Source of the DNA: Bordetella parapertussis
GTDB lineage: Bacteria > Pseudomonadota > Gammaproteobacteria > Burkholderiales > Burkholderiaceae_C
DNA length: 64,000 nucleotides
Assembly: GCA_945870575.1 (NCBI GenBank)
Contig: CAMBSK010000006.1
Span: forward strand, 1-64,000
Reading direction: 5' to 3'
Both the position numbers and the translations under genes were made by a program. The notes below the pieces were generated by a model. That model searched no databases. It was not told the origin of the DNA and was given only the letters and a program-made list of their open reading frames with translations. Position 1 is the stretch's first letter, and each line of letters starts with the position of its first letter. Below, piece by piece: positions 1-64,000 of the stretch.

Positions 1-891
1 GGCCACCACCAACTGGCGTTCGTGTTGTTTGCTGCTGTTGGCGTGGCTGCAATCCACCATCAAACTGGCCGGTAACTTGGCCGCTTGCAGTTCTAGGCAA
101 GCCGCACCCACACTGGCGGCGTCATAGTTGGGCGCTTTGCCGCCGCGCAAAATCACGTGGCAATCTGGGTTGCCTTGGGTTTGCACAATCGCCACCTGCC
201 CGTTTTTATGCACGGACAAAAAATGGTGTCCGCGTGCCGCAGCTTGTATCGCGTCTGTCGCGATTTTGATGTTGCCATCTGTGCCGTTTTTAAAGCCTAT
301 GGGCGCGGACAAACCGGAGGCCAATTCGCGGTGTACTTGGCTCTCAGTTGTGCGGGCACCAATAGCGCCCCAGCTGATCAAGTCACCGATGTACTGGGGT
401 GAGATCACATCTAAAAATTCGCTGCCTGCCGGTACGCCGGCGCGGTTGATCTCGATCAGCAATTGGCGCGCAATGCGCAGGCCTTCGTCAATGCGAAAAC
501 TCTCGTCAAGGTAAGGGTCGTTGATCAAGCCTTTCCAGCCGACCGTGGTGCGCGGTTTCTCAAAATACACGCGCATGACGATTTCCAATGTGTCCTTGTA
601 TTTTTCGCGCTCAACTTGCAAGTGACGCGCATAGTCCAATGCAGCCGCTGGGTCGTGGATAGAGCAAGGGCCCATCACCACCAGCAGGCGGTCGTCCTTG
701 CCGGCCATGATTTTGGCAATGCGCTGGCGCGTATCGCTGATCAGTTTTTCGACGGCCGTTCCGGCAATGGGAAAGAAGCGGATCAAATGTTCGGGTGGCG
801 GCAACACGGTGATGTCCTTGATGCGTTGGTCGTCAGTCTGGCTGGTCTGGTCATCGATCGGTGCATAAGCATCTTTGGGATGGGATTTCAT
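1..891 (-). CDS. aroG: 3-deoxy-7-phosphoheptulonate (DAHP) synthase, class I, 3' end beyond window
   Basis: Condenses phosphoenolpyruvate and erythrose 4-phosphate, the first step of the shikimate pathway, in the cytoplasm. The 297 visible codons carry class I AroF/G/H signatures: MGPCSIHD, RVYFEKPRTTVGWKG, DPYLDESF, EFLDVISPQY, GARTTESQVHRELASG, GFKNGTDG and the HVILRGGK and VDCSHANS segments. The family is about 350 residues, so roughly the last 50 lie outside the window. The ATG at 891 has AGGAG eight bases upstream. The Phe/Tyr-rich attenuator immediately upstream suggests regulation by charged tRNA-Phe/tRNA-Tyr. Which aromatic amino acid inhibits the enzyme cannot be decided from the sequence. 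Confidence 0.95.
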   Translation of the reverse strand, partial: MKSHPKDAYAPIDDQTSQTDDQRIKDITVLPPPEHLIRFFPIAGTAVEKLISDTRQRIAKIMAGKDDRLLVVMGPCSIHDPAAALDYARHLQVEREKYKDTLEIVMRVYFEKPRTTVGWKGLINDPYLDESFRIDEGLRIARQLLIEINRAGVPAGSEFLDVISPQYIGDLISWGAIGARTTESQVHRELASGLSAPIGFKNGTDGNIKIATDAIQAAARGHHFLSVHKNGQVAIVQTQGNPDCHVILRGGKAPNYDAASVGAACLELQAAKLPASLMVDCSHANSSKQHERQLVVA

Positions 892-939
892 GGAAGGCTC
901 CTGGAAGGCTGCAACTGTGAGAAAGACAAGTTTGGGAAC

Positions 940-966
940 AAAAAAAAACCGCCGGAAGTCGGCGGT
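940..966 (-). terminator. Rho-independent terminator of the aroG attenuator
   Basis: On the minus strand, ACCGCCG (966 to 960) pairs with CGGCGGT (954 to 948) around an ACTTC loop, and the T-run reads on to 940 (nine T in all). It lies between the leader-peptide stop and the aroG start, so it would stop transcription before aroG rather than after a gene. Confidence 0.85.
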
Positions 967-1015
967 AGGTTGGGGAGTTCAGAGCGTTGTTTGCGTTCAG
1001 ACCTCTCGACCGCCG
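960..1015 (-). promoter_or_regulatory. Predicted antiterminator pairing of the aroG attenuator
   Basis: CGGCGGT (1015 to 1009), inside the leader-peptide codons, is perfectly complementary to ACCGCCG (966 to 960), which is also the 5' arm of the terminator. After a four-base bulge, AGGT (1004 to 1001) pairs with ACCT (970 to 967), giving 11 base pairs. The two structures exclude each other. A ribosome stalled on the Phe/Tyr codons would leave this segment free; one that reaches the stop codon would cover it. Complementarity is seen directly; function is inferred from classical ribosome-mediated attenuation. Confidence 0.7.
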
Positions 1016-1065
1016 GTGGGGCGTGAGAAATAAAAATAAGCAAAGTGAAACAGCACTGAATTCAT
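997..1065 (-). CDS. Phe/Tyr-rich leader peptide of the aroG attenuator (22 aa)
   Basis: A short frame ATG (1065) to TGA (997) encodes a 22-residue peptide starting MNSVLFHFAYFYFS. Four Phe and two Tyr fall within residues 6-13. It is followed 30 bases later by a terminator hairpin with a T-run, and its last codons form one arm of the alternative antiterminator. This is the arrangement known for pheL and trpL. No convincing Shine-Dalgarno precedes the ATG. tldD ends only 34 bases upstream, so the leader could be translated from a tldD read-through message or from a promoter at the end of tldD. Confidence 0.75.
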   Translation of the reverse strand: MNSVLFHFAYFYFSRPTGGREV

Positions 1066-1072
1066 GGTTCGA

Positions 1073-1081
1073 AATGTAGCA
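1073..1081 (-). promoter_or_regulatory. Possible extended -10 element for aroG leader
   Basis: TGCTACATT on the minus strand matches an extended -10 (TGn plus TACATT). It lies so close to the leader ATG at 1065 that the transcript would start at or within a base or two of it. No good -35 is visible, as expected if the TGn compensates. Tentative. Confidence 0.3.
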
Positions 1082-1099
1082 CAGGCGCTGCGGCCGTTT

Positions 1100-2560
1100 T
1101 CAGGCCGTGCCGCCCACCGTCAAGCCGTCAATCCGCAGGGTGGGTTGGCCAACGCCGACCGGCACGCTTTGACCTTCTTTGCCGCAAGTACCGACGCCGG
1201 GGTCTAGCGCCATGTCGTTACCTATCATGCTCACGCGGGTAAGCGCGTCAGGGCCGTTGCCCACCAGCGTCGCACCTTTGACCGGGTATTTGATTTTTCC
1301 TTTTTCCACCCAATACGCCTGGCTGGCGGAAAACACAAACTTGCCCGAAGTGATGTCCACCTGGCCGCCGCCGAAATTGGTGGCGTACAAACCTTTTTTT
1401 ATGCTGGCAACGATTTCTTCCGGGTGTTTGTCACCGCCCAACATATAAGTATTGGTCATGCGCGGCATGGGTACGTGGGCGTAACTTTCGCGTCTGCCGT
1501 TGCCGGTGGGCGCCACGCCCATCAAGCGTGCATTCATGCTGTCTTGTATGTAAGCTTTCAAGATGCCGTCTTCAATCAGCACATTGCGTTGGCTGGCGTT
1601 GCCTTCATCGTCCACATTAAGTGAGCCGCGACGGTCGGCAATGGTGCCGTCATCCAACACCGTGACGCCTTTGGCTGCTACGCGCTGGCCGATGCGGCCG
1701 CTGAAGGCGCTCGAGCCTTTGCGGTTGAAGTCGCCTTCCAAACCATGGCCAATGGCTTCGTGCAACAAAATGCCAGGCCAACCCGCGCCCAGCACCACGG
1801 TCATTTCACCGGCAGGCGCGGCTTGCGCCTGCAAATTGGTCAAAGCGGCGCCGACTGCCTCGTCCACATAACGGGTTAGGCAATCGGCATCAAAATGCGC
1901 CAGACCGAAGCGGCCACCGCCGCCGGCCGATCCGCTTTCACGGCGGCCTTTTTCTTCCACGATCACGCTGAGCGACAAACGCACCAAGGGCCGTACATCA
2001 GCAGCCAAAGTGCCGTCGGCACGAGCGACCAGCACCACGTCGTATTCGCTGGCCAGACCGGCCATGACTTGCACCACGCGCGGGTCTTTGGCACGCGCCT
2101 GCTGCTCCAAACGTTCAAGCAAATTCACTTTGGCGGTGCTGTCCAAACTGGCGATCGGGTCGTCGTCGCGGTACAGGCTGCGCGCCCCGGCGATGCGACG
2201 CCCGGGCACCTTGGTGCTGGCGTTGTTGCCTGCCGCGGCAATGCTGCGCACCGTGTGGGCCGCGTCCATCAACGAGGCCATGGAAATATCATCTGAATAA
2301 GCGAAAGCAGTTTTTTCGCCGCTGACCGCGCGCACGCCCACACCCTGGTCTATGCTGAACGAACCGGTTTTGACGATGCCCTCTTCCAGGCTCCAGCCCT
2401 CGGATCGGGTGTACTGAAAATACAAATCAGCATCGTCAATGCGGTGCGCGCGTATGGCCGACAAAGCTTGCGTCAAATGGCTTTCATCCAAGCCGTAAGG
2501 CGTCAGCAACAGGCTTTGCGCGATAGCCAGGCGTTCGAGGGTAGGTTCGTGTGCAATCAT
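1100..2560 (-). CDS. tldD: Metalloprotease TldD
   Basis: TldD is the zinc-metalloprotease subunit of the TldD/TldE pair, known to process microcin B17 and CcdA and to act on unfolded peptides. The 486 residues match the family length. The zinc motif HEAIGH is at residues 267-272 (HEAIGHGLEGD), and the long N-terminal modulator-type domain precedes it. The C-terminal CGKEGQSVPVGVGQPTLRI signature is also typical. No tldE/pmbA partner lies in the window; in proteobacteria the two are often unlinked. A weak inverted repeat (CGGCC...GGCCG) surrounds the stop codon but has no T-run. Confidence 0.95.
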   Translation of the reverse strand: MIAHEPTLERLAIAQSLLLTPYGLDESHLTQALSAIRAHRIDDADLYFQYTRSEGWSLEEGIVKTGSFSIDQGVGVRAVSGEKTAFAYSDDISMASLMDAAHTVRSIAAAGNNASTKVPGRRIAGARSLYRDDDPIASLDSTAKVNLLERLEQQARAKDPRVVQVMAGLASEYDVVLVARADGTLAADVRPLVRLSLSVIVEEKGRRESGSAGGGGRFGLAHFDADCLTRYVDEAVGAALTNLQAQAAPAGEMTVVLGAGWPGILLHEAIGHGLEGDFNRKGSSAFSGRIGQRVAAKGVTVLDDGTIADRRGSLNVDDEGNASQRNVLIEDGILKAYIQDSMNARLMGVAPTGNGRRESYAHVPMPRMTNTYMLGGDKHPEEIVASIKKGLYATNFGGGQVDITSGKFVFSASQAYWVEKGKIKYPVKGATLVGNGPDALTRVSMIGNDMALDPGVGTCGKEGQSVPVGVGQPTLRIDGLTVGGTA

Positions 2561-2624
2561 GCGGCCATTGTAGAAGCCGAATCACAGCCTTGAAACTCTC
2601 AGGGCATTGCCTATAAACAGCAGC

Positions 2625-2660
2625 AAAACCCGGGTCGTTTCCCGGGCGCGCAAGCCCGGG
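2625..2660 (-). terminator. Probable terminator after the hydroxyisobutyrate dehydrogenase-family gene
   Basis: Three CCCGGG blocks (2655-2660, 2641-2646, 2629-2634) read in the minus direction. The last two can form CCCGGG-AAACGA-CCCGGG followed by TTTT. It lies just after the stop codon at 2664 and before tldD. The T-run is short. Confidence 0.55.
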
Positions 2661-2663
2661 CGC

Positions 2664-3545
2664 TTATGAACGCTCGTTATGGCGTATGAATTCCAGCATC
2701 TTGCTGTCGTCCATCACGCCCATGCCTTGTTCGCAAGCCATGGCAAAGGCCTGGGCGGCTGATGCACCCAGCCAACCGCTGTAGCCGACTTGTTGCGCCG
2801 ACTCTATGGCCAGGCGCGTGTCCTTCGCCAGCAAACGCATGTGTGAACCAGCGCTGGTGTCACCTGCAAACACCCGGCGCAAACGGTCTGAGCCTATCCA
2901 GTTCTGGCCGCTGGAACGCTCAATCAAAGACAGCGTGACTTCTTTGTCAAGGCCGAGTTTTTCGGCCAGCACCATGGCTTCGCAAGCACCGACCAAATTG
3001 ATACCGGCCAGCATGTTGTTGACCAGCTTGACCCGGGTACCGTCACCGACCTTGTGGCTGATGAAGACACACTGCTCGGACAAGGTGGTGAGCAATTCGT
3101 TTTGCGCCGCCAATACCTCAGCGGGCGCGGCCGTCATCAAACTCATGCTGCCGTTGGCGGCGCGTATCGGGCCGCCGGACATGGGCGCGTCGACCATGTG
3201 CACGCCGATGGTTTGCAATTGACGGGCGAAATCCTCGGTTTGCGCCGGTGCCAAGGTCGGGCACATGATGACCGTCTGCCAGGCTTGCAAATGGGCTAGC
3301 AGACCGGCCGGTCCGTCCAACACCTCTTGCACTTGCACCGCGTCAATCACGCAAACTATCACAGATTCCGCTGCTTTGGCAATAGCAGCAGGACTGTCGC
3401 AGCCATGCGCACCGGCGGCCTGCAAGACTTGTTGCGTGGCCGCTTCTTTGTCGTGAACATGCACTGGCCAGCCCACGCTCAGCAAGCGCCTGGCCATGCC
3501 GCCGCCCATGTTGCCTACTCCTACGATTCCTGTGTGTTTGCTCAT
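2664..3545 (-). CDS. NAD(P)-dependent 3-hydroxyisobutyrate dehydrogenase-family oxidoreductase
   Basis: A 293-residue beta-hydroxyacid dehydrogenase of the MmsB/GarR/GlxR group. The Rossmann dinucleotide motif GVGNMG is at residues 9-14. The substrate motif DAPMSGGP lies near residue 120, and the catalytic-lysine segment GDGTRVKLVNN near residue 170. The C-terminal all-helical dimerisation half is present. Substrate cannot be told apart among 3-hydroxyisobutyrate, tartronate semialdehyde and succinic semialdehyde reductases. Its ATG overlaps the rodA stop (ATGA at 3542-3545), so it is probably translated from the rodA message although it has no obvious link to cell shape. Confidence 0.85.
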   Translation of the reverse strand: MSKHTGIVGVGNMGGGMARRLLSVGWPVHVHDKEAATQQVLQAAGAHGCDSPAAIAKAAESVIVCVIDAVQVQEVLDGPAGLLAHLQAWQTVIMCPTLAPAQTEDFARQLQTIGVHMVDAPMSGGPIRAANGSMSLMTAAPAEVLAAQNELLTTLSEQCVFISHKVGDGTRVKLVNNMLAGINLVGACEAMVLAEKLGLDKEVTLSLIERSSGQNWIGSDRLRRVFAGDTSAGSHMRLLAKDTRLAIESAQQVGYSGWLGASAAQAFAMACEQGMGVMDDSKMLEFIRHNERS

Positions 3546-4696
3546 GATTGCACCAATTGTTTGGCTTTCGCGATCGATAACAATATACCGATACCGAAAC
3601 CCAGCGTGACCATGGCCGTACCGCCGTAACTGATGAATGGCAAGGGCACGCCGACCACCGGCAATATGCCACTGACCATGCCCATGTTGACGAAGGCATA
3701 GGTGAAAAAAATCAATGTCACGCTACCGGCCAGCAGTCGGGCAAACAGCGTCGGCCCCTCCAATGAAATGGCCAGGCCGCGCAGCACCAGAAACACAAAG
3801 CCTCCTATCAGCAACAGATTGCCGAGTAGACCGAACTCTTCGCCGTAAGCCGCAAAAATAAAATCGGTGGTGCGCTCAGGGATGAAGTCCAGGTGGGTTT
3901 GTGTGCCCTGCATAAAACCCTTGCCGAAAAAACCGCCCGAGCCGATGGCAATCATGCCCTGGATGATGTGAAAACCCTTGCCCAGTGGATCGCGCCAGGG
4001 GTCGAGCAAGGTGCAAACGCGCTGGCGTTGGTACTCGCGCATCAGCGGCCATTTCATACCATCCGCGCACAAAGTCGGTTCAAACACCACCAGCAAAACA
4101 GCACCTACCAGCCCCAAGACCAAGGGCGGGACTATCCATTTCCAGCCGAGCCCGGCAAAATACAACACATACAGACCGGCAGCGAGCACCAGAATCGCGG
4201 TGCCCAGATCGGGTTGCTTGGCAATCAAACCAACCGGCATGGCCAGCAGCAGCGTGGCTACCAGAAAGTCCAGCGGTCGTAACTGCCCTTCGCGTTTTTG
4301 GAACCACCAAGCCAGCATCAGCGGCATACCGATTTTCATGATCTCGCTGGGTTGAATCACTATGCCTACATTTAACCAACGTTTGGCGCCGTTTTTGGTC
4401 AAGCCAAACAAGGCCACCGCCACCAGCAAAGCCAGTCCGACCGTATACAAGGGCACGGCCAGCGTCATCAAACGCTGCGGCGGGATTTGCGCCACCACAA
4501 ACATGATGCCGAAAGCCAGCGTTAGGTTGCGCGCGTGGTCCCAGAAACGCATGCCGTTGGCGTAGCCGGAAGCAAACATGGTGATCAAACCGGCAGTTGC
4601 GAGCAAGGCGACTGCCAATGTCAGTTGTCCGTCAAAGCCGCGCAAAACATGCGTGAACTGGCGCAGGACATAGGGTTTTTCAAAGCTGATAGCCAT
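3542..4696 (-). CDS. rodA: Rod shape-determining protein RodA (SEDS glycosyltransferase)
   Basis: An inner-membrane peptidoglycan glycosyltransferase of the elongasome that polymerises lipid II together with PBP2. The 384 residues contain about ten hydrophobic helices and SEDS signatures: KRWLNVG, QPSEIMKIG, KQPDLGTA, HIIQGMIAIGSGG, ERTTDFIFAAYGEEFG and the C-terminal GVPLPFISYGG. It differs from the FtsW paralogue at 16.9-18.1 kb, which sits in the dcw cluster. The mreBCD-mrdA genes that often precede rodA are not upstream: the next gene is divergent. It is coupled to a downstream dehydrogenase by an ATGA overlap. Confidence 0.95.
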   Translation of the reverse strand: MAISFEKPYVLRQFTHVLRGFDGQLTLAVALLATAGLITMFASGYANGMRFWDHARNLTLAFGIMFVVAQIPPQRLMTLAVPLYTVGLALLVAVALFGLTKNGAKRWLNVGIVIQPSEIMKIGMPLMLAWWFQKREGQLRPLDFLVATLLLAMPVGLIAKQPDLGTAILVLAAGLYVLYFAGLGWKWIVPPLVLGLVGAVLLVVFEPTLCADGMKWPLMREYQRQRVCTLLDPWRDPLGKGFHIIQGMIAIGSGGFFGKGFMQGTQTHLDFIPERTTDFIFAAYGEEFGLLGNLLLIGGFVFLVLRGLAISLEGPTLFARLLAGSVTLIFFTYAFVNMGMVSGILPVVGVPLPFISYGGTAMVTLGFGIGILLSIAKAKQLVQS

Positions 4697-4761
4697 ATAG
4701 GAATTATCAACGCAATCTTCTAAGTACTCTGTACTGATGTCAGCATGGGAGAATCACACGC

Positions 4762-6837
4762 ATGTATGCATTATTTGAAGAAGCCGGCAAACTCCAGAGT
4801 GGCCGGGTGCTGTCCGAAGCAGACACATCGGCGCAAATGGAGCTGGCATCCGGCAAACGGGTGAAAGTGAAAACCGCGCAGGTTTTGCTGCGCTTTGACA
4901 AACCCCAACCGCCCGAGTTGCTGCAAGCCGCTGCCGCATTGGCTGACACCATGGAACTGGAACTGGCCTGGGAGTTTGCGCCGCCGGATGAGTTTGCTTT
5001 CGGAGAACTCGCGGCTGAGTATTTCAGCGACAAAGCCACGCTGACCGAACAAGTCGCCTGCCTGCTCAAACTGTCTGAAGCGCCGCATTATTTCCGTCGC
5101 GCCGGCAAAGGCCGGTTCAAAAAAGCGCCGGCCGACATCATCGCGCAAGCGCTGGCCGCGATTGAAAAGAAAAAAGAATTACAAGCGCAAATTGAAAGCT
5201 GGGCGCAACACCTGGTTGACGGCCAATGTCCGGCGCCGGTGCAAACCCAGCTTTACAAAATCCTGTTCAAGCCGGACAAAAATGCGCCCGAGTACAAGGC
5301 TGTGGTGCTGGCCGCCAAGCAAAGTCAGCGCCCGCCGCTGACGCTGTTGCAACAAGCAGGTGCCATCAAAAGCGCTTACGACTTTCATTGGCAGCGTTTT
5401 TTGTTCGAGCATTTCCCCAAGGGCATCGGCTTTGCTGCCTTGCAAGCCCCGGCGCTGCCGCAAGACCTGCCACTGACCGATGCACAAGCCTATTCCATCG
5501 ACGACTCACAAACCACCGAAATCGACGACGCCTTGTCGGTACAAGGCCTGGGCAGCGGCACGGTGGTGATGGGCATTCACATCGCGGCGCCTGCACTGGC
5601 TTTGCAGCCAGGCGACGCCATCGATCAGGTCGCGCGCCAGCGTTTGTCCACCGTGTACATGCCGGGCCACAAAATCACCATGCTGCCCGACAGCGTGGTG
5701 CAAACTTATACGCTGGATGCAGGCAAAGCTTGTCCTGCGCTGTCCTTGTATGTCAGCTTCAATGAGGACACGCTGGAAGTGCAAAGCACGGTGACGCGGT
5801 TAGAGCAAGTGCCGATCGTCGCCAATTTGCGGCACGACAAACTCGACCATATCGTCACCGAAGCTTGGCTGAACGATGCGGCTTTCTCGCATGAAGACGC
5901 CACACTGGATGCCGGCCTGCCGCGCGCAGAACTGCGTTTCATGCACCGCTTGGCGCGTCACCTCAAAGCCAAACGCGAACTGGTACGCGGCAAGCCCGAG
6001 CAATTCAACCGGCCGGATTTCAATTTCCGCGTCGACAGTGTCGGAGACAACGGTCCGCGCGGCGACGAGCCTGTGCACTTGAGCATTCGCCCGCGCGGCG
6101 CGGCACTTGATTTGATCGTCGCTGAAGCCATGATTCTGGCCAACAGCAGCTGGGGCCAATGGCTGGCCGATCTGGGTGTGCCGGGCCTGTACCGCAGTCA
6201 GGCCAGTCTGGCACCCGGTATCAAGGTGCGCATGGGCACGCGGGCTTTGCCGCACGCAGGCATCGGTGTTCCCTGTTATGCATGGAGTACGTCGCCACTG
6301 CGCCGTTACACCGATCTGGTCAATCAATGGCAACTGGTCGCCTGTGTGCGCCATGGGGCCACGGCAGCGCTGGCCGCGCCTTTCAAACCCAAAGACGCCA
6401 GCCTGATGTCCATCGTCTCTTCGTTTGAAGATGCTTATTCGGCCTACAACAGCAACCAAGGCACCATGGAGCGTTACTGGACACTGCAATACCTGCAACA
6501 ACAGCAGTTACAAGAAATTGACGCCACGGTCATCAAGTCGTTTCCTGGCGAAGCACCGGTGGTGCGCGCCGTCGCCCTGCCACTGGTGCTCAGTCTGCAT
6601 GCGGCCCCGCCATTGGAGAGAGGCGCGCTGGTGCGCGTGCGGCTTGGTCATGTCGACAGCATGGCGTTGGACGTGTCTGCCACCTTCCTGGCACTGCTGG
6701 ATGCACCGTCGGCACCTGAAGAAGACAGCGCCGATGAAGAAATGAGTGCCGGGCCGCTGACCATTGCCATGGACTTGGATGAAGCCACTGAAGGCGATGC
6801 GCCCGCAGCCACCGGTGGGTCTGAGTCTGCCGCTTAA
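4762..6837 (+). CDS. RNase II-family (RNB domain) exoribonuclease
   Basis: A 691-residue protein with the RNB catalytic domain of RNase II/RNase R, a processive 3'-5' single-strand exoribonuclease. The metal-binding segment IDDSQTTEIDDALSV lies at about residues 247-261, followed by MGIHIAAPA, RQRLSTVYMPG and, near residue 510, the SPLRRYTDLVNQWQL motif. The N-terminus lacks the canonical RNase R cold-shock pair, and the acidic C-terminus replaces a clear S1 basic tail. It is therefore better called RNase II-like than rnr. It starts 65 bases from divergent rodA and leads an operon; its stop codon overlaps the next ATG by one base. Confidence 0.88.
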   Translation: MYALFEEAGKLQSGRVLSEADTSAQMELASGKRVKVKTAQVLLRFDKPQPPELLQAAAALADTMELELAWEFAPPDEFAFGELAAEYFSDKATLTEQVACLLKLSEAPHYFRRAGKGRFKKAPADIIAQALAAIEKKKELQAQIESWAQHLVDGQCPAPVQTQLYKILFKPDKNAPEYKAVVLAAKQSQRPPLTLLQQAGAIKSAYDFHWQRFLFEHFPKGIGFAALQAPALPQDLPLTDAQAYSIDDSQTTEIDDALSVQGLGSGTVVMGIHIAAPALALQPGDAIDQVARQRLSTVYMPGHKITMLPDSVVQTYTLDAGKACPALSLYVSFNEDTLEVQSTVTRLEQVPIVANLRHDKLDHIVTEAWLNDAAFSHEDATLDAGLPRAELRFMHRLARHLKAKRELVRGKPEQFNRPDFNFRVDSVGDNGPRGDEPVHLSIRPRGAALDLIVAEAMILANSSWGQWLADLGVPGLYRSQASLAPGIKVRMGTRALPHAGIGVPCYAWSTSPLRRYTDLVNQWQLVACVRHGATAALAAPFKPKDASLMSIVSSFEDAYSAYNSNQGTMERYWTLQYLQQQQLQEIDATVIKSFPGEAPVVRAVALPLVLSLHAAPPLERGALVRVRLGHVDSMALDVSATFLALLDAPSAPEEDSADEEMSAGPLTIAMDLDEATEGDAPAATGGSESAA

Positions 6838-7700
6838 TGAAGATGGCCCTTAGCATGCCGCTACGCTTGACGCCCATGCAGATAGCGATTGTTGTGTCAT
6901 TGCTGTTGCATGCCGGTTTGCTGGTCTTCAGATGGGCGGATCCGCAAGGCTTTGACCGCTTGATGACGCAAATGCCGCTGGACATTATTCTGGTGAATGC
7001 GCGCAGCAACGCCGGTGCGCCAGACAAACCGCAAGCACTGGCGCAAGCCAATTTGCAAGGCGGCGGTGATGTGGCCCAGGGTCGCGCTCAGTCGCCGCTG
7101 CCCATGTCCGAGCGCCGGCAAAGCGGCCAGGCCAACGATGCGGCGACAGCCAAATTACGCCAGTTGAAACAACAGCAAAGCGCTTTACTGGCTCAGGTCA
7201 AACAACAACTCAGCATCAACAGCTCGCAACAGTCGGCCAACGCGGCAGAGGCCGCGGCGATTGATCAACAGCGGCGCCAGTTGCTCGACACACTGGCTGA
7301 AATAGAGCAACGTATCAACGAACAAAACGCCAGACCGCGCACACGTTACGTCAGCCCGTCCACACGCGAGGTCAGTTATGCGCTCTACCACGACCATATG
7401 CGGCGTTTGATCGAAGAACACGGCACACGTTTTTTTCCGCAAATCCAAGGCCGTAAGCTTTACGGTAGCCTGACCCTGGTACTGACGATAAACGCGCAAG
7501 GCCGCGTCATTGCCTCGCAAGTAGTGAAAAGTTCAGGTCAGCCAGAGCTCGATAAACTGGCGCTGGCATTGGCCGAAAACGCTGGCCCTTTCGGTCCTTT
7601 CAGTACCGACATGAAACGCGAATTCGATCAGCTGGCCATGGTCTCGCGCTATACCTTTAAACGCAACCTGACGGTGCAAGCAGATAACCCGGAACAATGA
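6837..7700 (+). CDS. TonB C-terminal domain protein (energy-transducer-like)
   Basis: A 287-residue protein with one N-terminal membrane anchor (about residues 13-33) and a Gln/Ala-rich probable coiled coil (about 100-165). A C-terminal TonB-like domain (about 195-285) follows, with GSLTLVLTINAQGRVIASQV and KSSGQPELDKLAL. The usual Pro-Glu/Pro-Lys periplasm-spanning stretch of TonB is replaced by the coiled coil, and no exbB/exbD lies nearby, so a role in TonB-dependent import is not assured. A structural or TolA-like envelope role is possible. Its first ATG overlaps the previous stop by one base; an alternative ATG lies six bases further on. Confidence 0.8.
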   Translation: MKMALSMPLRLTPMQIAIVVSLLLHAGLLVFRWADPQGFDRLMTQMPLDIILVNARSNAGAPDKPQALAQANLQGGGDVAQGRAQSPLPMSERRQSGQANDAATAKLRQLKQQQSALLAQVKQQLSINSSQQSANAAEAAAIDQQRRQLLDTLAEIEQRINEQNARPRTRYVSPSTREVSYALYHDHMRRLIEEHGTRFFPQIQGRKLYGSLTLVLTINAQGRVIASQVVKSSGQPELDKLALALAENAGPFGPFSTDMKREFDQLAMVSRYTFKRNLTVQADNPEQ

Positions 7701-7701
7701 C

Positions 7702-8442
7702 ATGGGCATGGATGTGAAACGCAAGACCGGCTGGCGCGCATGGCGTCGTTTTGTGTTGTTGCTTTTGCTCGCCGGTGTTGGTTTGCAGTTGTATTTTTTG
7801 GCTCGCGTAATCATGCTGCGGTACATAGACCCGGGCTCGAGTGCATTTGAACGTTCGCAAATCTCACAATTACTGCGCAATCAGCAAGGTTTGCGCTGGC
7901 GCCAGGAATGGATGCCGGCCTCACGCATCAACACCAATCTCAGCCGCGCGGTGATAGCGTCCGAAGACGATATGTTCGCCAGCCACGACGGCGTGCAATG
8001 GCAGGCGATTGAAAAGGCTTGGCAACGCAATGAAAAAGCGCAAACCCGCGCGTCCACAAACGGCAAGACGCCTAAAGTAGTGGGTGGTTCGACTATTACC
8101 CAGCAATTGGCAAAGAATCTGTTTTTATCCGGCGAGCGTAATTTTTTACGCAAAGGCCAGGAACTGCTGATCACGCTGGCGCTGGAAAGCTGTTTGAGCA
8201 AACAGCGTATTCTGGAAATTTATTTGAACCATGTCGAATGGGGCAAAGGTGTGTTCGGCGCCGAGGCTGCTGCAAAGCATTATTTTTCTAAACGTGCTGC
8301 GCAATTGACGCCTTGGGATTCAGCGCGCCTAGCGGTAATGCTGCCGCGTCCCAAGTATTTTGAGAAACTGCCGCAGTCGCCTTACCTGACAGATCGCTCT
8401 CAGGTGATCCTAGGGCGCATGGGCGCGGCGGTGCTGCCGTGA
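7702..8442 (+). CDS. mtgA: Monofunctional biosynthetic peptidoglycan transglycosylase MtgA
   Basis: A GT51 glycosyltransferase that polymerises lipid II into glycan strands in the periplasm, anchored by one N-terminal helix (about residues 17-38). GT51 motifs are in order: the catalytic segment [12 protein letters not shown] with Glu88, [26 protein letters not shown] and [15 protein letters not shown]. The length of 246 residues is usual. No transpeptidase domain follows. It starts one base after the TonB-like gene and its TGA is inside the GTGA overlap with ruvC, so the four plus-strand genes form one transcription unit. In related genomes aroE is, as I recall, often found between these neighbours; it is absent here. 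Confidence 0.95.
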
Positions 8443-8987
8443 AAGTACTGGGCATAGACCCGGGCTTGCAAACCACCGGTTTCGGCGTGGTCGATTTCAC
8501 TGGCGGTCAACTCAGTTATGTGGCCAGCGGCACCATCAGCACCACACACTTACCGCGTGCAGATATCCCGGCCCGCATAGGCGTGCTGTTTGACGGTATC
8601 AGCGAAGTCGCGCAACGCTACCAGCCGGACTGCGCGGCGCTAGAGATTGTATTTGTCAACGTGAATCCGCAAGCCACGCTGCTGCTGGGTCAGGCCCGTG
8701 GCGCCTGTCTGGCGGCACTGGTTCATCAACAATTGAGCGTGGCCGAATACACCGCTTTGCAAATGAAAAAGGCCATTGCCGGTCATGGCAAAGCCGCCAA
8801 GGCTCAGGTGCAGGAAATGGTCAAGCGTTTATTGAATCTACCCGGGTTGCCCGGGTCGGATGCGGCCGACGCACTCGGCCTGGCCATCACCCATGCGCAT
8901 GCGGCGCGCAGCATGGCGTTGATGCAAGACGCCGGTATGGGTCGCGCCAAATCCAGTGGCATGTTGCGCGGCGGGCGTGGCGGTTAG
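8439..8987 (+). CDS. ruvC: Holliday junction endonuclease RuvC
   Basis: Dimeric resolvase that cuts Holliday junctions in recombination repair together with RuvAB. Its 182 residues carry the four acidic catalytic positions: Asp7 (GIDPG), Glu69 (ALEIVFVN), and Asp141 and Asp144 ([16 protein letters not shown]). The [16 protein letters not shown] segment is also diagnostic. The start is GTG at 8439 within a GTGA overlap with mtgA. ruvA and ruvB are not in the window, so ruvC is separated from its usual partners. The last 20 residues are Gly/Arg-rich. Confidence 0.95.
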
Positions 8988-9027
8988 GCTTGGCTGTTAA
9001 ATCAGTTGCTTCAATATTCGCAAGGGT

Positions 9028-9951
9028 TTACCAAGCAGGCGCTAATTGCGCTAAACCTTTGGGCGCAAGCTTCTCATCATCGAAAGTAACCAGTTCGTAG
9101 GCATCGGGGCGGCTGAGCAATTCGCGCAGCAGCCGGTTGTTCATGGCGTGGCCAGAGCGGAATGCACGGTAATGCGCCAGCAGCGGCTTGCCCAGCAAAT
9201 ACAAATCGCCCATGGCGTCTAGGATTTTGTGTTTGACAAACTCGTCGTCGTAGCGCAAACCGTCGCTGTTGAGCACTTTGTAATCGTCCATGACGATGGC
9301 GTTGTCCAGACCGCCGCCCAGCGCTAGGCCGTTAGCGCGCAAATGTTCCACGTCGCGGGTGAAGCCGAAAGTGCGGGCGCGCGCAATATCGCGACCGTAA
9401 TGTCCAGTGTCCATGTCAAACGTGACTTCCTGGCCGGTGGAATCTACCGCCGGGTGTTTGAAATCAATTTCAAAACTCAGCTTGAACCCCTGATGGGGAT
9501 ACAGACCCGCCCATTTTTCCTTATCACCCTCGCCTTCGCGCACCACCACCTCTTTGAGGATTCGCACAAAACGCTTGGGCGCGTTTTGCAAAGCAATGCC
9601 TGCGCTTTGCAACAAAAACACAAAGGAGGAGGAAGAGCCGTCAAGAATTGGAACCTCTTCGGCCGATATGTCTATGTACAAATTATCTAGACCGAGTCCG
9701 CTGCACGCAGACATGAGATGCTCGACCGTGTGCACCTTGGTGCCGTGGGCTTCAATGGTGGAAGCCATGCGCGTATCGGTGACGGCCAGCGCGCCCACAG
9801 GTATGTCCACCGGTTGAGCCAGATCGACCCGTCGAAACACGATGCCGGTGTCGGGCCCGGCGGGACGCAGTGTCAATTCGACACGCTGCCCGCTGTGCAA
9901 ACCGACACCGACCGCGCGGGTCAGGGTTTGAAGCGTTCTTTGTTTCAGCAC
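9028..9951 (-). CDS. lpxC: UDP-3-O-acyl-N-acetylglucosamine deacetylase LpxC
   Basis: Zinc amidase catalysing the committed step of lipid A synthesis in the cytoplasm. The 307-residue length is standard. Visible motifs are [18 protein letters not shown] at the N-terminus, [11 protein letters not shown] with zinc ligand His78, ARTFGF, the second zinc cluster [14 protein letters not shown] and the catalytic-His segment GHAMNNRLL. It is the last gene of the dcw cluster, nine bases after ftsZ, the classical position. It converges on ruvC with only 40 bases between them and no clear terminator. Confidence 0.97.
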
Positions 9952-9960
9952 AGATTGATT

Positions 9961-11202
9961 TTAGTCAGCCTGTTTACGCAGAAACGCCGGTATCTCGTAA
10001 TTGTCCATGCCGCCTGAAGATAAGGCGTCCACTTTGGCAGCCGCCTGGGTGCGGTTGGTGCGCCAGACGCTGGGCACATTTACATTGGCCATATCGCTGC
10101 CGGACATGCCAGGGCGGCTCATGCCGGCGTCCGGTGCGGTGGCAGTCGCCGCTTGCACGGCCATGGGCTCGGTGGTCTGGGAGTAAGCCACGTTGTCGGT
10201 GCCGGTGCGAATCACCGACAAAGGCGGTGCGACGCGCCGACCCGCCTGAGCCAATCCGGTAGCCACCACGGTCACGCGGATCTGCTCACACAGGGTTTCG
10301 TCATAAGCGGTACCGTAAATCACATGCGCTTCTGGGGAAGCAAACGCGCGTATGGTGTTCATGGCTTCGCGCGACTCGGACAATTTCAAAGCGCCTTTGG
10401 CCGCAGTGATCAACACCAGCACGCCTTTGGCGCCGGTCATGTCCACGCCTTCAAGCAACGGGCAGGCCACGGCTTGTTCGGCGGCAATTCGAGCGCGATC
10501 CGGACCGCTGGCGGTGGCCGTGCCCATCATGGCCTTGCCTTGCTCGCTCATCACGGTGCGCACGTCTTCAAAGTCGACGTTCACCAAGGCTTCGACATTG
10601 ATGATCTCAGCAATACCGCCGACCGAGTTTTTCAATACATCGTTGGCAAATGAAAACGCCTGATCCTGGCTGACATCGTCGCCTAGCACTTCCAGCAGTT
10701 TCTCGTTCAACACCACGATCAGCGAATCCACATTGGCTTCGAGTTCAGCCAGCCCGGCCTCGGCATTGGTCATGCGACGACCGCCTTCCCAGTCGAAAGG
10801 CTTGGTTACCACACCTACGGTGAGAATGCCCATTTCACGTGCAATGCGAGCCACCACCGGGGCGGCACCGGTGCCGGTGCCGCCGCCCATGCCGGCGGTG
10901 ATGAATACCATGTTCGCGCCTTGCAGCACTTCACGGATGCTGTCTACCGCAGCTTCGGCTGCTGCCTGGCCGCGCTCTGGCTTGCTGCCTGCGCCCAGGC
11001 CACTGTCGCCCAATTGAATAACGCGGTTGGCGGAGCTGACCCGCAGGGCTTGCGCGTCGGTGTTGGCGCAAATGAATTCCACGCCGCGCACACCGCTTGT
11101 GATCATGTGCTCGACTGCGTTACCGCCGCCGCCGCCCACACCAATGACACGGATTTGTGTCTCAGGGTTGAATTCGCTGTGTTCAATCATTTCTATCTTC
11201 AT
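9961..11202 (-). CDS. ftsZ: Cell division GTPase FtsZ
   Basis: Tubulin-like GTPase forming the cytokinetic ring. The start is taken at ATG 11202 (MKIEMIEHSEF), with GGAGAGA five bases upstream; an in-frame ATG at 11346 would add 48 non-conserved residues. The product is 413 aa. Motifs: GVGGGGGNAVEHM, NTDAQAL, AGMGGGTGTGAAPV (GTP-binding tubulin signature), NEKLL and FANDVL. A variable linker follows, then the conserved C-terminal peptide EIPAFLRKQAD that binds FtsA and ZipA. The 165-base gap to ftsA is the largest in the dcw cluster after the mraZ leader and could hold an ftsZ promoter. Confidence 0.97.
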   Translation of the reverse strand: MKIEMIEHSEFNPETQIRVIGVGGGGGNAVEHMITSGVRGVEFICANTDAQALRVSSANRVIQLGDSGLGAGSKPERGQAAAEAAVDSIREVLQGANMVFITAGMGGGTGTGAAPVVARIAREMGILTVGVVTKPFDWEGGRRMTNAEAGLAELEANVDSLIVVLNEKLLEVLGDDVSQDQAFSFANDVLKNSVGGIAEIINVEALVNVDFEDVRTVMSEQGKAMMGTATASGPDRARIAAEQAVACPLLEGVDMTGAKGVLVLITAAKGALKLSESREAMNTIRAFASPEAHVIYGTAYDETLCEQIRVTVVATGLAQAGRRVAPPLSVIRTGTDNVAYSQTTEPMAVQAATATAPDAGMSRPGMSGSDMANVNVPSVWRTNRTQAAAKVDALSSGGMDNYEIPAFLRKQAD

Positions 11203-11367
11203 GTATCTCTCCGAATGTGTTGTGCAGTTGCCTTGAATGAATGTTTGATGTAATGCTTTTCTTTGTTCAACTGGGCGGCGCTCCCCGGGTGCAAGGGCGC
11301 CATCGCCGGCTTTTAAAGCGGTGCAGGGTGTCAACTGCTGAGGCATGAAAAGTCAAGGTATGCATGG

Positions 11368-12597
11368 TCAGAAGTTCCCCACAAACCAGTCTTTGACCCG
11401 CCCCATGGCGGTCTTGACCGAACCGTTTTTCTGCGCCACGCGAAAACCGCGCAGTCGCGCCATGCGCGCTTCCTCGAGCAAGCCCATGACAGTGGCGGCA
11501 CGCGGGTGCGACACCATGTCCGACAGCGCACTGCTGTAACGCGGTACGCCACGGCGCACCGCCTTCAAAAAAATGTCTTCGCCGAGTTCAATCATGCCCG
11601 GCATCATGGCGCTGCCGCCAGTCAACACAATGCCGGAGGACAGCACTTCCTCGAAGCCCGACTCGCGCAAAACCTGCTGTACCAATGCATAAATTTCTTC
11701 GACACGCGGCTCGATCACACCGGCCAGTGCCTGGCGGCTGAGCATGCGCGGACCACGGTCGCCCAGACCCGGCACTTCAACCTGCACATTCGGATCGGCG
11801 AGTAACTGCTTGGCAAAACCGGACTCCACTTTGATTTCTTCAGCGTCCTTGGTCGGGGTGCGCAGCGCCATGGCGATGTCGCTGGTGATCAAGTCACCGG
11901 CAATAGGAATCACCGCCGTGTGGCGTATGGCACCTCCCGTGAAGATGGCCACATCGGTGCTGCCTGCGCCTATGTCAACCAGGGCCACGCCGAGTTCTTT
12001 TTCATCTGCGGTCAACACGGAATAACTGGAAGCCAGCGGATTGAGCATCAATTGCTCTACATCCAGGCCGCATCGGCGCACACATTTGATGATGTTTTCC
12101 GCCGCGCTTTGCGCACCGGTGACGATGTGTATCTTGGCCTCCAGCCGTATGCCGCTCATGCCGATAGGCTCTTTCACATCCTGGCCATCGATGATGAATT
12201 CCTGCGGTTCGACCAGTAACAAACGCTGGTCATTAGATATGTTCACGGCCTTGGCAGTTTCAACCACTCTTGCCACATCGGCGGCGGTGACTTCGCGGTC
12301 TTTGACCGCCACCATGCCGTGCGAATTCATGCCTCTGATGTGGCTGCCGGTGATGCCGGTATAGACCCGGGTGATCTTGCAGTCGGCCATCAATTCGGCT
12401 TCCTTCAAAGCCATTTGTATGCTTTGCACCGTCGCGTCTATGTTGACCACCACTCCGCGCTTGAGGCCGGTGCTGGGTGCAATGCCAAAGCCCGCCAGTT
12501 TGAGCTCGGCGCCAGGCAACACCTCGGCCACCACCACCATCACTTTGCTGGTGCCGATGTCCAGGCCTACGACCAGGTCTTTGTATTCTTTTGCCAT
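11368..12597 (-). CDS. ftsA: Cell division protein FtsA
   Basis: Actin-like ATPase that tethers FtsZ to the membrane and recruits late divisome proteins. It has 409 residues, with an N-terminal phosphate loop (VVGLDIGTSKVMVVVAE), the 1C domain region, LVDIGAGSTDVAIFTGG (second phosphate motif) and GIVLTGGSAMMPGM (adenosine motif). The C-terminus (VKTAMGRVKDWFVGNF) is an amphipathic membrane-targeting helix. It lies 16 bases after ftsQ. Confidence 0.96.
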   Translation of the reverse strand: MAKEYKDLVVGLDIGTSKVMVVVAEVLPGAELKLAGFGIAPSTGLKRGVVVNIDATVQSIQMALKEAELMADCKITRVYTGITGSHIRGMNSHGMVAVKDREVTAADVARVVETAKAVNISNDQRLLLVEPQEFIIDGQDVKEPIGMSGIRLEAKIHIVTGAQSAAENIIKCVRRCGLDVEQLMLNPLASSYSVLTADEKELGVALVDIGAGSTDVAIFTGGAIRHTAVIPIAGDLITSDIAMALRTPTKDAEEIKVESGFAKQLLADPNVQVEVPGLGDRGPRMLSRQALAGVIEPRVEEIYALVQQVLRESGFEEVLSSGIVLTGGSAMMPGMIELGEDIFLKAVRRGVPRYSSALSDMVSHPRAATVMGLLEEARMARLRGFRVAQKNGSVKTAMGRVKDWFVGNF

Positions 12598-12613
12598 GCC
12601 AACCTCTTTGTGC

Positions 12614-13426
12614 TTACCTTATTGCCGTTGTATCCAATGTGCTGACACCGCGTAAACGCAGTGCATAGCCGTTCACATGCCGCAAATCCGCCGACTCCAG
12701 CGCCTGTGTCTGTCTGCCGTAACGCTGGCTGACTTGTGCCAGTGTTTGCGTCAGACGATTGACACGCGCCATCACTTCCTCTTGAGAGCCGCGTCCGAGT
12801 TCTATGCGAGCCCCGTTTTTGAATTGAGCGCGCCAACTGCCGCGGCCGGTCAATTCCAAACCATCGATGTTCAATTCCAATTGACTGAACACCGGGCCCA
12901 AGGTGAGAAACATCTGCCAAACTTTGGCGGACTCGCTGTCGGGTCCGGACAAATGCGGCAGGTTTTCGTTGTCGAGTTCACCGAAGTTGGCGCTGAACAC
13001 TTCGCCTTGGGTATTGAGCAGACGTGAATCTGCTTCTGCGCCCCAATAAGCCACCGGTTCGTGTTCATCAATGTCCACCCGCAAACGGTCAGGAAACTCG
13101 CGCCGCACAGTGGCCTGACGCACCCAAGGCACGTTTTCAAAAGTAGCGCGCGCCTTGCCCAAATCCACAGTGAAGAAACTGCCTTGCAAACGCGGAACCA
13201 CATTGGCCCGCAGCGTGACTTCGTTGTTGTGCCGGATGTCACCGTGCACGCTGATGCCGGTAATGGCAAACGCCGGATGCCGCACCGCCCACCATAGCAA
13301 CATCACCACACACAGCACTGCGACGGCAGTGAACATCAAGGCACTGGTGATGTTCATCAAACGCACATCCAGCGCGAGCTCAGGTCTGGTGTCGGTGCGT
13401 ATGTGCATGGCGTCGCGTGCTTTCAT
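12614..13426 (-). CDS. ftsQ: Cell division protein FtsQ
   Basis: Bitopic divisome protein that bridges early and late division proteins with FtsB/FtsL. The start is taken at ATG 13426, which overlaps the ddlB stop (ATGA); a longer in-frame start at 13483 lies inside ddlB. The 270-aa product has a short cytoplasmic tail, one membrane segment at about residues 25-48 and a POTRA domain ([20 protein letters not shown]). The FtsQ core follows ([29 protein letters not shown]). Confidence 0.94.
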
Positions 13427-14397
13427 GACTGGCGCACCCCCATGGGTGTATCCAAGCGCGCAGTGCTCAGGATGTGCAGGCATAAATCGGCATAAGACAC
13501 GTCGGCGGCCTTGGCCGACATGGGTACTAGCGAGTGACCAGTCATGCCCGGGCTGGTGTTCATCTCCAGCAAAAAGGCTTTACGGTCGCTGGCACGGATC
13601 ATCACATCGGCACGGCCCCAGCCCCTGCAACCCAAGGCTCGGTACGCCGCCACACTCATGACCTGAATCGCTTGTTCTTCTGCCGGCGGCAAACCGCTGG
13701 GGCAGTGGTACTTCACTTCATCTGTGAAGTATTTGTTTTGGTAGTCATAAGCCCCGGCTGGTGCGGCGATACGCACCACCGGCAAGGCTTTGGTATTGTC
13801 ACCTTCACCGAGTAACGGACAAGTAACTTCTTCTCCTTGAATAAATGCTTCGCACAACAAGTCCGGGTCGTAGCCGGTGGCCAGCGTCACAGCCGCTTGC
13901 AGTTGATCCGCTTGCATGACTTTACTCACGCCGATGGACGAACCTTCATGCGGCGGTTTGACGATCAACGGCAAGCCAAGTTGCTCAGGTATGGCGTCCA
14001 ACGCTTGTGCGGTTTGTTGTGACGGTGTCAGCCACACCGACTCAGGTGTGGACAAACCTTCGGCCACCCAAATGCGTTTGGTCATGTGCTTGTCCATGGC
14101 AATGGCAGACGCCATCACGCCGGAGCCGGTGTAGGGAATGCCCATCAATTCCAAAGCGCCTTGTACGGTGCCGTCCTCGCCGTGCCGGCCATGTAAGGCA
14201 ATGAACACATGGGTGAAGTGCTGATCGCGCAAAATTAATAAAGGCTGCTCTGCCGGATCAAAAGCGTGCGCATTCACACCCAGCGACTGCAACGCTTCAA
14301 GCACGCCTTTGCCGGACATCAACGAGACCTCGCGTTCGGCCGAATGACCGCCCATGAGCACAGCCACTTTGGCACTGTGTTTGTCAAACGTCGTCAT
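13423..14397 (-). CDS. ddlB: D-alanine--D-alanine ligase
   Basis: ATP-grasp ligase making the D-Ala-D-Ala dipeptide for MurF. Its 324 residues match Ddl[18 protein letters not shown] at the N-terminus, [25 protein letters not shown], the ATP-lid region [15 protein letters not shown], and the catalytic RADVMIRA plus [16 protein letters not shown]. It overlaps both murC and ftsQ by ATGA junctions. Confidence 0.97.
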
Positions 14398-15824
14398 GAC
14401 TTCACCACCTTGAGCACAGGTTTATCGGTGCTGTTTGCGTTTTGCAAGCGCACCGGCAATTGACCGATGGAGCCGGCACCCATGCACATCACCACATCGC
14501 CGTCATGCGCTTGCTGACGCACCAGTTCTTCCAATTGAGTCAGGTCCTGCGCAAACACCAGTTCATGCTGCCCGGCCACGCGCAGCGCATGCGCCAAAGC
14601 GCGACCGTCAGCGGCTGCAATCGGCGTTTCACCGGCGGCATACACCTCGGTCAACCAGACCACATCGGCGAGTCGCAGCACTTGCACAAAATCTTCAAAA
14701 CAGTCGCGCGTGCGTGTATAACGGTGCGGCTGAAAGGCCAGCACCAAACGGCGCCCGGGAAAAGCTCCACGCGCGGCCTCCAGCGTGGCGGCCAATTCCA
14801 CCGGATGGTGTCCGTAGTCTTCGACTAATGTGTAATGACCGCCGCCCTTGGCAGCGCATAAACCGTGGTTCTGGAAACGCCTGCCCACGCCTTTGAATCC
14901 AGCCAATGCCTGCACCACGGCTGTATCCGGAATATTCAACTCCACTGCAATCGAAATGGCGGCCAAGGCGTTGCGCACGTTGTGCAAGCCGGGGAGGTTA
15001 AGGTCAATCTGCATATCCGGCAAGGTGATGCCGTTGCTGCGAGTCACGCGAAACTGCATGCGCGAACCAATAGCTTTGACATCGTGCGCCCTGACCTGCG
15101 CACGATCAGACAAACCGTAGCTGGTGATGGGGCGCGACACTTCGGGAAATATGCTTTGCAACACCGGGTCGTCAGCACACAGCACCGCGGCGCCGTAAAA
15201 CGGCATGCGGTGCAAAAACTCAATAAAAGCGTTTTTCAGTTTGCTGAAATCGTGTCCATAGGTTTCCATGTGGTCGGCGTCAATATTGGTGACCACCGAC
15301 ATGATCGGGTTCAAATTCAAAAATGATGCGTCCGATTCATCAGCCTCGACCACGATGTAATCGCCGGATCCCAGTTTGGCGTTGGCGCCCGCGCTAATGA
15401 GTCGCCCGCCGATGACGAAAGTCGGGTCCATGCCGGCTTGCGCCAGCACACTGGCGACCAGGCTGGTGGTGGTGGTTTTTCCATGCGTACCGGCGATGGC
15501 GATGCCTTGTTTCAAACGCATCAACTCGGCCAGCATGACGGCGCGCGGCACCACCGGTATGAGTTTGCTGTGCGCGGCGACGACTTCCGGGTTGTCTGCA
15601 TGCACCGCTGTTGAAGTGACCACGGCACTGGCGTCTGCAATGTGCATGGCATCGTGACCGACGCTGGTGCGTATGCCCATGGCTTGCAAGCGGCGCAGCA
15701 CTGGACCGTCAGCCATGTCCGAACCTGACACGGTATAGCCCAGGTTGTGCAAAATTTCGGCGATGCCGCTCATGCCCGAGCCGCCTATGCCGACGAAATG
15801 TACATGGCTGATGGCGTGCTTCAT
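14394..15824 (-). CDS. murC: UDP-N-acetylmuramate--L-alanine ligase
   Basis: Adds L-alanine to UDP-MurNAc in the cytoplasm. The 476-residue Mur ligase opens with [16 protein letters not shown], has the ATP loop [16 protein letters not shown] and DADHMETYG, and contains the C-terminal domain segment [18 protein letters not shown] with [21 protein letters not shown] overlaps with murG upstream and ddlB downstream indicate coupled translation. Confidence 0.97.
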
Positions 15825-16888
15825 GCGGTTACCTCTTCGCAGGCTGTCACCACATCGTGTGCCGCACCGGTTTTGCGCAATGCATAAGCGTTGACCGCTG
15901 CTTGCAGCAATTGCCCGCGGTTGATGCTTTGTATAAATTCAGCCAAAGCTGTAGGTTTCAAATGACTTTGCGGCATCAACCAAGCCGCTTGTTGTGACAC
16001 CAGAAATTCTGCGTTCACTGTTTGATGGTCATCCACCGCGTGCGGAAACGGCACGAACAAAGCGGCTGCGCCCACGGCTGCAATTTCGCTCACAGTGCTG
16101 GCCCCGGCGCGACAAATCACCAAGTCAGCTTCGGCAAATGCAGACGCAGTATCGTCAATGAAAGCCAGCAACTCTGCTTGTACGCCTGCTTTTGAATAAT
16201 TGTCTTGTAAGTTATTCAGGTGTTTGACGCCGCCCTGATGAATCACTTGCGGTCGCTGTTCAACCGGTATCAACGCCAAGGCTTGCGGCACCACACTGTT
16301 CAAAGCCTGCGCACCCAGACTGCCACCGACCACCAGAACACGCAACACACCGCTGCGAGCTTCAAACCGTTGCGCGGGCGGCGCTTGCTCCAAAAACGCG
16401 CTGCGCATGGGGTTGCCCACCCATTGGGCTTTGGGCAGTACGCCAGGAAACGCGGACAAGACTTTGTCGGCGATCTGCGCCAGCACTTTGTTGGCAAGAC
16501 CAGCAACCGAGTTTTGTTCATGCAGCACCAGCGGCTTGCCGCACAGCACGCCCATCATGCCGCCGGGGAAACTGATGTAGCCGCCCATGCCTATCAACAC
16601 ATCAGGACGCAAACGCCGCACTACCCGCAGGCTTTGCCAGAAAGCTTGCAGTAAACGCACTGGCAACAAGGCCATGGTTACCAGGCCTTTGCCGCGCAGT
16701 CCGCCGAAACGCACAGCTTCTAACACAAAACCTTTGGCCGGCACCAGTTGGCTTTCCATGCTCGGTGCCGGGGCACCCAGCCAGTAAACGTTCCAACCGC
16801 GACTGCGCAACAAATCGGCCACAGCCAATCCCGGAAAAATATGCCCGCCGGTACCACCGGCCATGACCAATGCGGTGCGTGTCGTCAT
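15821..16888 (-). CDS. murG: UDP-GlcNAc--undecaprenyl-pyrophosphoryl-MurNAc-pentapeptide GlcNAc transferase
   Basis: GT28 enzyme converting lipid I to lipid II on the inner face of the cytoplasmic membrane. Its 355 residues include the glycine-rich loop [51 protein letters not shown] and [23 protein letters not shown] (split Rossmann donor site). ATGA overlaps join it to ftsW and murC. Confidence 0.97.
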
Positions 16889-18147
16889 ACACGGCCTCCG
16901 TGCATCAACAAACGGTTTTCATAGTCGACGCGCAACACAATAGCCAAGGCGATCAGGTTGAGCAAAATGGCTGAACCGCCGTAACTCATTAAAGGCAATG
17001 TCAAGCCTTTGGTCGGCAATGCGCCCAGGTTCACGCCCATGTTGATGAAGGCCTGAAAACCTATCCACACACCGACGCCTTGTGCAACCAGGCCGGAGAA
17101 CACGCGGTCCATGGCGATGGCTTGGCGGCCGATGAACATGATGCGCCGTGTCAACCACATGAACACCGCGATCACGGTGACCACGCCGACAAGTCCGAAT
17201 TCTTCACCCAGCACCGCCAGCAAAAAATCGGTGTGCGCTTCAGGCAGCCAATGCAATTTTTCTACGCTACCACCCAGACCGACGCCGAATATTTCTCCGC
17301 GCCCGATGGCAATCAATGAATGTGACAACTGGTAACCCTTGCCAAGTGCGTGTTCCGCGCCGAACGGGTCCAGGTAAGCAAAAATGCGTTCGCGCCGCCA
17401 AGGCGACAAAGCAATCATCAAGCCGAAGGCGATCAACAGAATGCCGGTGATCAACAAAAACATGCGGGCATTGACACCGCCTAAAAACAAAATACCCATG
17501 GCGATCACAGCAATCACCAGGAATGCGCCCATGTCGGGTTCAGCCAGCAGCAAAGAACCTACGATGGCAATCGCCACCCCCATCGGCGTCACCGCAGCAA
17601 AGAATTTTTCCTTTACATCCATTTTGCGCACCATGTAATTGGCGGCGTACAACAGCGTGCCGAGTTTGGCCAGCTCGGAAGGCTGAAAATTCAACAAGCC
17701 CAGACCGATCCAGCGGCGCGCACCGTTGACGCTTTTGCCGATGAACGGCAGCAACACGGCAATCAGCAAAACAATTGACACGATGAACACCCAGGGCGCG
17801 ACTTTTTCCCAGCGGTCCATGGACACCTGAAACACCAGCAAGGCAGCTACAAAACCAATGAATAACGACAGAGTGTGGCGCGCCAGAAACTGCGCCTGCC
17901 AGACGCTGCTGTCCTGGGCACCGTCATTCAATGCGATTGACGCCGAATACACCATCACCAGACCCCACAGCAACAGTCCGGTAATCGCCCAGATCAAGGC
18001 CTGATCAAAACCTTTGATACTGCCTGGCGCTGCGCCGGTGCGGGCAAATTCACGCCCGTGCACACGCACAGGCAATGCGTCCATGCCCTCTTTGGGCGGG
18101 TTACCGAACCAGCGGCCAATGCGATCGCTGAGGGTGATCTGGCTCAT
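16885..18147 (-). CDS. ftsW: Divisome SEDS glycosyltransferase FtsW
   Basis: Septal peptidoglycan polymerase partnering FtsI. The start is taken at ATG 18147 (MSQITLSDR), which overlaps the murD stop; the frame stays open upstream to 18240 inside murD. The 420-aa product has a cytoplasmic N-terminus of about 65 residues, then about ten membrane helices. SEDS motifs: [58 protein letters not shown] and [14 protein letters not shown]. Confidence 0.96.
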
Positions 18148-19640
18148 GGCTGACCTTCCAGCATGGCCAACTGCTGCACCGCTTGCACAAAAGCTTGCGC
18201 CCTGGCGACATAGTTGTTGTACATGTCCAGACTGGCGCAAGCGGGCGACAATAGCACCGCATCCCCTGTGTGCGCCGCTTGCGTTGCCAGTTCGACGGCC
18301 TCTTCCATGTTCTTGGCGCGGTGCATGGCCAGCCCTTGGCTATGCAAAGTCTCAGCCAGTAACTCTGCATCCCGGCCTATCAATACCAATGCGCGGGCAT
18401 GGCGTTTGAGCGGGTCATCCAACGGACTGAAGTCCTGCCCCTTGCCGTCGCCGCCCAAAATGACGACCAGTTTGCGTTCAGCGCCCAGGCTGTTGACGGC
18501 GGCCACCGTGGCACCAACATTCGTCCCTTTGCTGTCGTCAAAATACTCGATGTCATTGAACACCGCCACTGAGGACATGCGGTGCGGCTCGCCGGTGTAT
18601 TCGCGCAAACCGTGCAGCATCTGCGCCAAACCGTTGCTGCAGGTGCCTGCCAGCGCCAACGCCGCCAGTGCATTCAAGGCGTTGTGTCGTCCGCGTATGC
18701 GCAGCGCATCGGCTGGCATCAAACGCTGAATTTGCAATTCCTCTTCCGCCACCCGGCCGCGCTTGCTGCCGTTGTCTTCAGCAGAATGTGCACGTACCAG
18801 CCAGGTCATGCCGTTGTCTGTTGACAAACCGAAATCGCCCGGCTGTTGCGGTAGATCTGCGCCGAAATGCAGGCGCGCACGCGGCACTTCTTTTTTTCGA
18901 CCGCTGTCTGCCGGCCACAAACCCATGACTGCCGCATCGTTGCGCGGTAGCACGCCAACTGCGTGTTGTCCGTAAATATGTGCCTTGGCTTTTCCGTAAG
19001 CGGCCATATCGCCGTGCCAGTCCAGGTGGTCTTGCGTCAGATTGAGCACGCAGGCGGCGGTGGCTTCAAAGTTGTCCACGCCGTCAAGTTGAAAACTCGA
19101 CAACTCCAACACCCAGACTTGCGGCAAATCGTCCAAGCGCTGCGTCAAGGTGTCGAGCAAGGTGGGACCGATATTGCCTGCCACTGCTACTTTCATGCCG
19201 GCCCGCTCGAGCAGCAATCCGGTGAGTCGTGTCACCGTGGTTTTGCCGTTGGTGCCGGTGATGGCCAGCACTTTGGGCTGGTAAGACGCTTCGCTGTTTT
19301 TCAAATGCTCAAGTGCTTGTGCAAACAATGTCAGCTCGGTCCCGCACCACAAACCCTTGGCCTGCGCGGCCTGCCAGACGCCTGCAACTTCAGTGGGTGA
19401 GAGGCCGGGGCTTTTGAACACAGCACGAATGTCATTGCCTTCAACCAGCGCTGCATCAAATGTTGAATGCACAAAATCAGCATGCAGTTTTTCTTCTTGC
19501 AACTTCTGCAAACTGGGCGGTGTCTCGCGCGTATCGACTACTGTGACGCGAGCGCCTTGCAACAAACACCAGCGCAGCATCGCCAACCCGGAGTCGCCCA
19601 GACCCAGGATGAGGATATGTTGGTCTTGCAACAGATTCAT
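18144..19640 (-). CDS. murD: UDP-N-acetylmuramoyl-L-alanine--D-glutamate ligase
   Basis: Adds D-glutamate to UDP-MurNAc-L-Ala. The start is taken at ATG 19640, two bases after the mraY stop, giving 498 aa; an in-frame ATG at 19679 lies inside mraY. Motifs: [81 protein letters not shown] and [14 protein letters not shown]. It is longer than the E. coli enzyme (about 438 aa); the extra residues fall mainly near residues 245-310, a Lys/Arg-rich insertion. Confidence 0.96.
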
Positions 19641-19642
19641 GT

Positions 19643-20821
19643 TCAACGCAACTTCAAGGTGGACAAACCGACCAGACACAGCAACATGGTGATGATCCAG
19701 AAACGGACCACCACCTGTGTTTCTTTCCAGCCGGATTTTTCAAAATGGTGGTGCAAAGGCGCCATCTTCAAAATGCGTCTGCCTTCGCCATATTTGCGTT
19801 TGGTGTATTTGAAATACATGACTTGCAACATCACCGACAAAGCCTCGGCGACAAAAATACCGCCCATGATGGCCAGCACAATTTCTTGACGTACGATGAC
19901 CGCTATGGTGCCCAGCGCCGCGCCCAAACCGAGCGCACCTACGTCACCCATGAACACCTGCGCCGGGTGCGTGTTAAACCATAAAAAGGCCAAACCCGCG
20001 CCTGCAATCGCCGCACAAAACACCAGCAATTCACCGGCGCCTGGAATATGCGGGAAAAATAAATACTTGGAATACACAGCGCTGCCGGCCACATAGGCAA
20101 ACACGCCCAGGGCTGAGCCGACCATGACCACCGGCATGATGGCCAGACCGTCAAGGCCATCTGTCAGATTGACCGCGTTGCTTGAACCGACGATAACCAG
20201 ATAAGTCAGGATGACAAAACCCAGCACGCCCAGCGGGTAGCTGATTTCCTTGAAGAATGGCAACAGCAAACCGGCCTTGGGCGGCAGGTTCACATCAAAA
20301 CCTGAACGCACCCAGCTGTAAAACAATTCAAGCACGCGCAAGTTGCTGACCTCGGAAATACTGAACACCAAGTACAAAGCAGCCAGCAAACCGATGAGGG
20401 ATTGCCACAGGTATTTTTCGCGCGAAGGCATGCCCTCAGGGTCTTTGTTAACCACCTTGCGCCAGTCATCCACCCAACCTATGGCACCAAAACCCAGTGT
20501 GACGGCCAAGACAATCCAGACAAAGCGGTTGGACAAGTCCACCCACATCAATGTGGAGAACGCAATCGACAACAGTATCAATACACCGCCCATGGTGGGC
20601 GTGCCGGATTTGCTCAGGTGCGATTCCACACCGTAGCCGCGTATGGGTTGCCCGATTTTCAATTCAGCGAGTTTGCGAATGACAGCCGGCCCGGCCATCA
20701 AGCCGATCAACAATGCGGTGAGCGCAGCCATGACGGCGCGAAATGTCAGGTACTGGAAAACGCGCAAATAACCGTACTCCGGCGAGATAGATTGCAGCCA
20801 TTGGGCCAGGGTCAGCAGCAT
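19643..20821 (-). CDS. mraY: Phospho-N-acetylmuramoyl-pentapeptide transferase
   Basis: Polytopic membrane enzyme that makes lipid I from UDP-MurNAc-pentapeptide and undecaprenyl phosphate. Its 392 residues carry about ten hydrophobic helices. The MraY signatures are [13 protein letters not shown], the catalytic Asp pair [33 protein letters not shown] and [14 protein letters not shown]. It overlaps the murF end by ten bases. Confidence 0.97.
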
Positions 20822-22227
20822 GAAGCCTCCTTGCGAGGCAACGAGGCCGCTTGTTGTTCTGGGTTTTGCAATGCCTGCACCACACGCTCCATGCGCATAA
20901 AGCGCGATCCTTTGACCAGTACGCTCGAGAGATTGGGCAACAAAGTATTCAGCCGTTGCAGCAATTCATCCATGCTGTGGCAGTGCACAGCGTTAGCACA
21001 CACACTGGCGGTATGCAGGCTGAGTTCGCCCAACGTCAGCACATGCTCAATGTGTTGTTGTTGCGCGTACTCGCCCGCCTCGGCGTGAAACGCTGCGCCT
21101 TGCGTGCCGACTTCGCCCATGTCGCCCAACACCAGCAAACGCGGCGCGGCTGATTGCGCCAGCATGTCTGTGGCGGCGCGCACTGAATCCGGGTTGGCGT
21201 TGTAACTGTCGTCAATCAAAGTGATGCTGCGGCCAACGTGTTGCAACACACTGACCTTAGAGCGGCCGTTGACCGGTTGAAACTGCGTCAAACCTTGTTC
21301 AATCGCGCTCATAGGCACACCGACGGCCAGCGCTGCGGCGACTGCCGCCATGGCATTGTGCAGATTGTGTTGTCCAGGCAAATGCAGCTGTGTTGTTAGC
21401 AGGCCCTGAGGGGTTTGTAAGTTGAGTTGCCAATGCGTGTTCAACCATAGTGCGTGCTTCACATGCACTGCGGCCGTGCTGTTGCCGAAATCGACCACGC
21501 GGCGCGAACCGGCGTAGTCACGCCACAGCCTGTGGTGCTCATCGGTGACAGGAAGCACTGCCACACCGTGGTCTGACAAGGCTTGAATAACAGCGCCGTT
21601 TTCTTCGGCCACCGCTTGCACGCTGTGCATGAATTCCTGGTGTTCACGCTGGGCGTTGTTGACCAGCGCCACCGTGGGATCAGCGCAAGCGGCAAGCCGG
21701 GCAATTTCGCCCGGGTGGTTCATGCCCAACTCCAGCACGGCGACACGGTGGTGCGCGCGCAAGCGCAGCAAAGTCAACGGCACGCCGATGTGGTTATTGA
21801 AATTACCTTGCGTAGCCAGCGCATCATCACCCTGCCATGCATGCAATATGGACGCCAGCATTTGCGTCACCGTGGTTTTGCCGTTGCTGCCGGTCACTGC
21901 AATCAATGGCAAGTCAAATTGCGCACGCCATGTCTTGGCCAGTGTTTGCAAAGCTTGCAATGTGTCGTCCACCTCAAGACCGGACAAACCGGCTTGCGCC
22001 AAACCGCGCTTGGCTATCGCCGCCCGCACGCCCAGCGCTGGTAACTGTGCCAGAAAATCGTGGGCATCAAAACGCTCGCCTTGCAAGGCGACAAACAAGT
22101 CCTGCGCTTGCAAGCTGCGGCTGTCGGTGTGTACTCTGGTAATCTTCAAATTACCGTCACCGACCAAGCGGCTGCCGGGCAGCCATTGGTGTATTTGCTG
22201 CAAGCTCAGTTGCATGGCTTGTGTCAT
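20812..22227 (-). CDS. murF: UDP-N-acetylmuramoyl-tripeptide--D-alanyl-D-alanine ligase
   Basis: Adds D-Ala-D-Ala to UDP-MurNAc-tripeptide. In the 471-residue product, [19 protein letters not shown] (UDP domain) is followed by [16 protein letters not shown] (ATP loop), [45 protein letters not shown] and [18 protein letters not shown] overlap with murE upstream. Confidence 0.97.
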
Positions 22228-23714
22228 GCCTGCCCCCGGTTTTGCAAGGCCAGCAAGGCATGGTCTACATCCGAAAACGGCAGTTTCTGGCCTTTGACTT
22301 CCTGGTAGGTTTCATGGCCTTTACCGGCGATCAACACCACGTCTTTCACATCAGCCTGGCTGATGCTGTCGGCTATGGCCAGACCGCGATCGAGTTGCTG
22401 CACAGCACGGTGTGGTTCGCGCATGCCTTGCAGCATTTGATGGACTATGAATTGCGGGTCTTCATCGCGCGGGTTGTCGCTGGTCAGGCAAACCACATCA
22501 GCATAGTCTTCGGCGCAACGCGCCATGGGTGCGCGTTTGCTGCTGTCGCGGTCGCCGCCGCAACCGAGCACGCAATGCAAACGCCCGCCGCGTGCGTGCG
22601 CCCACGGCCGCAATGCCTGCAAAGCCTTGGCCACCGCATCCGGCGTGTGCGCATAGTCGACCACCACCGCAGGTGTGCCGGCTTGACCGAGTTGCTGCAT
22701 GCGACCGGGCACGGCTTGCAAATCGTGGCACGCTGCTACCGCTTCTGCCAAGGAATGACCGGCCTGGCGCAAGCCGGCGATCACGCCGAGCAGATTCATC
22801 ACATTAAAGTCACCCAACGCAGCGGTGGTCAGACTGATGCTTTCAGCGGCTTCGCATACGTCAAAGCATATGCCTTGGGCGGTGGTGCGTACATGGCGAG
22901 CATAAATATCGGCTGTAGCTTGCATGGACACAGTCCATAACTTCAGCGTCGAGCGCTGCAAACGCTGCACCAGTTCTCGTCCTTTGGCATCGTCTATGTT
23001 GATCACAGCGGCTGTCAAATCCGGCCATTCAAACAGGCTTTGCTTGGCCTGCCAGTAAGTCTGCATGCTGCCGTGGTAGTCCAGGTGATCTTGTGTGAAA
23101 TTAGTGAAGATAGCGGTGCGGATACGGCAACCGGACAAACGGTTCTCCACCAGACCGATGGAAGAAGCTTCAAGCGCGCAAACCTGTACACCGTCATTCA
23201 CCCAACGGCGCAACTGGGTCTGCAATTGCAAAGGATCGGGCGTGGTCAAACCGGTGCTGTGCATTTGCCCCGGTTCACCCAAGCCCAATGTGCCGACCAC
23301 GGTGCAGCGTTGCCCCAGTCGGCTGAAGGCCTGTGCCAGCCACCAGGCGGTAGAAGTTTTACCGTTGGTACCCGTCACAGCCTGCACGTTCATAGCTGCG
23401 CTGGGTGAATCGAAATACGCGTCGGCTATGGCACCGCTGGCAGCTTTCAAACCGGTGTAACTGCTGATGGGCGCATCGTGCAAAGCCAGGTCGTTGACCG
23501 CTTCAAAGGTCTCGAGCCCGATCGCCTCGACCAGACAGGCGCTCGCCCCTTGCTGCAAAGCCTGCACCACATGCTGCCTGGCGTCATTGCTTTGACCAAC
23601 CCAGGCAAAAAATCCGTCACCGGCTTGTACGCGTCTGCTGTCCGAGGTGAGCTGCGCTGTCACATGGGCACGCAACCAACGCGCAGCTTCGACGGGCGTG
23701 TGCAAATGCTGCAT
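22224..23714 (-). CDS. murE: UDP-N-acetylmuramoyl-L-alanyl-D-glutamate--2,6-diaminopimelate ligase
   Basis: Adds the third stem-peptide residue. The 496-residue product has LTSDSRRVQAGDGFFAW (UDP domain), AVTGTNGKTSTAWWLA (ATP loop), FTNFTQDHLDYHG and the specificity motif TSDNPRDEDP. The DNPR motif marks meso-diaminopimelate rather than lysine use, as expected for a Gram-negative; dapF at 32.8-33.6 kb supplies meso-DAP. Its start shares one base with the ftsI stop. Confidence 0.97.
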   Translation of the reverse strand: MQHLHTPVEAARWLRAHVTAQLTSDSRRVQAGDGFFAWVGQSNDARQHVVQALQQGASACLVEAIGLETFEAVNDLALHDAPISSYTGLKAASGAIADAYFDSPSAAMNVQAVTGTNGKTSTAWWLAQAFSRLGQRCTVVGTLGLGEPGQMHSTGLTTPDPLQLQTQLRRWVNDGVQVCALEASSIGLVENRLSGCRIRTAIFTNFTQDHLDYHGSMQTYWQAKQSLFEWPDLTAAVINIDDAKGRELVQRLQRSTLKLWTVSMQATADIYARHVRTTAQGICFDVCEAAESISLTTAALGDFNVMNLLGVIAGLRQAGHSLAEAVAACHDLQAVPGRMQQLGQAGTPAVVVDYAHTPDAVAKALQALRPWAHARGGRLHCVLGCGGDRDSSKRAPMARCAEDYADVVCLTSDNPRDEDPQFIVHQMLQGMREPHRAVQQLDRGLAIADSISQADVKDVVLIAGKGHETYQEVKGQKLPFSDVDHALLALQNRGQA

Positions 23715-25450
23715 CAGAACGACTCCGCCTCGGCCTTGGCCACCACCTGCGGTTTGACCGCCATGTCGGGTTGCACTTCAAGCATGCGCAAGGTTTGTTG
23801 TACGGTCTGGCTGAACACCGGTGCTGCCACATCTCCGCCGAAATAGCGACCGTTGGTGGGCTCATCAATCATGACTGCGACCACGATGCGCGGGTTGTCT
23901 ATGGGCGCCATACCGACAAAAAAGCCCCGGTATTTTTTCTCGGCGTAGCTTTTTCCATCTAGCTTGTGCGCGGTGCCGGTTTTGCCGCCTACCGAATAAC
24001 CCATGGTTTGCGCCTTGGGTGCGGTACCGCCTGCCCCTGTCACCATATGCAACATATTGCGCACTTGCAGCGCATGCTCAGTGGAAATGACGCGCACACC
24101 GGAGACCTTGTCCTGGCGTTTGAGCAGACTGACCGGCGCCATTTCACCGTCGCGCGCAAACATGCTGTAGGCCTGCGCCAGTTGAAACAAACTGGTCGAC
24201 AAACCGTAGCCGTAACTCATGGTCGCCTGCTCCATCGGCCGCCAGCTCTTATAGGGACGCAATCTGCCGGTGACAGCGCCGGGGAAAGGCACTTGCGGCT
24301 TCTGGCCGAAACCGACCTGTGTGTACATCTCCCACATGTCCTTGGGCGGCATGCGCATGGCGATTTTGACGGTGCCTATGTTGCTGGACTTTTGAATCAC
24401 CTCGGACACGCTCAGCGTTCCGTGCGGATGCGCGTCGGTGATGGTCATACCGTACATATTCAGCTTGCCCGGCGCGGTATCAATTAAGGTCTCCGGCTTG
24501 ATCAGGCCTTTTTCCATGGCCAGTCCAATGATGAACGGCTTCATGGTCGAGCCCGGCTCAAAGGTATCGGTCAAAGCGCGGTTGCGCAATTGCGCGCCGC
24601 TCAGGTTGCTGCGCTTGTCAGGCGTGTAACTCGGGTAATTGGCCAGCGCCAGGATGTCACCGGTTTGCGCATCCAGGACTACCACGCTGCCTGCCACCGC
24701 TTTGTTCTCCAACACAGCTTCGCGCAGACGCTGGTAGGCGAAGTACTGCACCTTGCTGTCTATGCTGAGTTGCAAGTCCTTGCCTTCAACAGGAGGCACC
24801 ATGTCGCCCACACCTTCAACCACGTGGCCTTGACCGTTTTTGATGACGCGGCGGGTGCCGTTCTTGCCGCCCAAGTGGGTGTTGAAGGTCAGTTCCACGC
24901 CTTCCTGGCCGAGGTTTTCCACATTGGTGAAACCAACCACATGGGCAGCGGCTTCCCCCTGCGGGTACATGCGCTTGTATTCCATGGTGGTGTAGATGCC
25001 ATGGATACCGAGTTCTTTGATTTTTTTACCTGCGACATCGTCGAGTTGACGGCGCAGCCACACGTGTTTGCGGCGCGTGTCGCCGACCTTGGTTTGCAGC
25101 TCGGCCAAAGGCATATCCAGCAACTGCGCCAGTGCCTTGAGTTGCGAGACATTGGCTTCCATCTCTTCGGGACAGGCCCAGATGCTGGGCATGGGCACGC
25201 TGGACGCGAGTATCAAGCCGTTGCGATCCAGGATGCGGCCGCGGTTGGCGGGAATATCCAGCTGTCTTTCAAAACGCACAATACCTTGCTTGCGGAAAAA
25301 CGCATTGCCGACCACTTGCACATAAGCGGCACGCACCACCAGTCCGATGAAACCCAGCGCAATGCAAGCGACGATGAACTGGCTGCGCCAGATCGGCGTC
25401 TTGCTGGCCAGCAAGGGGTTGGTGGAATATTGAACGCTGCGGCTGCTCAC
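23714..25450 (-). CDS. ftsI: Septal peptidoglycan transpeptidase FtsI (PBP3)
   Basis: Class B penicillin-binding protein cross-linking septal peptidoglycan with FtsW. Its 578 residues contain an N-terminal anchor (about residues 24-44) and the pedestal domain with RGRILDRNG. The transpeptidase motifs are in order: SxxK as FEPGSTMKPF with the nucleophilic serine, SxN as IQKSSNIGT and KTG as GGKTGTAHK. ATGA overlap with ftsL. Confidence 0.96.
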   Translation of the reverse strand: MSSRSVQYSTNPLLASKTPIWRSQFIVACIALGFIGLVVRAAYVQVVGNAFFRKQGIVRFERQLDIPANRGRILDRNGLILASSVPMPSIWACPEEMEANVSQLKALAQLLDMPLAELQTKVGDTRRKHVWLRRQLDDVAGKKIKELGIHGIYTTMEYKRMYPQGEAAAHVVGFTNVENLGQEGVELTFNTHLGGKNGTRRVIKNGQGHVVEGVGDMVPPVEGKDLQLSIDSKVQYFAYQRLREAVLENKAVAGSVVVLDAQTGDILALANYPSYTPDKRSNLSGAQLRNRALTDTFEPGSTMKPFIIGLAMEKGLIKPETLIDTAPGKLNMYGMTITDAHPHGTLSVSEVIQKSSNIGTVKIAMRMPPKDMWEMYTQVGFGQKPQVPFPGAVTGRLRPYKSWRPMEQATMSYGYGLSTSLFQLAQAYSMFARDGEMAPVSLLKRQDKVSGVRVISTEHALQVRNMLHMVTGAGGTAPKAQTMGYSVGGKTGTAHKLDGKSYAEKKYRGFFVGMAPIDNPRIVVAVMIDEPTNGRYFGGDVAAPVFSQTVQQTLRMLEVQPDMAVKPQVVAKAEAESF

Positions 25451-25758
25451 GGCTGAACCTTTTGTGACGCTGCGGCAGCGCTTTCCAGCGATGTGTTGGC
25501 AGGCGCTGCATACTGCGTGATGGCCGGTGAAATGGTGCGCATATGCAACTGCTCGTGCGCGAGTTTTTCCACCCGCAAGGGCGTGGCTTGCGCGCCTCTT
25601 TCAATATCCAGGCGGTCGTATTCGTTTTCCAGACGTTGCGTCTGAGCTTTGGCGCGATCGAGCTCGGTGTACAGACGGCGTGATTCATACTGGGTGCGCA
25701 CCAGGTACAGCGCGCTCAGCATGACAGCCATCAGTAACAAGGCATTCACCCGTGTCAT
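25447..25758 (-). CDS. ftsL: Cell division protein FtsL
   Basis: A small bitopic divisome protein of 103 aa. The N-terminal membrane helix (about residues 5-20) is followed by a leucine-zipper-like coiled coil (about 25-70, rich in Glu, Arg and Leu) and a short polar tail. Identity rests on size, topology and its place between rsmH and ftsI, since FtsL sequences are poorly conserved. ATGA overlaps on both sides. Confidence 0.9.
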
Positions 25759-26684
25759 GCGCGCTCCTGTGCCAGGGGCAATCGCTCGGCCACCCGCATG
25801 ATGGCGCTGCGGCTGCGCGGGTTGGCTTTGATTTCTTCATCTGTTGGTCGCTGGCGGCTGAGGGCGCGCAATGGCAATTCAGGCGCGGCTGCAAACGGCG
25901 TGCGCCGGTCGTACACCTCGCGCGAATGTTTGGCGATGAATTGTTTAACCATGCGGTCTTCCAGCGAATGAAAACTGATCACCACCAGACGGCCTCCCGG
26001 CTCAAGCACTTGCAAGCTGGCGTCCAAGGCCTGCTGCAATTCGTCGAGCTCACCGTTGATGAAGATGCGAAACGCTTGAAAGGTGCGGGTCGCCGGGTTT
26101 TGCCCGGGTTCACGGGTTTTGACCACTTCAGCCACAAGTGCAGCCATCCCCAGCGTGGTGTCAGGCAATAGCCCGGCGTCGCGCTTGGCAGTGATGGCTT
26201 TGGCAATGCCGTTGGCAAATCGTTCTTCACCGAGTTCACGTATCACCTGTGCGATTTGTTCGGTTTTTGCCTCTGCCAGCCACTCGTGCACGCTTTGGCC
26301 TCGGCTGCTGTCCATCCGCATGTCCAGCGGGCCGTCGTTGCGAAACGAGAAGCCTCTTTCTGGGTTGTCGATTTGCGGCGAGCTCACTCCCAGATCCATC
26401 AACACCCCCCTCACACTGGCCGGTGGCAGCTGGCTCAGAGCCGCAAAGCCCTGGTGCCGTATCTGCAGGCGCGGATCGTTCAGGACTTGTGCACTGGCCA
26501 CTGCTTGCGGATCCTTGTCGAAGGCAATCAGTTGTCCCTGCGCCGATAACTGCGCCAAGATGCGCTTTGCATGCCCGCCTCGGCCAAAGGTTGTGTCGAC
26601 ATAAGTGGCTTCGGCCTGGACGTCCAGCGCCTCGACCGCCTCCTTCAACATGACGGTGGTGTGTGCCCATTCAGTTGTTGCCAT
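25755..26684 (-). CDS. rsmH: 16S rRNA (cytosine1402-N4)-methyltransferase RsmH
   Basis: SAM-dependent methyltransferase acting on C1402 of 16S rRNA in the P site. The 309-residue length is standard. Motifs: [13 protein letters not shown] at the N-terminus, [14 protein letters not shown] (SAM loop), [46 protein letters not shown] and [15 protein letters not shown]. Six bases separate it from the mraZ stop. Confidence 0.97.
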
Positions 26685-26690
26685 TCCACG

Positions 26691-27119
26691 TTAAATCGAA
26701 AAATCACGCAGCACATCAGGCATGTCGCCTTGCATGGCCTGGGCTTCCTGAGCGTCATAGGTGGACTTGTCCCACAGTTCAAAGTGGCTGCCCATTCCCA
26801 ACAAAATCGTTTCCTTGCTGATGTGTGTGGCTGCGCGCAGTTCCGGCGATATCAGAATGCGCCCGGTGCTGTCCATGTCTACGTCCATGGCGTTGCCCAG
26901 AAAAATGCGCTTCCACCAATGTGCGGTCATGGGCAAGCCGGCAACCCGCTCGCGGAACTTTTCCCATTCGCTGCGGGGAAACAGCATCAGGCAACCATGC
27001 GGATGACGCGTGATGGTGAGTTGTCCGGCCGCGGTTGCGCTCAGCACATCGCGGTGCCTAGTCGGCACCGACAAACGGCCTTTGACATCCAGACTCAGCG
27101 ACGATGCACCTTGGAACAC
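26691..27119 (-). CDS. mraZ: Transcriptional regulator MraZ
   Basis: DNA-binding regulator of the dcw operon with two SpoVT/AbrB-like swapped-hairpin repeats. The start is GTG at 27119 (reading [19 protein letters not shown]), with AAGGGG about nine bases upstream, giving 142 aa. The upstream in-frame ATG at 27182 would lie inside the repeat array that is probably MraZ's own binding site. Both DxKGRLxxP-type and [14 protein letters not shown] repeats are seen. Known family behaviour is autorepression through direct repeats near the promoter. Confidence 0.95.
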
Positions 27120-27168
27120 GGCAATCAACCCCTTAAAAAAACAAACAGCGGCAGAAAAACGGAGAATC

Positions 27169-27203
27169 TCACATTTTTCCACTAATTACCACTAGTTTGC
27201 ACT
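27169..27203 (-). promoter_or_regulatory. Probable MraZ operator: four direct repeats, 10-bp period
   Basis: Reading the minus strand, AGTGC (27203-27199), AGTGG (27193-27189), AGTGG (27183-27179) and TGTGA (27173-27169) follow each other with exactly five bases between them, one helical turn per repeat. E. coli MraZ is known to bind TGGGN repeats with five-base spacers upstream of mraZ. The array lies 50-84 bases upstream of the mraZ GTG. Sequence and spacing are direct observations; binding is inferred. Confidence 0.75.
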
Positions 27204-27357
27204 TTACCAGAGATTTAAGCGATTACCAACTGAAAATGAAGTTTTGTAAATAAAATCAACAACTTAGACCGCAATTTGAATTTTTCGATGAGAAAAATTT
27301 CAATATGTAACAAGCACTTAGAGAAGTATCTGAAAGTGAAATATCAGCTTTTTTGAC

Positions 27358-27385
27358 AAAAAAAAGCAGGCCTTGCGGCCTGCTT
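27358..27385 (-). terminator. Strong terminator after the dksA-like gene
   Basis: AAGCAGGCC pairs with GGCCTGCTT (nine base pairs, GCAA loop on the minus strand), followed by a run of T to 27358. It starts 25 bases after the stop at 27410 and isolates the dksA-like gene from the dcw promoter region. Confidence 0.92.
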
Positions 27386-27409
27386 GTTGTGTGCTAAAGC
27401 AGACGATGC

Positions 27410-28603
27410 TCAGTCGCCGAACATTTTTTGCTTGAGCTCGCGGCGTTGCTGCGCTTCGAGGGACAAGGTGGCGGTGGGACGTGCGATCAAACGGCCCACG
27501 CCTATGGGCTCGCCGGTTTCATCGCAATAACCGTAATCACCGCTGTCTATGCGTCCAATCGATTGTTCGATTTTTTTCAGCAGCTTGCGTTCGCGGTCGC
27601 GGGTGCGCAATTCGAGGGCGTGTTCTTCCTCGATGGTGGCGCGGTCTGCGGGATCTGGCACGATGACCGTGTCTTCGCGCAAATGCTCGGTGGTTTCACC
27701 GGCGTTGACCAGGATTTCGGTCTTGAGTTGCACCAGCTTGTGACGAAAGAATGCCATTTGCAGGCTGTTCATGTACTCCTCATCGGGCATGGCAATGATT
27801 TCAGCATCGCTGATGGTGTCGGCGGTTTTGCTTTTCCAGTTATTGACCAGTTTGGGGTCTTTGACAGGAACCACAGGTACCACGGCAGGCAGTGAAGGTA
27901 TGGCTATCGGGCCATAGCTGGATTTGGCGGTGGTTGAAGCCACGCTTTGTCCGGGCGGCGGCGGCATCATGGCCATGGCCTTGGCGGCGCGCGGCGACTT
28001 TTTGGCCACGTCGGCTGTTGCTGGTGCAGCAACAGCTTTGACGGGTGCAGATTTGGCAGAGGAAGAGGCAGATTTGCCGGGAGAGGATTTGGTAGCGCTG
28101 GTCACGGATAGGGGAGCAGTTTTTGCGTTGGAAGGTTTTTTGGCGGAAGGCGGAGTCTTGACCGGGGTCTTGGACACTTGGCCTTGTCGGGAGGCTGTTG
28201 AAGATGTGGTTACTGCTTTTTTGACGGGTACAACTTTTTTGCCGACGGGTGAACTCGCCGGTTTTTTAGCCACTGTTTTTTTGACAGGGGCTACTTTCTT
28301 GACGGGTGTCGCTTTTTTAGCGACCGGTTTTTTTACTGCCGCCTTCTTGGCGGCAACCACCGGTTTTTTCACAGCCACAGCTTTTTTGGCAGGAACAGCT
28401 TTTTTGGCAACCGGTTTTTTAGCCACTGCTTTCTTGGGAGCAACTACTGGTTTTTTCACAGCAACAGGTTTTTTGGCAACCGTTTTTTTCACCGCCAGCT
28501 TGGCTGCCTGTGCGGTTTTTTTGACCGGTGCTTTTTTGGCTGGCGCCTTGGCGCTGGTTTTCAACTTGGCTTTGGCACTGGCTTTGTGTTGGGTAGATTT
28601 CAC
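27410..28603 (-). CDS. dksA: DksA-type RNA polymerase-binding regulator with long Lys/Ala/Pro-rich N-terminal tail
   Basis: The last 125 or so of 397 residues are DksA: helices ending in the coiled-coil tip DPADRAT (the DxxDxA motif that enters the RNA polymerase secondary channel), ELRTRDRERKLLKKIEQS, then GDYGYCDETGEPIG and RLIARPTATLSLEAQ. Of the four zinc cysteines of E. coli DksA only one remains, a replacement common outside gammaproteobacteria. Residues 1 to about 180 are a repetitive basic tail built from KKPVA, KKAV and PVKK units, like histone H1/AlgP tails. The start is GTG 28603, with AGGAGA seven bases upstream; the frame is open further upstream without conserved sequence. Confidence 0.88.
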   Translation of the reverse strand: MKSTQHKASAKAKLKTSAKAPAKKAPVKKTAQAAKLAVKKTVAKKPVAVKKPVVAPKKAVAKKPVAKKAVPAKKAVAVKKPVVAAKKAAVKKPVAKKATPVKKVAPVKKTVAKKPASSPVGKKVVPVKKAVTTSSTASRQGQVSKTPVKTPPSAKKPSNAKTAPLSVTSATKSSPGKSASSSAKSAPVKAVAAPATADVAKKSPRAAKAMAMMPPPPGQSVASTTAKSSYGPIAIPSLPAVVPVVPVKDPKLVNNWKSKTADTISDAEIIAMPDEEYMNSLQMAFFRHKLVQLKTEILVNAGETTEHLREDTVIVPDPADRATIEEEHALELRTRDRERKLLKKIEQSIGRIDSGDYGYCDETGEPIGVGRLIARPTATLSLEAQQRRELKQKMFGD

Positions 28604-28737
28604 TGCATATCTCCTGTCAGCCGGGCCCGGGGAATCGATTGAAACTCCCCGACTGCTGTTATTTTTTTTTACATATTTACCATCTTGTTCATGCCGGCAG
28701 GTGTTTCCACTTGCAAGCCTTGGCGCGCGGATTGTAC

Positions 28738-29808
28738 TCAGCATAAGCATTGTTCCAGGCCCTGCATGAAAATATCTCTGGGCAAATCGATGCCAATGAA
28801 TACCATTTTGCTCATTCGCTTCTCATTTTTCTCCCAAGGCTGGCCTAAATCGCTGCCCATCAACTGGTGCACGCCTTGGAAAATAACTTTGCGCTCGGTG
28901 CCCTTCATGTGCAACACGCCTTTGTAACGCAGCATGCGCGGGCCATAAATATTGACGATGGCGCCCAGAAAATCCTCCAGCTTGGCCGGGTCCAGAGCCC
29001 GCTCGGACTTGAACACAAAGCTTTTCACGTCGTCATCATGGTGGTGATGGTGCCCGTGGCCGTGGCCCGGCACGTGGTCATGGTCGCCGTGGTGGTCATG
29101 TGCGTGTGAAGGATGGTCGCAATGCTCGGCGTCGTGCTGGTGGTGGTCATGGCCTTCGTTCAAAAAGTCCGGGTCAATCTCGAGCGTAGTGTTCAGGTTG
29201 AAGCCGCGCAGATCAAACACCTTGTCAATGCCGATCTCGCCAAAATGCACGATATGCTGCGGCGCACGCGGATTCATGTGTTTGAGCCGGTGTTGCAAGG
29301 CATCGAGTTCATCTTTGGCGACCAACTCGCTTTTGCTGATGAAAATCTGGTCGGCAAAACCGATTTGACGCCGCGCTTCCTGGCGGTCGTTCAAGGTTTG
29401 TGCCGCGTGCTTGGCGTCCACCAAGGTCAGCACGGAGTCCAACAAAAAACTCTCGACAATTTCATCGTCCATGAAAAATGTTTGCGCCACCGGGCCGGGG
29501 TCTGCCAAACCGGTGGTCTCGATCACTACACGGTCAAAGTCGAGTTCGCCTTTGCGTTTTTTCTCGGCCAGTTCCTGCAAAGTGGTGCGCAAGTCTTCGC
29601 GGATGGTGCAACAGACGCAGCCATTGCTCATTTGCACAATGTGTTCTTTGGTGTCAGACACCAATATGTCGTTGTCTATGTTTTCTTCGCCGAACTCGTT
29701 TTCAATGATGGCGATTTTGTGGCCGTGGTCTTCGCTGAGCACGCGCTTTAAAAGTGTGGTTTTGCCGGCGCCTAAAAAACCGGTCAAGACAGTAGCAGGG
29801 ATCAACAT
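28738..29808 (-). CDS. CobW/COG0523-family GTPase, probable metallochaperone
   Basis: A G3E-family GTPase of 356 aa. Walker A GFLGAGKT is at residues 10-17, the metal-binding CxCC motif (NGCVCC) at 62-67, and SKSE in the guanine-specificity position; the CobW C-terminal domain starts near residue 262. Between the domains, residues 220-257 hold 19 histidines. Such proteins deliver or buffer Zn or other metals; the subgroup (ZagA/YeiR/YjiA-like versus cobalamin-related) cannot be assigned, and no cobalamin gene is nearby. No clear Zur box was seen upstream. It precedes the dksA-like gene. Confidence 0.88.
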   Translation of the reverse strand: MLIPATVLTGFLGAGKTTLLKRVLSEDHGHKIAIIENEFGEENIDNDILVSDTKEHIVQMSNGCVCCTIREDLRTTLQELAEKKRKGELDFDRVVIETTGLADPGPVAQTFFMDDEIVESFLLDSVLTLVDAKHAAQTLNDRQEARRQIGFADQIFISKSELVAKDELDALQHRLKHMNPRAPQHIVHFGEIGIDKVFDLRGFNLNTTLEIDPDFLNEGHDHHQHDAEHCDHPSHAHDHHGDHDHVPGHGHGHHHHHDDDVKSFVFKSERALDPAKLEDFLGAIVNIYGPRMLRYKGVLHMKGTERKVIFQGVHQLMGSDLGQPWEKNEKRMSKMVFIGIDLPRDIFMQGLEQCLC

Positions 29809-29876
29809 GAGACATCAACCTTAATTAAAACAATGTTCAAAGGTGGGGCAGTGTAGCCATGATTCAAGACAGTGGC

Positions 29877-31094
29877 TCACTTCTTCATCAGAATCAGACC
29901 TTTTAAATACTCACCCTCGGGGAAATTCACCGTCATCGGGTGGTCTGGCGCGGCCTGCACACGCTCCAGTATGTAAGCGTCTACACCTGAATCAGTCCCT
30001 GCGGATGCGACGATCTTGTGAAACAACTCGGGCGGAATGCCGCCTGAACAGCTGTAAGTGAACAGCACGCCGCCGGGTGCAAGCAGCTTGAATGCCCAGC
30101 GGTTGATGTCTTTGTAGGCGCGCGCAGCGCGCTCCGCATGCGCGGCACTGGGCGCGAATTTCGGCGGGTCCAGCACGATGCCGTCAAACTCTTTGCCTTC
30201 TTTGTGCAGGCTGCGCAAACTCGCGTTCACGTCTGCGTCCATGAACACTTGGCGTTCTGCATCAAAACCGTTGCGGCTCACGTTGGCTTGCGCTTTGGCA
30301 ATCGCCGGTGCGGATGAATCAATGGAAGTGACTTGCGCGCCATCGCTCAAAGCGCCGCTTTGCCGCATGCCGCTCAAAGCTGCGACGCTGAAGCCGCCGG
30401 TATAGCAATAGCAGTTCAACACTTGGCGCAAATTCAATCGCTGCGCATACTCGGCGAACTTCAAACGGCTGTCGCGCTGGTCCAGGTAAAAACCTGTTTT
30501 ATGGCCTTCCAAAATATCCAGCGCCAGCGTCCACTGGTTTTCCTGAATCACAATTTGTGTGTCGTCGCTGCTGCCCTCGGCACGGTACAACCAACCGGTG
30601 ACCGGACCCAATCCTTCGAGCGAGCGCACGCCTGAATCTGAACGCTCGAACAAGCGCTTGGCGCCCGTGTGCAGCACCAAGGCCTTGACGATGTCGGCTT
30701 TGAACCGCTCGGTACCGGCAGACAAAAACTGCGCCACTAGCGTGTCGTCATAGCTGTCCACAATCAAACCCGGCAATCCATCGGCTTCGCCGTGAATCAG
30801 TCGCACGCCGTTGCTCGGCACTTGCAAACGCGCGCGCATAGCCACGGCCGCTGCCACTTGTTTTTCAAAAAACGCAGCGTCAATCCGTTCATCGCTTTGG
30901 AAGCTCCAAATGCGTGCGCGTATGCGCGAGGTCGGGCTGTACGCAGCCCATCCCAAAAACTGACCGGTCTGTGATTCGACCCGCACGGTTTCGCCGGGGT
31001 CGCCGCCGCCTTTGGCAATCGCGCTGTCAAACACCCAGGGGTGATAGCGCAAAGCAGAGCGTTCTTTACCGGCTTTGAGTGTGAGAGTTTTCAT
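29877..31094 (-). CDS. rlmI: 23S rRNA (cytosine1962-C5)-methyltransferase, RlmI family
   Basis: A class I SAM methyltransferase of 405 aa. The start at ATG 31094 overlaps the xerC stop (ATGA); a longer frame to 31331 lies inside xerC. The N-terminal PUA domain (LKAGKERSALRYHPWVF) is followed by an RlmI-type middle domain (GLIVDSYDD) and the Rossmann domain with LNCYCYTGGFSVAAL, IDSSAPAIAKAQAN and catalytic motifs LDPPKF and FTYSCSGG. The known reaction of the family is m5C1962 of 23S rRNA. Confidence 0.9.
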   Translation of the reverse strand: MKTLTLKAGKERSALRYHPWVFDSAIAKGGGDPGETVRVESQTGQFLGWAAYSPTSRIRARIWSFQSDERIDAAFFEKQVAAAVAMRARLQVPSNGVRLIHGEADGLPGLIVDSYDDTLVAQFLSAGTERFKADIVKALVLHTGAKRLFERSDSGVRSLEGLGPVTGWLYRAEGSSDDTQIVIQENQWTLALDILEGHKTGFYLDQRDSRLKFAEYAQRLNLRQVLNCYCYTGGFSVAALSGMRQSGALSDGAQVTSIDSSAPAIAKAQANVSRNGFDAERQVFMDADVNASLRSLHKEGKEFDGIVLDPPKFAPSAAHAERAARAYKDINRWAFKLLAPGGVLFTYSCSGGIPPELFHKIVASAGTDSGVDAYILERVQAAPDHPMTVNFPEGEYLKGLILMKK

Positions 31095-32029
31095 GGGGTT
31101 TTTCGTCGTGCGCGCGGGTGCGCCGCATCGTAGGCCTTGGCCAGGTGCTGGTAATCCAGCCGAGTGTAAATTTGGGTGGTGCCGATGTTGGCGTGGCCCA
31201 GCATTTCCTGCACTGCACGCAAGTCGCCGCTGGACTGCAACACATGGCTGGCGAATGAATGGCGCAACATGTGCGGATGCAACGGCGTGTTGATACCGGC
31301 TTGCACACCGCGCGCGCGCAAACGCTGCCAAATCGCTTGTGAGGTCAATCGGGTGCCGCGTATGCCGACAAACAATGCGGTTTGCGATTGCGCGTGTTCA
31401 GGCAATGGTGGTGTGCGTATTTGCAGCCATTCGCGCAAGGCAGCGATCGCTTTTTCACCGACAGGCACGCTGCGACGCTTCGATCCTTTGCCCAGCACAT
31501 GCGCTTCGGCGCTGTCCATGTCTATCCAACCACTTGCCGTGCCGCTGGCCTGCACATCCAAACCGGTGAGCTCGGCCACGCGCAAACCGCTGCTGTAGAG
31601 CAACTCCACCATCGCAATATCCCGCGCTTGCAACCAAGGGTCTTGCTTGTCGTTGTGGTGCGAGGCCAGTTGCACCGCGTCGTCCACATTCAAAGCTTTG
31701 GGCAATGGCTTGGCCGCTTTGGGCGCGCGCATACCAGCGAGCGGGTTGGCACTGACCAAACCTTCGCGTCCCAGCCAGGCGTAAAAACCGCGCCAACCTG
31801 AAGTGATTAAAGCGATGCCGCGCGGCGTGCGGCCACTGCTGTGCATTTGCGCCATCCAACGCCGCATGTGGTGGGCTTGCACCGCTGTCAACGCCACTTT
31901 GTCTTTGTCGGCCAGGGCTTGTAAGCGCTGTAAATCGCCGGTGTACAAAGTGACGGTGCGAGCGGCCAGACGTTTTTCAAACTGCGCATGCGCCAAATAG
32001 CGTTGCACTAGTTCAGCGTCTTCGGCCAT
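31091..32029 (-). CDS. xerC: Tyrosine recombinase XerC
   Basis: Site-specific recombinase that with XerD resolves chromosome dimers at dif. It has 312 residues: an N-terminal SAM-like core-binding domain (residues 1 to about 95) and a catalytic domain with Arg in SSGLRVAEL, Lys in GKGSKRR, HMLRHSFASH, LGHANI and the nucleophilic Tyr in TTQIYTRLD. It lies in the dapF-DUF484-xerC order known from many proteobacteria, which supports chromosomal XerC rather than a phage integrase. Confidence 0.92.
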   Translation of the reverse strand: MAEDAELVQRYLAHAQFEKRLAARTVTLYTGDLQRLQALADKDKVALTAVQAHHMRRWMAQMHSSGRTPRGIALITSGWRGFYAWLGREGLVSANPLAGMRAPKAAKPLPKALNVDDAVQLASHHNDKQDPWLQARDIAMVELLYSSGLRVAELTGLDVQASGTASGWIDMDSAEAHVLGKGSKRRSVPVGEKAIAALREWLQIRTPPLPEHAQSQTALFVGIRGTRLTSQAIWQRLRARGVQAGINTPLHPHMLRHSFASHVLQSSGDLRAVQEMLGHANIGTTQIYTRLDYQHLAKAYDAAHPRARRKTP

Positions 32030-32047
32030 GGTTTGCGCGTCAGCTTT

Positions 32048-32755
32048 TTATTGCAAACGCGTGAGCGCTGCGGCGGCGAGCTCGGCGATGCGACTCAGCA
32101 CATCGGTACCCATGGACGGGTGAAAACGCTGCGGGTCCGGCGAAGCTAACACCAGCAAACCTATGCAGTCGCCTGTAGGCGTGCTGTCGAGGGCATCTGT
32201 CCACGGCTTAGCGTTGTTACGCAACGGGAGTAAGGCCACGGACTTGGCCTCATGCGGATGCGCCAGCCATTGCACGGCTTCAAAGTCGTTGTTGGCGCCG
32301 CAGTAAGGCACTCTCAAACCTTGGGTAAAGCTTTTCACATCTTCACTGATGTTTTGTGCAAACGCTTTTTTCTGAAACTTGTCAGCGACTCGCCAGACCC
32401 GTAAAGCCACTTGCGGCACCATGAAATGGTGCTGGATTTCGGTGACGATGGCGCCAGGCAAATCAGCCGGCTGCTGAAGAATCATCAAACTTTGCGCCCA
32501 GCGGTGCAAACGGTCTGCCAGCACGGCGTTGTCGCTGCCGTTGCGAATCATCTCCATCATGCGTTGCTCAAGGGCGCGGATTTTTTCACGCAACATATCG
32601 GCTTGGCGTTCTTGCAAACTGACGGCGCGCTGGCCATGCGGGTTGACGATACGCACCGTGGACAGTAACTGCGCGTGGCGGTCAAAAAAATCCGGTGTGT
32701 TCACCAAAAAATTGGCGATGTCGTCTTCGGTGATCGGGTTAATCGGGTTGTTCAT
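32048..32755 (-). CDS. DUF484 family protein
   Basis: A 235-residue cytoplasmic protein starting at ATG 32755, which overlaps the dapF stop. The N-terminal segment [20 protein letters not shown] and [20 protein letters not shown] (coiled coil) is typical of DUF484, and a GAF-like C-terminal half includes [20 protein letters not shown]. The family sits between dapF and xerC in many proteobacteria; its function is not established. The GAF-like fold suggests small-molecule or protein binding. Confidence 0.88.
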
Positions 32756-33606
32756 CTTGTTATCTCCATCTCGCCGGTAAAAACTGTGTTGGCAGGACCC
32801 GTCATGAAGACCGGTTGTCCTGCGCCCTGCCATTCAATCATCAACACGCCGCCGCGTGTTTGCACTTGTACTTGGCTGTCAAGCAAGCCCAAGCGAATGC
32901 CTGCGACCACGGCAGCACAAGCACCGGTGCCGCAAGCCAGCGTCTCGCCTGAGCCGCGCTCGAACACACGCAATTTGATTTGCGAACGTGACACGATTTG
33001 CATAAACCCTGCGTTCACGCGGTTAGGAAACGCAGCATGGTGTTCGATCAACGGGCCAAGGCTTGCGACAGGCGCTAGCTCCACATCGGCCACCGCCATG
33101 ACTGCGTGCGGGTTGCCCATGGAGACCACGGCCACTGCCGCATGTTGTTCACCTAAAGCCAAGCGCCAGATCAAGGCTTGTTCATTCACCGACGATGCAT
33201 GCGCCGGGTTGAATGGAATGCGCGGCAAATCCAGCACCGGTTCGCCCATGTCCACTTTCACTTGTCCGTCAGGCAATTCATGCAAAGTGATGACACCGCC
33301 GTGCACTTTCACGCGCACCGTGTTTTTGGAAGTCAGTCCTTGTTCGCGCACAAAGCGCACAAAGCAACGCGAACCATTGCCACATTGCTCGACCTCGCCG
33401 CCGTCGGCGTTGTGAATCACATATTCAAAATCCACATCCTGTGTGGGCGCTGCGCGCACGCTCAGAATTTGATCGGCACCTACGCCGAAATGCCGGTCAG
33501 CCAGAAAACGGTAATCGACGGCGGTCAGGCCTAACAAGCCCCGGGTTTCGTCGAGCACCACAAAATCATTGCCCGCGCCTTGCATTTTGGTAAATCGGAT
33601 ACGCAT
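32752..33606 (-). CDS. dapF: Diaminopimelate epimerase
   Basis: Interconverts LL- and meso-diaminopimelate for lysine and peptidoglycan (substrate for murE in this window). The start is [17 protein letters not shown] at 33606, giving 284 aa. Both catalytic cysteine loops are present: [16 protein letters not shown] (first Cys) and [15 protein letters not shown] (second Cys). It is divergent from the Nudix/MBL gene with almost no intergenic space, so the dapF promoter must overlap that gene's start region. Confidence 0.96.
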
Positions 33607-33645
33607 GTGCCGATTATCATGCCTGACCAACTACTTAACCTTTTT

Positions 33646-35298
33646 ATGGTCCGCCCTCATTTACAACTGCATACCCAACGCCCCCCCGCCACGCCGCTAC
33701 CCGCTGCCACTGTTTTGCTGCTGCGCGACGGTGCGCAAGGCATAGAAGTGTTGATGACACGCCGATCCATGAGCGCGAGTTTTGCGCCGGGCGCTTATGT
33801 GTTTCCGGGCGGCGGCATAGAAGCGGCGGATGCCGAGGTGCATGCGCTGGCCAAACGCCGCAGCACCCAAGCGGATTTGCGATTGACGCAAGCCATAGCC
33901 GCGATCCGTGAGAGTTTTGAAGAACTCGGCGTGCTGCTGGCCACGCACCCGGACGGTCGCATGGCCGACATGAATGACATACAAGGTTTTGACCGCTTAC
34001 AACCACTGCCGCCGCAAATTCAATCGCGCGGTATGCAAATCGCAGCGGATCAGGTGTATGTGTTGGCGCATTGGGTGACCGACCGCGATTTAAAGCGCCG
34101 CTTTGATGTGCCGTTTCTGGTGTCTCGCATGCCCGAGGGACAAACTCCGGTGGCTGACGACAAAGAACAGTTCGAACCCTTGTGGATACGCCCGCAAGAT
34201 GCGTTACAACGCCACCGCGACAATGACTTTTTCATCATCTTTCCGACCATACGAACGCTGGAGCGTATGCAGGCGTTTGACAGCGTGGACGCGGTGCTGG
34301 CTGCTTGCGCGAGCGAGCAACCCTGGTTTCACAGTTGTCCGCGCGCCGGCTGGATGAAGGGCAAAGATTCCCGCCACATGGAACACGAACCGCCTTTCGG
34401 TGAACTGGCTTTGACCTGCCGCGACGGGCAAATCTTGCATTCATTGGATTGGCAAACGGACGCACCGGTGCGTTTGCTCGCGCATGTGCAACGCTTGACC
34501 GCGCCCAACCCCGGCATGATGACCGGCCCCGGCACCAACAGCTATGTGATTGGCGACGCCGACAGCGGATTCATCGTCATCGACCCGGGTCCGCCGGACC
34601 GCGAACACATACAACGACTGTGGCAAGCCTGCGGCGGCGATCTGCGATTCATTGTGTGCACACATTCACACCCCGACCATTCACCAGGTGCGGCGCTTTT
34701 GAAAAAGCTTTGCGCCCAAAACGGCGTGAACGTTCTCATCATGGGCATGGCGTCAGCCGACACAGCGCGCGCGCACAGCCGGTTTGTGCCTGACCATGCG
34801 CTGCATGATGGAGATAGGCTGGTGCTGCACAGCGGTCAAGACACGCACACGCTGCGCGTGGTGCACACGCCCGGGCATGCCGCGAACCATGTGTGTTTGA
34901 TTTTGGAAGAAGACGGCTTGCTGATCAGCGGCGACCACATACTCAACGGCAGCACCACAGTGATAGACCCGCCGGACGGCCACATGGGCGACTACCTGGC
35001 TTCATTGAATAAGTTGTCTGCGCTGTGTACGCAGTACCAAGTGGAATTCATACTGCCCGCGCACGGCTATGTATTAGGCAACGAATGGGGTGAGGCTTAC
35101 AGCGCGATAGATTGCATTGCGCGATTGAAAGCACACCGGTTGACGCGTGACGCCAAGGTGCGCCGTGTCATGCAAGCCATGCCGGATGGCAACCCCGACA
35201 GTTGGCTGCCGCTGGCTTATGACGATGTGCCGCCGCAGTTGTGGCCAGTGGCCATGCGCTCGCTGTTGGCGCATGTGGCGTACATCCAGGGCCAATAA
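33646..35298 (+). CDS. Nudix hydrolase / metallo-beta-lactamase-fold fusion protein
   Basis: A 550-residue two-domain protein. The first part (about residues 15-215) is Nudix of the NUDT19/CoA-pyrophosphatase style: YVFPGGGIEAAD, an expanded loop, then the metal helix AIRESFEELGV near residues 85-96. The second half (about 255-540) is an LACTB2-like metallo-beta-lactamase: GPGTNSYVIGD, IDPGPPDREH, THSHPDHSPG near residue 340, HTPGHAANHVC, SGDHIL and LPAHG, plus a C-terminal winged-helix-like tail. Earlier ATGs at 33580 and 33619 are in frame but the first overlaps dapF. Substrate unknown; a diphosphate or thioester/RNA substrate is plausible from the two families. Confidence 0.85.
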   Translation: MVRPHLQLHTQRPPATPLPAATVLLLRDGAQGIEVLMTRRSMSASFAPGAYVFPGGGIEAADAEVHALAKRRSTQADLRLTQAIAAIRESFEELGVLLATHPDGRMADMNDIQGFDRLQPLPPQIQSRGMQIAADQVYVLAHWVTDRDLKRRFDVPFLVSRMPEGQTPVADDKEQFEPLWIRPQDALQRHRDNDFFIIFPTIRTLERMQAFDSVDAVLAACASEQPWFHSCPRAGWMKGKDSRHMEHEPPFGELALTCRDGQILHSLDWQTDAPVRLLAHVQRLTAPNPGMMTGPGTNSYVIGDADSGFIVIDPGPPDREHIQRLWQACGGDLRFIVCTHSHPDHSPGAALLKKLCAQNGVNVLIMGMASADTARAHSRFVPDHALHDGDRLVLHSGQDTHTLRVVHTPGHAANHVCLILEEDGLLISGDHILNGSTTVIDPPDGHMGDYLASLNKLSALCTQYQVEFILPAHGYVLGNEWGEAYSAIDCIARLKAHRLTRDAKVRRVMQAMPDGNPDSWLPLAYDDVPPQLWPVAMRSLLAHVAYIQGQ

Positions 35299-35300
35299 AA

Positions 35301-35623
35301 GTGTGAAGCTCACCGATACGCCGGATTCTGTGCACGCCAGTTGCCCGGCGCGTGACCGTCATTCCTCTGGGCCGGGAGTCGCCTGCCCGGCTCGGTGCTA
35401 CCTACCCGCCAACTCAGCGGACCGCCTCAACGTTGGCCTACTTGGTATTGCTGCGCGCAGAGATTGCCCGTTTCACCCGAACTTAATCGGCTCGTCTCTG
35501 TTGCTCTGATCCTCACCTCACGGTGGAGAGGTGTTACCTCCTGCGCTGTCCTGTGCAGTCCGGACGTTCCTCCAGTGCCTGGTTTCCCAGATTGCACCAG
35601 CGACGGCCTAGCGAGCTTCACAC
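35301..35623 (-). ncRNA. rnpB: RNase P RNA (class A)
   Basis: Catalytic RNA that trims tRNA 5' ends. On the minus strand the 323-nt stretch begins GTGTGAAGCTC and ends GAGCTTCACAC, closing helix P1 with 11 base pairs. The universal cores are intact: GAGGAACGTCCGGACT (35572-35557), GGTGAAACGGGCAATCTCTG, and CACAGAATCCGGCGTATCGG near the 3' end (35332-35313). The short TTTT after P1 may help termination. Its 3' end abuts the convergent Nudix/MBL stop codon, two bases away. Confidence 0.95.
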
Positions 35624-35643
35624 AGGCATTATCAGCTTTAACT

Positions 35644-36075
35644 CTAGCGCGACGCTACTGCTGCTTGGACAAAAGGATTGATCAATGCAACCCCTGTATT
35701 TTCAAAATCAACCGTATTGCGCGTGACCAAAGTCATGCGGTGTTGCAAGGCGGTAGCAGCGACCATGGCGTCGCGTTCGGGTTTGGGATTAGGAAAATGC
35801 AAGCAAGCGCACAAAACTGCAGTGTCTTGGGTGAACGGCAGTATGCGGTCTGCAAATGCTGTTTTCACGCGGTTCAACCAATCGCGCAAGGCACTGCCTT
35901 GCGGCGGCAATTTTCTCTCTAAAGCTTGAACCCCTTTTTCCAATTCGAGCACAGTGATAGCCGACAAAAACAAGCGGCTCATTTCCTTATCGGCGGCCCA
36001 AGCGCGCACTGCTTGCGATTGTTGGGGTTTGCCGTGACGCAGTTCTGAAATGACGTTGGTATCCAGCAAGTACAC
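35644..36075 (-). CDS. vapC: PIN-domain toxin, VapC/FitB type
   Basis: A 143-residue PIN endoribonuclease, the toxin of a type II system; VapC relatives cut tRNA or rRNA loops. The acidic metal-binding positions are visible: Asp5 (LLDTNVISEL), Glu44 (VLELEKG), Asp102 (PERDAMVAATA) and Asp123 (RNTVDF). The frame is intact, so the toxin is probably active. It lies six bases after the antitoxin gene and 20 bases from the rnpB 5' end, close enough that reading through the toxin gene would enter rnpB on the same strand. Confidence 0.9.
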   Translation of the reverse strand: MYLLDTNVISELRHGKPQQSQAVRAWAADKEMSRLFLSAITVLELEKGVQALERKLPPQGSALRDWLNRVKTAFADRILPFTQDTAVLCACLHFPNPKPERDAMVAATALQHRMTLVTRNTVDFENTGVALINPFVQAAVASR

Positions 36076-36081
36076 AGTGCA

Positions 36082-36342
36082 TCAACCCAAGTCTGCATCA
36101 GGTATGCGAATGTCAACACGCGTTGGCTCAAAGTCCAAACACTCGCTGCCTTGGATGGCGTCCATGCAAGTCAACAAAGTCACATCTTGCTGACCACACA
36201 GCTGGTAATAGTCACGGATATTGAGCAATGCGTAAGACGGTTTGCCACGATCGGTGATGATGACCGGACTGCGCTCGGCGGCACGTTTGGCTGCGCTGAC
36301 GTCCCGGGTGAATTCGCGGCTGGAATAGGTGTTCAGGCTCAT
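36082..36342 (-). CDS. Phd/YefM-type antitoxin
   Basis: An 86-residue antitoxin. The N-terminal DNA-binding part (YSSREFTRDVSAAKRAAERS, PVIITDRGKPSYALLNIRDY) is Phd/YefM-like, and the C-terminal tail should wrap the PIN toxin. AGGAGA precedes the ATG at good spacing. The antitoxin-first order and the short gap to vapC are typical of autoregulated TA operons. Confidence 0.9.
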   Translation of the reverse strand: MSLNTYSSREFTRDVSAAKRAAERSPVIITDRGKPSYALLNIRDYYQLCGQQDVTLLTCMDAIQGSECLDFEPTRVDIRIPDADLG

Positions 36343-36357
36343 GGTGAGTCTCCTGAA

Positions 36358-36383
36358 GTAACAATGCTTGTATGTTATGACAT
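36358..36383 (-). promoter_or_regulatory. Possible autoregulatory operator of the TA operon
   Basis: GTAACA (36358-36363) and TGTTAT (36373-36378) form a near-perfect inverted repeat with a nine-base spacer. An overlapping ATGT-TATG-ACAT repeat (36372-36383) follows. The site lies 16-41 bases upstream of the antitoxin ATG, where Phd-type antitoxins bind. Tentative. Confidence 0.4.
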
Positions 36384-36509
36384 TTTAAAATCAAGCGCAA
36401 GACACTTTCCTTGGGCAGCTTAGTGCGGCTGCAAAATATGCCTGCCAAGTCAGCCCGCCTAAAATCTCCACTTCGCATCGTCACTGCCCGATAACCACGG
36501 GCCCCGCAC

Positions 36510-38321
36510 ATGATCCGCCTGTCCGAACTCAAACTGCCTTTGTCTGCACTGCCTGTGCTGACGCCGCGCGCCGCCGACGCCCCCGCCGAAACCGATGCCG
36601 ACCGGCATCTGCCGCCGCACCCTGATGCTGTGTTGTGCGAACTGGTTGTCCAAGCATTAGGCATCCCTAAAGAAGACATCGCCACATTGAATGTGTTCAA
36701 ACGCAGTTTCGATGCGCGCAAGCAAAACTTGTTGGTGGTCTACATCGTCGACATCTCGCTGCACAGTGCTGCGCAAGAAACACAACTGCTGCAACAACAC
36801 GCCGCGCATCCGCACATACAAGCCACGCCAGACATGGTGTGGCGCGCGCCTGTGCAAGCGCCTGCGAATTGGAGCCCTCTAGACGGCCAGCGCCCCGTGG
36901 TGGTCGGCTTCGGGCCCTGCGGCATGTTTGCTGCGCTGGTGCTCGCGCAAATGGGCTTGAAGCCGATCGTCATCGAGCGCGGGCCGCCGGTGCGCCAGCG
37001 CACGAAGGACACCTGGGGCTTATGGCGCAAGTCCGTGCTCAAACCCGAGAGCAATGTGCAATTCGGCGAAGGCGGCGCGGGCACGTTTTCCGACGGCAAG
37101 CTCTACAGCCAGATCAAGGACCCGCGCCATCTGGGTCGCAAGGTGATGCAAGAGTTTGTGAATTTCGGCGCGCCCGAAGAAATATTGTGGGCGGCGCATC
37201 CGCACATAGGCACATTCAAACTGGTCAAAGTGGTGGAAGGTTTGCGCGAGCACATCATCCGGCTCGGTGGTGAAGTGCGGTTCAACCAACGCGTCGCAGA
37301 TATGGCATTTGAAACCCATGGCACGCAACGCCAGATGCAAGCGCTGCACATCGTTCAACAAGACAGCGGCGAGCGTTACACCTTGCACGCGCAACACGTG
37401 GTGATGGCGCTCGGGCACAGCGCGCGCGACAGCTTCACCATGTTGCACAGACACGGTGTCGCGATGACTGCCAAAGCGTTTTCCATAGGCGTGCGCATCG
37501 AGCATCCGCAAAGTGTGATCGACAAAGCACGCTGGGGCATGCATGCCGGGCATTCCATGCTGGGCGCGGCTGATTACAAGTTGGTGCACCACGCGGCCAA
37601 CGGTCGCGCGGTCTACAGCTTTTGCATGTGCCCCGGTGGCACCGTGGTCGCGGCCACCAGCGAAACCGGTCGCGTGGTCACCAATGGCATGAGCCAATAT
37701 TCGCGCAACGAACGAAATGCGAATGCAGGTATCGTCGTTGGCATTGACCCGATTGACTATCCGACTGATGCGGCATCGTTTGAAGCCACACTGGGCCAGG
37801 AGCTCGGCAACGCCGTGCGTTTAGACACCTTGGATACCGCAGACGGTTTTCATCCGTTGGCCGGTATGGTGTTGCAACGCCAACTCGAATCAGCAGCGTA
37901 TGTGGCCGGTGGCAGCAATTACCAAGCCCCGGCGCAACTGGTGGGCGATTTGCTGGCGGGAAAGTCGTCAACAGCTTTAGGCGATATTGAGCCGTCCTAT
38001 AAACCCGGCGTGCACATGACGAGTTTTCACAAGGTGCTGCCGGCTTTTGCGACAGACGCCATGCGTGAAGCCTTGCCTGTGTTTGGCAAAAAAATCAAAG
38101 GCTTTGACCGCGCAGACGCGGTGTTGACAGGGGTAGAAACCCGCACTTCATCGCCATTGCGGATTGAACGCGACGTCGGTTTGCAAAGTCCGACCATGCG
38201 CGGCCTGTACCCCGGTGGCGAAGGCGCAGGTTATGCGGGCGGCATTTTGTCTGCTGCTGTTGACGGCATCAAGCTGGGTGAAGCGCTCGCCACACAACTG
38301 TTGCAAAATCCCACAAACTAA
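36510..38321 (+). CDS. FAD-dependent oxidoreductase, COG2509 type
   Basis: A 603-residue flavoprotein. An N-terminal domain (about residues 1-125, including FKRSFDARKQNLLVVYIVD) is followed by the dinucleotide motif VVVGFGPCGMFAALVLAQMG near residue 130, ERGPPVRQR, NVQFGEGGAGTFSDGKL and a long substrate domain. The C-terminal FAD motif GLYPGGEGAGYAGGILSAA follows. This matches the widespread uncharacterised FAD-dependent dehydrogenase family; its substrate is unknown. It starts after a 167-base gap from the divergent TA operon and is followed by cysK 15 bases later, so the two are probably co-transcribed. Confidence 0.85.
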   Translation: MIRLSELKLPLSALPVLTPRAADAPAETDADRHLPPHPDAVLCELVVQALGIPKEDIATLNVFKRSFDARKQNLLVVYIVDISLHSAAQETQLLQQHAAHPHIQATPDMVWRAPVQAPANWSPLDGQRPVVVGFGPCGMFAALVLAQMGLKPIVIERGPPVRQRTKDTWGLWRKSVLKPESNVQFGEGGAGTFSDGKLYSQIKDPRHLGRKVMQEFVNFGAPEEILWAAHPHIGTFKLVKVVEGLREHIIRLGGEVRFNQRVADMAFETHGTQRQMQALHIVQQDSGERYTLHAQHVVMALGHSARDSFTMLHRHGVAMTAKAFSIGVRIEHPQSVIDKARWGMHAGHSMLGAADYKLVHHAANGRAVYSFCMCPGGTVVAATSETGRVVTNGMSQYSRNERNANAGIVVGIDPIDYPTDAASFEATLGQELGNAVRLDTLDTADGFHPLAGMVLQRQLESAAYVAGGSNYQAPAQLVGDLLAGKSSTALGDIEPSYKPGVHMTSFHKVLPAFATDAMREALPVFGKKIKGFDRADAVLTGVETRTSSPLRIERDVGLQSPTMRGLYPGGEGAGYAGGILSAAVDGIKLGEALATQLLQNPTN

Positions 38322-38336
38322 ATATGGAGTACATAC

Positions 38337-39254
38337 ATGAAAGCCCACACTATTCTGGAAACCATCGGCCACACGCCGCATATACGCATCAACCGTTTGT
38401 TCGGTGCGAATCACCATGTGTGGATCAAGTCAGAACGCAGCAACCCGGGTGGTTCCATCAAAGACCGCATCGCCTTGTCCATGATTGAAGACGCCGAGAA
38501 ATCCGGCGTACTCAAACCCGGCGGCACCATCATCGAACCCACTTCAGGTAACACCGGTGTAGGGCTTGCCATGGTGGCTGCGGTCAAAGGCTACAAGCTG
38601 GTGCTGGTCATGCCCGACAGCATGTCGATTGAGCGCCGCCGTTTGATGCTGGCCTATGGCGCGACGTTTGATTTGACACCGCGTGAAAAAGGCATGAAAG
38701 GCGCCATCGCCCGCGCGCAAGAATTGGTCGATGCCACCCCCGGCGCGTGGATGCCACAGCAGTTTGAGAACCCGGCCAATATCGCCGTTCATTTGCGCAC
38801 CACGGCTCAGGAAATTCTGGCTGACTTCCACGATGGACTGGACGCCATCATCACCGGTGTCGGTACCGGCGGCCACTTGACCGGTTGCGCACAAATATTG
38901 AAAGAGAAATGGCCGCAGTTGCAAGTGTTTGCGGTCGAACCTAAGGCCTCGCCGGTGATCTCCGGCGGTTCTCCCTCGCCTCACCCCATACAAGGCATTG
39001 GAGCAGGCTTTATACCGAAAAATCTGCATATGGCATTGGTAGACGGTGTGATTCAAGTTGACGCTGAAGACGCGCGTGAATACGGTCGCCGCGCCGCCCG
39101 CGAAGAAGGCATGCTGGTCGGTATTTCCAGCGGCGCCACATTGGCTGCGATTGCCCAAAAGCTGCCCGAGTTGCCCGCTGGTGCCAAAGTGCTGGGCTTT
39201 AACTACGACACCGGCGAGCGCTATTTGTCGGTTGAAGGCTATTTGCCAGCTTGA
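38337..39254 (+). CDS. cysK: Cysteine synthase (O-acetylserine sulfhydrylase)
   Basis: PLP enzyme making cysteine from O-acetylserine and sulfide. It has 305 residues, with PLP Lys42 in NPGGSIKDR, the phosphate/substrate loop TSGNTG (69-74), GTGGHLTG and the segment [13 protein letters not shown] plus [17 protein letters not shown]. The last two point to CysK-type rather than CysM-type enzymes. GGAG lies nine bases before the ATG. It sits between the FAD protein and the radical SAM gene, all on one strand. Confidence 0.92.
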
Positions 39255-39257
39255 TAT

Positions 39258-41192
39258 TTGTCTGATCTTCTGACTTTGCACGCCGCCTCTGCTGTTACGC
39301 ACGCACAGGTGCGCGTGCTCAGCGTCATCCCGCCGATGACGCAACTCAACACGCCCTACCCGTCTACGGCTTACCTCACCGGTTTTTTGCGTAGTCGTGG
39401 CATTGAGTCTCAGCAAGTCGATTTAGCCTTGGCTTTGGTGTTGCAGTTGTTGACGCCTGCGGTGTTGGCGCAAGTGCGGATCGTTGCATTGGCTTTGCCA
39501 GAGGCAGACCGCAGCGCCAGCGTGAATGCATTCCTCGACCATTTCCCGCGTTACCAACAAAGTATTTCACCGACGATTGCTTTTTTACAAGGCCGCGATG
39601 CCACGTTGTGCCACCGCATCGCCGGGCGTGGTTTTCTGCCAGAGGGACCGCGCTTTGCGTCTCTTGATGCGTTTGACGACGAGAGCGGTGACGCGCTAGG
39701 TTGGGCTTTCGGCGCATTGGGTCAGCAAGACCGGGCGCGCCATTTGGCCACGCTGTACCTGAACGACATCGCCGATGTGTTGCGCGATGCGGTGGACCCG
39801 CGTTTTGAATTTGTGCGTTACGGTGAATCCTTGGCTGGCAGCCAGGCGAGTTTTGACGGATTGGCAGATGCATTGGCTGCGCCGTCGAATTTGATTGATA
39901 CGCTGTTGCAGCAACTCACGCTGCAAGCAATGCAAAAGTATCAACCCACGTTGGTCTTGTTGTCTGTACCGTTTCCGGGCGCGGTGTATGCGGCGCTTCG
40001 TATCGCACAAACCATCAAGCTGCATCACCCTGAGGTGACGATTGGCTTGGGCGGCGGTTATGTCAATACGGAATTGCGTTCTTTGCAAGAACCGCGCTTG
40101 TTCGACTTTGTCGACGTGGTAACGCTGGACGCCGGTGAACGACCCTTGTTGTCATTGATCGAATATTTGCAAGCCCAGCGTTCACAGCAACGCTTGGTGA
40201 GAAGTTTTGTGCGCGTGGATGGTGCGGTGAAATACATCAACTGGGCAGAACCGGATGTGGCGTTTGACGATGTGGGCACCCCCACTTGGGACGGCTTGCC
40301 GCTGCACGAGTACTTATCGCTGCTAGACATGCTCAACCCCATGCACCGGCTCTGGAGCGACGGACGCTGGAACAAATTGACCGTGGCGCATGGGTGCTAT
40401 TGGAAGAAATGCAGTTTTTGCGATGTGTCACTCGACTACATCTCGCGCTATGACGCGGCCACTGCAACCACGCTGCTTGACCGGATTGAGCGTGTCATTG
40501 AAGAAACCGGTCAAACCGGTTTTCATTTTGTGGATGAAGCTGCGCCGCCCAAAGCGCTGAAAGCCATGGCCGAAGAAATACTGCGCCGCCAATTACAACT
40601 CACTTGGTGGGGCAATATACGTTTCGAAAAAACCTTCACGCCTGACTTGTGCGAACTGCTGGCCGAGAGCGGTTGCATCGCCATGTCAGGTGGCCTGGAA
40701 GTCGCTTCCGACCGCTTGCTGACGCTGATGCAAAAAGGTGTGACCGTGGCTCAAGTGGCGCGCGTGACCCAAGGCTTTGCTCGCGCAGGTGTTTTGGTGC
40801 ATGCGTACCTGATGTACGGCTTTCCAACCCAAACCGTGCAAGACACAGTGGACTCGCTGGAGTATGTGCGGCAGTTGTTTGAAAACGGTTGCATACACAG
40901 TGGCTTCTTTCACCGTTTTGCTTGCACGGTGCACTCCCCTGTGGGCATGAACCCGTCTGCTTATGGCGTGAGCTTGATGCCTTTAGCGGCAGGTGGTTTC
41001 GCGCAAAACGATGTGGGGTTCATAGACCCCACCGGCACCGATCACGATTTGCTCGGACGCGGTTTGAAAAAAGCAATTTACAACTACATGCACGGCGTGG
41101 GCTTGGAAGAGGATGTGCGCAGCTGGTTTGATCTGCCTAAGTGTCCGAAACCACAGGTGAAAAAAAACGCGATCGCCCTGGCACTGGGCTGA
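39258..41192 (+). CDS. B12-binding-domain radical SAM protein with CX4CX2C cluster motif
   Basis: A 644-residue protein: an N-terminal cobalamin-binding-like Rossmann region (IPPMTQLNTPYPSTAYLTGF; GLGGGYVNTELRSL near residue 260) and a radical SAM barrel. The cluster cysteines are in HGCYWKKCSFCD near residue 380. The first two are four residues apart rather than the usual three. WWGNIRFEKTFTPDLCELLAESG, AMSGGLEVASDRLL and YLMYGFPTQT are typical barrel segments. The start is a TTG three bases after the cysK stop; no ATG occurs before the conserved N-terminus. No RiPP precursor or tetrapyrrole genes are adjacent, so its substrate is unknown. Confidence 0.8.
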   Translation: MSDLLTLHAASAVTHAQVRVLSVIPPMTQLNTPYPSTAYLTGFLRSRGIESQQVDLALALVLQLLTPAVLAQVRIVALALPEADRSASVNAFLDHFPRYQQSISPTIAFLQGRDATLCHRIAGRGFLPEGPRFASLDAFDDESGDALGWAFGALGQQDRARHLATLYLNDIADVLRDAVDPRFEFVRYGESLAGSQASFDGLADALAAPSNLIDTLLQQLTLQAMQKYQPTLVLLSVPFPGAVYAALRIAQTIKLHHPEVTIGLGGGYVNTELRSLQEPRLFDFVDVVTLDAGERPLLSLIEYLQAQRSQQRLVRSFVRVDGAVKYINWAEPDVAFDDVGTPTWDGLPLHEYLSLLDMLNPMHRLWSDGRWNKLTVAHGCYWKKCSFCDVSLDYISRYDAATATTLLDRIERVIEETGQTGFHFVDEAAPPKALKAMAEEILRRQLQLTWWGNIRFEKTFTPDLCELLAESGCIAMSGGLEVASDRLLTLMQKGVTVAQVARVTQGFARAGVLVHAYLMYGFPTQTVQDTVDSLEYVRQLFENGCIHSGFFHRFACTVHSPVGMNPSAYGVSLMPLAAGGFAQNDVGFIDPTGTDHDLLGRGLKKAIYNYMHGVGLEEDVRSWFDLPKCPKPQVKKNAIALALG

Positions 41193-41200
41193 TCGCGTTT
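41160..41200 (-). terminator. Terminator of htpX overlapping the radical SAM stop codon
   Basis: AACGCGATC (41166-41174) pairs with GATCGCGTT (41191-41199). On the minus strand it is followed by eight T (41167-41160), a strong terminator for htpX. The right arm contains the TGA of the plus-strand gene, and on the plus strand it is followed only by TTTGTTAGCGTTTT, so it may work weakly in that direction too. Confidence 0.85.
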
Positions 41201-41215
41201 GTTAGCGTTTTAAAT

Positions 41216-42088
41216 TTAAGCGGCGGTTTGCAAAGCAGCAATCCGCTCTTCCAAAGGCGGGTGCGAAGAAAACATCTTGCCTAAGCCGCCGCTGATGCCC
41301 ATGGCTTGCAAACTCGGAGGCAGGCCTTCAGACTGCATGTACTGCAAACGTGTCAAGGCATTAACCATAGGTTGCTTGCGGCCCATCAATGCGGCGGCAC
41401 CAGCGTCAGCGCGGAATTCACGCTGGCGGCTGAACCAGGCCACCACGATGCTGGCTGCGATACCAAGCACAATGTCCAGAGCTATGCTGGTCACGTAATA
41501 AGCAATGCCGGGGCCGGTGTTTTGCTCGTCGTTTTTACGCAAGAAGCTGTCCACCGCATAACCAATGACGCGACTGAGGAACACCACAAACGTATTGAGC
41601 ACGCCTTGCACCAATGTGAGCGTGACCATGTCGCCGTTTTGTATGTGTGCGACTTCGTGAGCCAGTACAGCTTCGACCTCTTCGCGAGTCATACCTTGCA
41701 ACAAACCGGTGGACACCGCCACCAAAGCCGAATTGCGGAAAGCACCGGTGGCAAACGCATTCGGTTCGCCTTCGTAAATAGCGACCTCGGGCATTTCCAG
41801 ACCCGCGCGTTGCGACAGTTGTTTCACGGTATCGAGCAACCATGCTTCATCCGCGCTTTGCGGTTGCGTGATCACTTGCGCGCCCGTGGTCCACTTGGCC
41901 ATGGGTTTGCTGATCAGCAAAGAAATGAACGCACCGCCAAAGCCCATGATGGCGGCAAAGCCTAGCAAGGCGGTGAGGTTCAAGCCATTGGCCGTCAAAA
42001 AGCGGTTTACGCCCAGCAGGCTGGCGACTATGCCCAGCACCAGCATGACGGCAAGGTTGGTGACGATCAAAAGAAATATGCGTTTCAT
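41216..42088 (-). CDS. htpX: Membrane zinc metalloprotease HtpX
   Basis: M48 protease involved in quality control of inner-membrane proteins. The 290 residues include two N-terminal membrane helices (about 5-25 and 35-58), the zinc motif [14 protein letters not shown], two further hydrophobic segments and the third ligand region [15 protein letters not shown]. The C-terminal [14 protein letters not shown] is the usual M48 ending. In many bacteria it is induced by envelope stress (Cpx); no such site was recognised here. Confidence 0.95.
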
Positions 42089-42156
42089 GAAGTCCTTTTA
42101 AACCGGCCCACACAGACGAGCCAGATGCAATGAATGTAAGGGTGTTCCCTTTTTTT

Positions 42157-42993
42157 TCAATCTCTGAACACTTTTTTGTCCTCAAAAAAAGCAGGGGTTT
42201 CGTTGTCAGGCCAAAAACCGGGAACCCCTGCCAGCGGCAAGGGTACAAAAGGTTTGGTTTGTAAAAAAGCGGGTGTCAATTGTTGACACAACCAGACGTC
42301 AACTTCTTCATCGCTTATCAACAAAGGCATGGGCAAACACAACACATGAGCGGTAATACCTTTGTAAGGCTGCAATAATTTTTCCAACAGTGCGTGACCA
42401 AATAAAACGAGTCTCACTTGTTGCCAAGCATCGCGGTTTGTGACAAAGAGTTCATGCCACTGTTTGTTTTTCAATGCCTGCCACAATGGCGCAGGCGCGC
42501 ACAGCAAGCCTGCGTTTTCATCGAACAGCGTGAGTGTATCGCGCAATGCGCCGCGATGTGCTCCCACACCTTGTGTGGCAATAGCCTGAGCTTGCAAGCG
42601 GTTCAGTTGCGCTTTGCTTTTGGGAAACCGCAGCCAGCACAAACCATTGAAGAAATCATGCGCGTTATTGCGTGTCGGTATCCGCTTGTGCTTAAAAATG
42701 AAAAACTCGTACGCAGTGTCAGAAGGCAAGTCTTGTTGAGAAACAAAACTCTCGGCTTTTTGAACTGTTGCTTCTACCGCTTCATTTTCAAAGTCAATTG
42801 GCTTGCTTGAAATAGACGGTTCAAGCCCACGCGGTAACGACCGGTTCAAAGCCAGGTGCAATTGCTCAGGCTGCGCTTGCCAATGCATTTGCACTTTCTC
42901 ACCGTACTGCGCCCACGGCATAAACCAGGGTTGCTGCCAGTCTATGTGCAACACTGATTCAGTCGACAGCCAACTGCCAGGCCAGTGTTTCAC
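42157..42993 (-). CDS. DUF3025 family protein
   Basis: A conserved hypothetical protein of up to 278 aa. Family hallmarks are [11 protein letters not shown] near the N-terminus, [40 protein letters not shown] and [19 protein letters not shown]. Function is not known. The furthest start, GTG 42993, overlaps pyrC by 35 bases; GTG 42954 ([10 protein letters not shown]), five bases after the pyrC stop, is equally plausible and gives about 265 aa. Close linkage to pyrC is probably operonic. Confidence 0.82.
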
Positions 42994-43996
42994 CGCCGCA
43001 CAAAGGCTTGATGCCTGCCTGGCCCAGAGGTAATTCTTGCGGTAAGGTCCAGGCCTCGCGCTTTAAGGTGACCGTGCCGGTGTTGCGCGGCAAACCGTAA
43101 AAATCGGGTCCGTGAAAGCTGGCAAAGCCCTCTAACTTGTCCAAAGCGTTGATGCTTTCAAACGCTTGCGCATACAACTCCAGCGCCGACAAAGCCGTGT
43201 AACAACCGGCACAACCGCTGGCGTGTTCTTTCAAATGCGTGGCGTGCGGCGCGCTGTCTGTGCCTAAAAAGAAGCGGTCGCTGCCCGAGCTCGCTGCTTT
43301 CAACAAAGCTTGTCTGTGAACTTCCCGCTTTAACACTGGCAAGCAGTAATAGTGTGGCCGCATACCGCCCAAAAACAATGCATTGCGGTTAAACAGCAAA
43401 TGGTGGGCCGTGATGGTGGCTGCAGTGTGGGCACCGGCTTGCGCCACGTAGTGAGCGGCTTCGCGTGTGGTGATGTGCTCGAACACGATTTTCAATTCTG
43501 GAAAGTCTTTTCTCAGAGGCACCAGGTGTTTGTCTATAAACACCGCCTCGCGGTCGAACAAATCAATATCCGGGTCGGTCACTTCTCCGTGTACCAACAA
43601 GGGCATGCCTGCGCGTTGCATGGCCTCCAGCACGGCGCGCGTGTGGCGCAAATCGGTGACACCTGCGCTGCTGTTGGTGGTGGCACCTGCGGGGTAGAGC
43701 TTGACGGCAACCACACCCGCTTCGTGCGCCTTGGCGATTTCACCTGCCGGGGTTTGGTCAGTCAGGTACAGCGTCATCAAGGGCTGGAAGTCACTGTCGG
43801 CGGGCAGCGCTGCGAGTATGCGTTCGCGGTAAGCCATGGCCTGTGCGGTGGTGGTGACCGGCGGCTTGAGGTTGGGCATGACGATGGCGCGGGCAAATTG
43901 CGCGGCGGTATGCGGGGCCACGGCGGCGAGTGCGTCGCCATCGCGCAGGTGGACGTGCCAGTCGTCGGGGCGAGTCAGAGTGAGGGTGTTTTTCAT
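42959..43996 (-). CDS. pyrC: Dihydroorotase
   Basis: Zinc amidohydrolase of pyrimidine synthesis (carbamoyl-aspartate to dihydroorotate). The start is taken at ATG 43996; the upstream in-frame TTG at 44011 is less likely. The 345 residues match E. coli class II PyrC. Motifs: [15 protein letters not shown] (metal-binding HxH), [18 protein letters not shown] with the carbamylated lysine, [27 protein letters not shown] and [11 protein letters not shown]. Confidence 0.96.
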
Positions 43997-44068
43997 ATCC
44001 AAGAAGATCAATATATGTTTGTATTGTCTTGCAAGTGAACAGCGGGGTTTACTGTCAAGATGAACACG

Positions 44069-45532
44069 CTACTTAAACGTACATAAGCTGAAGTTAAAGG
44101 TAGACAACGATTTACCCAAACGCGTGGTTTGCAAGCTTTCCAGCGGCTCACACGACTCGAAGTCAGCCTCTTGGTCATCAGCAGCAAATTCAGACCATTT
44201 GATAAACACCACGCGCTGCCCCGGCGCCGGTCGGCCGAACCAGATTTCAAACTGGTCATGGTGGTTGTCAATCACATAGACTGTTTCAGGGTAGGCATAC
44301 CAAGCCACGCGGCTGGCTAAAGTCCAATTTTTGACTGAAATACCATCGGCATCGTGGGTTTTGACAAGCTCTTTAGCCCGTAAGCCTGCGTTTTCCCAGC
44401 CGTACACATCGGCAAACGGATTGGGCTTGAGGTTGGTGAACGGCACGCCACCGACGATCAACACCACCGCCCCGAAACCAAACAAGACGGCTTGCAAGGC
44501 TGCCAGGGTAGTAAACACACTTAGATTTTTCTTTTCCCATATATATGACAAACCCATACCGGCAAACGGCGCCAGGCAAAACCATGCCGGCGTGGTCCAG
44601 TGCGGCAATCCACCCGAACCGGATAAGGCAGCGAATACGCCAAAGGGCAGCAAGAAAAAACAAAATAGTGCAGCCAATATAAACGTAGCGTGTTTTCTGT
44701 AACGCTTCACAAAAACATAGGCCCCGTAAATCATCAACGGGCCAAAACAAATGGTTTGAATCACAAAAAAGGCCAGTAATTTGTGGAATTGCCACTCGTG
44801 GCCTTTGCCGTGTGCCAATTGGTATTTGAAAGACATCCAGTCGTTGACTGCATTCCAATAAAAAACCGGACTCACGAGTACCGCGGCTATTGCCAGCGCT
44901 GTCCAAGGCCACAGGCTGTCAAAGGGTATTTTTCGATTGCTAAGAACAAACACAAGCAAAACCGCCAGTGCCGGAAACACCGCGGTGTATTTGCACAAAC
45001 CGGCCAATCCCAACAACACACCCAGCAACAGCCAATGCCAGCCTTTAAATACCTGCTGATTAACCCAGCGAAATGACAGCAGCATCAAACCCAGGCTGAG
45101 CGTGGTTAATAGCGTGTCTGGCAACAAACTGATGGCTAGCAAATGCGGCAGTAAGCCCAGCGAGATGCCGACCACCGCCAGCCACCCGCTGACTTGAGGG
45201 GAAGGCCATTCAACCGCATCTGCAAGTGCGCAGGACACTACCCAATCACACAACGCTTTGGTGTTTTGGTAGACCAGCACCAAAGATACTGCCCATAAAC
45301 ATTCAGGCAACAGCCTGATGATGCCCGCCGTGCTTGTCAGTTGAACCAATGGCCATTGCGCCCAGCCGACCAAAGGCGGGTGGTCAAAATAACTCCAGGC
45401 CAAGTGCTTTGCGTACAAGGCGTAGTGCGCCTCATCCACCGACATTTCAATGGAAAATCCTATGACCACATGAAGCAGCGCTGCTACACAGAGCCAACCC
45501 ACTGAATATCTGATGACCGAAGAATGTTTCAT
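44069..45532 (-). CDS. Glycosyltransferase family 39-type membrane protein (ArnT/PMT-like)
   Basis: A polytopic membrane protein of 487 aa from ATG 45532; no Shine-Dalgarno is evident, and a longer frame runs to 45619. The GT39/PMT signature follows the first helix: SVDEAHYALYAKHLAWSYFDHPPLVGW, with the Asp-Glu pair that in this superfamily binds polyprenyl-phosphate sugar. About ten hydrophobic helices come next, then a soluble periplasmic C-terminal segment of about 110 residues. It would transfer a sugar from a polyprenyl-phosphate donor to lipid A, another glycolipid or protein; the acceptor cannot be inferred. It stands alone between pyrC and a 438-base gap. Confidence 0.82.
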   Translation of the reverse strand: MKHSSVIRYSVGWLCVAALLHVVIGFSIEMSVDEAHYALYAKHLAWSYFDHPPLVGWAQWPLVQLTSTAGIIRLLPECLWAVSLVLVYQNTKALCDWVVSCALADAVEWPSPQVSGWLAVVGISLGLLPHLLAISLLPDTLLTTLSLGLMLLSFRWVNQQVFKGWHWLLLGVLLGLAGLCKYTAVFPALAVLLVFVLSNRKIPFDSLWPWTALAIAAVLVSPVFYWNAVNDWMSFKYQLAHGKGHEWQFHKLLAFFVIQTICFGPLMIYGAYVFVKRYRKHATFILAALFCFFLLPFGVFAALSGSGGLPHWTTPAWFCLAPFAGMGLSYIWEKKNLSVFTTLAALQAVLFGFGAVVLIVGGVPFTNLKPNPFADVYGWENAGLRAKELVKTHDADGISVKNWTLASRVAWYAYPETVYVIDNHHDQFEIWFGRPAPGQRVVFIKWSEFAADDQEADFESCEPLESLQTTRLGKSLSTFNFSLCTFK

Positions 45533-45970
45533 TGTGTTTGGAACGGTGCCGCGTTTCAGTCTGTCACTGTGCTGACTTAGTCGCAAAGTTTTTGCTCGAG
45601 TTTTTCTATGGCTGACCACAGGCCTACAGCAGATGATAGGCGTTAATTAAGCATAGATAGCTTGGCTGGGTTTTCAGGTATTACAGCCTTTTTTATATTT
45701 GGCTTAACCATGCTTTGGCGTTTTTAACCGGACATCACTGGGTGAGAAATATTGATTTACTGACCTTGGCCAGAAACGCCAGAACCTCGGTTGAAATGGT
45801 GGAAAAGTTTTATGCGTCAACCTTGTCAGCCGAAATGAATGTCTGTCTTTTGCACAGCAAAAGGGCTTGAACACAGGACGTAAGCCGGGGATAAGCAGAC
45901 ATGGAGCAAAGTACCTAGGGAAATTGATATGATTATCGATGCCCGATAACCATTTAATACCTGTGACACC
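45533..45970. other. 438-base stretch without a convincing gene
   Basis: It separates the minus-strand glycosyltransferase from the plus-strand secreted-protein genes, so both promoters should lie here. A minus-strand frame (about 45704-46069) has neither a family signature nor a ribosome site and overlaps the next gene. An inverted repeat TTATCG-ATGCC-CGATAA (45933-45949) lies 22 bases before the ATG at 45971 and may be an operator or a small hairpin. A TATGAT (45928-45933) could be a -10, without a good -35. Confidence 0.6.
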
Positions 45971-46228
45971 ATGAAAAAACTGATTTTGTCTGCCTTGCTG
46001 TGCATCAACTCTCTGGCCTTCGCCCATTGCTCCAACCCGGTGGCGTGTGAAATGAAATACGTGGATCAAGCGTTCACCAAAACCGCTTTGACCGGCGAAG
46101 CGCTCGACAAAGCCCGTGCCATGCGCGAAGAAGGCGAAAAACTTTACAAAGACGGCAACGAAGATGACGCCATCAAGGTGCTCAAAAAAGCCAAAAAGTA
46201 TTTGCTAGATGGCAAACTTGACAGCTGA
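45971..46228 (+). CDS. Small secreted protein, unknown function (85 aa)
   Basis: Not recognised. Residues 1-18 form a signal peptide (MKKLILSALLCINSLAFA, cleavage after AFA). The mature part, about 67 residues, has two cysteines close to the N-terminus (HCSNPVAC) and is otherwise helical and Lys/Asp/Glu-rich. YKDGNEDDAIKVLKKAKKYL resembles one tetratricopeptide-like helix pair. It is probably periplasmic. The following gene starts 19 bases later on the same strand and is also a small secreted Cys protein, so they may be expressed together. Confidence 0.7.
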   Translation: MKKLILSALLCINSLAFAHCSNPVACEMKYVDQAFTKTALTGEALDKARAMREEGEKLYKDGNEDDAIKVLKKAKKYLLDGKLDS

Positions 46229-46246
46229 ACCCGCAACCCGCTTTTT

Positions 46247-46525
46247 ATGTCAGTCATGAATGTTCACGTCAGAGCTCTTATCAGCACGGCCCTGGGGCTG
46301 TTTGTGTCCAATGCCTTGGCCGGCGACATGGCCGAGTGCTCCAAACTTGCAGACAAGGACAAAAAAGCTTTTTGCATGGCCAGTTACGCAGCTAGCGGTA
46401 CCTACTGCGACATGATCAAAAACTACGAATTGCGCCGTGATTGCATGTCCAAAGTGGTCAAAAAACAACGCGAATTAAGCTACAGCGTGATGAACAAACC
46501 CAAGCCGGTCGAAGAAGAAAAATAA
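46247..46525 (+). CDS. Small secreted twin CX11C protein, unknown function (92 aa)
   Basis: Not recognised. The N-terminal signal peptide ends near ALAGD (about residue 25); starts at 46247 and 46256 are both possible. The mature chain has four cysteines in two identical spacings: C-x11-C (CSKLADKDKKAFC) and C-x11-C (CDMIKNYELRRDC), separated by ten residues. That pattern suggests a helical hairpin held by two disulfides, as in CHCH-type folds. The C-terminal tail is Lys/Pro/Glu-rich. It ends four bases from the convergent ispB stop. Confidence 0.7.
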   Translation: MSVMNVHVRALISTALGLFVSNALAGDMAECSKLADKDKKAFCMASYAASGTYCDMIKNYELRRDCMSKVVKKQRELSYSVMNKPKPVEEEK

Positions 46526-46529
46526 ATCC

Positions 46530-47516
46530 TCAGCTCTGGCGATCCAGCAGTTGTTCTGCCAGCGCAGCCAATGCTGTTTTGTAATCACTGTCGGCCAAGA
46601 CATGCAGTGCATTCAATGCCAACCTAGCCTGCGCCGAAGCTGCTTCGCGTGTGGCCTGCATGGCGCCGGTGCTTCTGACAATGGCAGCAATTTTTTGAAG
46701 GGACTCGACTTCGCCGTTCTCAATCGCCTGTCTGATCAAAGCGCATTCGTCCGGCGAGCCGCGTTGCATGGCGACGATCAAAGGCAAGGTAGCCTTGCCT
46801 TCGCGCAAATCATCCCCCAGGTTTTTGCCCAACAAAGCGGCGTCCCCGTCGTAATCCAGCACATCGTCTATCACTTGAAACGCCGTGCCCAGCGCCTGGC
46901 CGTATTCGGCGCAAGCGGATTCCACTGCGGATGAATTGCCGTTGATCACCGCCGGTAAGCGGGTACTGGCTTCAAACAACTTGGCAGTTTTGCTGCGGAT
47001 GACGTTCAAATAACCGTTTTCGTCCAGCGAGGCGTCGTGCATATTCATAAGCTGCATGACTTCGCCCTCCGCGATGACGTTGGTGGCATCGGCGACGATG
47101 TCCAGAATGCGCATGTTCTGGCACTCAACCATCATTTGAAACGCGCGCGAATACAAAAAGTCGCCGACCAGCACGCTGGCCGGGTTGCCAAATATTGCGT
47201 TGGCAGTAGGTTTGCTGCGCCGCAGTTTGGAGTCGTCGACCACGTCGTCGTGTAGCAAAGTGGCGGTATGTATGAATTCAATGACAGCTGCCAGAGTGTG
47301 GTGGTCACTGCCCTTGTAGCCAAGCGCACCGGCCATTAAAAGCAGCAACACAGGGCGCAGCCGCTTGCCGCCGGCCATAATAATGTGTTGTGAGACTTCG
47401 CCAACCAGGGGAACGCCGGAGGAAAGACGTTGCGTGATGATGCGGTCGACGGCGAGCATGTCCTGTCCGATCAGGCCGCTGACGGCTGTCTGGGAGGGGG
47501 AATCGGAGGCGCTCAA
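46530..47516 (-). CDS. ispB: Octaprenyl diphosphate synthase-type polyprenyl synthase
   Basis: A trans-polyprenyl synthase making the ubiquinone side-chain diphosphate. The first and second Asp-rich motifs are LLHDDVVDDS and FQVIDDVLDYDGD, with GGKRLRPVLLLL, GDFLYSRAFQMM and GKNLGDDLREGKATLPLI also present. The start is uncertain: TTG 47516 gives 328 aa, close to the E. coli enzyme, while ATG 47570 would run into the divergent rplU promoter and ATG 47459 would trim the first helix. Divergent from rplU, as in E. coli and many proteobacteria. Confidence 0.92.
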   Translation of the reverse strand: MSASDSPSQTAVSGLIGQDMLAVDRIITQRLSSGVPLVGEVSQHIIMAGGKRLRPVLLLLMAGALGYKGSDHHTLAAVIEFIHTATLLHDDVVDDSKLRRSKPTANAIFGNPASVLVGDFLYSRAFQMMVECQNMRILDIVADATNVIAEGEVMQLMNMHDASLDENGYLNVIRSKTAKLFEASTRLPAVINGNSSAVESACAEYGQALGTAFQVIDDVLDYDGDAALLGKNLGDDLREGKATLPLIVAMQRGSPDECALIRQAIENGEVESLQKIAAIVRSTGAMQATREAASAQARLALNALHVLADSDYKTALAALAEQLLDRQS

Positions 47517-47574
47517 GGTATTTTTCTCAATCAAGAGGCAAATTATAGGCACCGGAATCGGTCTGGCCATACAG

Positions 47575-47606
47575 TTGACACGATAACCCCGAATGCATGC
47601 TAAAAT
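47575..47606 (+). promoter_or_regulatory. Probable promoter of rplU-rpmA(-obgE-proB)
   Basis: A perfect TTGACA (47575-47580) is followed 20 bases later by the extended -10 TGCTAAAAT (47598-47606). The spacer is longer than the usual 17, but the TGn element can compensate. Predicted transcription start is near 47613. Confidence 0.6.
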
Positions 47607-47611
47607 GTTCG

Positions 47612-47637
47612 GCTCTGCTGAAATCCGTTGGCAGAGC
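47612..47637 (+). promoter_or_regulatory. 5' UTR hairpin of the rplU message
   Basis: GCTCTGC (47612-47618) pairs with GCAGAGC (47631-47637) around a 12-base loop. It would sit at the extreme 5' end of the predicted transcript, 26 bases before the rplU ATG. It may protect the message or bind a ribosomal protein as an autoregulatory element. No T-run follows. Confidence 0.5.
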
Positions 47638-47663
47638 AAAGAGTCTTTCTTTCAGAGGTTCGT

Positions 47664-47975
47664 ATGTACGCAGTCATAAAAACCGGTGGCAAGCAATATC
47701 GCGTGTCGACCGGCGAAAAAATCAAAGTAGAACAGATAGCTGCGGACGTTGGCCAGGAAATCGTGATTGACCAGGTTTTGGCTGTCGGCAACGGCGCAGA
47801 AATCAAGGTCGGCACACCCCTGGTGTCCGGTGCATCTGTCAAAGCCATGGTCATTGCCCATGGCAAGCACGACAAAGTGCGCATCTTCAAAATGCGCCGC
47901 CGTAAGCATTACCAAAAACGTCAAGGCCATCGCCAGCAATTCACCGAATTGCAGATCGCCTCTATCCAAGCCTAA
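47664..47975 (+). CDS. rplU: 50S ribosomal protein L21
   Basis: A 103-residue large-subunit protein: [20 protein letters not shown] at the N-terminus and [21 protein letters not shown] near the C-terminus (the KRRK-rich signature). The start is ATG 47664 with AGAGG five bases upstream; the frame is open further upstream through the leader hairpin. First gene of rplU-rpmA-obgE-proB. Confidence 0.97.
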
Positions 47976-47989
47976 GGAGCACTCACACC

Positions 47990-48247
47990 ATGGCACAGAA
48001 AAAAGGCGGCGGCTCTACGCGCAACGGTCGCGATTCCAACCCCAAGATGCTCGGCGTCAAGGCGTTCGGCGGCGAACACATCACTGCAGGCGCCATCATC
48101 GTGCGTCAACGCGGTACCAAGTTCCACCCCGGCACCAATGTCGGCATTGGCAAAGACCATACCTTGTTTGCTTTGGTTGAAGGCCACGTGTCTTTCGCTA
48201 TCAAAGGTTCTTTGAATAAGCACATGGTCAATGTGATACCTGCTTAA
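47990..48247 (+). CDS. rpmA: 50S ribosomal protein L27
   Basis: An 85-residue protein located near the peptidyl-transferase centre. It has the typical N-terminus [19 protein letters not shown], then GVKAFGGE, and [21 protein letters not shown]. No N-terminal cleavage extension of the Firmicutes type. It lies 14 bases after rplU. Confidence 0.97.
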
Positions 48248-48265
48248 GGTTCACAAACCTCCCTG

Positions 48266-48296
48266 CAAAGCCCCGCTTGCCGGGGCTTTGTTGTTT
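48266..48296 (+). terminator. Terminator after rpmA
   Basis: CAAAGCCCCG (48266-48275) pairs with CGGGGCTTTG (48281-48290), ten base pairs with a five-base loop, followed by TTGTTT. It lies between rpmA and obgE and would lower obgE-proB expression relative to the ribosomal genes. Confidence 0.85.
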
Positions 48297-48304
48297 AAGA
48301 TTGA

Positions 48305-49372
<1,068 letters not shown>

Positions 49373-49392
49373 CAAGCAGGCTTTCCATTGCC

Positions 49393-50529
49393 ATGTCTGA
49401 TGCCAACCATTTACTCAAAGACGCAAGGCGCATCGTCGTCAAAGTAGGCTCCAGCCTGGTCACCAACGAAGGCCGCGGCCTGGACGAACAAGCCATAGGC
49501 GAATGGTGCCGCCAGATCGCCGCGCTGATGCGATCGGACGAGAAGCGCGAAATCATCATGGTGTCCAGCGGCGCGATCGCCGAGGGCATGAAGCGTTTAG
49601 GTTGGGCGACGCGTCCGCACGAAGTGCATGAATTGCAAGCCGCCGCTGCTGTGGGGCAAATGGGTTTGGTGCAAATGTACGAAACCAAATTACGCCAACA
49701 TGGTTTGGGCAGCGCGCAGGTGTTGCTCACCCACGCCGACCTGGCCGACCGCGAGCGTTATCTGAATGCCCGCTCAACGCTGAACACACTGTTGATGCAT
49801 AACGTGCTGCCGGTCATCAACGAAAACGACACCGTGGTCAACGACGAAATCAAATTCGGCGACAACGACACGCTGGGCGCTTTGGTGGCCAATCTGGTCG
49901 AAGCCGATGCGCTGGTCATACTGACCGACCAAGCCGGTTTGTTCACTGCCGACCCGCGCAAAGACAGCTCCGCCACGCTGGTGCAGCAGGCGCAAGCCGG
50001 TGACCCGGCTTTAGAAGCCATGGCCGGGGGCGCAGGCTCGAACATCGGGCGCGGCGGCATGCTCACCAAAATTTTGGCGGCCAAACGCGCCGCCGGTTCA
50101 GGTGCCAGCACCGTGATCGCCTGGGGCCGCGAACCGGATGCGCTGCTGCGTTTGTGCGCCGGTGAATCCATAGGCACTTTGCTGGTGGCACCGACCCAGA
50201 AACAGCAGGCGCGCAAGCAGTGGATGGCCGACCATTTGCAAATGCGCGGCGCCATTGCCATCGACGACGGCGCGGCGAACAAGCTCACGGGCGAAGGCAA
50301 AAGCCTGTTGCCCATAGGCATGCACAGCGTCAAAGGCGAGTTTTCGCGCGGTGACGTGATCGCTATTTGCGATTTGCAGGGCACTGAGCTCGCCCGCGGT
50401 CTGGCGAATTACGCCAGTGCCGAATGCCGCTTGCTCTGCAAAAAACCGTCCAGCGAGATAGAAAAATTGCTCGGCTACGTGGCGGAGCCTGAGATGGTGC
50501 ACCGCGACAACCTGGTGCTGATGCGTTAA
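49393..50529 (+). CDS. proB: Glutamate 5-kinase
   Basis: First enzyme of proline synthesis, feedback-inhibited by proline in the family. Its 378 residues comprise an amino-acid kinase domain ([61 protein letters not shown]) and a C-terminal PUA domain (about residues 285-370, including [19 protein letters not shown]). It is 20 bases after obgE; proS, the user of proline, is a little downstream. Confidence 0.97.
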
Positions 50530-50533
50530 CTGC

Positions 50534-51082
50534 TTATTCGCCCGGCGGGGCATGTTCGTCAGGTAAGTGCTGGCGCACGCCTTGGCGTAAAAAAGAGCTG
50601 CGGTTCTCTTGCCGGGGTAAAAAGCGGGACAACTCGGTCAAAGCCATTTCATACACACCGCGTTTGAACTCGACGACAGATTCCAGCGGCACCCAGTATT
50701 CGTTCCAACGCCAGGCGTCAAACTCCGGATGTGTGCTGGCGCGCAAGTTCAACGCGTGATCAGGCACCACCAATTGCAGCAAAAACCAAATTTGTTTTTG
50801 CCCCTTGTAATGGCCGCGCGCATCCTTGCGGATATAGCGGTCAGGCACTTCATAACGCAACCAGTCGCGGGTCCGGGCCACGATTCGCACATGCTCAGCT
50901 TGCAGTCCCACTTCCTCTTGCAGCTCCCTGAACAAGGCCTGCTCGGGTGTCTCTCCCCGGTCAATACCGCCTTGCGGAAACTGCCAACTGTGGGTGCGGA
51001 TGCGCTTGCCCCAAAACACCTGGTTCTTCTGGTTCAGCAAAATGATGCCGACGTTAGGCCGAAAGCCGTCACGGTCAAGCAT
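50534..51082 (-). CDS. rppH: RNA 5'-pyrophosphohydrolase RppH
   Basis: Nudix enzyme that removes pyrophosphate from mRNA 5' ends to start decay. The start ATG 51082 ([17 protein letters not shown]) has GAGG upstream; a TTG six bases earlier is less likely. The 182-aa product has [16 protein letters not shown] and the full Nudix box [23 protein letters not shown] spread over residues 38-60. Divergent from proS. Confidence 0.95.
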
Positions 51083-51198
51083 AATCAAACCTCAAAAATT
51101 TCAACTGAGGCCATTATGCACAGCATCCGGCTGGCATCAATACGCCGATAGGTTTCACCCCTTAAATAAAGCCACTAAGTTGGCGTTCACTGTTGCCC

Positions 51199-52944
51199 AT
51201 GAAAGCTTCCCAGTTCCTGATTTCCACCCTCAAAGAGGCCCCGGCAGACGCCGAAGTCGCCAGCCATCAGTTGATGATGCGTGCCGGCATGATCAAAAAA
51301 TTGGGTGCAGGTATTTACACCTACATGCCAATGGGCTTGCGCGTGATCCGAAAAGTGGAAGCCATCGTGCGCGAGGAAATGAACCGCGCCGCTGCGATTG
51401 AGCTGGCCATGCCGGTGGTGCAACCGGCCGAGTTGTGGCAGGAAACTGGGCGCTTCGAGAAGATGGGCCCTGAATTGCTGCGCATCAAAGACCGGCACGA
51501 CCGCGACTACGTGGTGCAACCGACCAGCGAAGAAGTGGTGACCGATATTGCGCGCCAGGAATTGCGCAGCTACAAACAGCTGCCGAAAAATTTCTACCAA
51601 ATACAAACCAAGTTCCGCGACGAACGCCGTCCGCGTTTCGGTTTGATGCGCGGGCGCGAGTTCATCATGAAAGACGCGTACAGCTTTGACCGTGACGCGG
51701 CCTCGGCGCAAATCAGCTACCAAGGCATGGCGCAGGCTTACCGCCGGATTTTTGATCGCTTCGGTTTGCGCTACCGCGCGGTGGCGGCTGACAGCGGCGC
51801 CATTGGCGGCGACTTGAGCGAAGAGTTCCAAGTGATTGCCGCCACCGGCGAAGACGCCATCGTGTATTGCCCGAACAGCGATTACGCGGCCAACATGGAA
51901 AAAGCCCAGTCGCTGGCCCCGGCTCAGCCGCGCGGCGCGGCCACAGCGGCTTGCACGCTGACACCGACGCCCGGTAAAAGCACTTGCGAAGACGTGGCCG
52001 AACTGCTGGGCGTGCCCTTGTCCACCACGGTCAAGTCACTGGTGCTGGCGACAGATGACACCAACGACAAAGGTGAAATCCTCAAAAGCCAAGTGTGGTT
52101 GCTCTTGGTGCGAGGCGACCATGACATGAACGAAGTCAAAGTTGGCAAGTTGCCCGGGTTTGAGACAGGTTTTCGGTTTGCCACGCTGGCTGAAATTGAC
52201 GAGCATTTCGGTTGCAAACCCGGCTACCTCGGACCCTTGAAATTGCAAAAGCCGTTGAAAGTAGTGGTCGACCGCGATGTGGCAGTCATGAGCAACTGGA
52301 TTTGCGGTGCCAACCAACCGGATCACCACATCACCGGCGTGAACTGGGGCCGCGATTTGCCCGAGCCCGACATGGTGGCCGACATACGCAACGTGGTGGC
52401 GGGCGACGCATCGCCTGATGGCAAAGGACCGCTGGCGATTGAGCGCGGCATTGAAGTCGGCCATATCTTTTACCTGGGCACCAAATACAGCGCGGCCATG
52501 AACGCCACGTTCTTGGCCGAGGACGGCAAGCCCAGGCTGTTCGAAATGGGTTGCTACGGCATAGGCATCACACGCCTGCCCGCAGCGGCCATCGAGCAAA
52601 ACCACGATGCCAAAGGCATCATCTGGCCGGACTCTCTCGCGCCGTTCACCGTGGTGATTTGCCCTATCGGGCCCGACCGCAGCCCCGATGTGAAAACCGC
52701 TGCCGAGGCTTTGTACGCCGAGTTGCTGCAAGCCGGTGTGGATGTGATGCTGGACGACCGGGGTGAGCGCCCCGGTGCCATGTTTGCTGACTGGGAATTG
52801 ATCGGCGTGCCGCACCGCGTCACCATCGGCGACCGGGGTTTGAAAGAAGGCCAAGTGGAATACCAGCACCGCAGAGACGCCGAGCCGACCAAGGTGGCGT
52901 TGGCGGAAGTGGCAGGGTTGATCAAGGTTAAGTTGGCGGCTTGA
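51199..52944 (+). CDS. proS: Prolyl-tRNA synthetase, bacterial (ProS type 1)
   Basis: Class II aminoacyl-tRNA synthetase of 581 aa. Motif 1 region [19 protein letters not shown], motif 2 [23 protein letters not shown] and motif 3 [17 protein letters not shown] are all present. The long insertion between motifs 2 and 3 (about residues 230-400) is the editing domain that clears alanine. The anticodon-binding domain ends with [19 protein letters not shown]. The start is ATG 51199; a TTG six bases earlier is in frame. Confidence 0.97.
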
Positions 52945-53019
52945 AAAACTCGGTTGTCATGTACCCATGCTTAGTCAAAACCCTGTGCGCCTGCGTCAGC
53001 GAAAGTCTGGTGTAGTTTA

Positions 53020-53655
53020 GTGAATAAATCGGTGGTGAGTTTGGCGTTTGTCTTGGCGGGCACTGCCGTCTTCAAGGTACACACCGGCCCGCAACGCGAA
53101 GAACACTTAGCCGACTCCGTTCGAACTGCCATGGGTGTGGCGGTCACTGGCCTGGCACCGCCGCAACCTTACTTGGCTACTCCTGCGGAAAAGCAGGCTT
53201 ACGCACAATGGTTGCAACACAATTCGCAAACATTGAATGCGCGCTTGCGGAAAATACACGGCAATGCAGGCTTGCCCGAACTCGCCACCCCTGAGTTGCA
53301 AACCATATTTTTGCAAACCGTTTGGTATGAGAGCAGCCGCGCTGCATTGGATCCGTCGCTGGTGCTGGGCTTGATGGAGGTGGAAAGCGGATTTCGCAAA
53401 TTCGCCATCAGCAGTGCAGGCGCCATGGGCGTGATGCAAGTCATGCCTTTTTGGCCGCGCTTGTTAGCAAGGGGTGAAGATGTGTCTTTGTTTCAATGGC
53501 AAACCAATATGCGCTTTGGCTGCGTCATATTGCGCCATTATTTAAAGCTAGAAAACGGCAATTTAACAATGGCGCTAGGCCGCTACAACGGCAGCCGGGG
53601 CCAAAGCGCCTACCCTGCCGCGGTGCTGGCCGCACAGCAACGCTGGCAGCCTTGA
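53020..53655 (+). CDS. Lytic transglycosylase, SLT domain
   Basis: A 211-residue periplasmic murein lyase. Residues 1-19 form a hydrophobic signal or anchor. The SLT domain starts near residue 108 (LDPSLVLGLMEVESGFRKFA, with the Glu-Ser pair at 122-123) and continues with SSAGAMGVMQVMPFWP and MALGRYNGSRG. The 90-residue segment between signal and domain has no recognised motif. The start is GTG 53020. It follows proS after 75 bases. Confidence 0.88.
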   Translation: MNKSVVSLAFVLAGTAVFKVHTGPQREEHLADSVRTAMGVAVTGLAPPQPYLATPAEKQAYAQWLQHNSQTLNARLRKIHGNAGLPELATPELQTIFLQTVWYESSRAALDPSLVLGLMEVESGFRKFAISSAGAMGVMQVMPFWPRLLARGEDVSLFQWQTNMRFGCVILRHYLKLENGNLTMALGRYNGSRGQSAYPAAVLAAQQRWQP

Positions 53656-53694
53656 ATCTTTGAACGCTAAAAGGGCTGGGTCAAGCCCGTGGAC

Positions 53695-54012
53695 TCAGGT
53701 GCCTAAGACTTTGGTCAGTTCGCCAGATTCGTACATCTCGGTCATGATGTCTGAGCCGCCGATGAATTCACCTTTGACATACAGCTGGGGAATGGTCGGC
53801 CAGTTACTGTATTCCTTGATGCCATGGCGGATGTCGGCATCATCCAGCACATTGATGGTGGTCAGGGTTTTGGTGTCCACGCCGCTGGCCTTGAGCAATT
53901 GAATGGCTCGGCCGGAAAAACCGCACATGGGGAAATTCGCATTGCCCTTCATGAACAAGACGACGTCGTTGTCTTTGACCAATTGGTCGATACGTTGCTG
54001 TACATCACTCAT
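53695..54012 (-). CDS. grxD: Monothiol glutaredoxin, Grx4 type
   Basis: A 105-residue CGFS glutaredoxin that carries [2Fe-2S] clusters. The active site CGFS starts at Cys30 (FPMCGFSGRA), and VLDDADIRHGIKEYSNWPTIPQLYVKGEFIGGSDI is the typical second half. It ends the hemA-prfA-prmC-grxD series, 37 bases after prmC. Confidence 0.96.
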   Translation of the reverse strand: MSDVQQRIDQLVKDNDVVLFMKGNANFPMCGFSGRAIQLLKASGVDTKTLTTINVLDDADIRHGIKEYSNWPTIPQLYVKGEFIGGSDIMTEMYESGELTKVLGT

Positions 54013-54049
54013 AAAAACTCCTACATTGCAAAAATGCTTAATTGCTGGA

Positions 54050-54871
54050 TTATTTCACTTCCGCGCGTCTGCCCCCGCTGCAACGCGCGATGCCCGCGAG
54101 GTCGTTGCGGCTTTGCACTTCGGTGAAGCCGTTTTGCCAAAGTAATTCGCAGACGGCAGACGCCTGATCGTAGCCGTGTTCCAGCAGCAGCCAGGCCTGC
54201 GGATTCAGGTAGTCCGGGGCCTGGCCGATGATGGTTTGCAAATCATCCAAGCCCTTTGGGCCGCTGACCAGCGCGCTTTGCGGCTCATACACCAGTCCGG
54301 GCAAATGCGGGTCGCCTTGGGCGATGTACGGCGGGTTGGAGACGATCAGGTCAAACCGGCCTTGCACTTGGCTGAACCAATCGCTTTGTTTCATCAACAC
54401 ATCGAGTTGCAAACGGCGGGCATTCGCCTGCGCCACTTTCAAGGCTTGGGCGCTTTGATCCACGGCGTGCACAGACCAATCGGGGCGTTGGTGCTTCAAT
54501 GCCAAGGCGATTGCGCCGCTTCCGGTGCCCAAATCCAGCACCCGGGCTTGCGGCAAACCTAAGGCCAAGGCCCAATCAACCAGAGTTTCGGTGTCAGCGC
54601 GCGGCACCAGCACGTCCGGCGTGACTTGCAATTCCAATCCGTGGAACGCTTGCCAGCCGGTCACATAAGCCAGCGGTTCGTTATCCAACAGTCTTGCAAA
54701 CCCTTGTTGAAATTGCGCTTGCTGGTCAATGGACAGCTCAAACGTGTCGTTCAACAACAGCCAAGCGCGGTCGTGCAAAGAGCCTTGCATGACATGCAGC
54801 AACAGCGTTTGCGCGTCAATTGGTTCGATGTCCACGGAGCGGGCGTGTAGCAATGCCTGTTGGGTATTCAA
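54050..54871 (-). CDS. prmC: Peptide chain release factor N5-glutamine methyltransferase
   Basis: Methylates the GGQ glutamine of release factors. Its 273 residues have an N-terminal helical domain, [13 protein letters not shown], the SAM loop [17 protein letters not shown] and the catalytic NPPY at residues 179-182 ([14 protein letters not shown]). It overlaps the stop of its substrate gene prfA by an ATGA junction, the classical pairing. Confidence 0.97.
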
Positions 54872-55956
54872 GCCGCATCTTCCAACGCGGCCAATTGCTG
54901 CGCCGCTTCATAAGCTTGCAAGGCTTCAACCACATCGCCTAAATCGCCTTCCATGATGGCCAGCAATTTGTACAAAGTCAGGTTGATGCGGTGGTCGGTG
55001 AAGCGGCCTTGCGGAAAGTTGTAGGTGCGTATGCGGTCGCTGCGGTCGCCGCTGCCAATCAGGCTTTTGCGCTCGGCCGCGTCTTTGGCGGCGCGTTCAC
55101 TGCGGTCTTTTTCTTGGATGCGCGCGGTCAGCACGCGCAGTGCCTGCGCTTTGTTGCTGTGCTGGCTGCGCCCGTCCTGACATTCAGCCACGATGCCGGT
55201 GGGCAAATGCGTGATGCGCACGGCGGAGTCGGTTTTGTTGATGTGCTGACCGCCGGCACCGCTGGCGCGGAAGGTGTCAATGCGTAAATCGGAGGGGTTG
55301 ATTTTGATGGCCTCTGCTTCGTCCGGTTCGGCCAACACCGCCACGGTGCAAGCGCTGGTGTGTATGCGGCCCTGTGTTTCGGTGACTGGCACGCGCTGCA
55401 CACGGTGACCGCCGGACTCGAATTTCAAACACCCGTAAACGCCGCTGCCTTCGATGCGCACCACCACTTCCTTGTAGCCGCCCAACTCACTCGGCGACTC
55501 GCTGACCACTTCCACGCGCCAATCGCGCTCAGTGCAAAAGCGCGTGTACATGCGCAGCAAATCACCCGCAAACAAAGTCGATTCATCGCCGCCGGTACCG
55601 GCGCGGATTTCTAAAAACGCATGGCGTGCATCGTCTGGGTCTTTGGGCAGCAACATGCGCTGCAATTGCGCGAGCAGTGCTTCAGTTTGAACCGCCGCGC
55701 TGGCGATTTCTTCCTGCGCCATGGCTTGCACTTGCGGGTCGCTGTCGTTCAACATGGATTGCGCGGATTCGCTGTCTTGCGTGAGTTGCAACCAGCGTTG
55801 GTAAGGCGTGACCAGAGCGGCCACCTCGGCGTGTTCGCGCGACAGCGCCAGAAACTGCGTCATGTCTTTCATGATGTCTTCACGCGACAGTAAAAAGTCG
55901 AGCTCGGACAAGCGTTGCACATTGCGCTCGAGCTGAGCGCGCATAAACGACTTCAT
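54868..55956 (-). CDS. prfA: Peptide chain release factor 1
   Basis: Decodes UAA and UAG stop codons. Among its 362 residues are [21 protein letters not shown], the codon-recognition neighbourhood [19 protein letters not shown] and the catalytic GGQ loop near residue 235 ([18 protein letters not shown]). The start at 55956 (MKSFMRAQ) could be four codons further on. Confidence 0.97.
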
Positions 55957-55973
55957 TGGATGGGCGCTTTCAG

Positions 55974-57233
55974 CTAACGGCCGGCGCGTAAAAAGAAATG
56001 CTCTATGGCTTGGCGTGCCTGTTGGCGTGAATGGGCATCGTCGGCATGCAACTCAGCCATGGCGCCGTGCAGCATTTTTTGCGTCAGGCTTTTGGCGAGG
56101 CTCTCTAGCACGGCTTCAATCGGCTCGCCTTTGGCAATCAGTTTGTGGGCGCGGCCCAGTTCAGCGGCGCGCCAAGCCTCGGCCTGCTGGTTGAGTTGCT
56201 GAATCAGCGGCACGTCCGAGCGCTGGTCCAGCCAGTGCACAAAACTTTGCACACCGGCATCAATGATGAGCTCGGCTTCAGCCACTGCCGCCTGGCGGCT
56301 GGCTTGACCGGTTTGCACCACCTGCGACAAATCGTCCACGGTGTACAAATACACGTCACGCAAAGACTTGACCTCGGGCTCGATGTCGCGCGGCACCGCC
56401 AAGTCCACCATGAACATGGGGCTATTACGGCGTTTTTTCAGCGCACGTTCCACCGCGCCCAAGCCAATCAAAGGCAAGGTGCTGGCGGTGCAACTGATGA
56501 CCGCGTCGAACTCGTGCAAGCGGTCGGGCAAATCGGCCAATCGCATGACGTTGGCCTTGAGTTGTCGCGCCAGCAATTCGCCGCGCTCCATGGTGCGGTT
56601 GGCGACCGTCATGCCGCGCGGGGTTTTGGCAGCGAAATGCGTCGCGCAGAGTTCTATCATTTCTCCGGCGCCGACAAACAGCACATTGATTTTGCTCAGG
56701 TCTTCAAACAACTGGCCGGCCAATCGCACGGAAGCTGCCGACATGCTGATGCTGTGCGCGCCGATTTCGGTGGTGCTGCGCACTTGTTTGGCGACCGCAA
56801 ACGAGCGCTGGAACATCTGGTGCAAGGTCGAGCCTAAAGCGCCGACTTCGCGCGCCACCCGCACTGCATCTTTCATTTGCCCCAGGATTTGCGGCTCACC
56901 CAGCACCATCGAGTCCAAACCACTGGCGACCCGAAAAGCGTGGCGCGCCGCTCCTTCGTCGACCATGGTGTAGACATGGCTGTGTAAGCTGTCAGTGCTG
57001 ACGCCGCCGGACTCGGCCAGCCAGGCCATGGTCTTGGGCATCAGGATTTCGTTGGAGGCGCAGTAAATTTCGGTGCGGTTGCACGTAGAGAGAATAGCGG
57101 CTTCGGTCTGGCTTCCGACCGCCTGGCGAAATCCATCCAACACCGGGCCCATGTGTTCGACGGCAAAGGCAAATCTCCCCCGCAAATCCAAAGGTGCGGT
57201 GGTGTGGTTAAGACCGAGAGCCCAAACTGACAT
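55974..57233 (-). CDS. hemA: Glutamyl-tRNA reductase
   Basis: First enzyme of C5 tetrapyrrole synthesis. Its 419 residues start [20 protein letters not shown], with the catalytic Cys51 in [30 protein letters not shown], the NADPH loop [12 protein letters not shown] and [13 protein letters not shown] [11 protein letters not shown]-terminal dimerisation helix follows. It leads the hemA-prfA-prmC-grxD series. A TATAAT sits unusually close to its start codon. Confidence 0.97.
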
Positions 57234-57240
57234 GGTTCAG

Positions 57241-57246
57241 ATTATA
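57241..57246 (-). promoter_or_regulatory. TATAAT element just upstream of hemA
   Basis: A perfect -10 hexamer on the minus strand ends eight bases before the hemA ATG. If used, the transcript would start at or next to the ATG. The -35 region is poor. The complementary strand reads TATAAA and could serve the divergent small membrane-protein gene. Confidence 0.4.
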
Positions 57247-57267
57247 AAATTCGAATATATGGATGTT

Positions 57268-57525
57268 ATGTCGCTTACGGTTCACTTGCTGAATTTTATT
57301 GCCCCGGCCTGTGCCGTGGCTGCCTGGATGGCCTTGGTCACCCCCCTGGTTACCCGGACTTCGCCGGGCTGGCGGGCCTGGCGGCGTCAGTTTGTACTCA
57401 ACAGTGTCATTGGGGTCTGTGTGCTGCTGATCGGCCTGCTGTGGCTGGGCAATGACGGCAAAGTCATCACCTACGCAGCCATGCTTTTTGCCTGTGCCGG
57501 CACCCAGTGGTTGTTAACCCTTTGA
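57268..57525 (+). CDS. Small two-helix membrane protein, unknown function (85 aa)
   Basis: Not assigned to a family. Hydrophobic segments at about residues 5-30 (HLLNFIAPACAVAAWMALV) and 45-82 suggest two or three membrane helices, with a short basic loop (GWRAWRRQ) between. Starts at 57259 and 57268 are in frame; earlier ones enter hemA. It is followed by a palindrome and then the large FAD/Fe-S gene on the same strand, so the two may be linked. Confidence 0.6.
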   Translation: MSLTVHLLNFIAPACAVAAWMALVTPLVTRTSPGWRAWRRQFVLNSVIGVCVLLIGLLWLGNDGKVITYAAMLFACAGTQWLLTL

Positions 57526-57526
57526 G

Positions 57527-57548
57527 CCCAGTGCCTGCAGGCACTGGG
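57527..57548 (+). terminator. Perfect 22-bp palindrome between the small membrane gene and the FAD/Fe-S gene
   Basis: CCCAGTGCC (57527-57535), TGCA, GGCACTGGG (57540-57548) form a fully symmetric stem. Only TT follows, then AACATTC, so termination would be weak. It lies 21 bases before the next start and may instead act as a terminator/stabiliser between the genes or as a binding site. Confidence 0.4.
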
Positions 57549-57568
57549 TTAACATTCAATCCTGATTT

Positions 57569-60500
57569 ATGAATGCGCCTACGCCATTAGACAAACTGAT
57601 GCCCGCCGTCACAGACAGCCATCGTTTGAGGGAAATCCCCTACAACTACACTTCGTTTTCCGATCGTGAGATCGTTATTCGTCTGCTGGGCGAGCACGCT
57701 TGGTCCATCCTGGAGAGCTTGCGTTTTGAAAGACGCACAGGCCGCTCGGCGCGCATGCTGTTTGAGGTGCTGGGCGACATCTGGGTGGTGCAGCGCAACC
57801 CGTATTTGCAGGATGATTTGCTGGACAACCCGGCGCGCCGTCGCATGCTGGTCGAAGCTTTGCGCCATCGCTTGAAAGATGTGCAGGCGCGCCGCCAACA
57901 GCAGGCTGCCGATGACGCATGGCGGGACGCTCAAGTCGGGCAGTTAATGGACGCGGCGCGACTGGCGGTGGACCAGTTTGAGCAGCAATTTGAGTTGATT
58001 AACGGTTTACGCAAAAAAGCCCAGAAAGTGTTGCGTAAATGCACAGCTCACGACAATATCAAATTCGATGCCATGAGCCGGGTGTCGCATGTGACCGATG
58101 CCACCGACTGGCGGGTCGAGTATCCGTTTGTGGTGCTTACCCCTGACAGCGAAGCCGAAATGGCGCGTTTGGTCAAAGCCTGTATCGAACTGGGATTGAC
58201 CATCGTGCCGCGTGGCGGCGGCACCGGTTACACCGGTGGCGCGATTCCTTTGACTTGGCAAAGCGTGGTCATCAACACCGAAAAACTCACCGCTATGCAT
58301 GCGGTGGAAACAGTGGTGTTACCCGGCTTGTCGCAAGCCACACCCACGCTGTGGACTGAAGCCGGTGTGGTGACTCAGCGAGTCGCTGATGCCGCCGAAG
58401 CTGCTGGTCTGGTGTTCGCGGTTGACCCGACATCGGCTGAAGCCTCTTGCATCGGCGGCAATATCGCCATGAACGCAGGTGGCAAAAAAGCGGTCTTGTG
58501 GGGCACGGCCTTGGACAACCTGGCTAGCTGGCGCATGGTGACGCCAGACGCACTGTGGCTGGAGGTGGTGCGAATCAACCACAACCTCGGCAAGATCCAC
58601 GATGCTGACATGGCCAGTTTCGAGTTGCGTTACTTTGAAGCCGACGGCGTCACGCCTTTGAGCACCGAACGCTTGGACATTCCCGGGGGCAGTTTTCGCA
58701 AAGCTGGGCTGGGCAAAGACGTCACCGACAAATTTTTGAGCGGTTTGCCCGGCGTGCAAAAAGAAGGCTGCGACGGCTTGATCACCAGCGCGCGATGGAT
58801 ACTGCACCGCATGCCTGCGCACACGCGCACCGTGTGTCTGGAGTTTTTCGGCCCGGCGCATCAGGCCGTGCCCAGCATCGTCGAGATCAAAGACTATATG
58901 TTCGAGGTCGCCAAACAAACCGGCACCTTGCTGGCTGGCTTGGAGCATTTGGACAACCGCTATTTGAAAGCAGTGGGATACACCACCAAATCCAAGCGTG
59001 GCGGTTTGCCCAAGATGGTGTTGTTCGGCGATATCGCGGGAGACGACGCCGACGATGTGGCGCGCGTCACCTCTGAAGTGGTGCGCTTGGCCAACGCGCG
59101 CAGCGGCGAAGGTTTCATCGCCATCAGCCCCGAGGCGCGCAAAAAATTCTGGCTGGACCGCAAACGCACGGCGGCCATCAGCAGGCACACCAACGCGTTT
59201 AAGATCAACGAAGACGTGGTCATTCCGCTGCCGCGCATGGCCGAGTACACCGACGGCATTGAGCGCATCAACATAGAACTGTCGCTGCGCAACAAAATCG
59301 ATTTGTGCAACGCCTTGAGCAATTTGCTGAGCAACGGCCAGTTGCCGATGACGGCGGTGGACGATGAACTCGATCGCCCGTCCCCTGAGTTGCTGCAAGA
59401 ACGGGTCGAGCAGGCACTGGTCCTGATTGCCGGTGTGCGCAGCTTATGGCTGGACTGGCTCAGCGGCATAGATACTTATTTTTTGCAATTGCAAAACCAC
59501 GAACTGCGCGCCAGTTGGAAAACACAGCTGCGCGCCGAGCTTCACAACCTGTTCAGCGGTGCGGCTTTCGCTCCCTTGCGCCGTGAGTTCGACAAACTGC
59601 ACCAGCAGGTGCTCAAAGGCAAAGTCTGGGCGGCGTTGCACATGCATGCAGGCGATGGCAATGTGCATACCAATTTGCCGGTCAACAGTGACGATTACGA
59701 CATGCTGCAAACCGCGCATCAGGCGGTTGATCGCATCATGGCGCTGGCGCGTTCGCTCGACGGCGTGATCTCCGGCGAACACGGCATAGGCATCACCAAG
59801 CTGGAATATTTGACGGATGCAGAGTTGCAACCGTTTGCAGATTACAAAGCGCGCATAGACCCAAACGGCCATTTCAACAAAGGCAAATTGCTGCGCCAAA
59901 CGACTGCCAAAGAAGACATGCGCATGGCGGATTTGAGCCAAGCTTACACGCCTAGCTTTGGGTTGATGGGGCACGAGTCGCTGATCATGCAGCAGTCCGA
60001 CATAGGCGCGATTTCCGATTCCATTAAAGACTGTTTGCGTTGCGGCAAATGCAAACCGGTGTGCGCCACGCATGTGCCGCGCGCCAATTTGCTCTACAGC
60101 CCGCGCGACAAAATTTTGGCCACTTCTTTGTTGATCGAAGCGTTTTTGTACGAAGAGCAAACCCGGCGCGGCATCTCTGTCAAGCATTGGGAAGAGTTTG
60201 AGGACGTGGCCGACCATTGCACGCTCTGCCACAAATGCGCCACACCGTGCCCGGTCAACATCGACTTCGGTGAAGTCAGCATGAACATGCGCAATTTGTT
60301 GCGCAAAATGGGCCAGCAAAGTTTCCGGCCTGCGTCTGCGTTTCAGTCTTGGTTGGTCGGCACGGTCAACCCGCAGGCCATCAATGTGGGACATCAACTC
60401 ACGCGTCTGGGCATGCAAGCACAACGCATTGCCAACGGTGTGTTCACGACTTTGGCGCGTAAACAAACCCGCCAGCCGCCGGCCTCCATTGGCGCGGCCG

Positions 60501-61441
60501 GTGTGAAGGCGCAAGTCATCCATTTTGTAAACAAAAAAATGCCAGCCGGTTTGCCCAACAAAACCGCCCGCGCTTTGCTAGACATTGAAGACCGCGATTA
60601 CGTGCCCATCATCCGCAACCCGCAGACCACCAGCGCCGACGCTGAAGCCGTGTTTTATTTCCCCGGTTGCGGCTCAGAGCGTTTGTTCAGCCAGGTCGGT
60701 TTGGCCACGCAGGCCATGCTCTGGCATGCCGGTGTGCAAACCGTGTTGCCGCCTGGCTATTTGTGCTGCGGTTATCCGCAACGCGGCTCGGGCCAGCAGG
60801 ACAAGGCCGACAAAATCATCACCGATAACCGGGTGTTGTTTCACCGTGTGGCCAACACGCTGAACTATTTGGATATCAAAACCGTGGTGGTCAGTTGCGG
60901 CACCTGCTTTGACCAGCTGCAAGGCTACGAGTTCGACAAAATTTTCCCCGGCTGCCGTATCGTTGACATTCACGAATATTTGCTGGGCAAAGGCATCACG
61001 CTACCCGGCGGCCAAGCCTATCTGTACCACGACCCGTGTCACAGCCCGATGAAGCAACAAGCGCCGATGAAAACCGTCAAAGCCTTGCTCGGCGAACAAG
61101 TGATTGAGAGCAAACGCTGCTGCGGCGAAAGCGGTGGTTTGGCGTATTCGCGCCCCGATGTGTCCACGCAAATCCGTTTTCGCAAAGAGCAAGAAATACT
61201 CGCAGGCGAGGCCGAATTGCGCGACAAGGGCTGGGTCGCACCCAAGGACAATGTGAAAGTGTTGACCTCGTGCCCGAGTTGCCTCATCGGCTTAAACCGT
61301 TTTCAGGACGATTTGCAAAACGGTTTGCTCGAAGCCGATTACATCGTGGTTGAAATGGCCAAAAAAATCCTGGGTGACAACTGGATGTCTGAGTATGTGC
61401 AACACGCCAACACCGGCGGCATTGAACGCGTATTGGTATAA
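57569..61441 (+). CDS. Fused FAD-linked oxidase / Fe-S (DUF3683, GlcD-GlcF/LldE-like) oxidoreductase
   Basis: A 1290-residue fusion. The N-terminal DUF3683 region (about 1-130; [23 protein letters not shown]) is followed by the FAD_binding_4 domain ([15 protein letters not shown] near residue 213; [20 protein letters not shown]) and FAD-oxidase C ([13 protein letters not shown] near 735). Two 4Fe-4S motifs come next ([11 protein letters not shown] near 822; [11 protein letters not shown] near 883), then two CCG heterodisulfide-reductase-like repeats (FPGCGSE...CCGYPQRG near 1033-1070; DPCHSP...CCGESGG near 1150-1190). It combines GlcD and GlcF functions and is expected to oxidise a 2-hydroxy acid such as D-lactate or glycolate into the quinone pool. 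Confidence 0.88.
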
Positions 61442-61444
61442 ATC

Positions 61445-61855
61445 ATGGCAGGCCTGCAATCCACCACCCCACAGCCAACCGATATCGTGTTGCACGGCAC
61501 CTCTAAAACCTTAGAGGTGTCGTTCGACAACGGCCAGTCGTTTCGTTTGCCTTTTGAGTTGTTGCGGATTTACAGCCCGTCAGCCGAAGTGCAGGGACAC
61601 GGCCCGGGACAGGAAGTGCTGCAAACCGGCAAACGCCATGTCGGCATCCTCAGCTTGGATCCGGTCGGCAATTACGGTGTGCAGCCATCGTTCAGCGATG
61701 GCCACAACAGCGGCATCTTCTCTTGGGACTACCTGCACTTTCTCGGTGTCAATCAGGAGAATTTGTGGGCGCAGTATGAACAGCGTTTGCAACAAGCCGT
61801 TGTCTTGCGTGACGCACCCATGTCGGCGCGCGGCGGTCCGTCCTGCCATTCATAG
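61445..61855 (+). CDS. DUF971 (gamma-butyrobetaine hydroxylase-like N-terminal domain) protein
   Basis: A 136-residue protein of the small DUF971 family: [33 protein letters not shown] and [22 protein letters not shown]. The family often accompanies ubiE or Fe-S-related genes and its function is not firmly established. It begins four bases after the FAD/Fe-S gene and ends nine bases before ubiE, so it is in the same operon. Confidence 0.88.
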
Positions 61856-61863
61856 GAAGTTCC

Positions 61864-62595
61864 ATGGCCAGCACAAATTTCGGATTCAAGACTGTTGATG
61901 AGCAGGAAAAAGCGCGTCGGGTGCGCGGTGTCTTTGATTCGGTGGCATCCAAATACGATGTCATGAACGACCTCATGTCGATGGGTTTGCACCGCGCCTG
62001 GAAGGCATACACCTTGCTCGTGGCCAATTTAAAACCTGGCGACAAGGTGTTGGATATTGCAGGCGGCACCGGCGACATGGCCATGGCGTTTGCCGACAAG
62101 GTAGGCCTTGGGGGTGAGGTGGTGCATACTGATATCAATCTGGCCATGTTGCGCCAGGGCCGCGAGCGTTTGATTGACAAAGGCCTATTGCTGCCCACCG
62201 CGGTCTGCGACGCCGAGCAACTGCCGTTTGCCGATCAGCACTTTGACCTGGTGTGCGTGGCCTTTGGTTTACGCAATATGACGCACAAAGACCGTGCTTT
62301 GCGTGAAATGGCGCGGGTGCTCAAGCCCGGCGGCAAGCTGCTGGTCTTGGAATTCTCCAAAGTGGCTGCACCTTTGACCAAGGCGTACGACTGGTATTCC
62401 TTTGAAGTGCTGCCGCGTTTAGGCAAAATGGTGGCGGGTGATGAGGCGAGTTACCGCTACTTGGCAGAGTCGATCCGCATGCATCCGGATCAACAAAGCC
62501 TTAAAGCCCTTATGCAGCAAAGTGGCTTTGCGCATGTGGATATACACAACCTCAGTCTGGGCGTGGTGGCGCTTCATGTTGGAATACGCTGTTAA
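61864..62595 (+). CDS. ubiE: Ubiquinone/menaquinone C-methyltransferase UbiE
   Basis: SAM-dependent C-methyltransferase of ubiquinone synthesis (DDMQH2 step). Its 243 residues include [39 protein letters not shown], the SAM loop [40 protein letters not shown] and [15 protein letters not shown]. Only the ubiquinone function is expected here; no menaquinone genes are visible. Confidence 0.96.
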
Positions 62596-62629
62596 CGTGT
62601 CTTGCATTGTTTTACGGAGTTCTTGTCAA

Positions 62630-63580
62630 ATGAAATTCTTCAGTGTTGTACTTGCCACCTTCATGTTGTTGACCAGCATGCACGCAGATGCCGCCAAGCG
62701 TTTCGGCGGCGGCAGATCCGTCGGACAGCAATCCGGCAATGTGACCCAGCGTGATGCCGGCCGGCCGGCCCCCAATGCAGCGCCTAGCGCTGCCCCTGCG
62801 CCTGCTTCGGCCGCTGCGCCGCGTCGGCCCTGGGGTGCCATGCTCGGCGGTCTGGCCGCTGGTTTAGGTCTGGCCTGGCTGGCGCATTCTTTGGGCTTCG
62901 GCGCCGAATTCGGCCAATTACTGATGTTTGGGCTGATCGCCATGGCGGTGGTGGCGCTCATCGGTTTCTTCATGCGCAGACGCGCATCACAGATGCCGAC
63001 TGACCCTTACGCTTATGGCGGAGCAGGTTCATCCACCAACCCCGGCAACGTGCCGCAGTACAACCCGGCCAAGATAGGTAACGATGCCTCGGCCCGTCCT
63101 TGGGAACAGAACAACACCACGTTTGACAGTTCTGCACCTGCTCGCTCCGGTGTGCGTATAGGCTCGTCCTTGATCGGCGGTAACCAGAACTGGTTTATTC
63201 CTGCTGACTTTGACGTGCAAGGCTTTGTGTCTGCCGCTAAGCAAAACTTCATCAGCCTGCAGGCAGCCTGGGACAGATCCGACATTCCAGCTTTGCGTGC
63301 CATGATGACCGACAGCATGCTGCGTGAAATACAAGGCCAGTTAGCGGAGCGTGAAACCCTGGTGCAAGGCCCCAACACCACCGAGGTGGTGATGATCGAA
63401 GCACAGTTGTTGGGCATCGAAGACCTGGGTGAAGGTTACATGGCCAGCGTCGAGTTCTCCGGCATGATCCGCGAAGAAGCCCATGTCGCGCCCAGCCCGT
63501 TTCGCGAGGTGTGGAACATGACCAAGCCTAAAATCGGCGGCAGCGGCTGGTTGGTTGCCGGTGTACAAGCCTTGCAATAA
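62630..63580 (+). CDS. Tim44-like domain membrane protein
   Basis: A 316-residue protein starting at ATG 62630, with GGAG 11 bases upstream; longer frames run into ubiE. A signal peptide (about residues 1-20) is followed by a Gly/Gln/Ala/Pro-rich linker, two membrane helices (about 68-90 and 92-112), another linker and a C-terminal Tim44-like (TIM44/MBA1) domain (about 185-316; FVSAAKQNFISLQAAWDRSD, GPNTTEVVMIEAQLLGIEDLG). In bacteria these proteins are little studied; the neighbourhood suggests a link to ubiquinone synthesis or the membrane. Confidence 0.85.
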   Translation: MKFFSVVLATFMLLTSMHADAAKRFGGGRSVGQQSGNVTQRDAGRPAPNAAPSAAPAPASAAAPRRPWGAMLGGLAAGLGLAWLAHSLGFGAEFGQLLMFGLIAMAVVALIGFFMRRRASQMPTDPYAYGGAGSSTNPGNVPQYNPAKIGNDASARPWEQNNTTFDSSAPARSGVRIGSSLIGGNQNWFIPADFDVQGFVSAAKQNFISLQAAWDRSDIPALRAMMTDSMLREIQGQLAERETLVQGPNTTEVVMIEAQLLGIEDLGEGYMASVEFSGMIREEAHVAPSPFREVWNMTKPKIGGSGWLVAGVQALQ

Positions 63581-63624
63581 TCAGGCTTGTTTGTTTCCCT
63601 AAGTCCGGTCACCGGATACCTCCC

Positions 63625-64000
63625 ATGGCTATAGCTTCCCCGCTCGCAGACCTGTCTGCCAGATTGTCCGGTTTCATCTTTGCTTTCAAATTGCCCGATT
63701 GGCTGGTGCATGAATTGCAGGACAAGCTGGTTTTGCTGCTCAACCATGTATTGGGTCAGGAGCCTGCGGCACTTGAGCGGCTGCGCCGCCAACAAGGCCG
63801 CTGTGTGCAACTAAGCTGGCGTGACTACAGGCTGCAATGGCTGATCACGCCTGCAGGCTTACTGGCGCGCGCCGACGCAGATGCCGAAGCCGATTTGCGT
63901 TTACATGTGAACGAAGCCTCCCCGGTGTCGCTGTTACAGGGGTTAGTCAAAGGTGAAAAACCTGCCATGCGCATAGACGGCGATGTCATGCTGGCCGCAG
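63625..64000 (+). CDS. ubiJ: Ubiquinone biosynthesis accessory factor UbiJ (SCP2 domain), 3' end beyond window
   Basis: The visible 125 codons begin MAIASPLADLSARLSGFIF and continue with an SCP2-type lipid-binding domain (RCVQLSWRDYRLQWLITPAG, EADLRLHVNEAS). This is the N-terminal part of UbiJ, which binds polyprenyl intermediates in the aerobic ubiquinone complex. Its place after ubiE and a Tim44-like gene, with ubiB expected next outside the window, supports the call. No stop codon before the window ends. Confidence 0.82.
   Translation, partial: MAIASPLADLSARLSGFIFAFKLPDWLVHELQDKLVLLLNHVLGQEPAALERLRRQQGRCVQLSWRDYRLQWLITPAGLLARADADAEADLRLHVNEASPVSLLQGLVKGEKPAMRIDGDVMLAA

Follow-up and report, generated by a model that had tools for sequence, protein, structure and literature searches.

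A conserved leader rich in phenylalanine and tyrosine codons as a candidate attenuator of DAHP synthase in Bordetella parapertussis and its relatives

Ribosome-mediated attenuation is a classical mode of control, and attenuators of DAHP synthase genes have been proposed elsewhere, namely in Acholeplasma, Vibrio and Shewanella. In Acholeplasma, the motif uORFC-13-1 found before aroF combines a predicted Phe upstream ORF with a terminator in front of DAHP synthase (PMC8632094). The passages of that paper which concern the motif give 24 representatives, from Acholeplasma and environmental sequence, with a U-run that codes for at least one Phe, and the likeness to the element discussed here is one of description only. 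In Vibrio, aroA-I-alpha(Y)-tyrA is listed in the Merino database as a predicted attenuator (PMC1173090), while for Shewanella 5' RNA motifs are given for aroH and aroF, the latter annotated, with reference to E. coli work from 1980, as an 'attenuator sensing tyr-tRNA' (PMC2659441). These cases belong to other lineages, and the relevant parts of the two papers describe no leader peptide like the present one.

Two further systems are close in design. The E. coli pheL/pheA attenuator has a Phe-rich leader and a terminator before an aromatic biosynthesis gene (PMC11878033), but it differs in that the gene belongs to the Phe branch and not to the common first step, and in that only Phe is read, with no Tyr or Trp. 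In S. meliloti trpL, the attenuator RNA begins with the leader ATG according to the sections of PMC7298713 on this RNA, a property that is reported there and predicted here; the differences are that it reads Trp only, controls the trpE(G) operon and belongs to an alphaproteobacterium. As to protein regulators, TrpR and TyrR are described as conserved in many groups of gammaproteobacteria and absent from other classes (PMC5343134, in the part on these regulators), which raises the question of how the DAHP synthase step is controlled in betaproteobacteria.

Here, we consider the region upstream of a DAHP synthase gene in the window, that is, the whole analysed stretch of 64,000 nucleotides of Bordetella parapertussis (contig CAMBSK010000006.1, positions 1 to 64,000). 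We consider it very probable, at roughly 0.9, that this region is a ribosome-mediated transcription attenuator by which charged tRNA-Phe and tRNA-Tyr, joined by tRNA-Trp in most relatives, would set DAHP synthase. The assignment rests on computation, namely on the parts of the element, their conservation, the fixed link to DAHP synthase, the compensation in the terminator and the conservation of one segment as RNA; from these we infer that the leader is translated, where transcription starts, that tRNA charging is sensed and in which order the stems fold.

No model in Rfam, which includes the T-box among others, matched the element. With all 4227 models, positions 700-1400 of the window gave a best score of 15.3 bits against a cut-off of 56.4, for an unrelated sRNA on the other strand; six relatives gave no match at gathering scores, and no T-box match was found in the window or these relatives. 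Weak matches to sRNAs and to a selenocysteine element in the window were far under the cut-off and were rejected as noise. An open-access literature search, covering few subscription papers, gave no paper on this attenuator among the matches listed, and a search of PMC2965389, PMC4603805, PMC5688073 and PMC7798474, with words that varied by paper, found neither DAHP synthase nor aroG in the text searched.

Leader, putative promoter and competing stems in the window

All parts of the attenuator lie on the minus strand, within the gap between an ORF at 1100..2560, which we take to be tldD, and the DAHP synthase gene at 1..891. The latter starts at 891 and runs past the window end, and its first 297 residues are of the AroF/G/H type (class I), with a TIGR00034 match of 448.5 bits against a cut-off of 173.2 and an additional match to PF00793. 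Ahead of its ATG there is an AGGAG resembling a Shine-Dalgarno (SD) site at 898..902, on the same strand.

The leader ORF occupies 997..1065 of the minus strand, with the ATG at 1065-1063 and the TGA at 999-997, and consists of 22 codons, MNSVLFHFAYFYFSRPTGGREV, and a stop. Its control codons 6-13 (1027..1050, minus strand) read Phe-His-Phe-Ala-Tyr-Phe-Tyr-Phe, an aromatic block that is kept in relatives, and the four Phe and two Tyr in eight codons given in the initial annotation are borne out in both coordinates and counts. A search of NCBIfam and Pfam returned no family for the leader peptide. An extended -10 element, TGTGCTACATT, is located at 1073..1083 (minus strand), 7 nt before the leader ATG, and transcription would therefore be expected to start at the leader ATG or no more than about 2 nt from it. 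A generic sigma-70 promoter scan of this region gave no sites, and there is no good -35 hexamer.

The terminator is formed by segment 3, ACCGCCG (960..966), a loop ACTTC, and segment 4, CGGCGGT (948..954), and leads, again on the minus strand, into a run of nine T (940..948), the first of which is also the last base of the stem. This hairpin, given in the initial annotation, was recovered by a terminator scan for which 1.1 sites of this kind are expected in each shuffled version of the region. Segment 3 is common to terminator and antiterminator, as indicated by folds, scan and covariation counts. Its other partner, segment 2, is a CGGCGGT at 1009..1015 (minus strand) and lies within the leader codons, as had been proposed. 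When segments 2 and 3 are folded alone, seven contiguous pairs form between 1015-1009 and 966-960, with an unremarkable stability (z −0.89). The proposed 11-bp antiterminator is thus retained in its seven contiguous pairs; the further four, AGGT at 1004-1001 with ACCT at 970-967, are complementary in sequence, but they need a 4-nt bulge and are absent from the minimum-energy fold.

It had also been suggested that the design has no separate pause hairpin. The window fold argues otherwise, since a 1:2 hairpin is predicted in which segment 1 (1025..1031, minus strand) pairs with a 3' arm GAGAGGT (1001..1007, minus strand), that is, 1031-1025 with 1007-1001, and in which 1023-1020 pair with 1014-1011; pair counts on 61 sequences, given below, point the same way. 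As the hairpin ties up four bases of segment 2, the element can be described as a four-segment attenuator. The whole 136-nt leader folds as 1:2 plus 3:4 at −37.2 kcal/mol (z −3.16), and none of 200 shuffles is as stable. The locus has a leader ORF with codons for the end products, a terminator before the gene and a conserved antiterminator on the 5' arm of the terminator, as in classical ribosome-mediated attenuators, and a 1:2 hairpin competing with the antiterminator is present with moderate support.

The position of segment 2 inside the leader codons, seen in the initial annotation as a compact design, is shared with E. coli ilvL and leuL. The best complement of the terminator 5' arm found inside the leader has 8 nt in ilvL and 6 nt in leuL, and its distance from the stop codon is 23 and 25 nt, respectively. 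The ilvL leader also mixes several related amino acids, as here; these are branched-chain systems and are likened by arm position only. In E. coli pheA the competing arm is usually placed after the stop codon, and a complement scan of the pheL leader did not identify it.

Conservation and occurrence of the element

As relatives, the best 80 of at least 589 confirmed DAHP synthase loci from named genomes were taken, by likeness to the locus of the window. The leader rule applied to them asks for an ORF of 10-60 codons in which some stretch of 10 codons contains at least four F/Y/W, and for a hairpin with a T run behind the ORF. With the window included, 61 of 81 upstream regions conform, whereas among 3504 control windows, which overlap one another and were cut from both strands of these loci, 8 do so. 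The 20 misses include Polynucleobacter (L026, L027, L031), Cupriavidus copies (L032, L033) and other lineages; L005, whose 40 nt of upstream sequence are too few for a judgement, is counted among them and as leader-less on the tree. The initial annotation had asked whether relatives lack the aromatic frame or compensatory changes in the stems, and what was found is that the 61 regions carry the element, that the terminator compensates and that segment 2 is kept as RNA. This conserved element lends support, at the level of sequence, to the idea that a betaproteobacterium controls its DAHP synthase by attenuation at Phe and Tyr codons.

A covariance model was built from the 61 leader sequences and used with a cut-off of E ≤ 0.001 and strict filters; the matched genomes partly hold model-building sequences (at least G001 and G005). 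In the order of Limnohabitans (Burkholderiales in NCBI), 78 of 300 genomes match, once each, and 77 of the 78 matches are beside DAHP synthase, the exception being L183 (E 3.4e-4). The order of Dyella (Lysobacterales in NCBI) gave one match in each of 30 among 151 genomes, all 30 beside DAHP synthase. At model matches the leader lies upstream of DAHP synthase on the same strand. In a class-level sample, 9 of 369 genomes match, 7 of the 9 beside DAHP synthase, and 6 of these 7 are also within the two order samples. A re-search of 40 of the 222 match-less genomes with laxer filters yielded a single match (1/40, E 0.0097), far from DAHP synthase. AroF/G/H genes are present in 24 of these 40 genomes (32 matches), and the leader rule identified nothing in 30 fetched AroF/G/H upstream regions of match-less genomes. 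Of the 78 element-bearing genomes 40 were checked, and all 40 have AroF/G/H, in one copy (23) or two (17). The genome of L033, one of the misses above, has a strong model match at another DAHP synthase gene (L084, 65.7% identity). From the genome searches, the re-search and the copy counts it follows that the element is common yet limited to certain lineages, and that it marks one DAHP synthase copy per genome.

The loci collected in this way number 194, of which 171 bear a leader, a proportion that is not a frequency because most added loci came from the model. Removal of 12 exact duplicates from the 171 detected leaders leaves 159 non-redundant ones, and the arm tables, which leave out L079 and L170, refer to 157. 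Three loci (L172, L181, L182) match the model and fail the leader rule; they are counted as leader-bearing in the tree and in the neighbour counts. Model matches away from DAHP synthase (L088, L089, L123, L124, L183 and L199, E 3.4e-4 to 0.087) were taken as chance, and a search for DAHP synthase around L123, L124 and L183 found none.

Some individual loci deserve mention in their own right. L181:575-709 is a decayed version, in which the antiterminator core and the terminator are kept and the leader has a single Phe codon. At L079:1478-1587 a second FYF-containing ORF is followed by AACCGCTGA/TCAGCGGTT and a T run, away from DAHP synthase (E 0.0085). The leader at L023:2838-2966 has His between the aromatics (RYHFWHFHIQH), and its antiterminator core is GGCGC, not GGCGG. 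Finally, L071, a MAG labelled Anaerolineae, has an aromatic-rich ORF, MSRYFSFFSWYGYFAAGQVERAVVRPRDV, before DAHP synthase, with a GC-rich hairpin and no long T run; it may be an attenuator of another kind, or the contig may have been mis-binned.

We now consider what the leaders encode. All 159 contain Phe, 153 contain Tyr and 104 contain Trp, where it should be noted that the leader rule itself asks for F/Y/W. The combinations are Phe, Tyr and Trp in 103, Phe and Tyr in 50, Phe alone in 5, and Phe and Trp in 1; the window leader, with Phe and Tyr and no Trp, is of the second kind. The Trp codons in most relatives are an addition to the initial annotation, as is the promoter element next to the leader start. 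In 82 of 157 leaders the last five codons of the aromatic block hold all three aromatics. The order and number of aromatic residues vary, and on a DAHP synthase tree (FastTree, 212 tips) the presence of Trp changes at least 23 times.

The start of the leader has features of its own. The pattern TGnTAnnnT is found 6-9 nt ahead of 61 of 159 leader starts, against a background of 8 in 35,659 nt further upstream, and a looser -10 is found at the same distance in 98 of 159. For 40 of 159 the best -10-like site is instead 22-39 nt upstream of the leader, and these include, by eye, Burkholderia and Oxalobacteraceae. Out of 159 leaders, only 4 have an SD-like word before the start; within a subset of 136, such a word precedes 92 DAHP synthase genes, whose start was set at the most distant in-frame ATG, and a single leader. 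A -10 element almost touching the leader start together with the rarity of SD-like words suggests that the mRNA of such leaders may be leaderless, and for the window itself the close extended -10 and the missing SD word make this probable, though no -35 was found.

Of the 157 leaders, 148 carry the core of segment 2, GGCGG, without a mismatch, where dinucleotide shuffles would give 25.6; it lies +8 to +17 past the last aromatic codon in 143 of them all (5.5 expected). The core falls in reading phase 2, 0 or 1 in 110, 38 and 9 leaders, respectively, and on the DAHP synthase tree this phase has shifted at least 15 times. Since the core remains exact despite these changes of phase, segment 2 is conserved as RNA, and this is, as judged from sequence comparison, the strongest single argument for the antiterminator.

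Pair counts were made on the 60 distinct rows of the alignment of 61 sequences, with 500 shuffles. For the terminator 99.8% of the cells are paired, three of seven pairs show double changes (at one pair G-C 36, A-U 21 and U-A 2), and the covariation score is reached by no shuffle; it is also the one structure that RNAalifold predicts on the alignment. For the antiterminator 81.9% of the cells are paired, a value that is lowered by a shift of one position in several aligned rows, and its covariation score is likewise reached by none of the 500 shuffles. One pair has 18 double-changed cells (C-G 22, U-A 16, U-G 3, A-U 2 and 17 unpaired), but the single pair with double changes and the 5 further pair types are no more than shuffles give (477 and 406 of 500 reach these counts). 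For the 1:2 hairpin the outer helix is 83.4% paired (3 of 500 shuffles reach this), four of five pairs show double changes (25 of 500), and the score is reached by 11 of 500.

In the 157 leaders, the 3:4 pairs are present at position a in 157, at b in 146 and at c in 122 (reached by 288 of 5000 permutations). For 2:3, position b is paired in 115 of 157 against a permutation mean of 90.2 (0 of 5000 reach), c in 117 (73 of 5000) and d in 73 (0 of 5000), and the outer flanking position a, in 33 of 157, is no better than permutation; all these counts are inflated because the leaders are related. When independent pairs are counted on the tree, 4.8 of 6 agree in direction for 3:4 and none is opposed (median p 0.0625), and for 2:3 the values are 3.1 in agreement, 0.3 opposed and 2.6 without difference out of 6, which is not significant. 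The covariation proper of the antiterminator is weaker than its sequence conservation.

In 50 leader-bearing loci tldD is directly upstream, with a median gap of 314.5 nt between both matches, and in 111 no tldD match is found there, with leader and terminator kept. The tldD–DAHP synthase order is also present at 10 leader-less loci (L026, L027, L031, L035, L080, L204, L211, L213, L214 and L216), with gaps of 34-176 nt. The junction is thus kept with and without the leader, which means that the leader was gained or lost there, and the two sets of 50 and 10 loci provide a natural comparison. On the DAHP synthase tree the presence of the leader changes at least 10 times, with gain and loss indistinguishable.

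Proposed switch and alternative explanations

The three ribosome states were modelled by folding the 157 leaders. For a ribosome stalled at the last aromatic codon, the RNA up to segment 3 was folded with masking to 10 nt past that codon, or to the core where this is nearer, and 2:3 forms in 155 of 157, a result that is partly built in as segment 2 was chosen by its core. In 108 of 157 leaders the distance from the last aromatic codon to the start of the core is 11 nt or more, which is about how far a stalled ribosome reaches downstream. If the ribosome sits on the stop codon, all 157 leaders form 3:4; without a ribosome 148 form both 1:2 and 3:4. When segment 4 is added to the folded RNA, 2:3 has the lowest energy in only 11 of 157, the window not being one of them, so that antitermination would have to be decided kinetically, while the RNA is made. 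Classical attenuators likewise decide antitermination during transcription.

On this basis the following sequence of events can be envisaged. Transcription would begin at or near the leader ATG, and ribosomes would load on the leader without an SD site. When the aromatic tRNAs are charged, the ribosome would reach the stop codon and cover segment 2, or leave and allow 1:2 to form; 3:4 would then fold and transcription would end near 940. When they are uncharged, the ribosome would stall at the late aromatic codons Tyr10-Phe13 and cover segment 1, leaving segment 2 free, so that 2:3 could fold before segment 4 is made and the polymerase could read into DAHP synthase. The earlier suggestion that the ribosome at the stop codon itself hides the antiterminator arm applies to the window, where the arm ends 9 nt before the stop, and to the 93 of 157 leaders in which the core ends no more than 17 nt from the stop; in the other 64 the core is further upstream. 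In leaders where masking at the stop codon fails, the 1:2 hairpin may serve instead. This hairpin exceeds shuffled sequence in stability only to a moderate degree, with a median z of −1.12, 83 of 157 below −1 and 34 of 157 above 0.

Three other explanations were weighed against the attenuator. The short terminated RNA of roughly 125 nt, or the peptide, could be the main product and act in trans, attenuation being merely its source. There are parallels for this, as S. meliloti trpL is a leaderless attenuator RNA whose products rnTrpL and peTrpL have trans effects (PMC7298713, in the sections on these products) and B. cenocepacia makes many short 5'UTR RNAs, 82 of them being tabulated in the part of PMC5688073 that deals with them. 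In the present family, however, little is conserved outside the aromatic block and the stems and nothing points to targets, and a trans-acting product would be compatible with attenuation too; we consider a main role in trans very improbable. Also very improbable, in our judgement, is that the aromatic-rich peptide arrests the ribosome in response to a free amino acid and not to tRNA charging. The leader peptide TnaC works by stalling the ribosome on a free amino acid, and the overall make-up of the present peptides, with their aromatic block, is conserved. Arrest of this kind is difficult to reconcile with the stretch after the block, which occurs in the three phases given above (110/38/9, at least 15 changes) such that its residues are not kept, or with the at least 23 appearances and disappearances of Trp and the variable order and number of the aromatics.

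The hairpin might also be the plain end of the tldD transcript, with a non-regulatory leader and a separate downstream promoter for DAHP synthase, as the 50 loci with tldD directly upstream would permit. This explanation is hardly tenable, because the 111 loci without such a tldD match keep leader and terminator, because leader and segment 2 would then not be conserved, and because no such terminator was found in Polynucleobacter, which keep the tldD–DAHP synthase order.

Returning to the attenuator, such a switch would fit the observation that in R. solanacearum deletion of either aroG1 or aroG2 raises expression of its counterpart 10- to 20-fold, for which the passage of PMC6379268 that reports it gives no mechanism. 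In a wider perspective, the chances seem to us evenly balanced that the element is one ancient switch common to the whole family, which in many Burkholderiales and in some members of Dyella's order takes the place of TyrR and TrpR at DAHP synthase, with one leader that reads all three tRNAs and an RNA that starts at the leader ATG and has no 5' untranslated region. If this is true, the first ribosome and the polymerase would start together from +1, and the apparent lack of a 5' untranslated region would offer a clean system for the coupling between them. The attenuator could be named as an RNA family. As DAHP synthase opens the shikimate pathway, a conserved attenuator responsive to two or three aromatic tRNAs at once would answer, for a sizeable group, how this step is controlled in betaproteobacteria.
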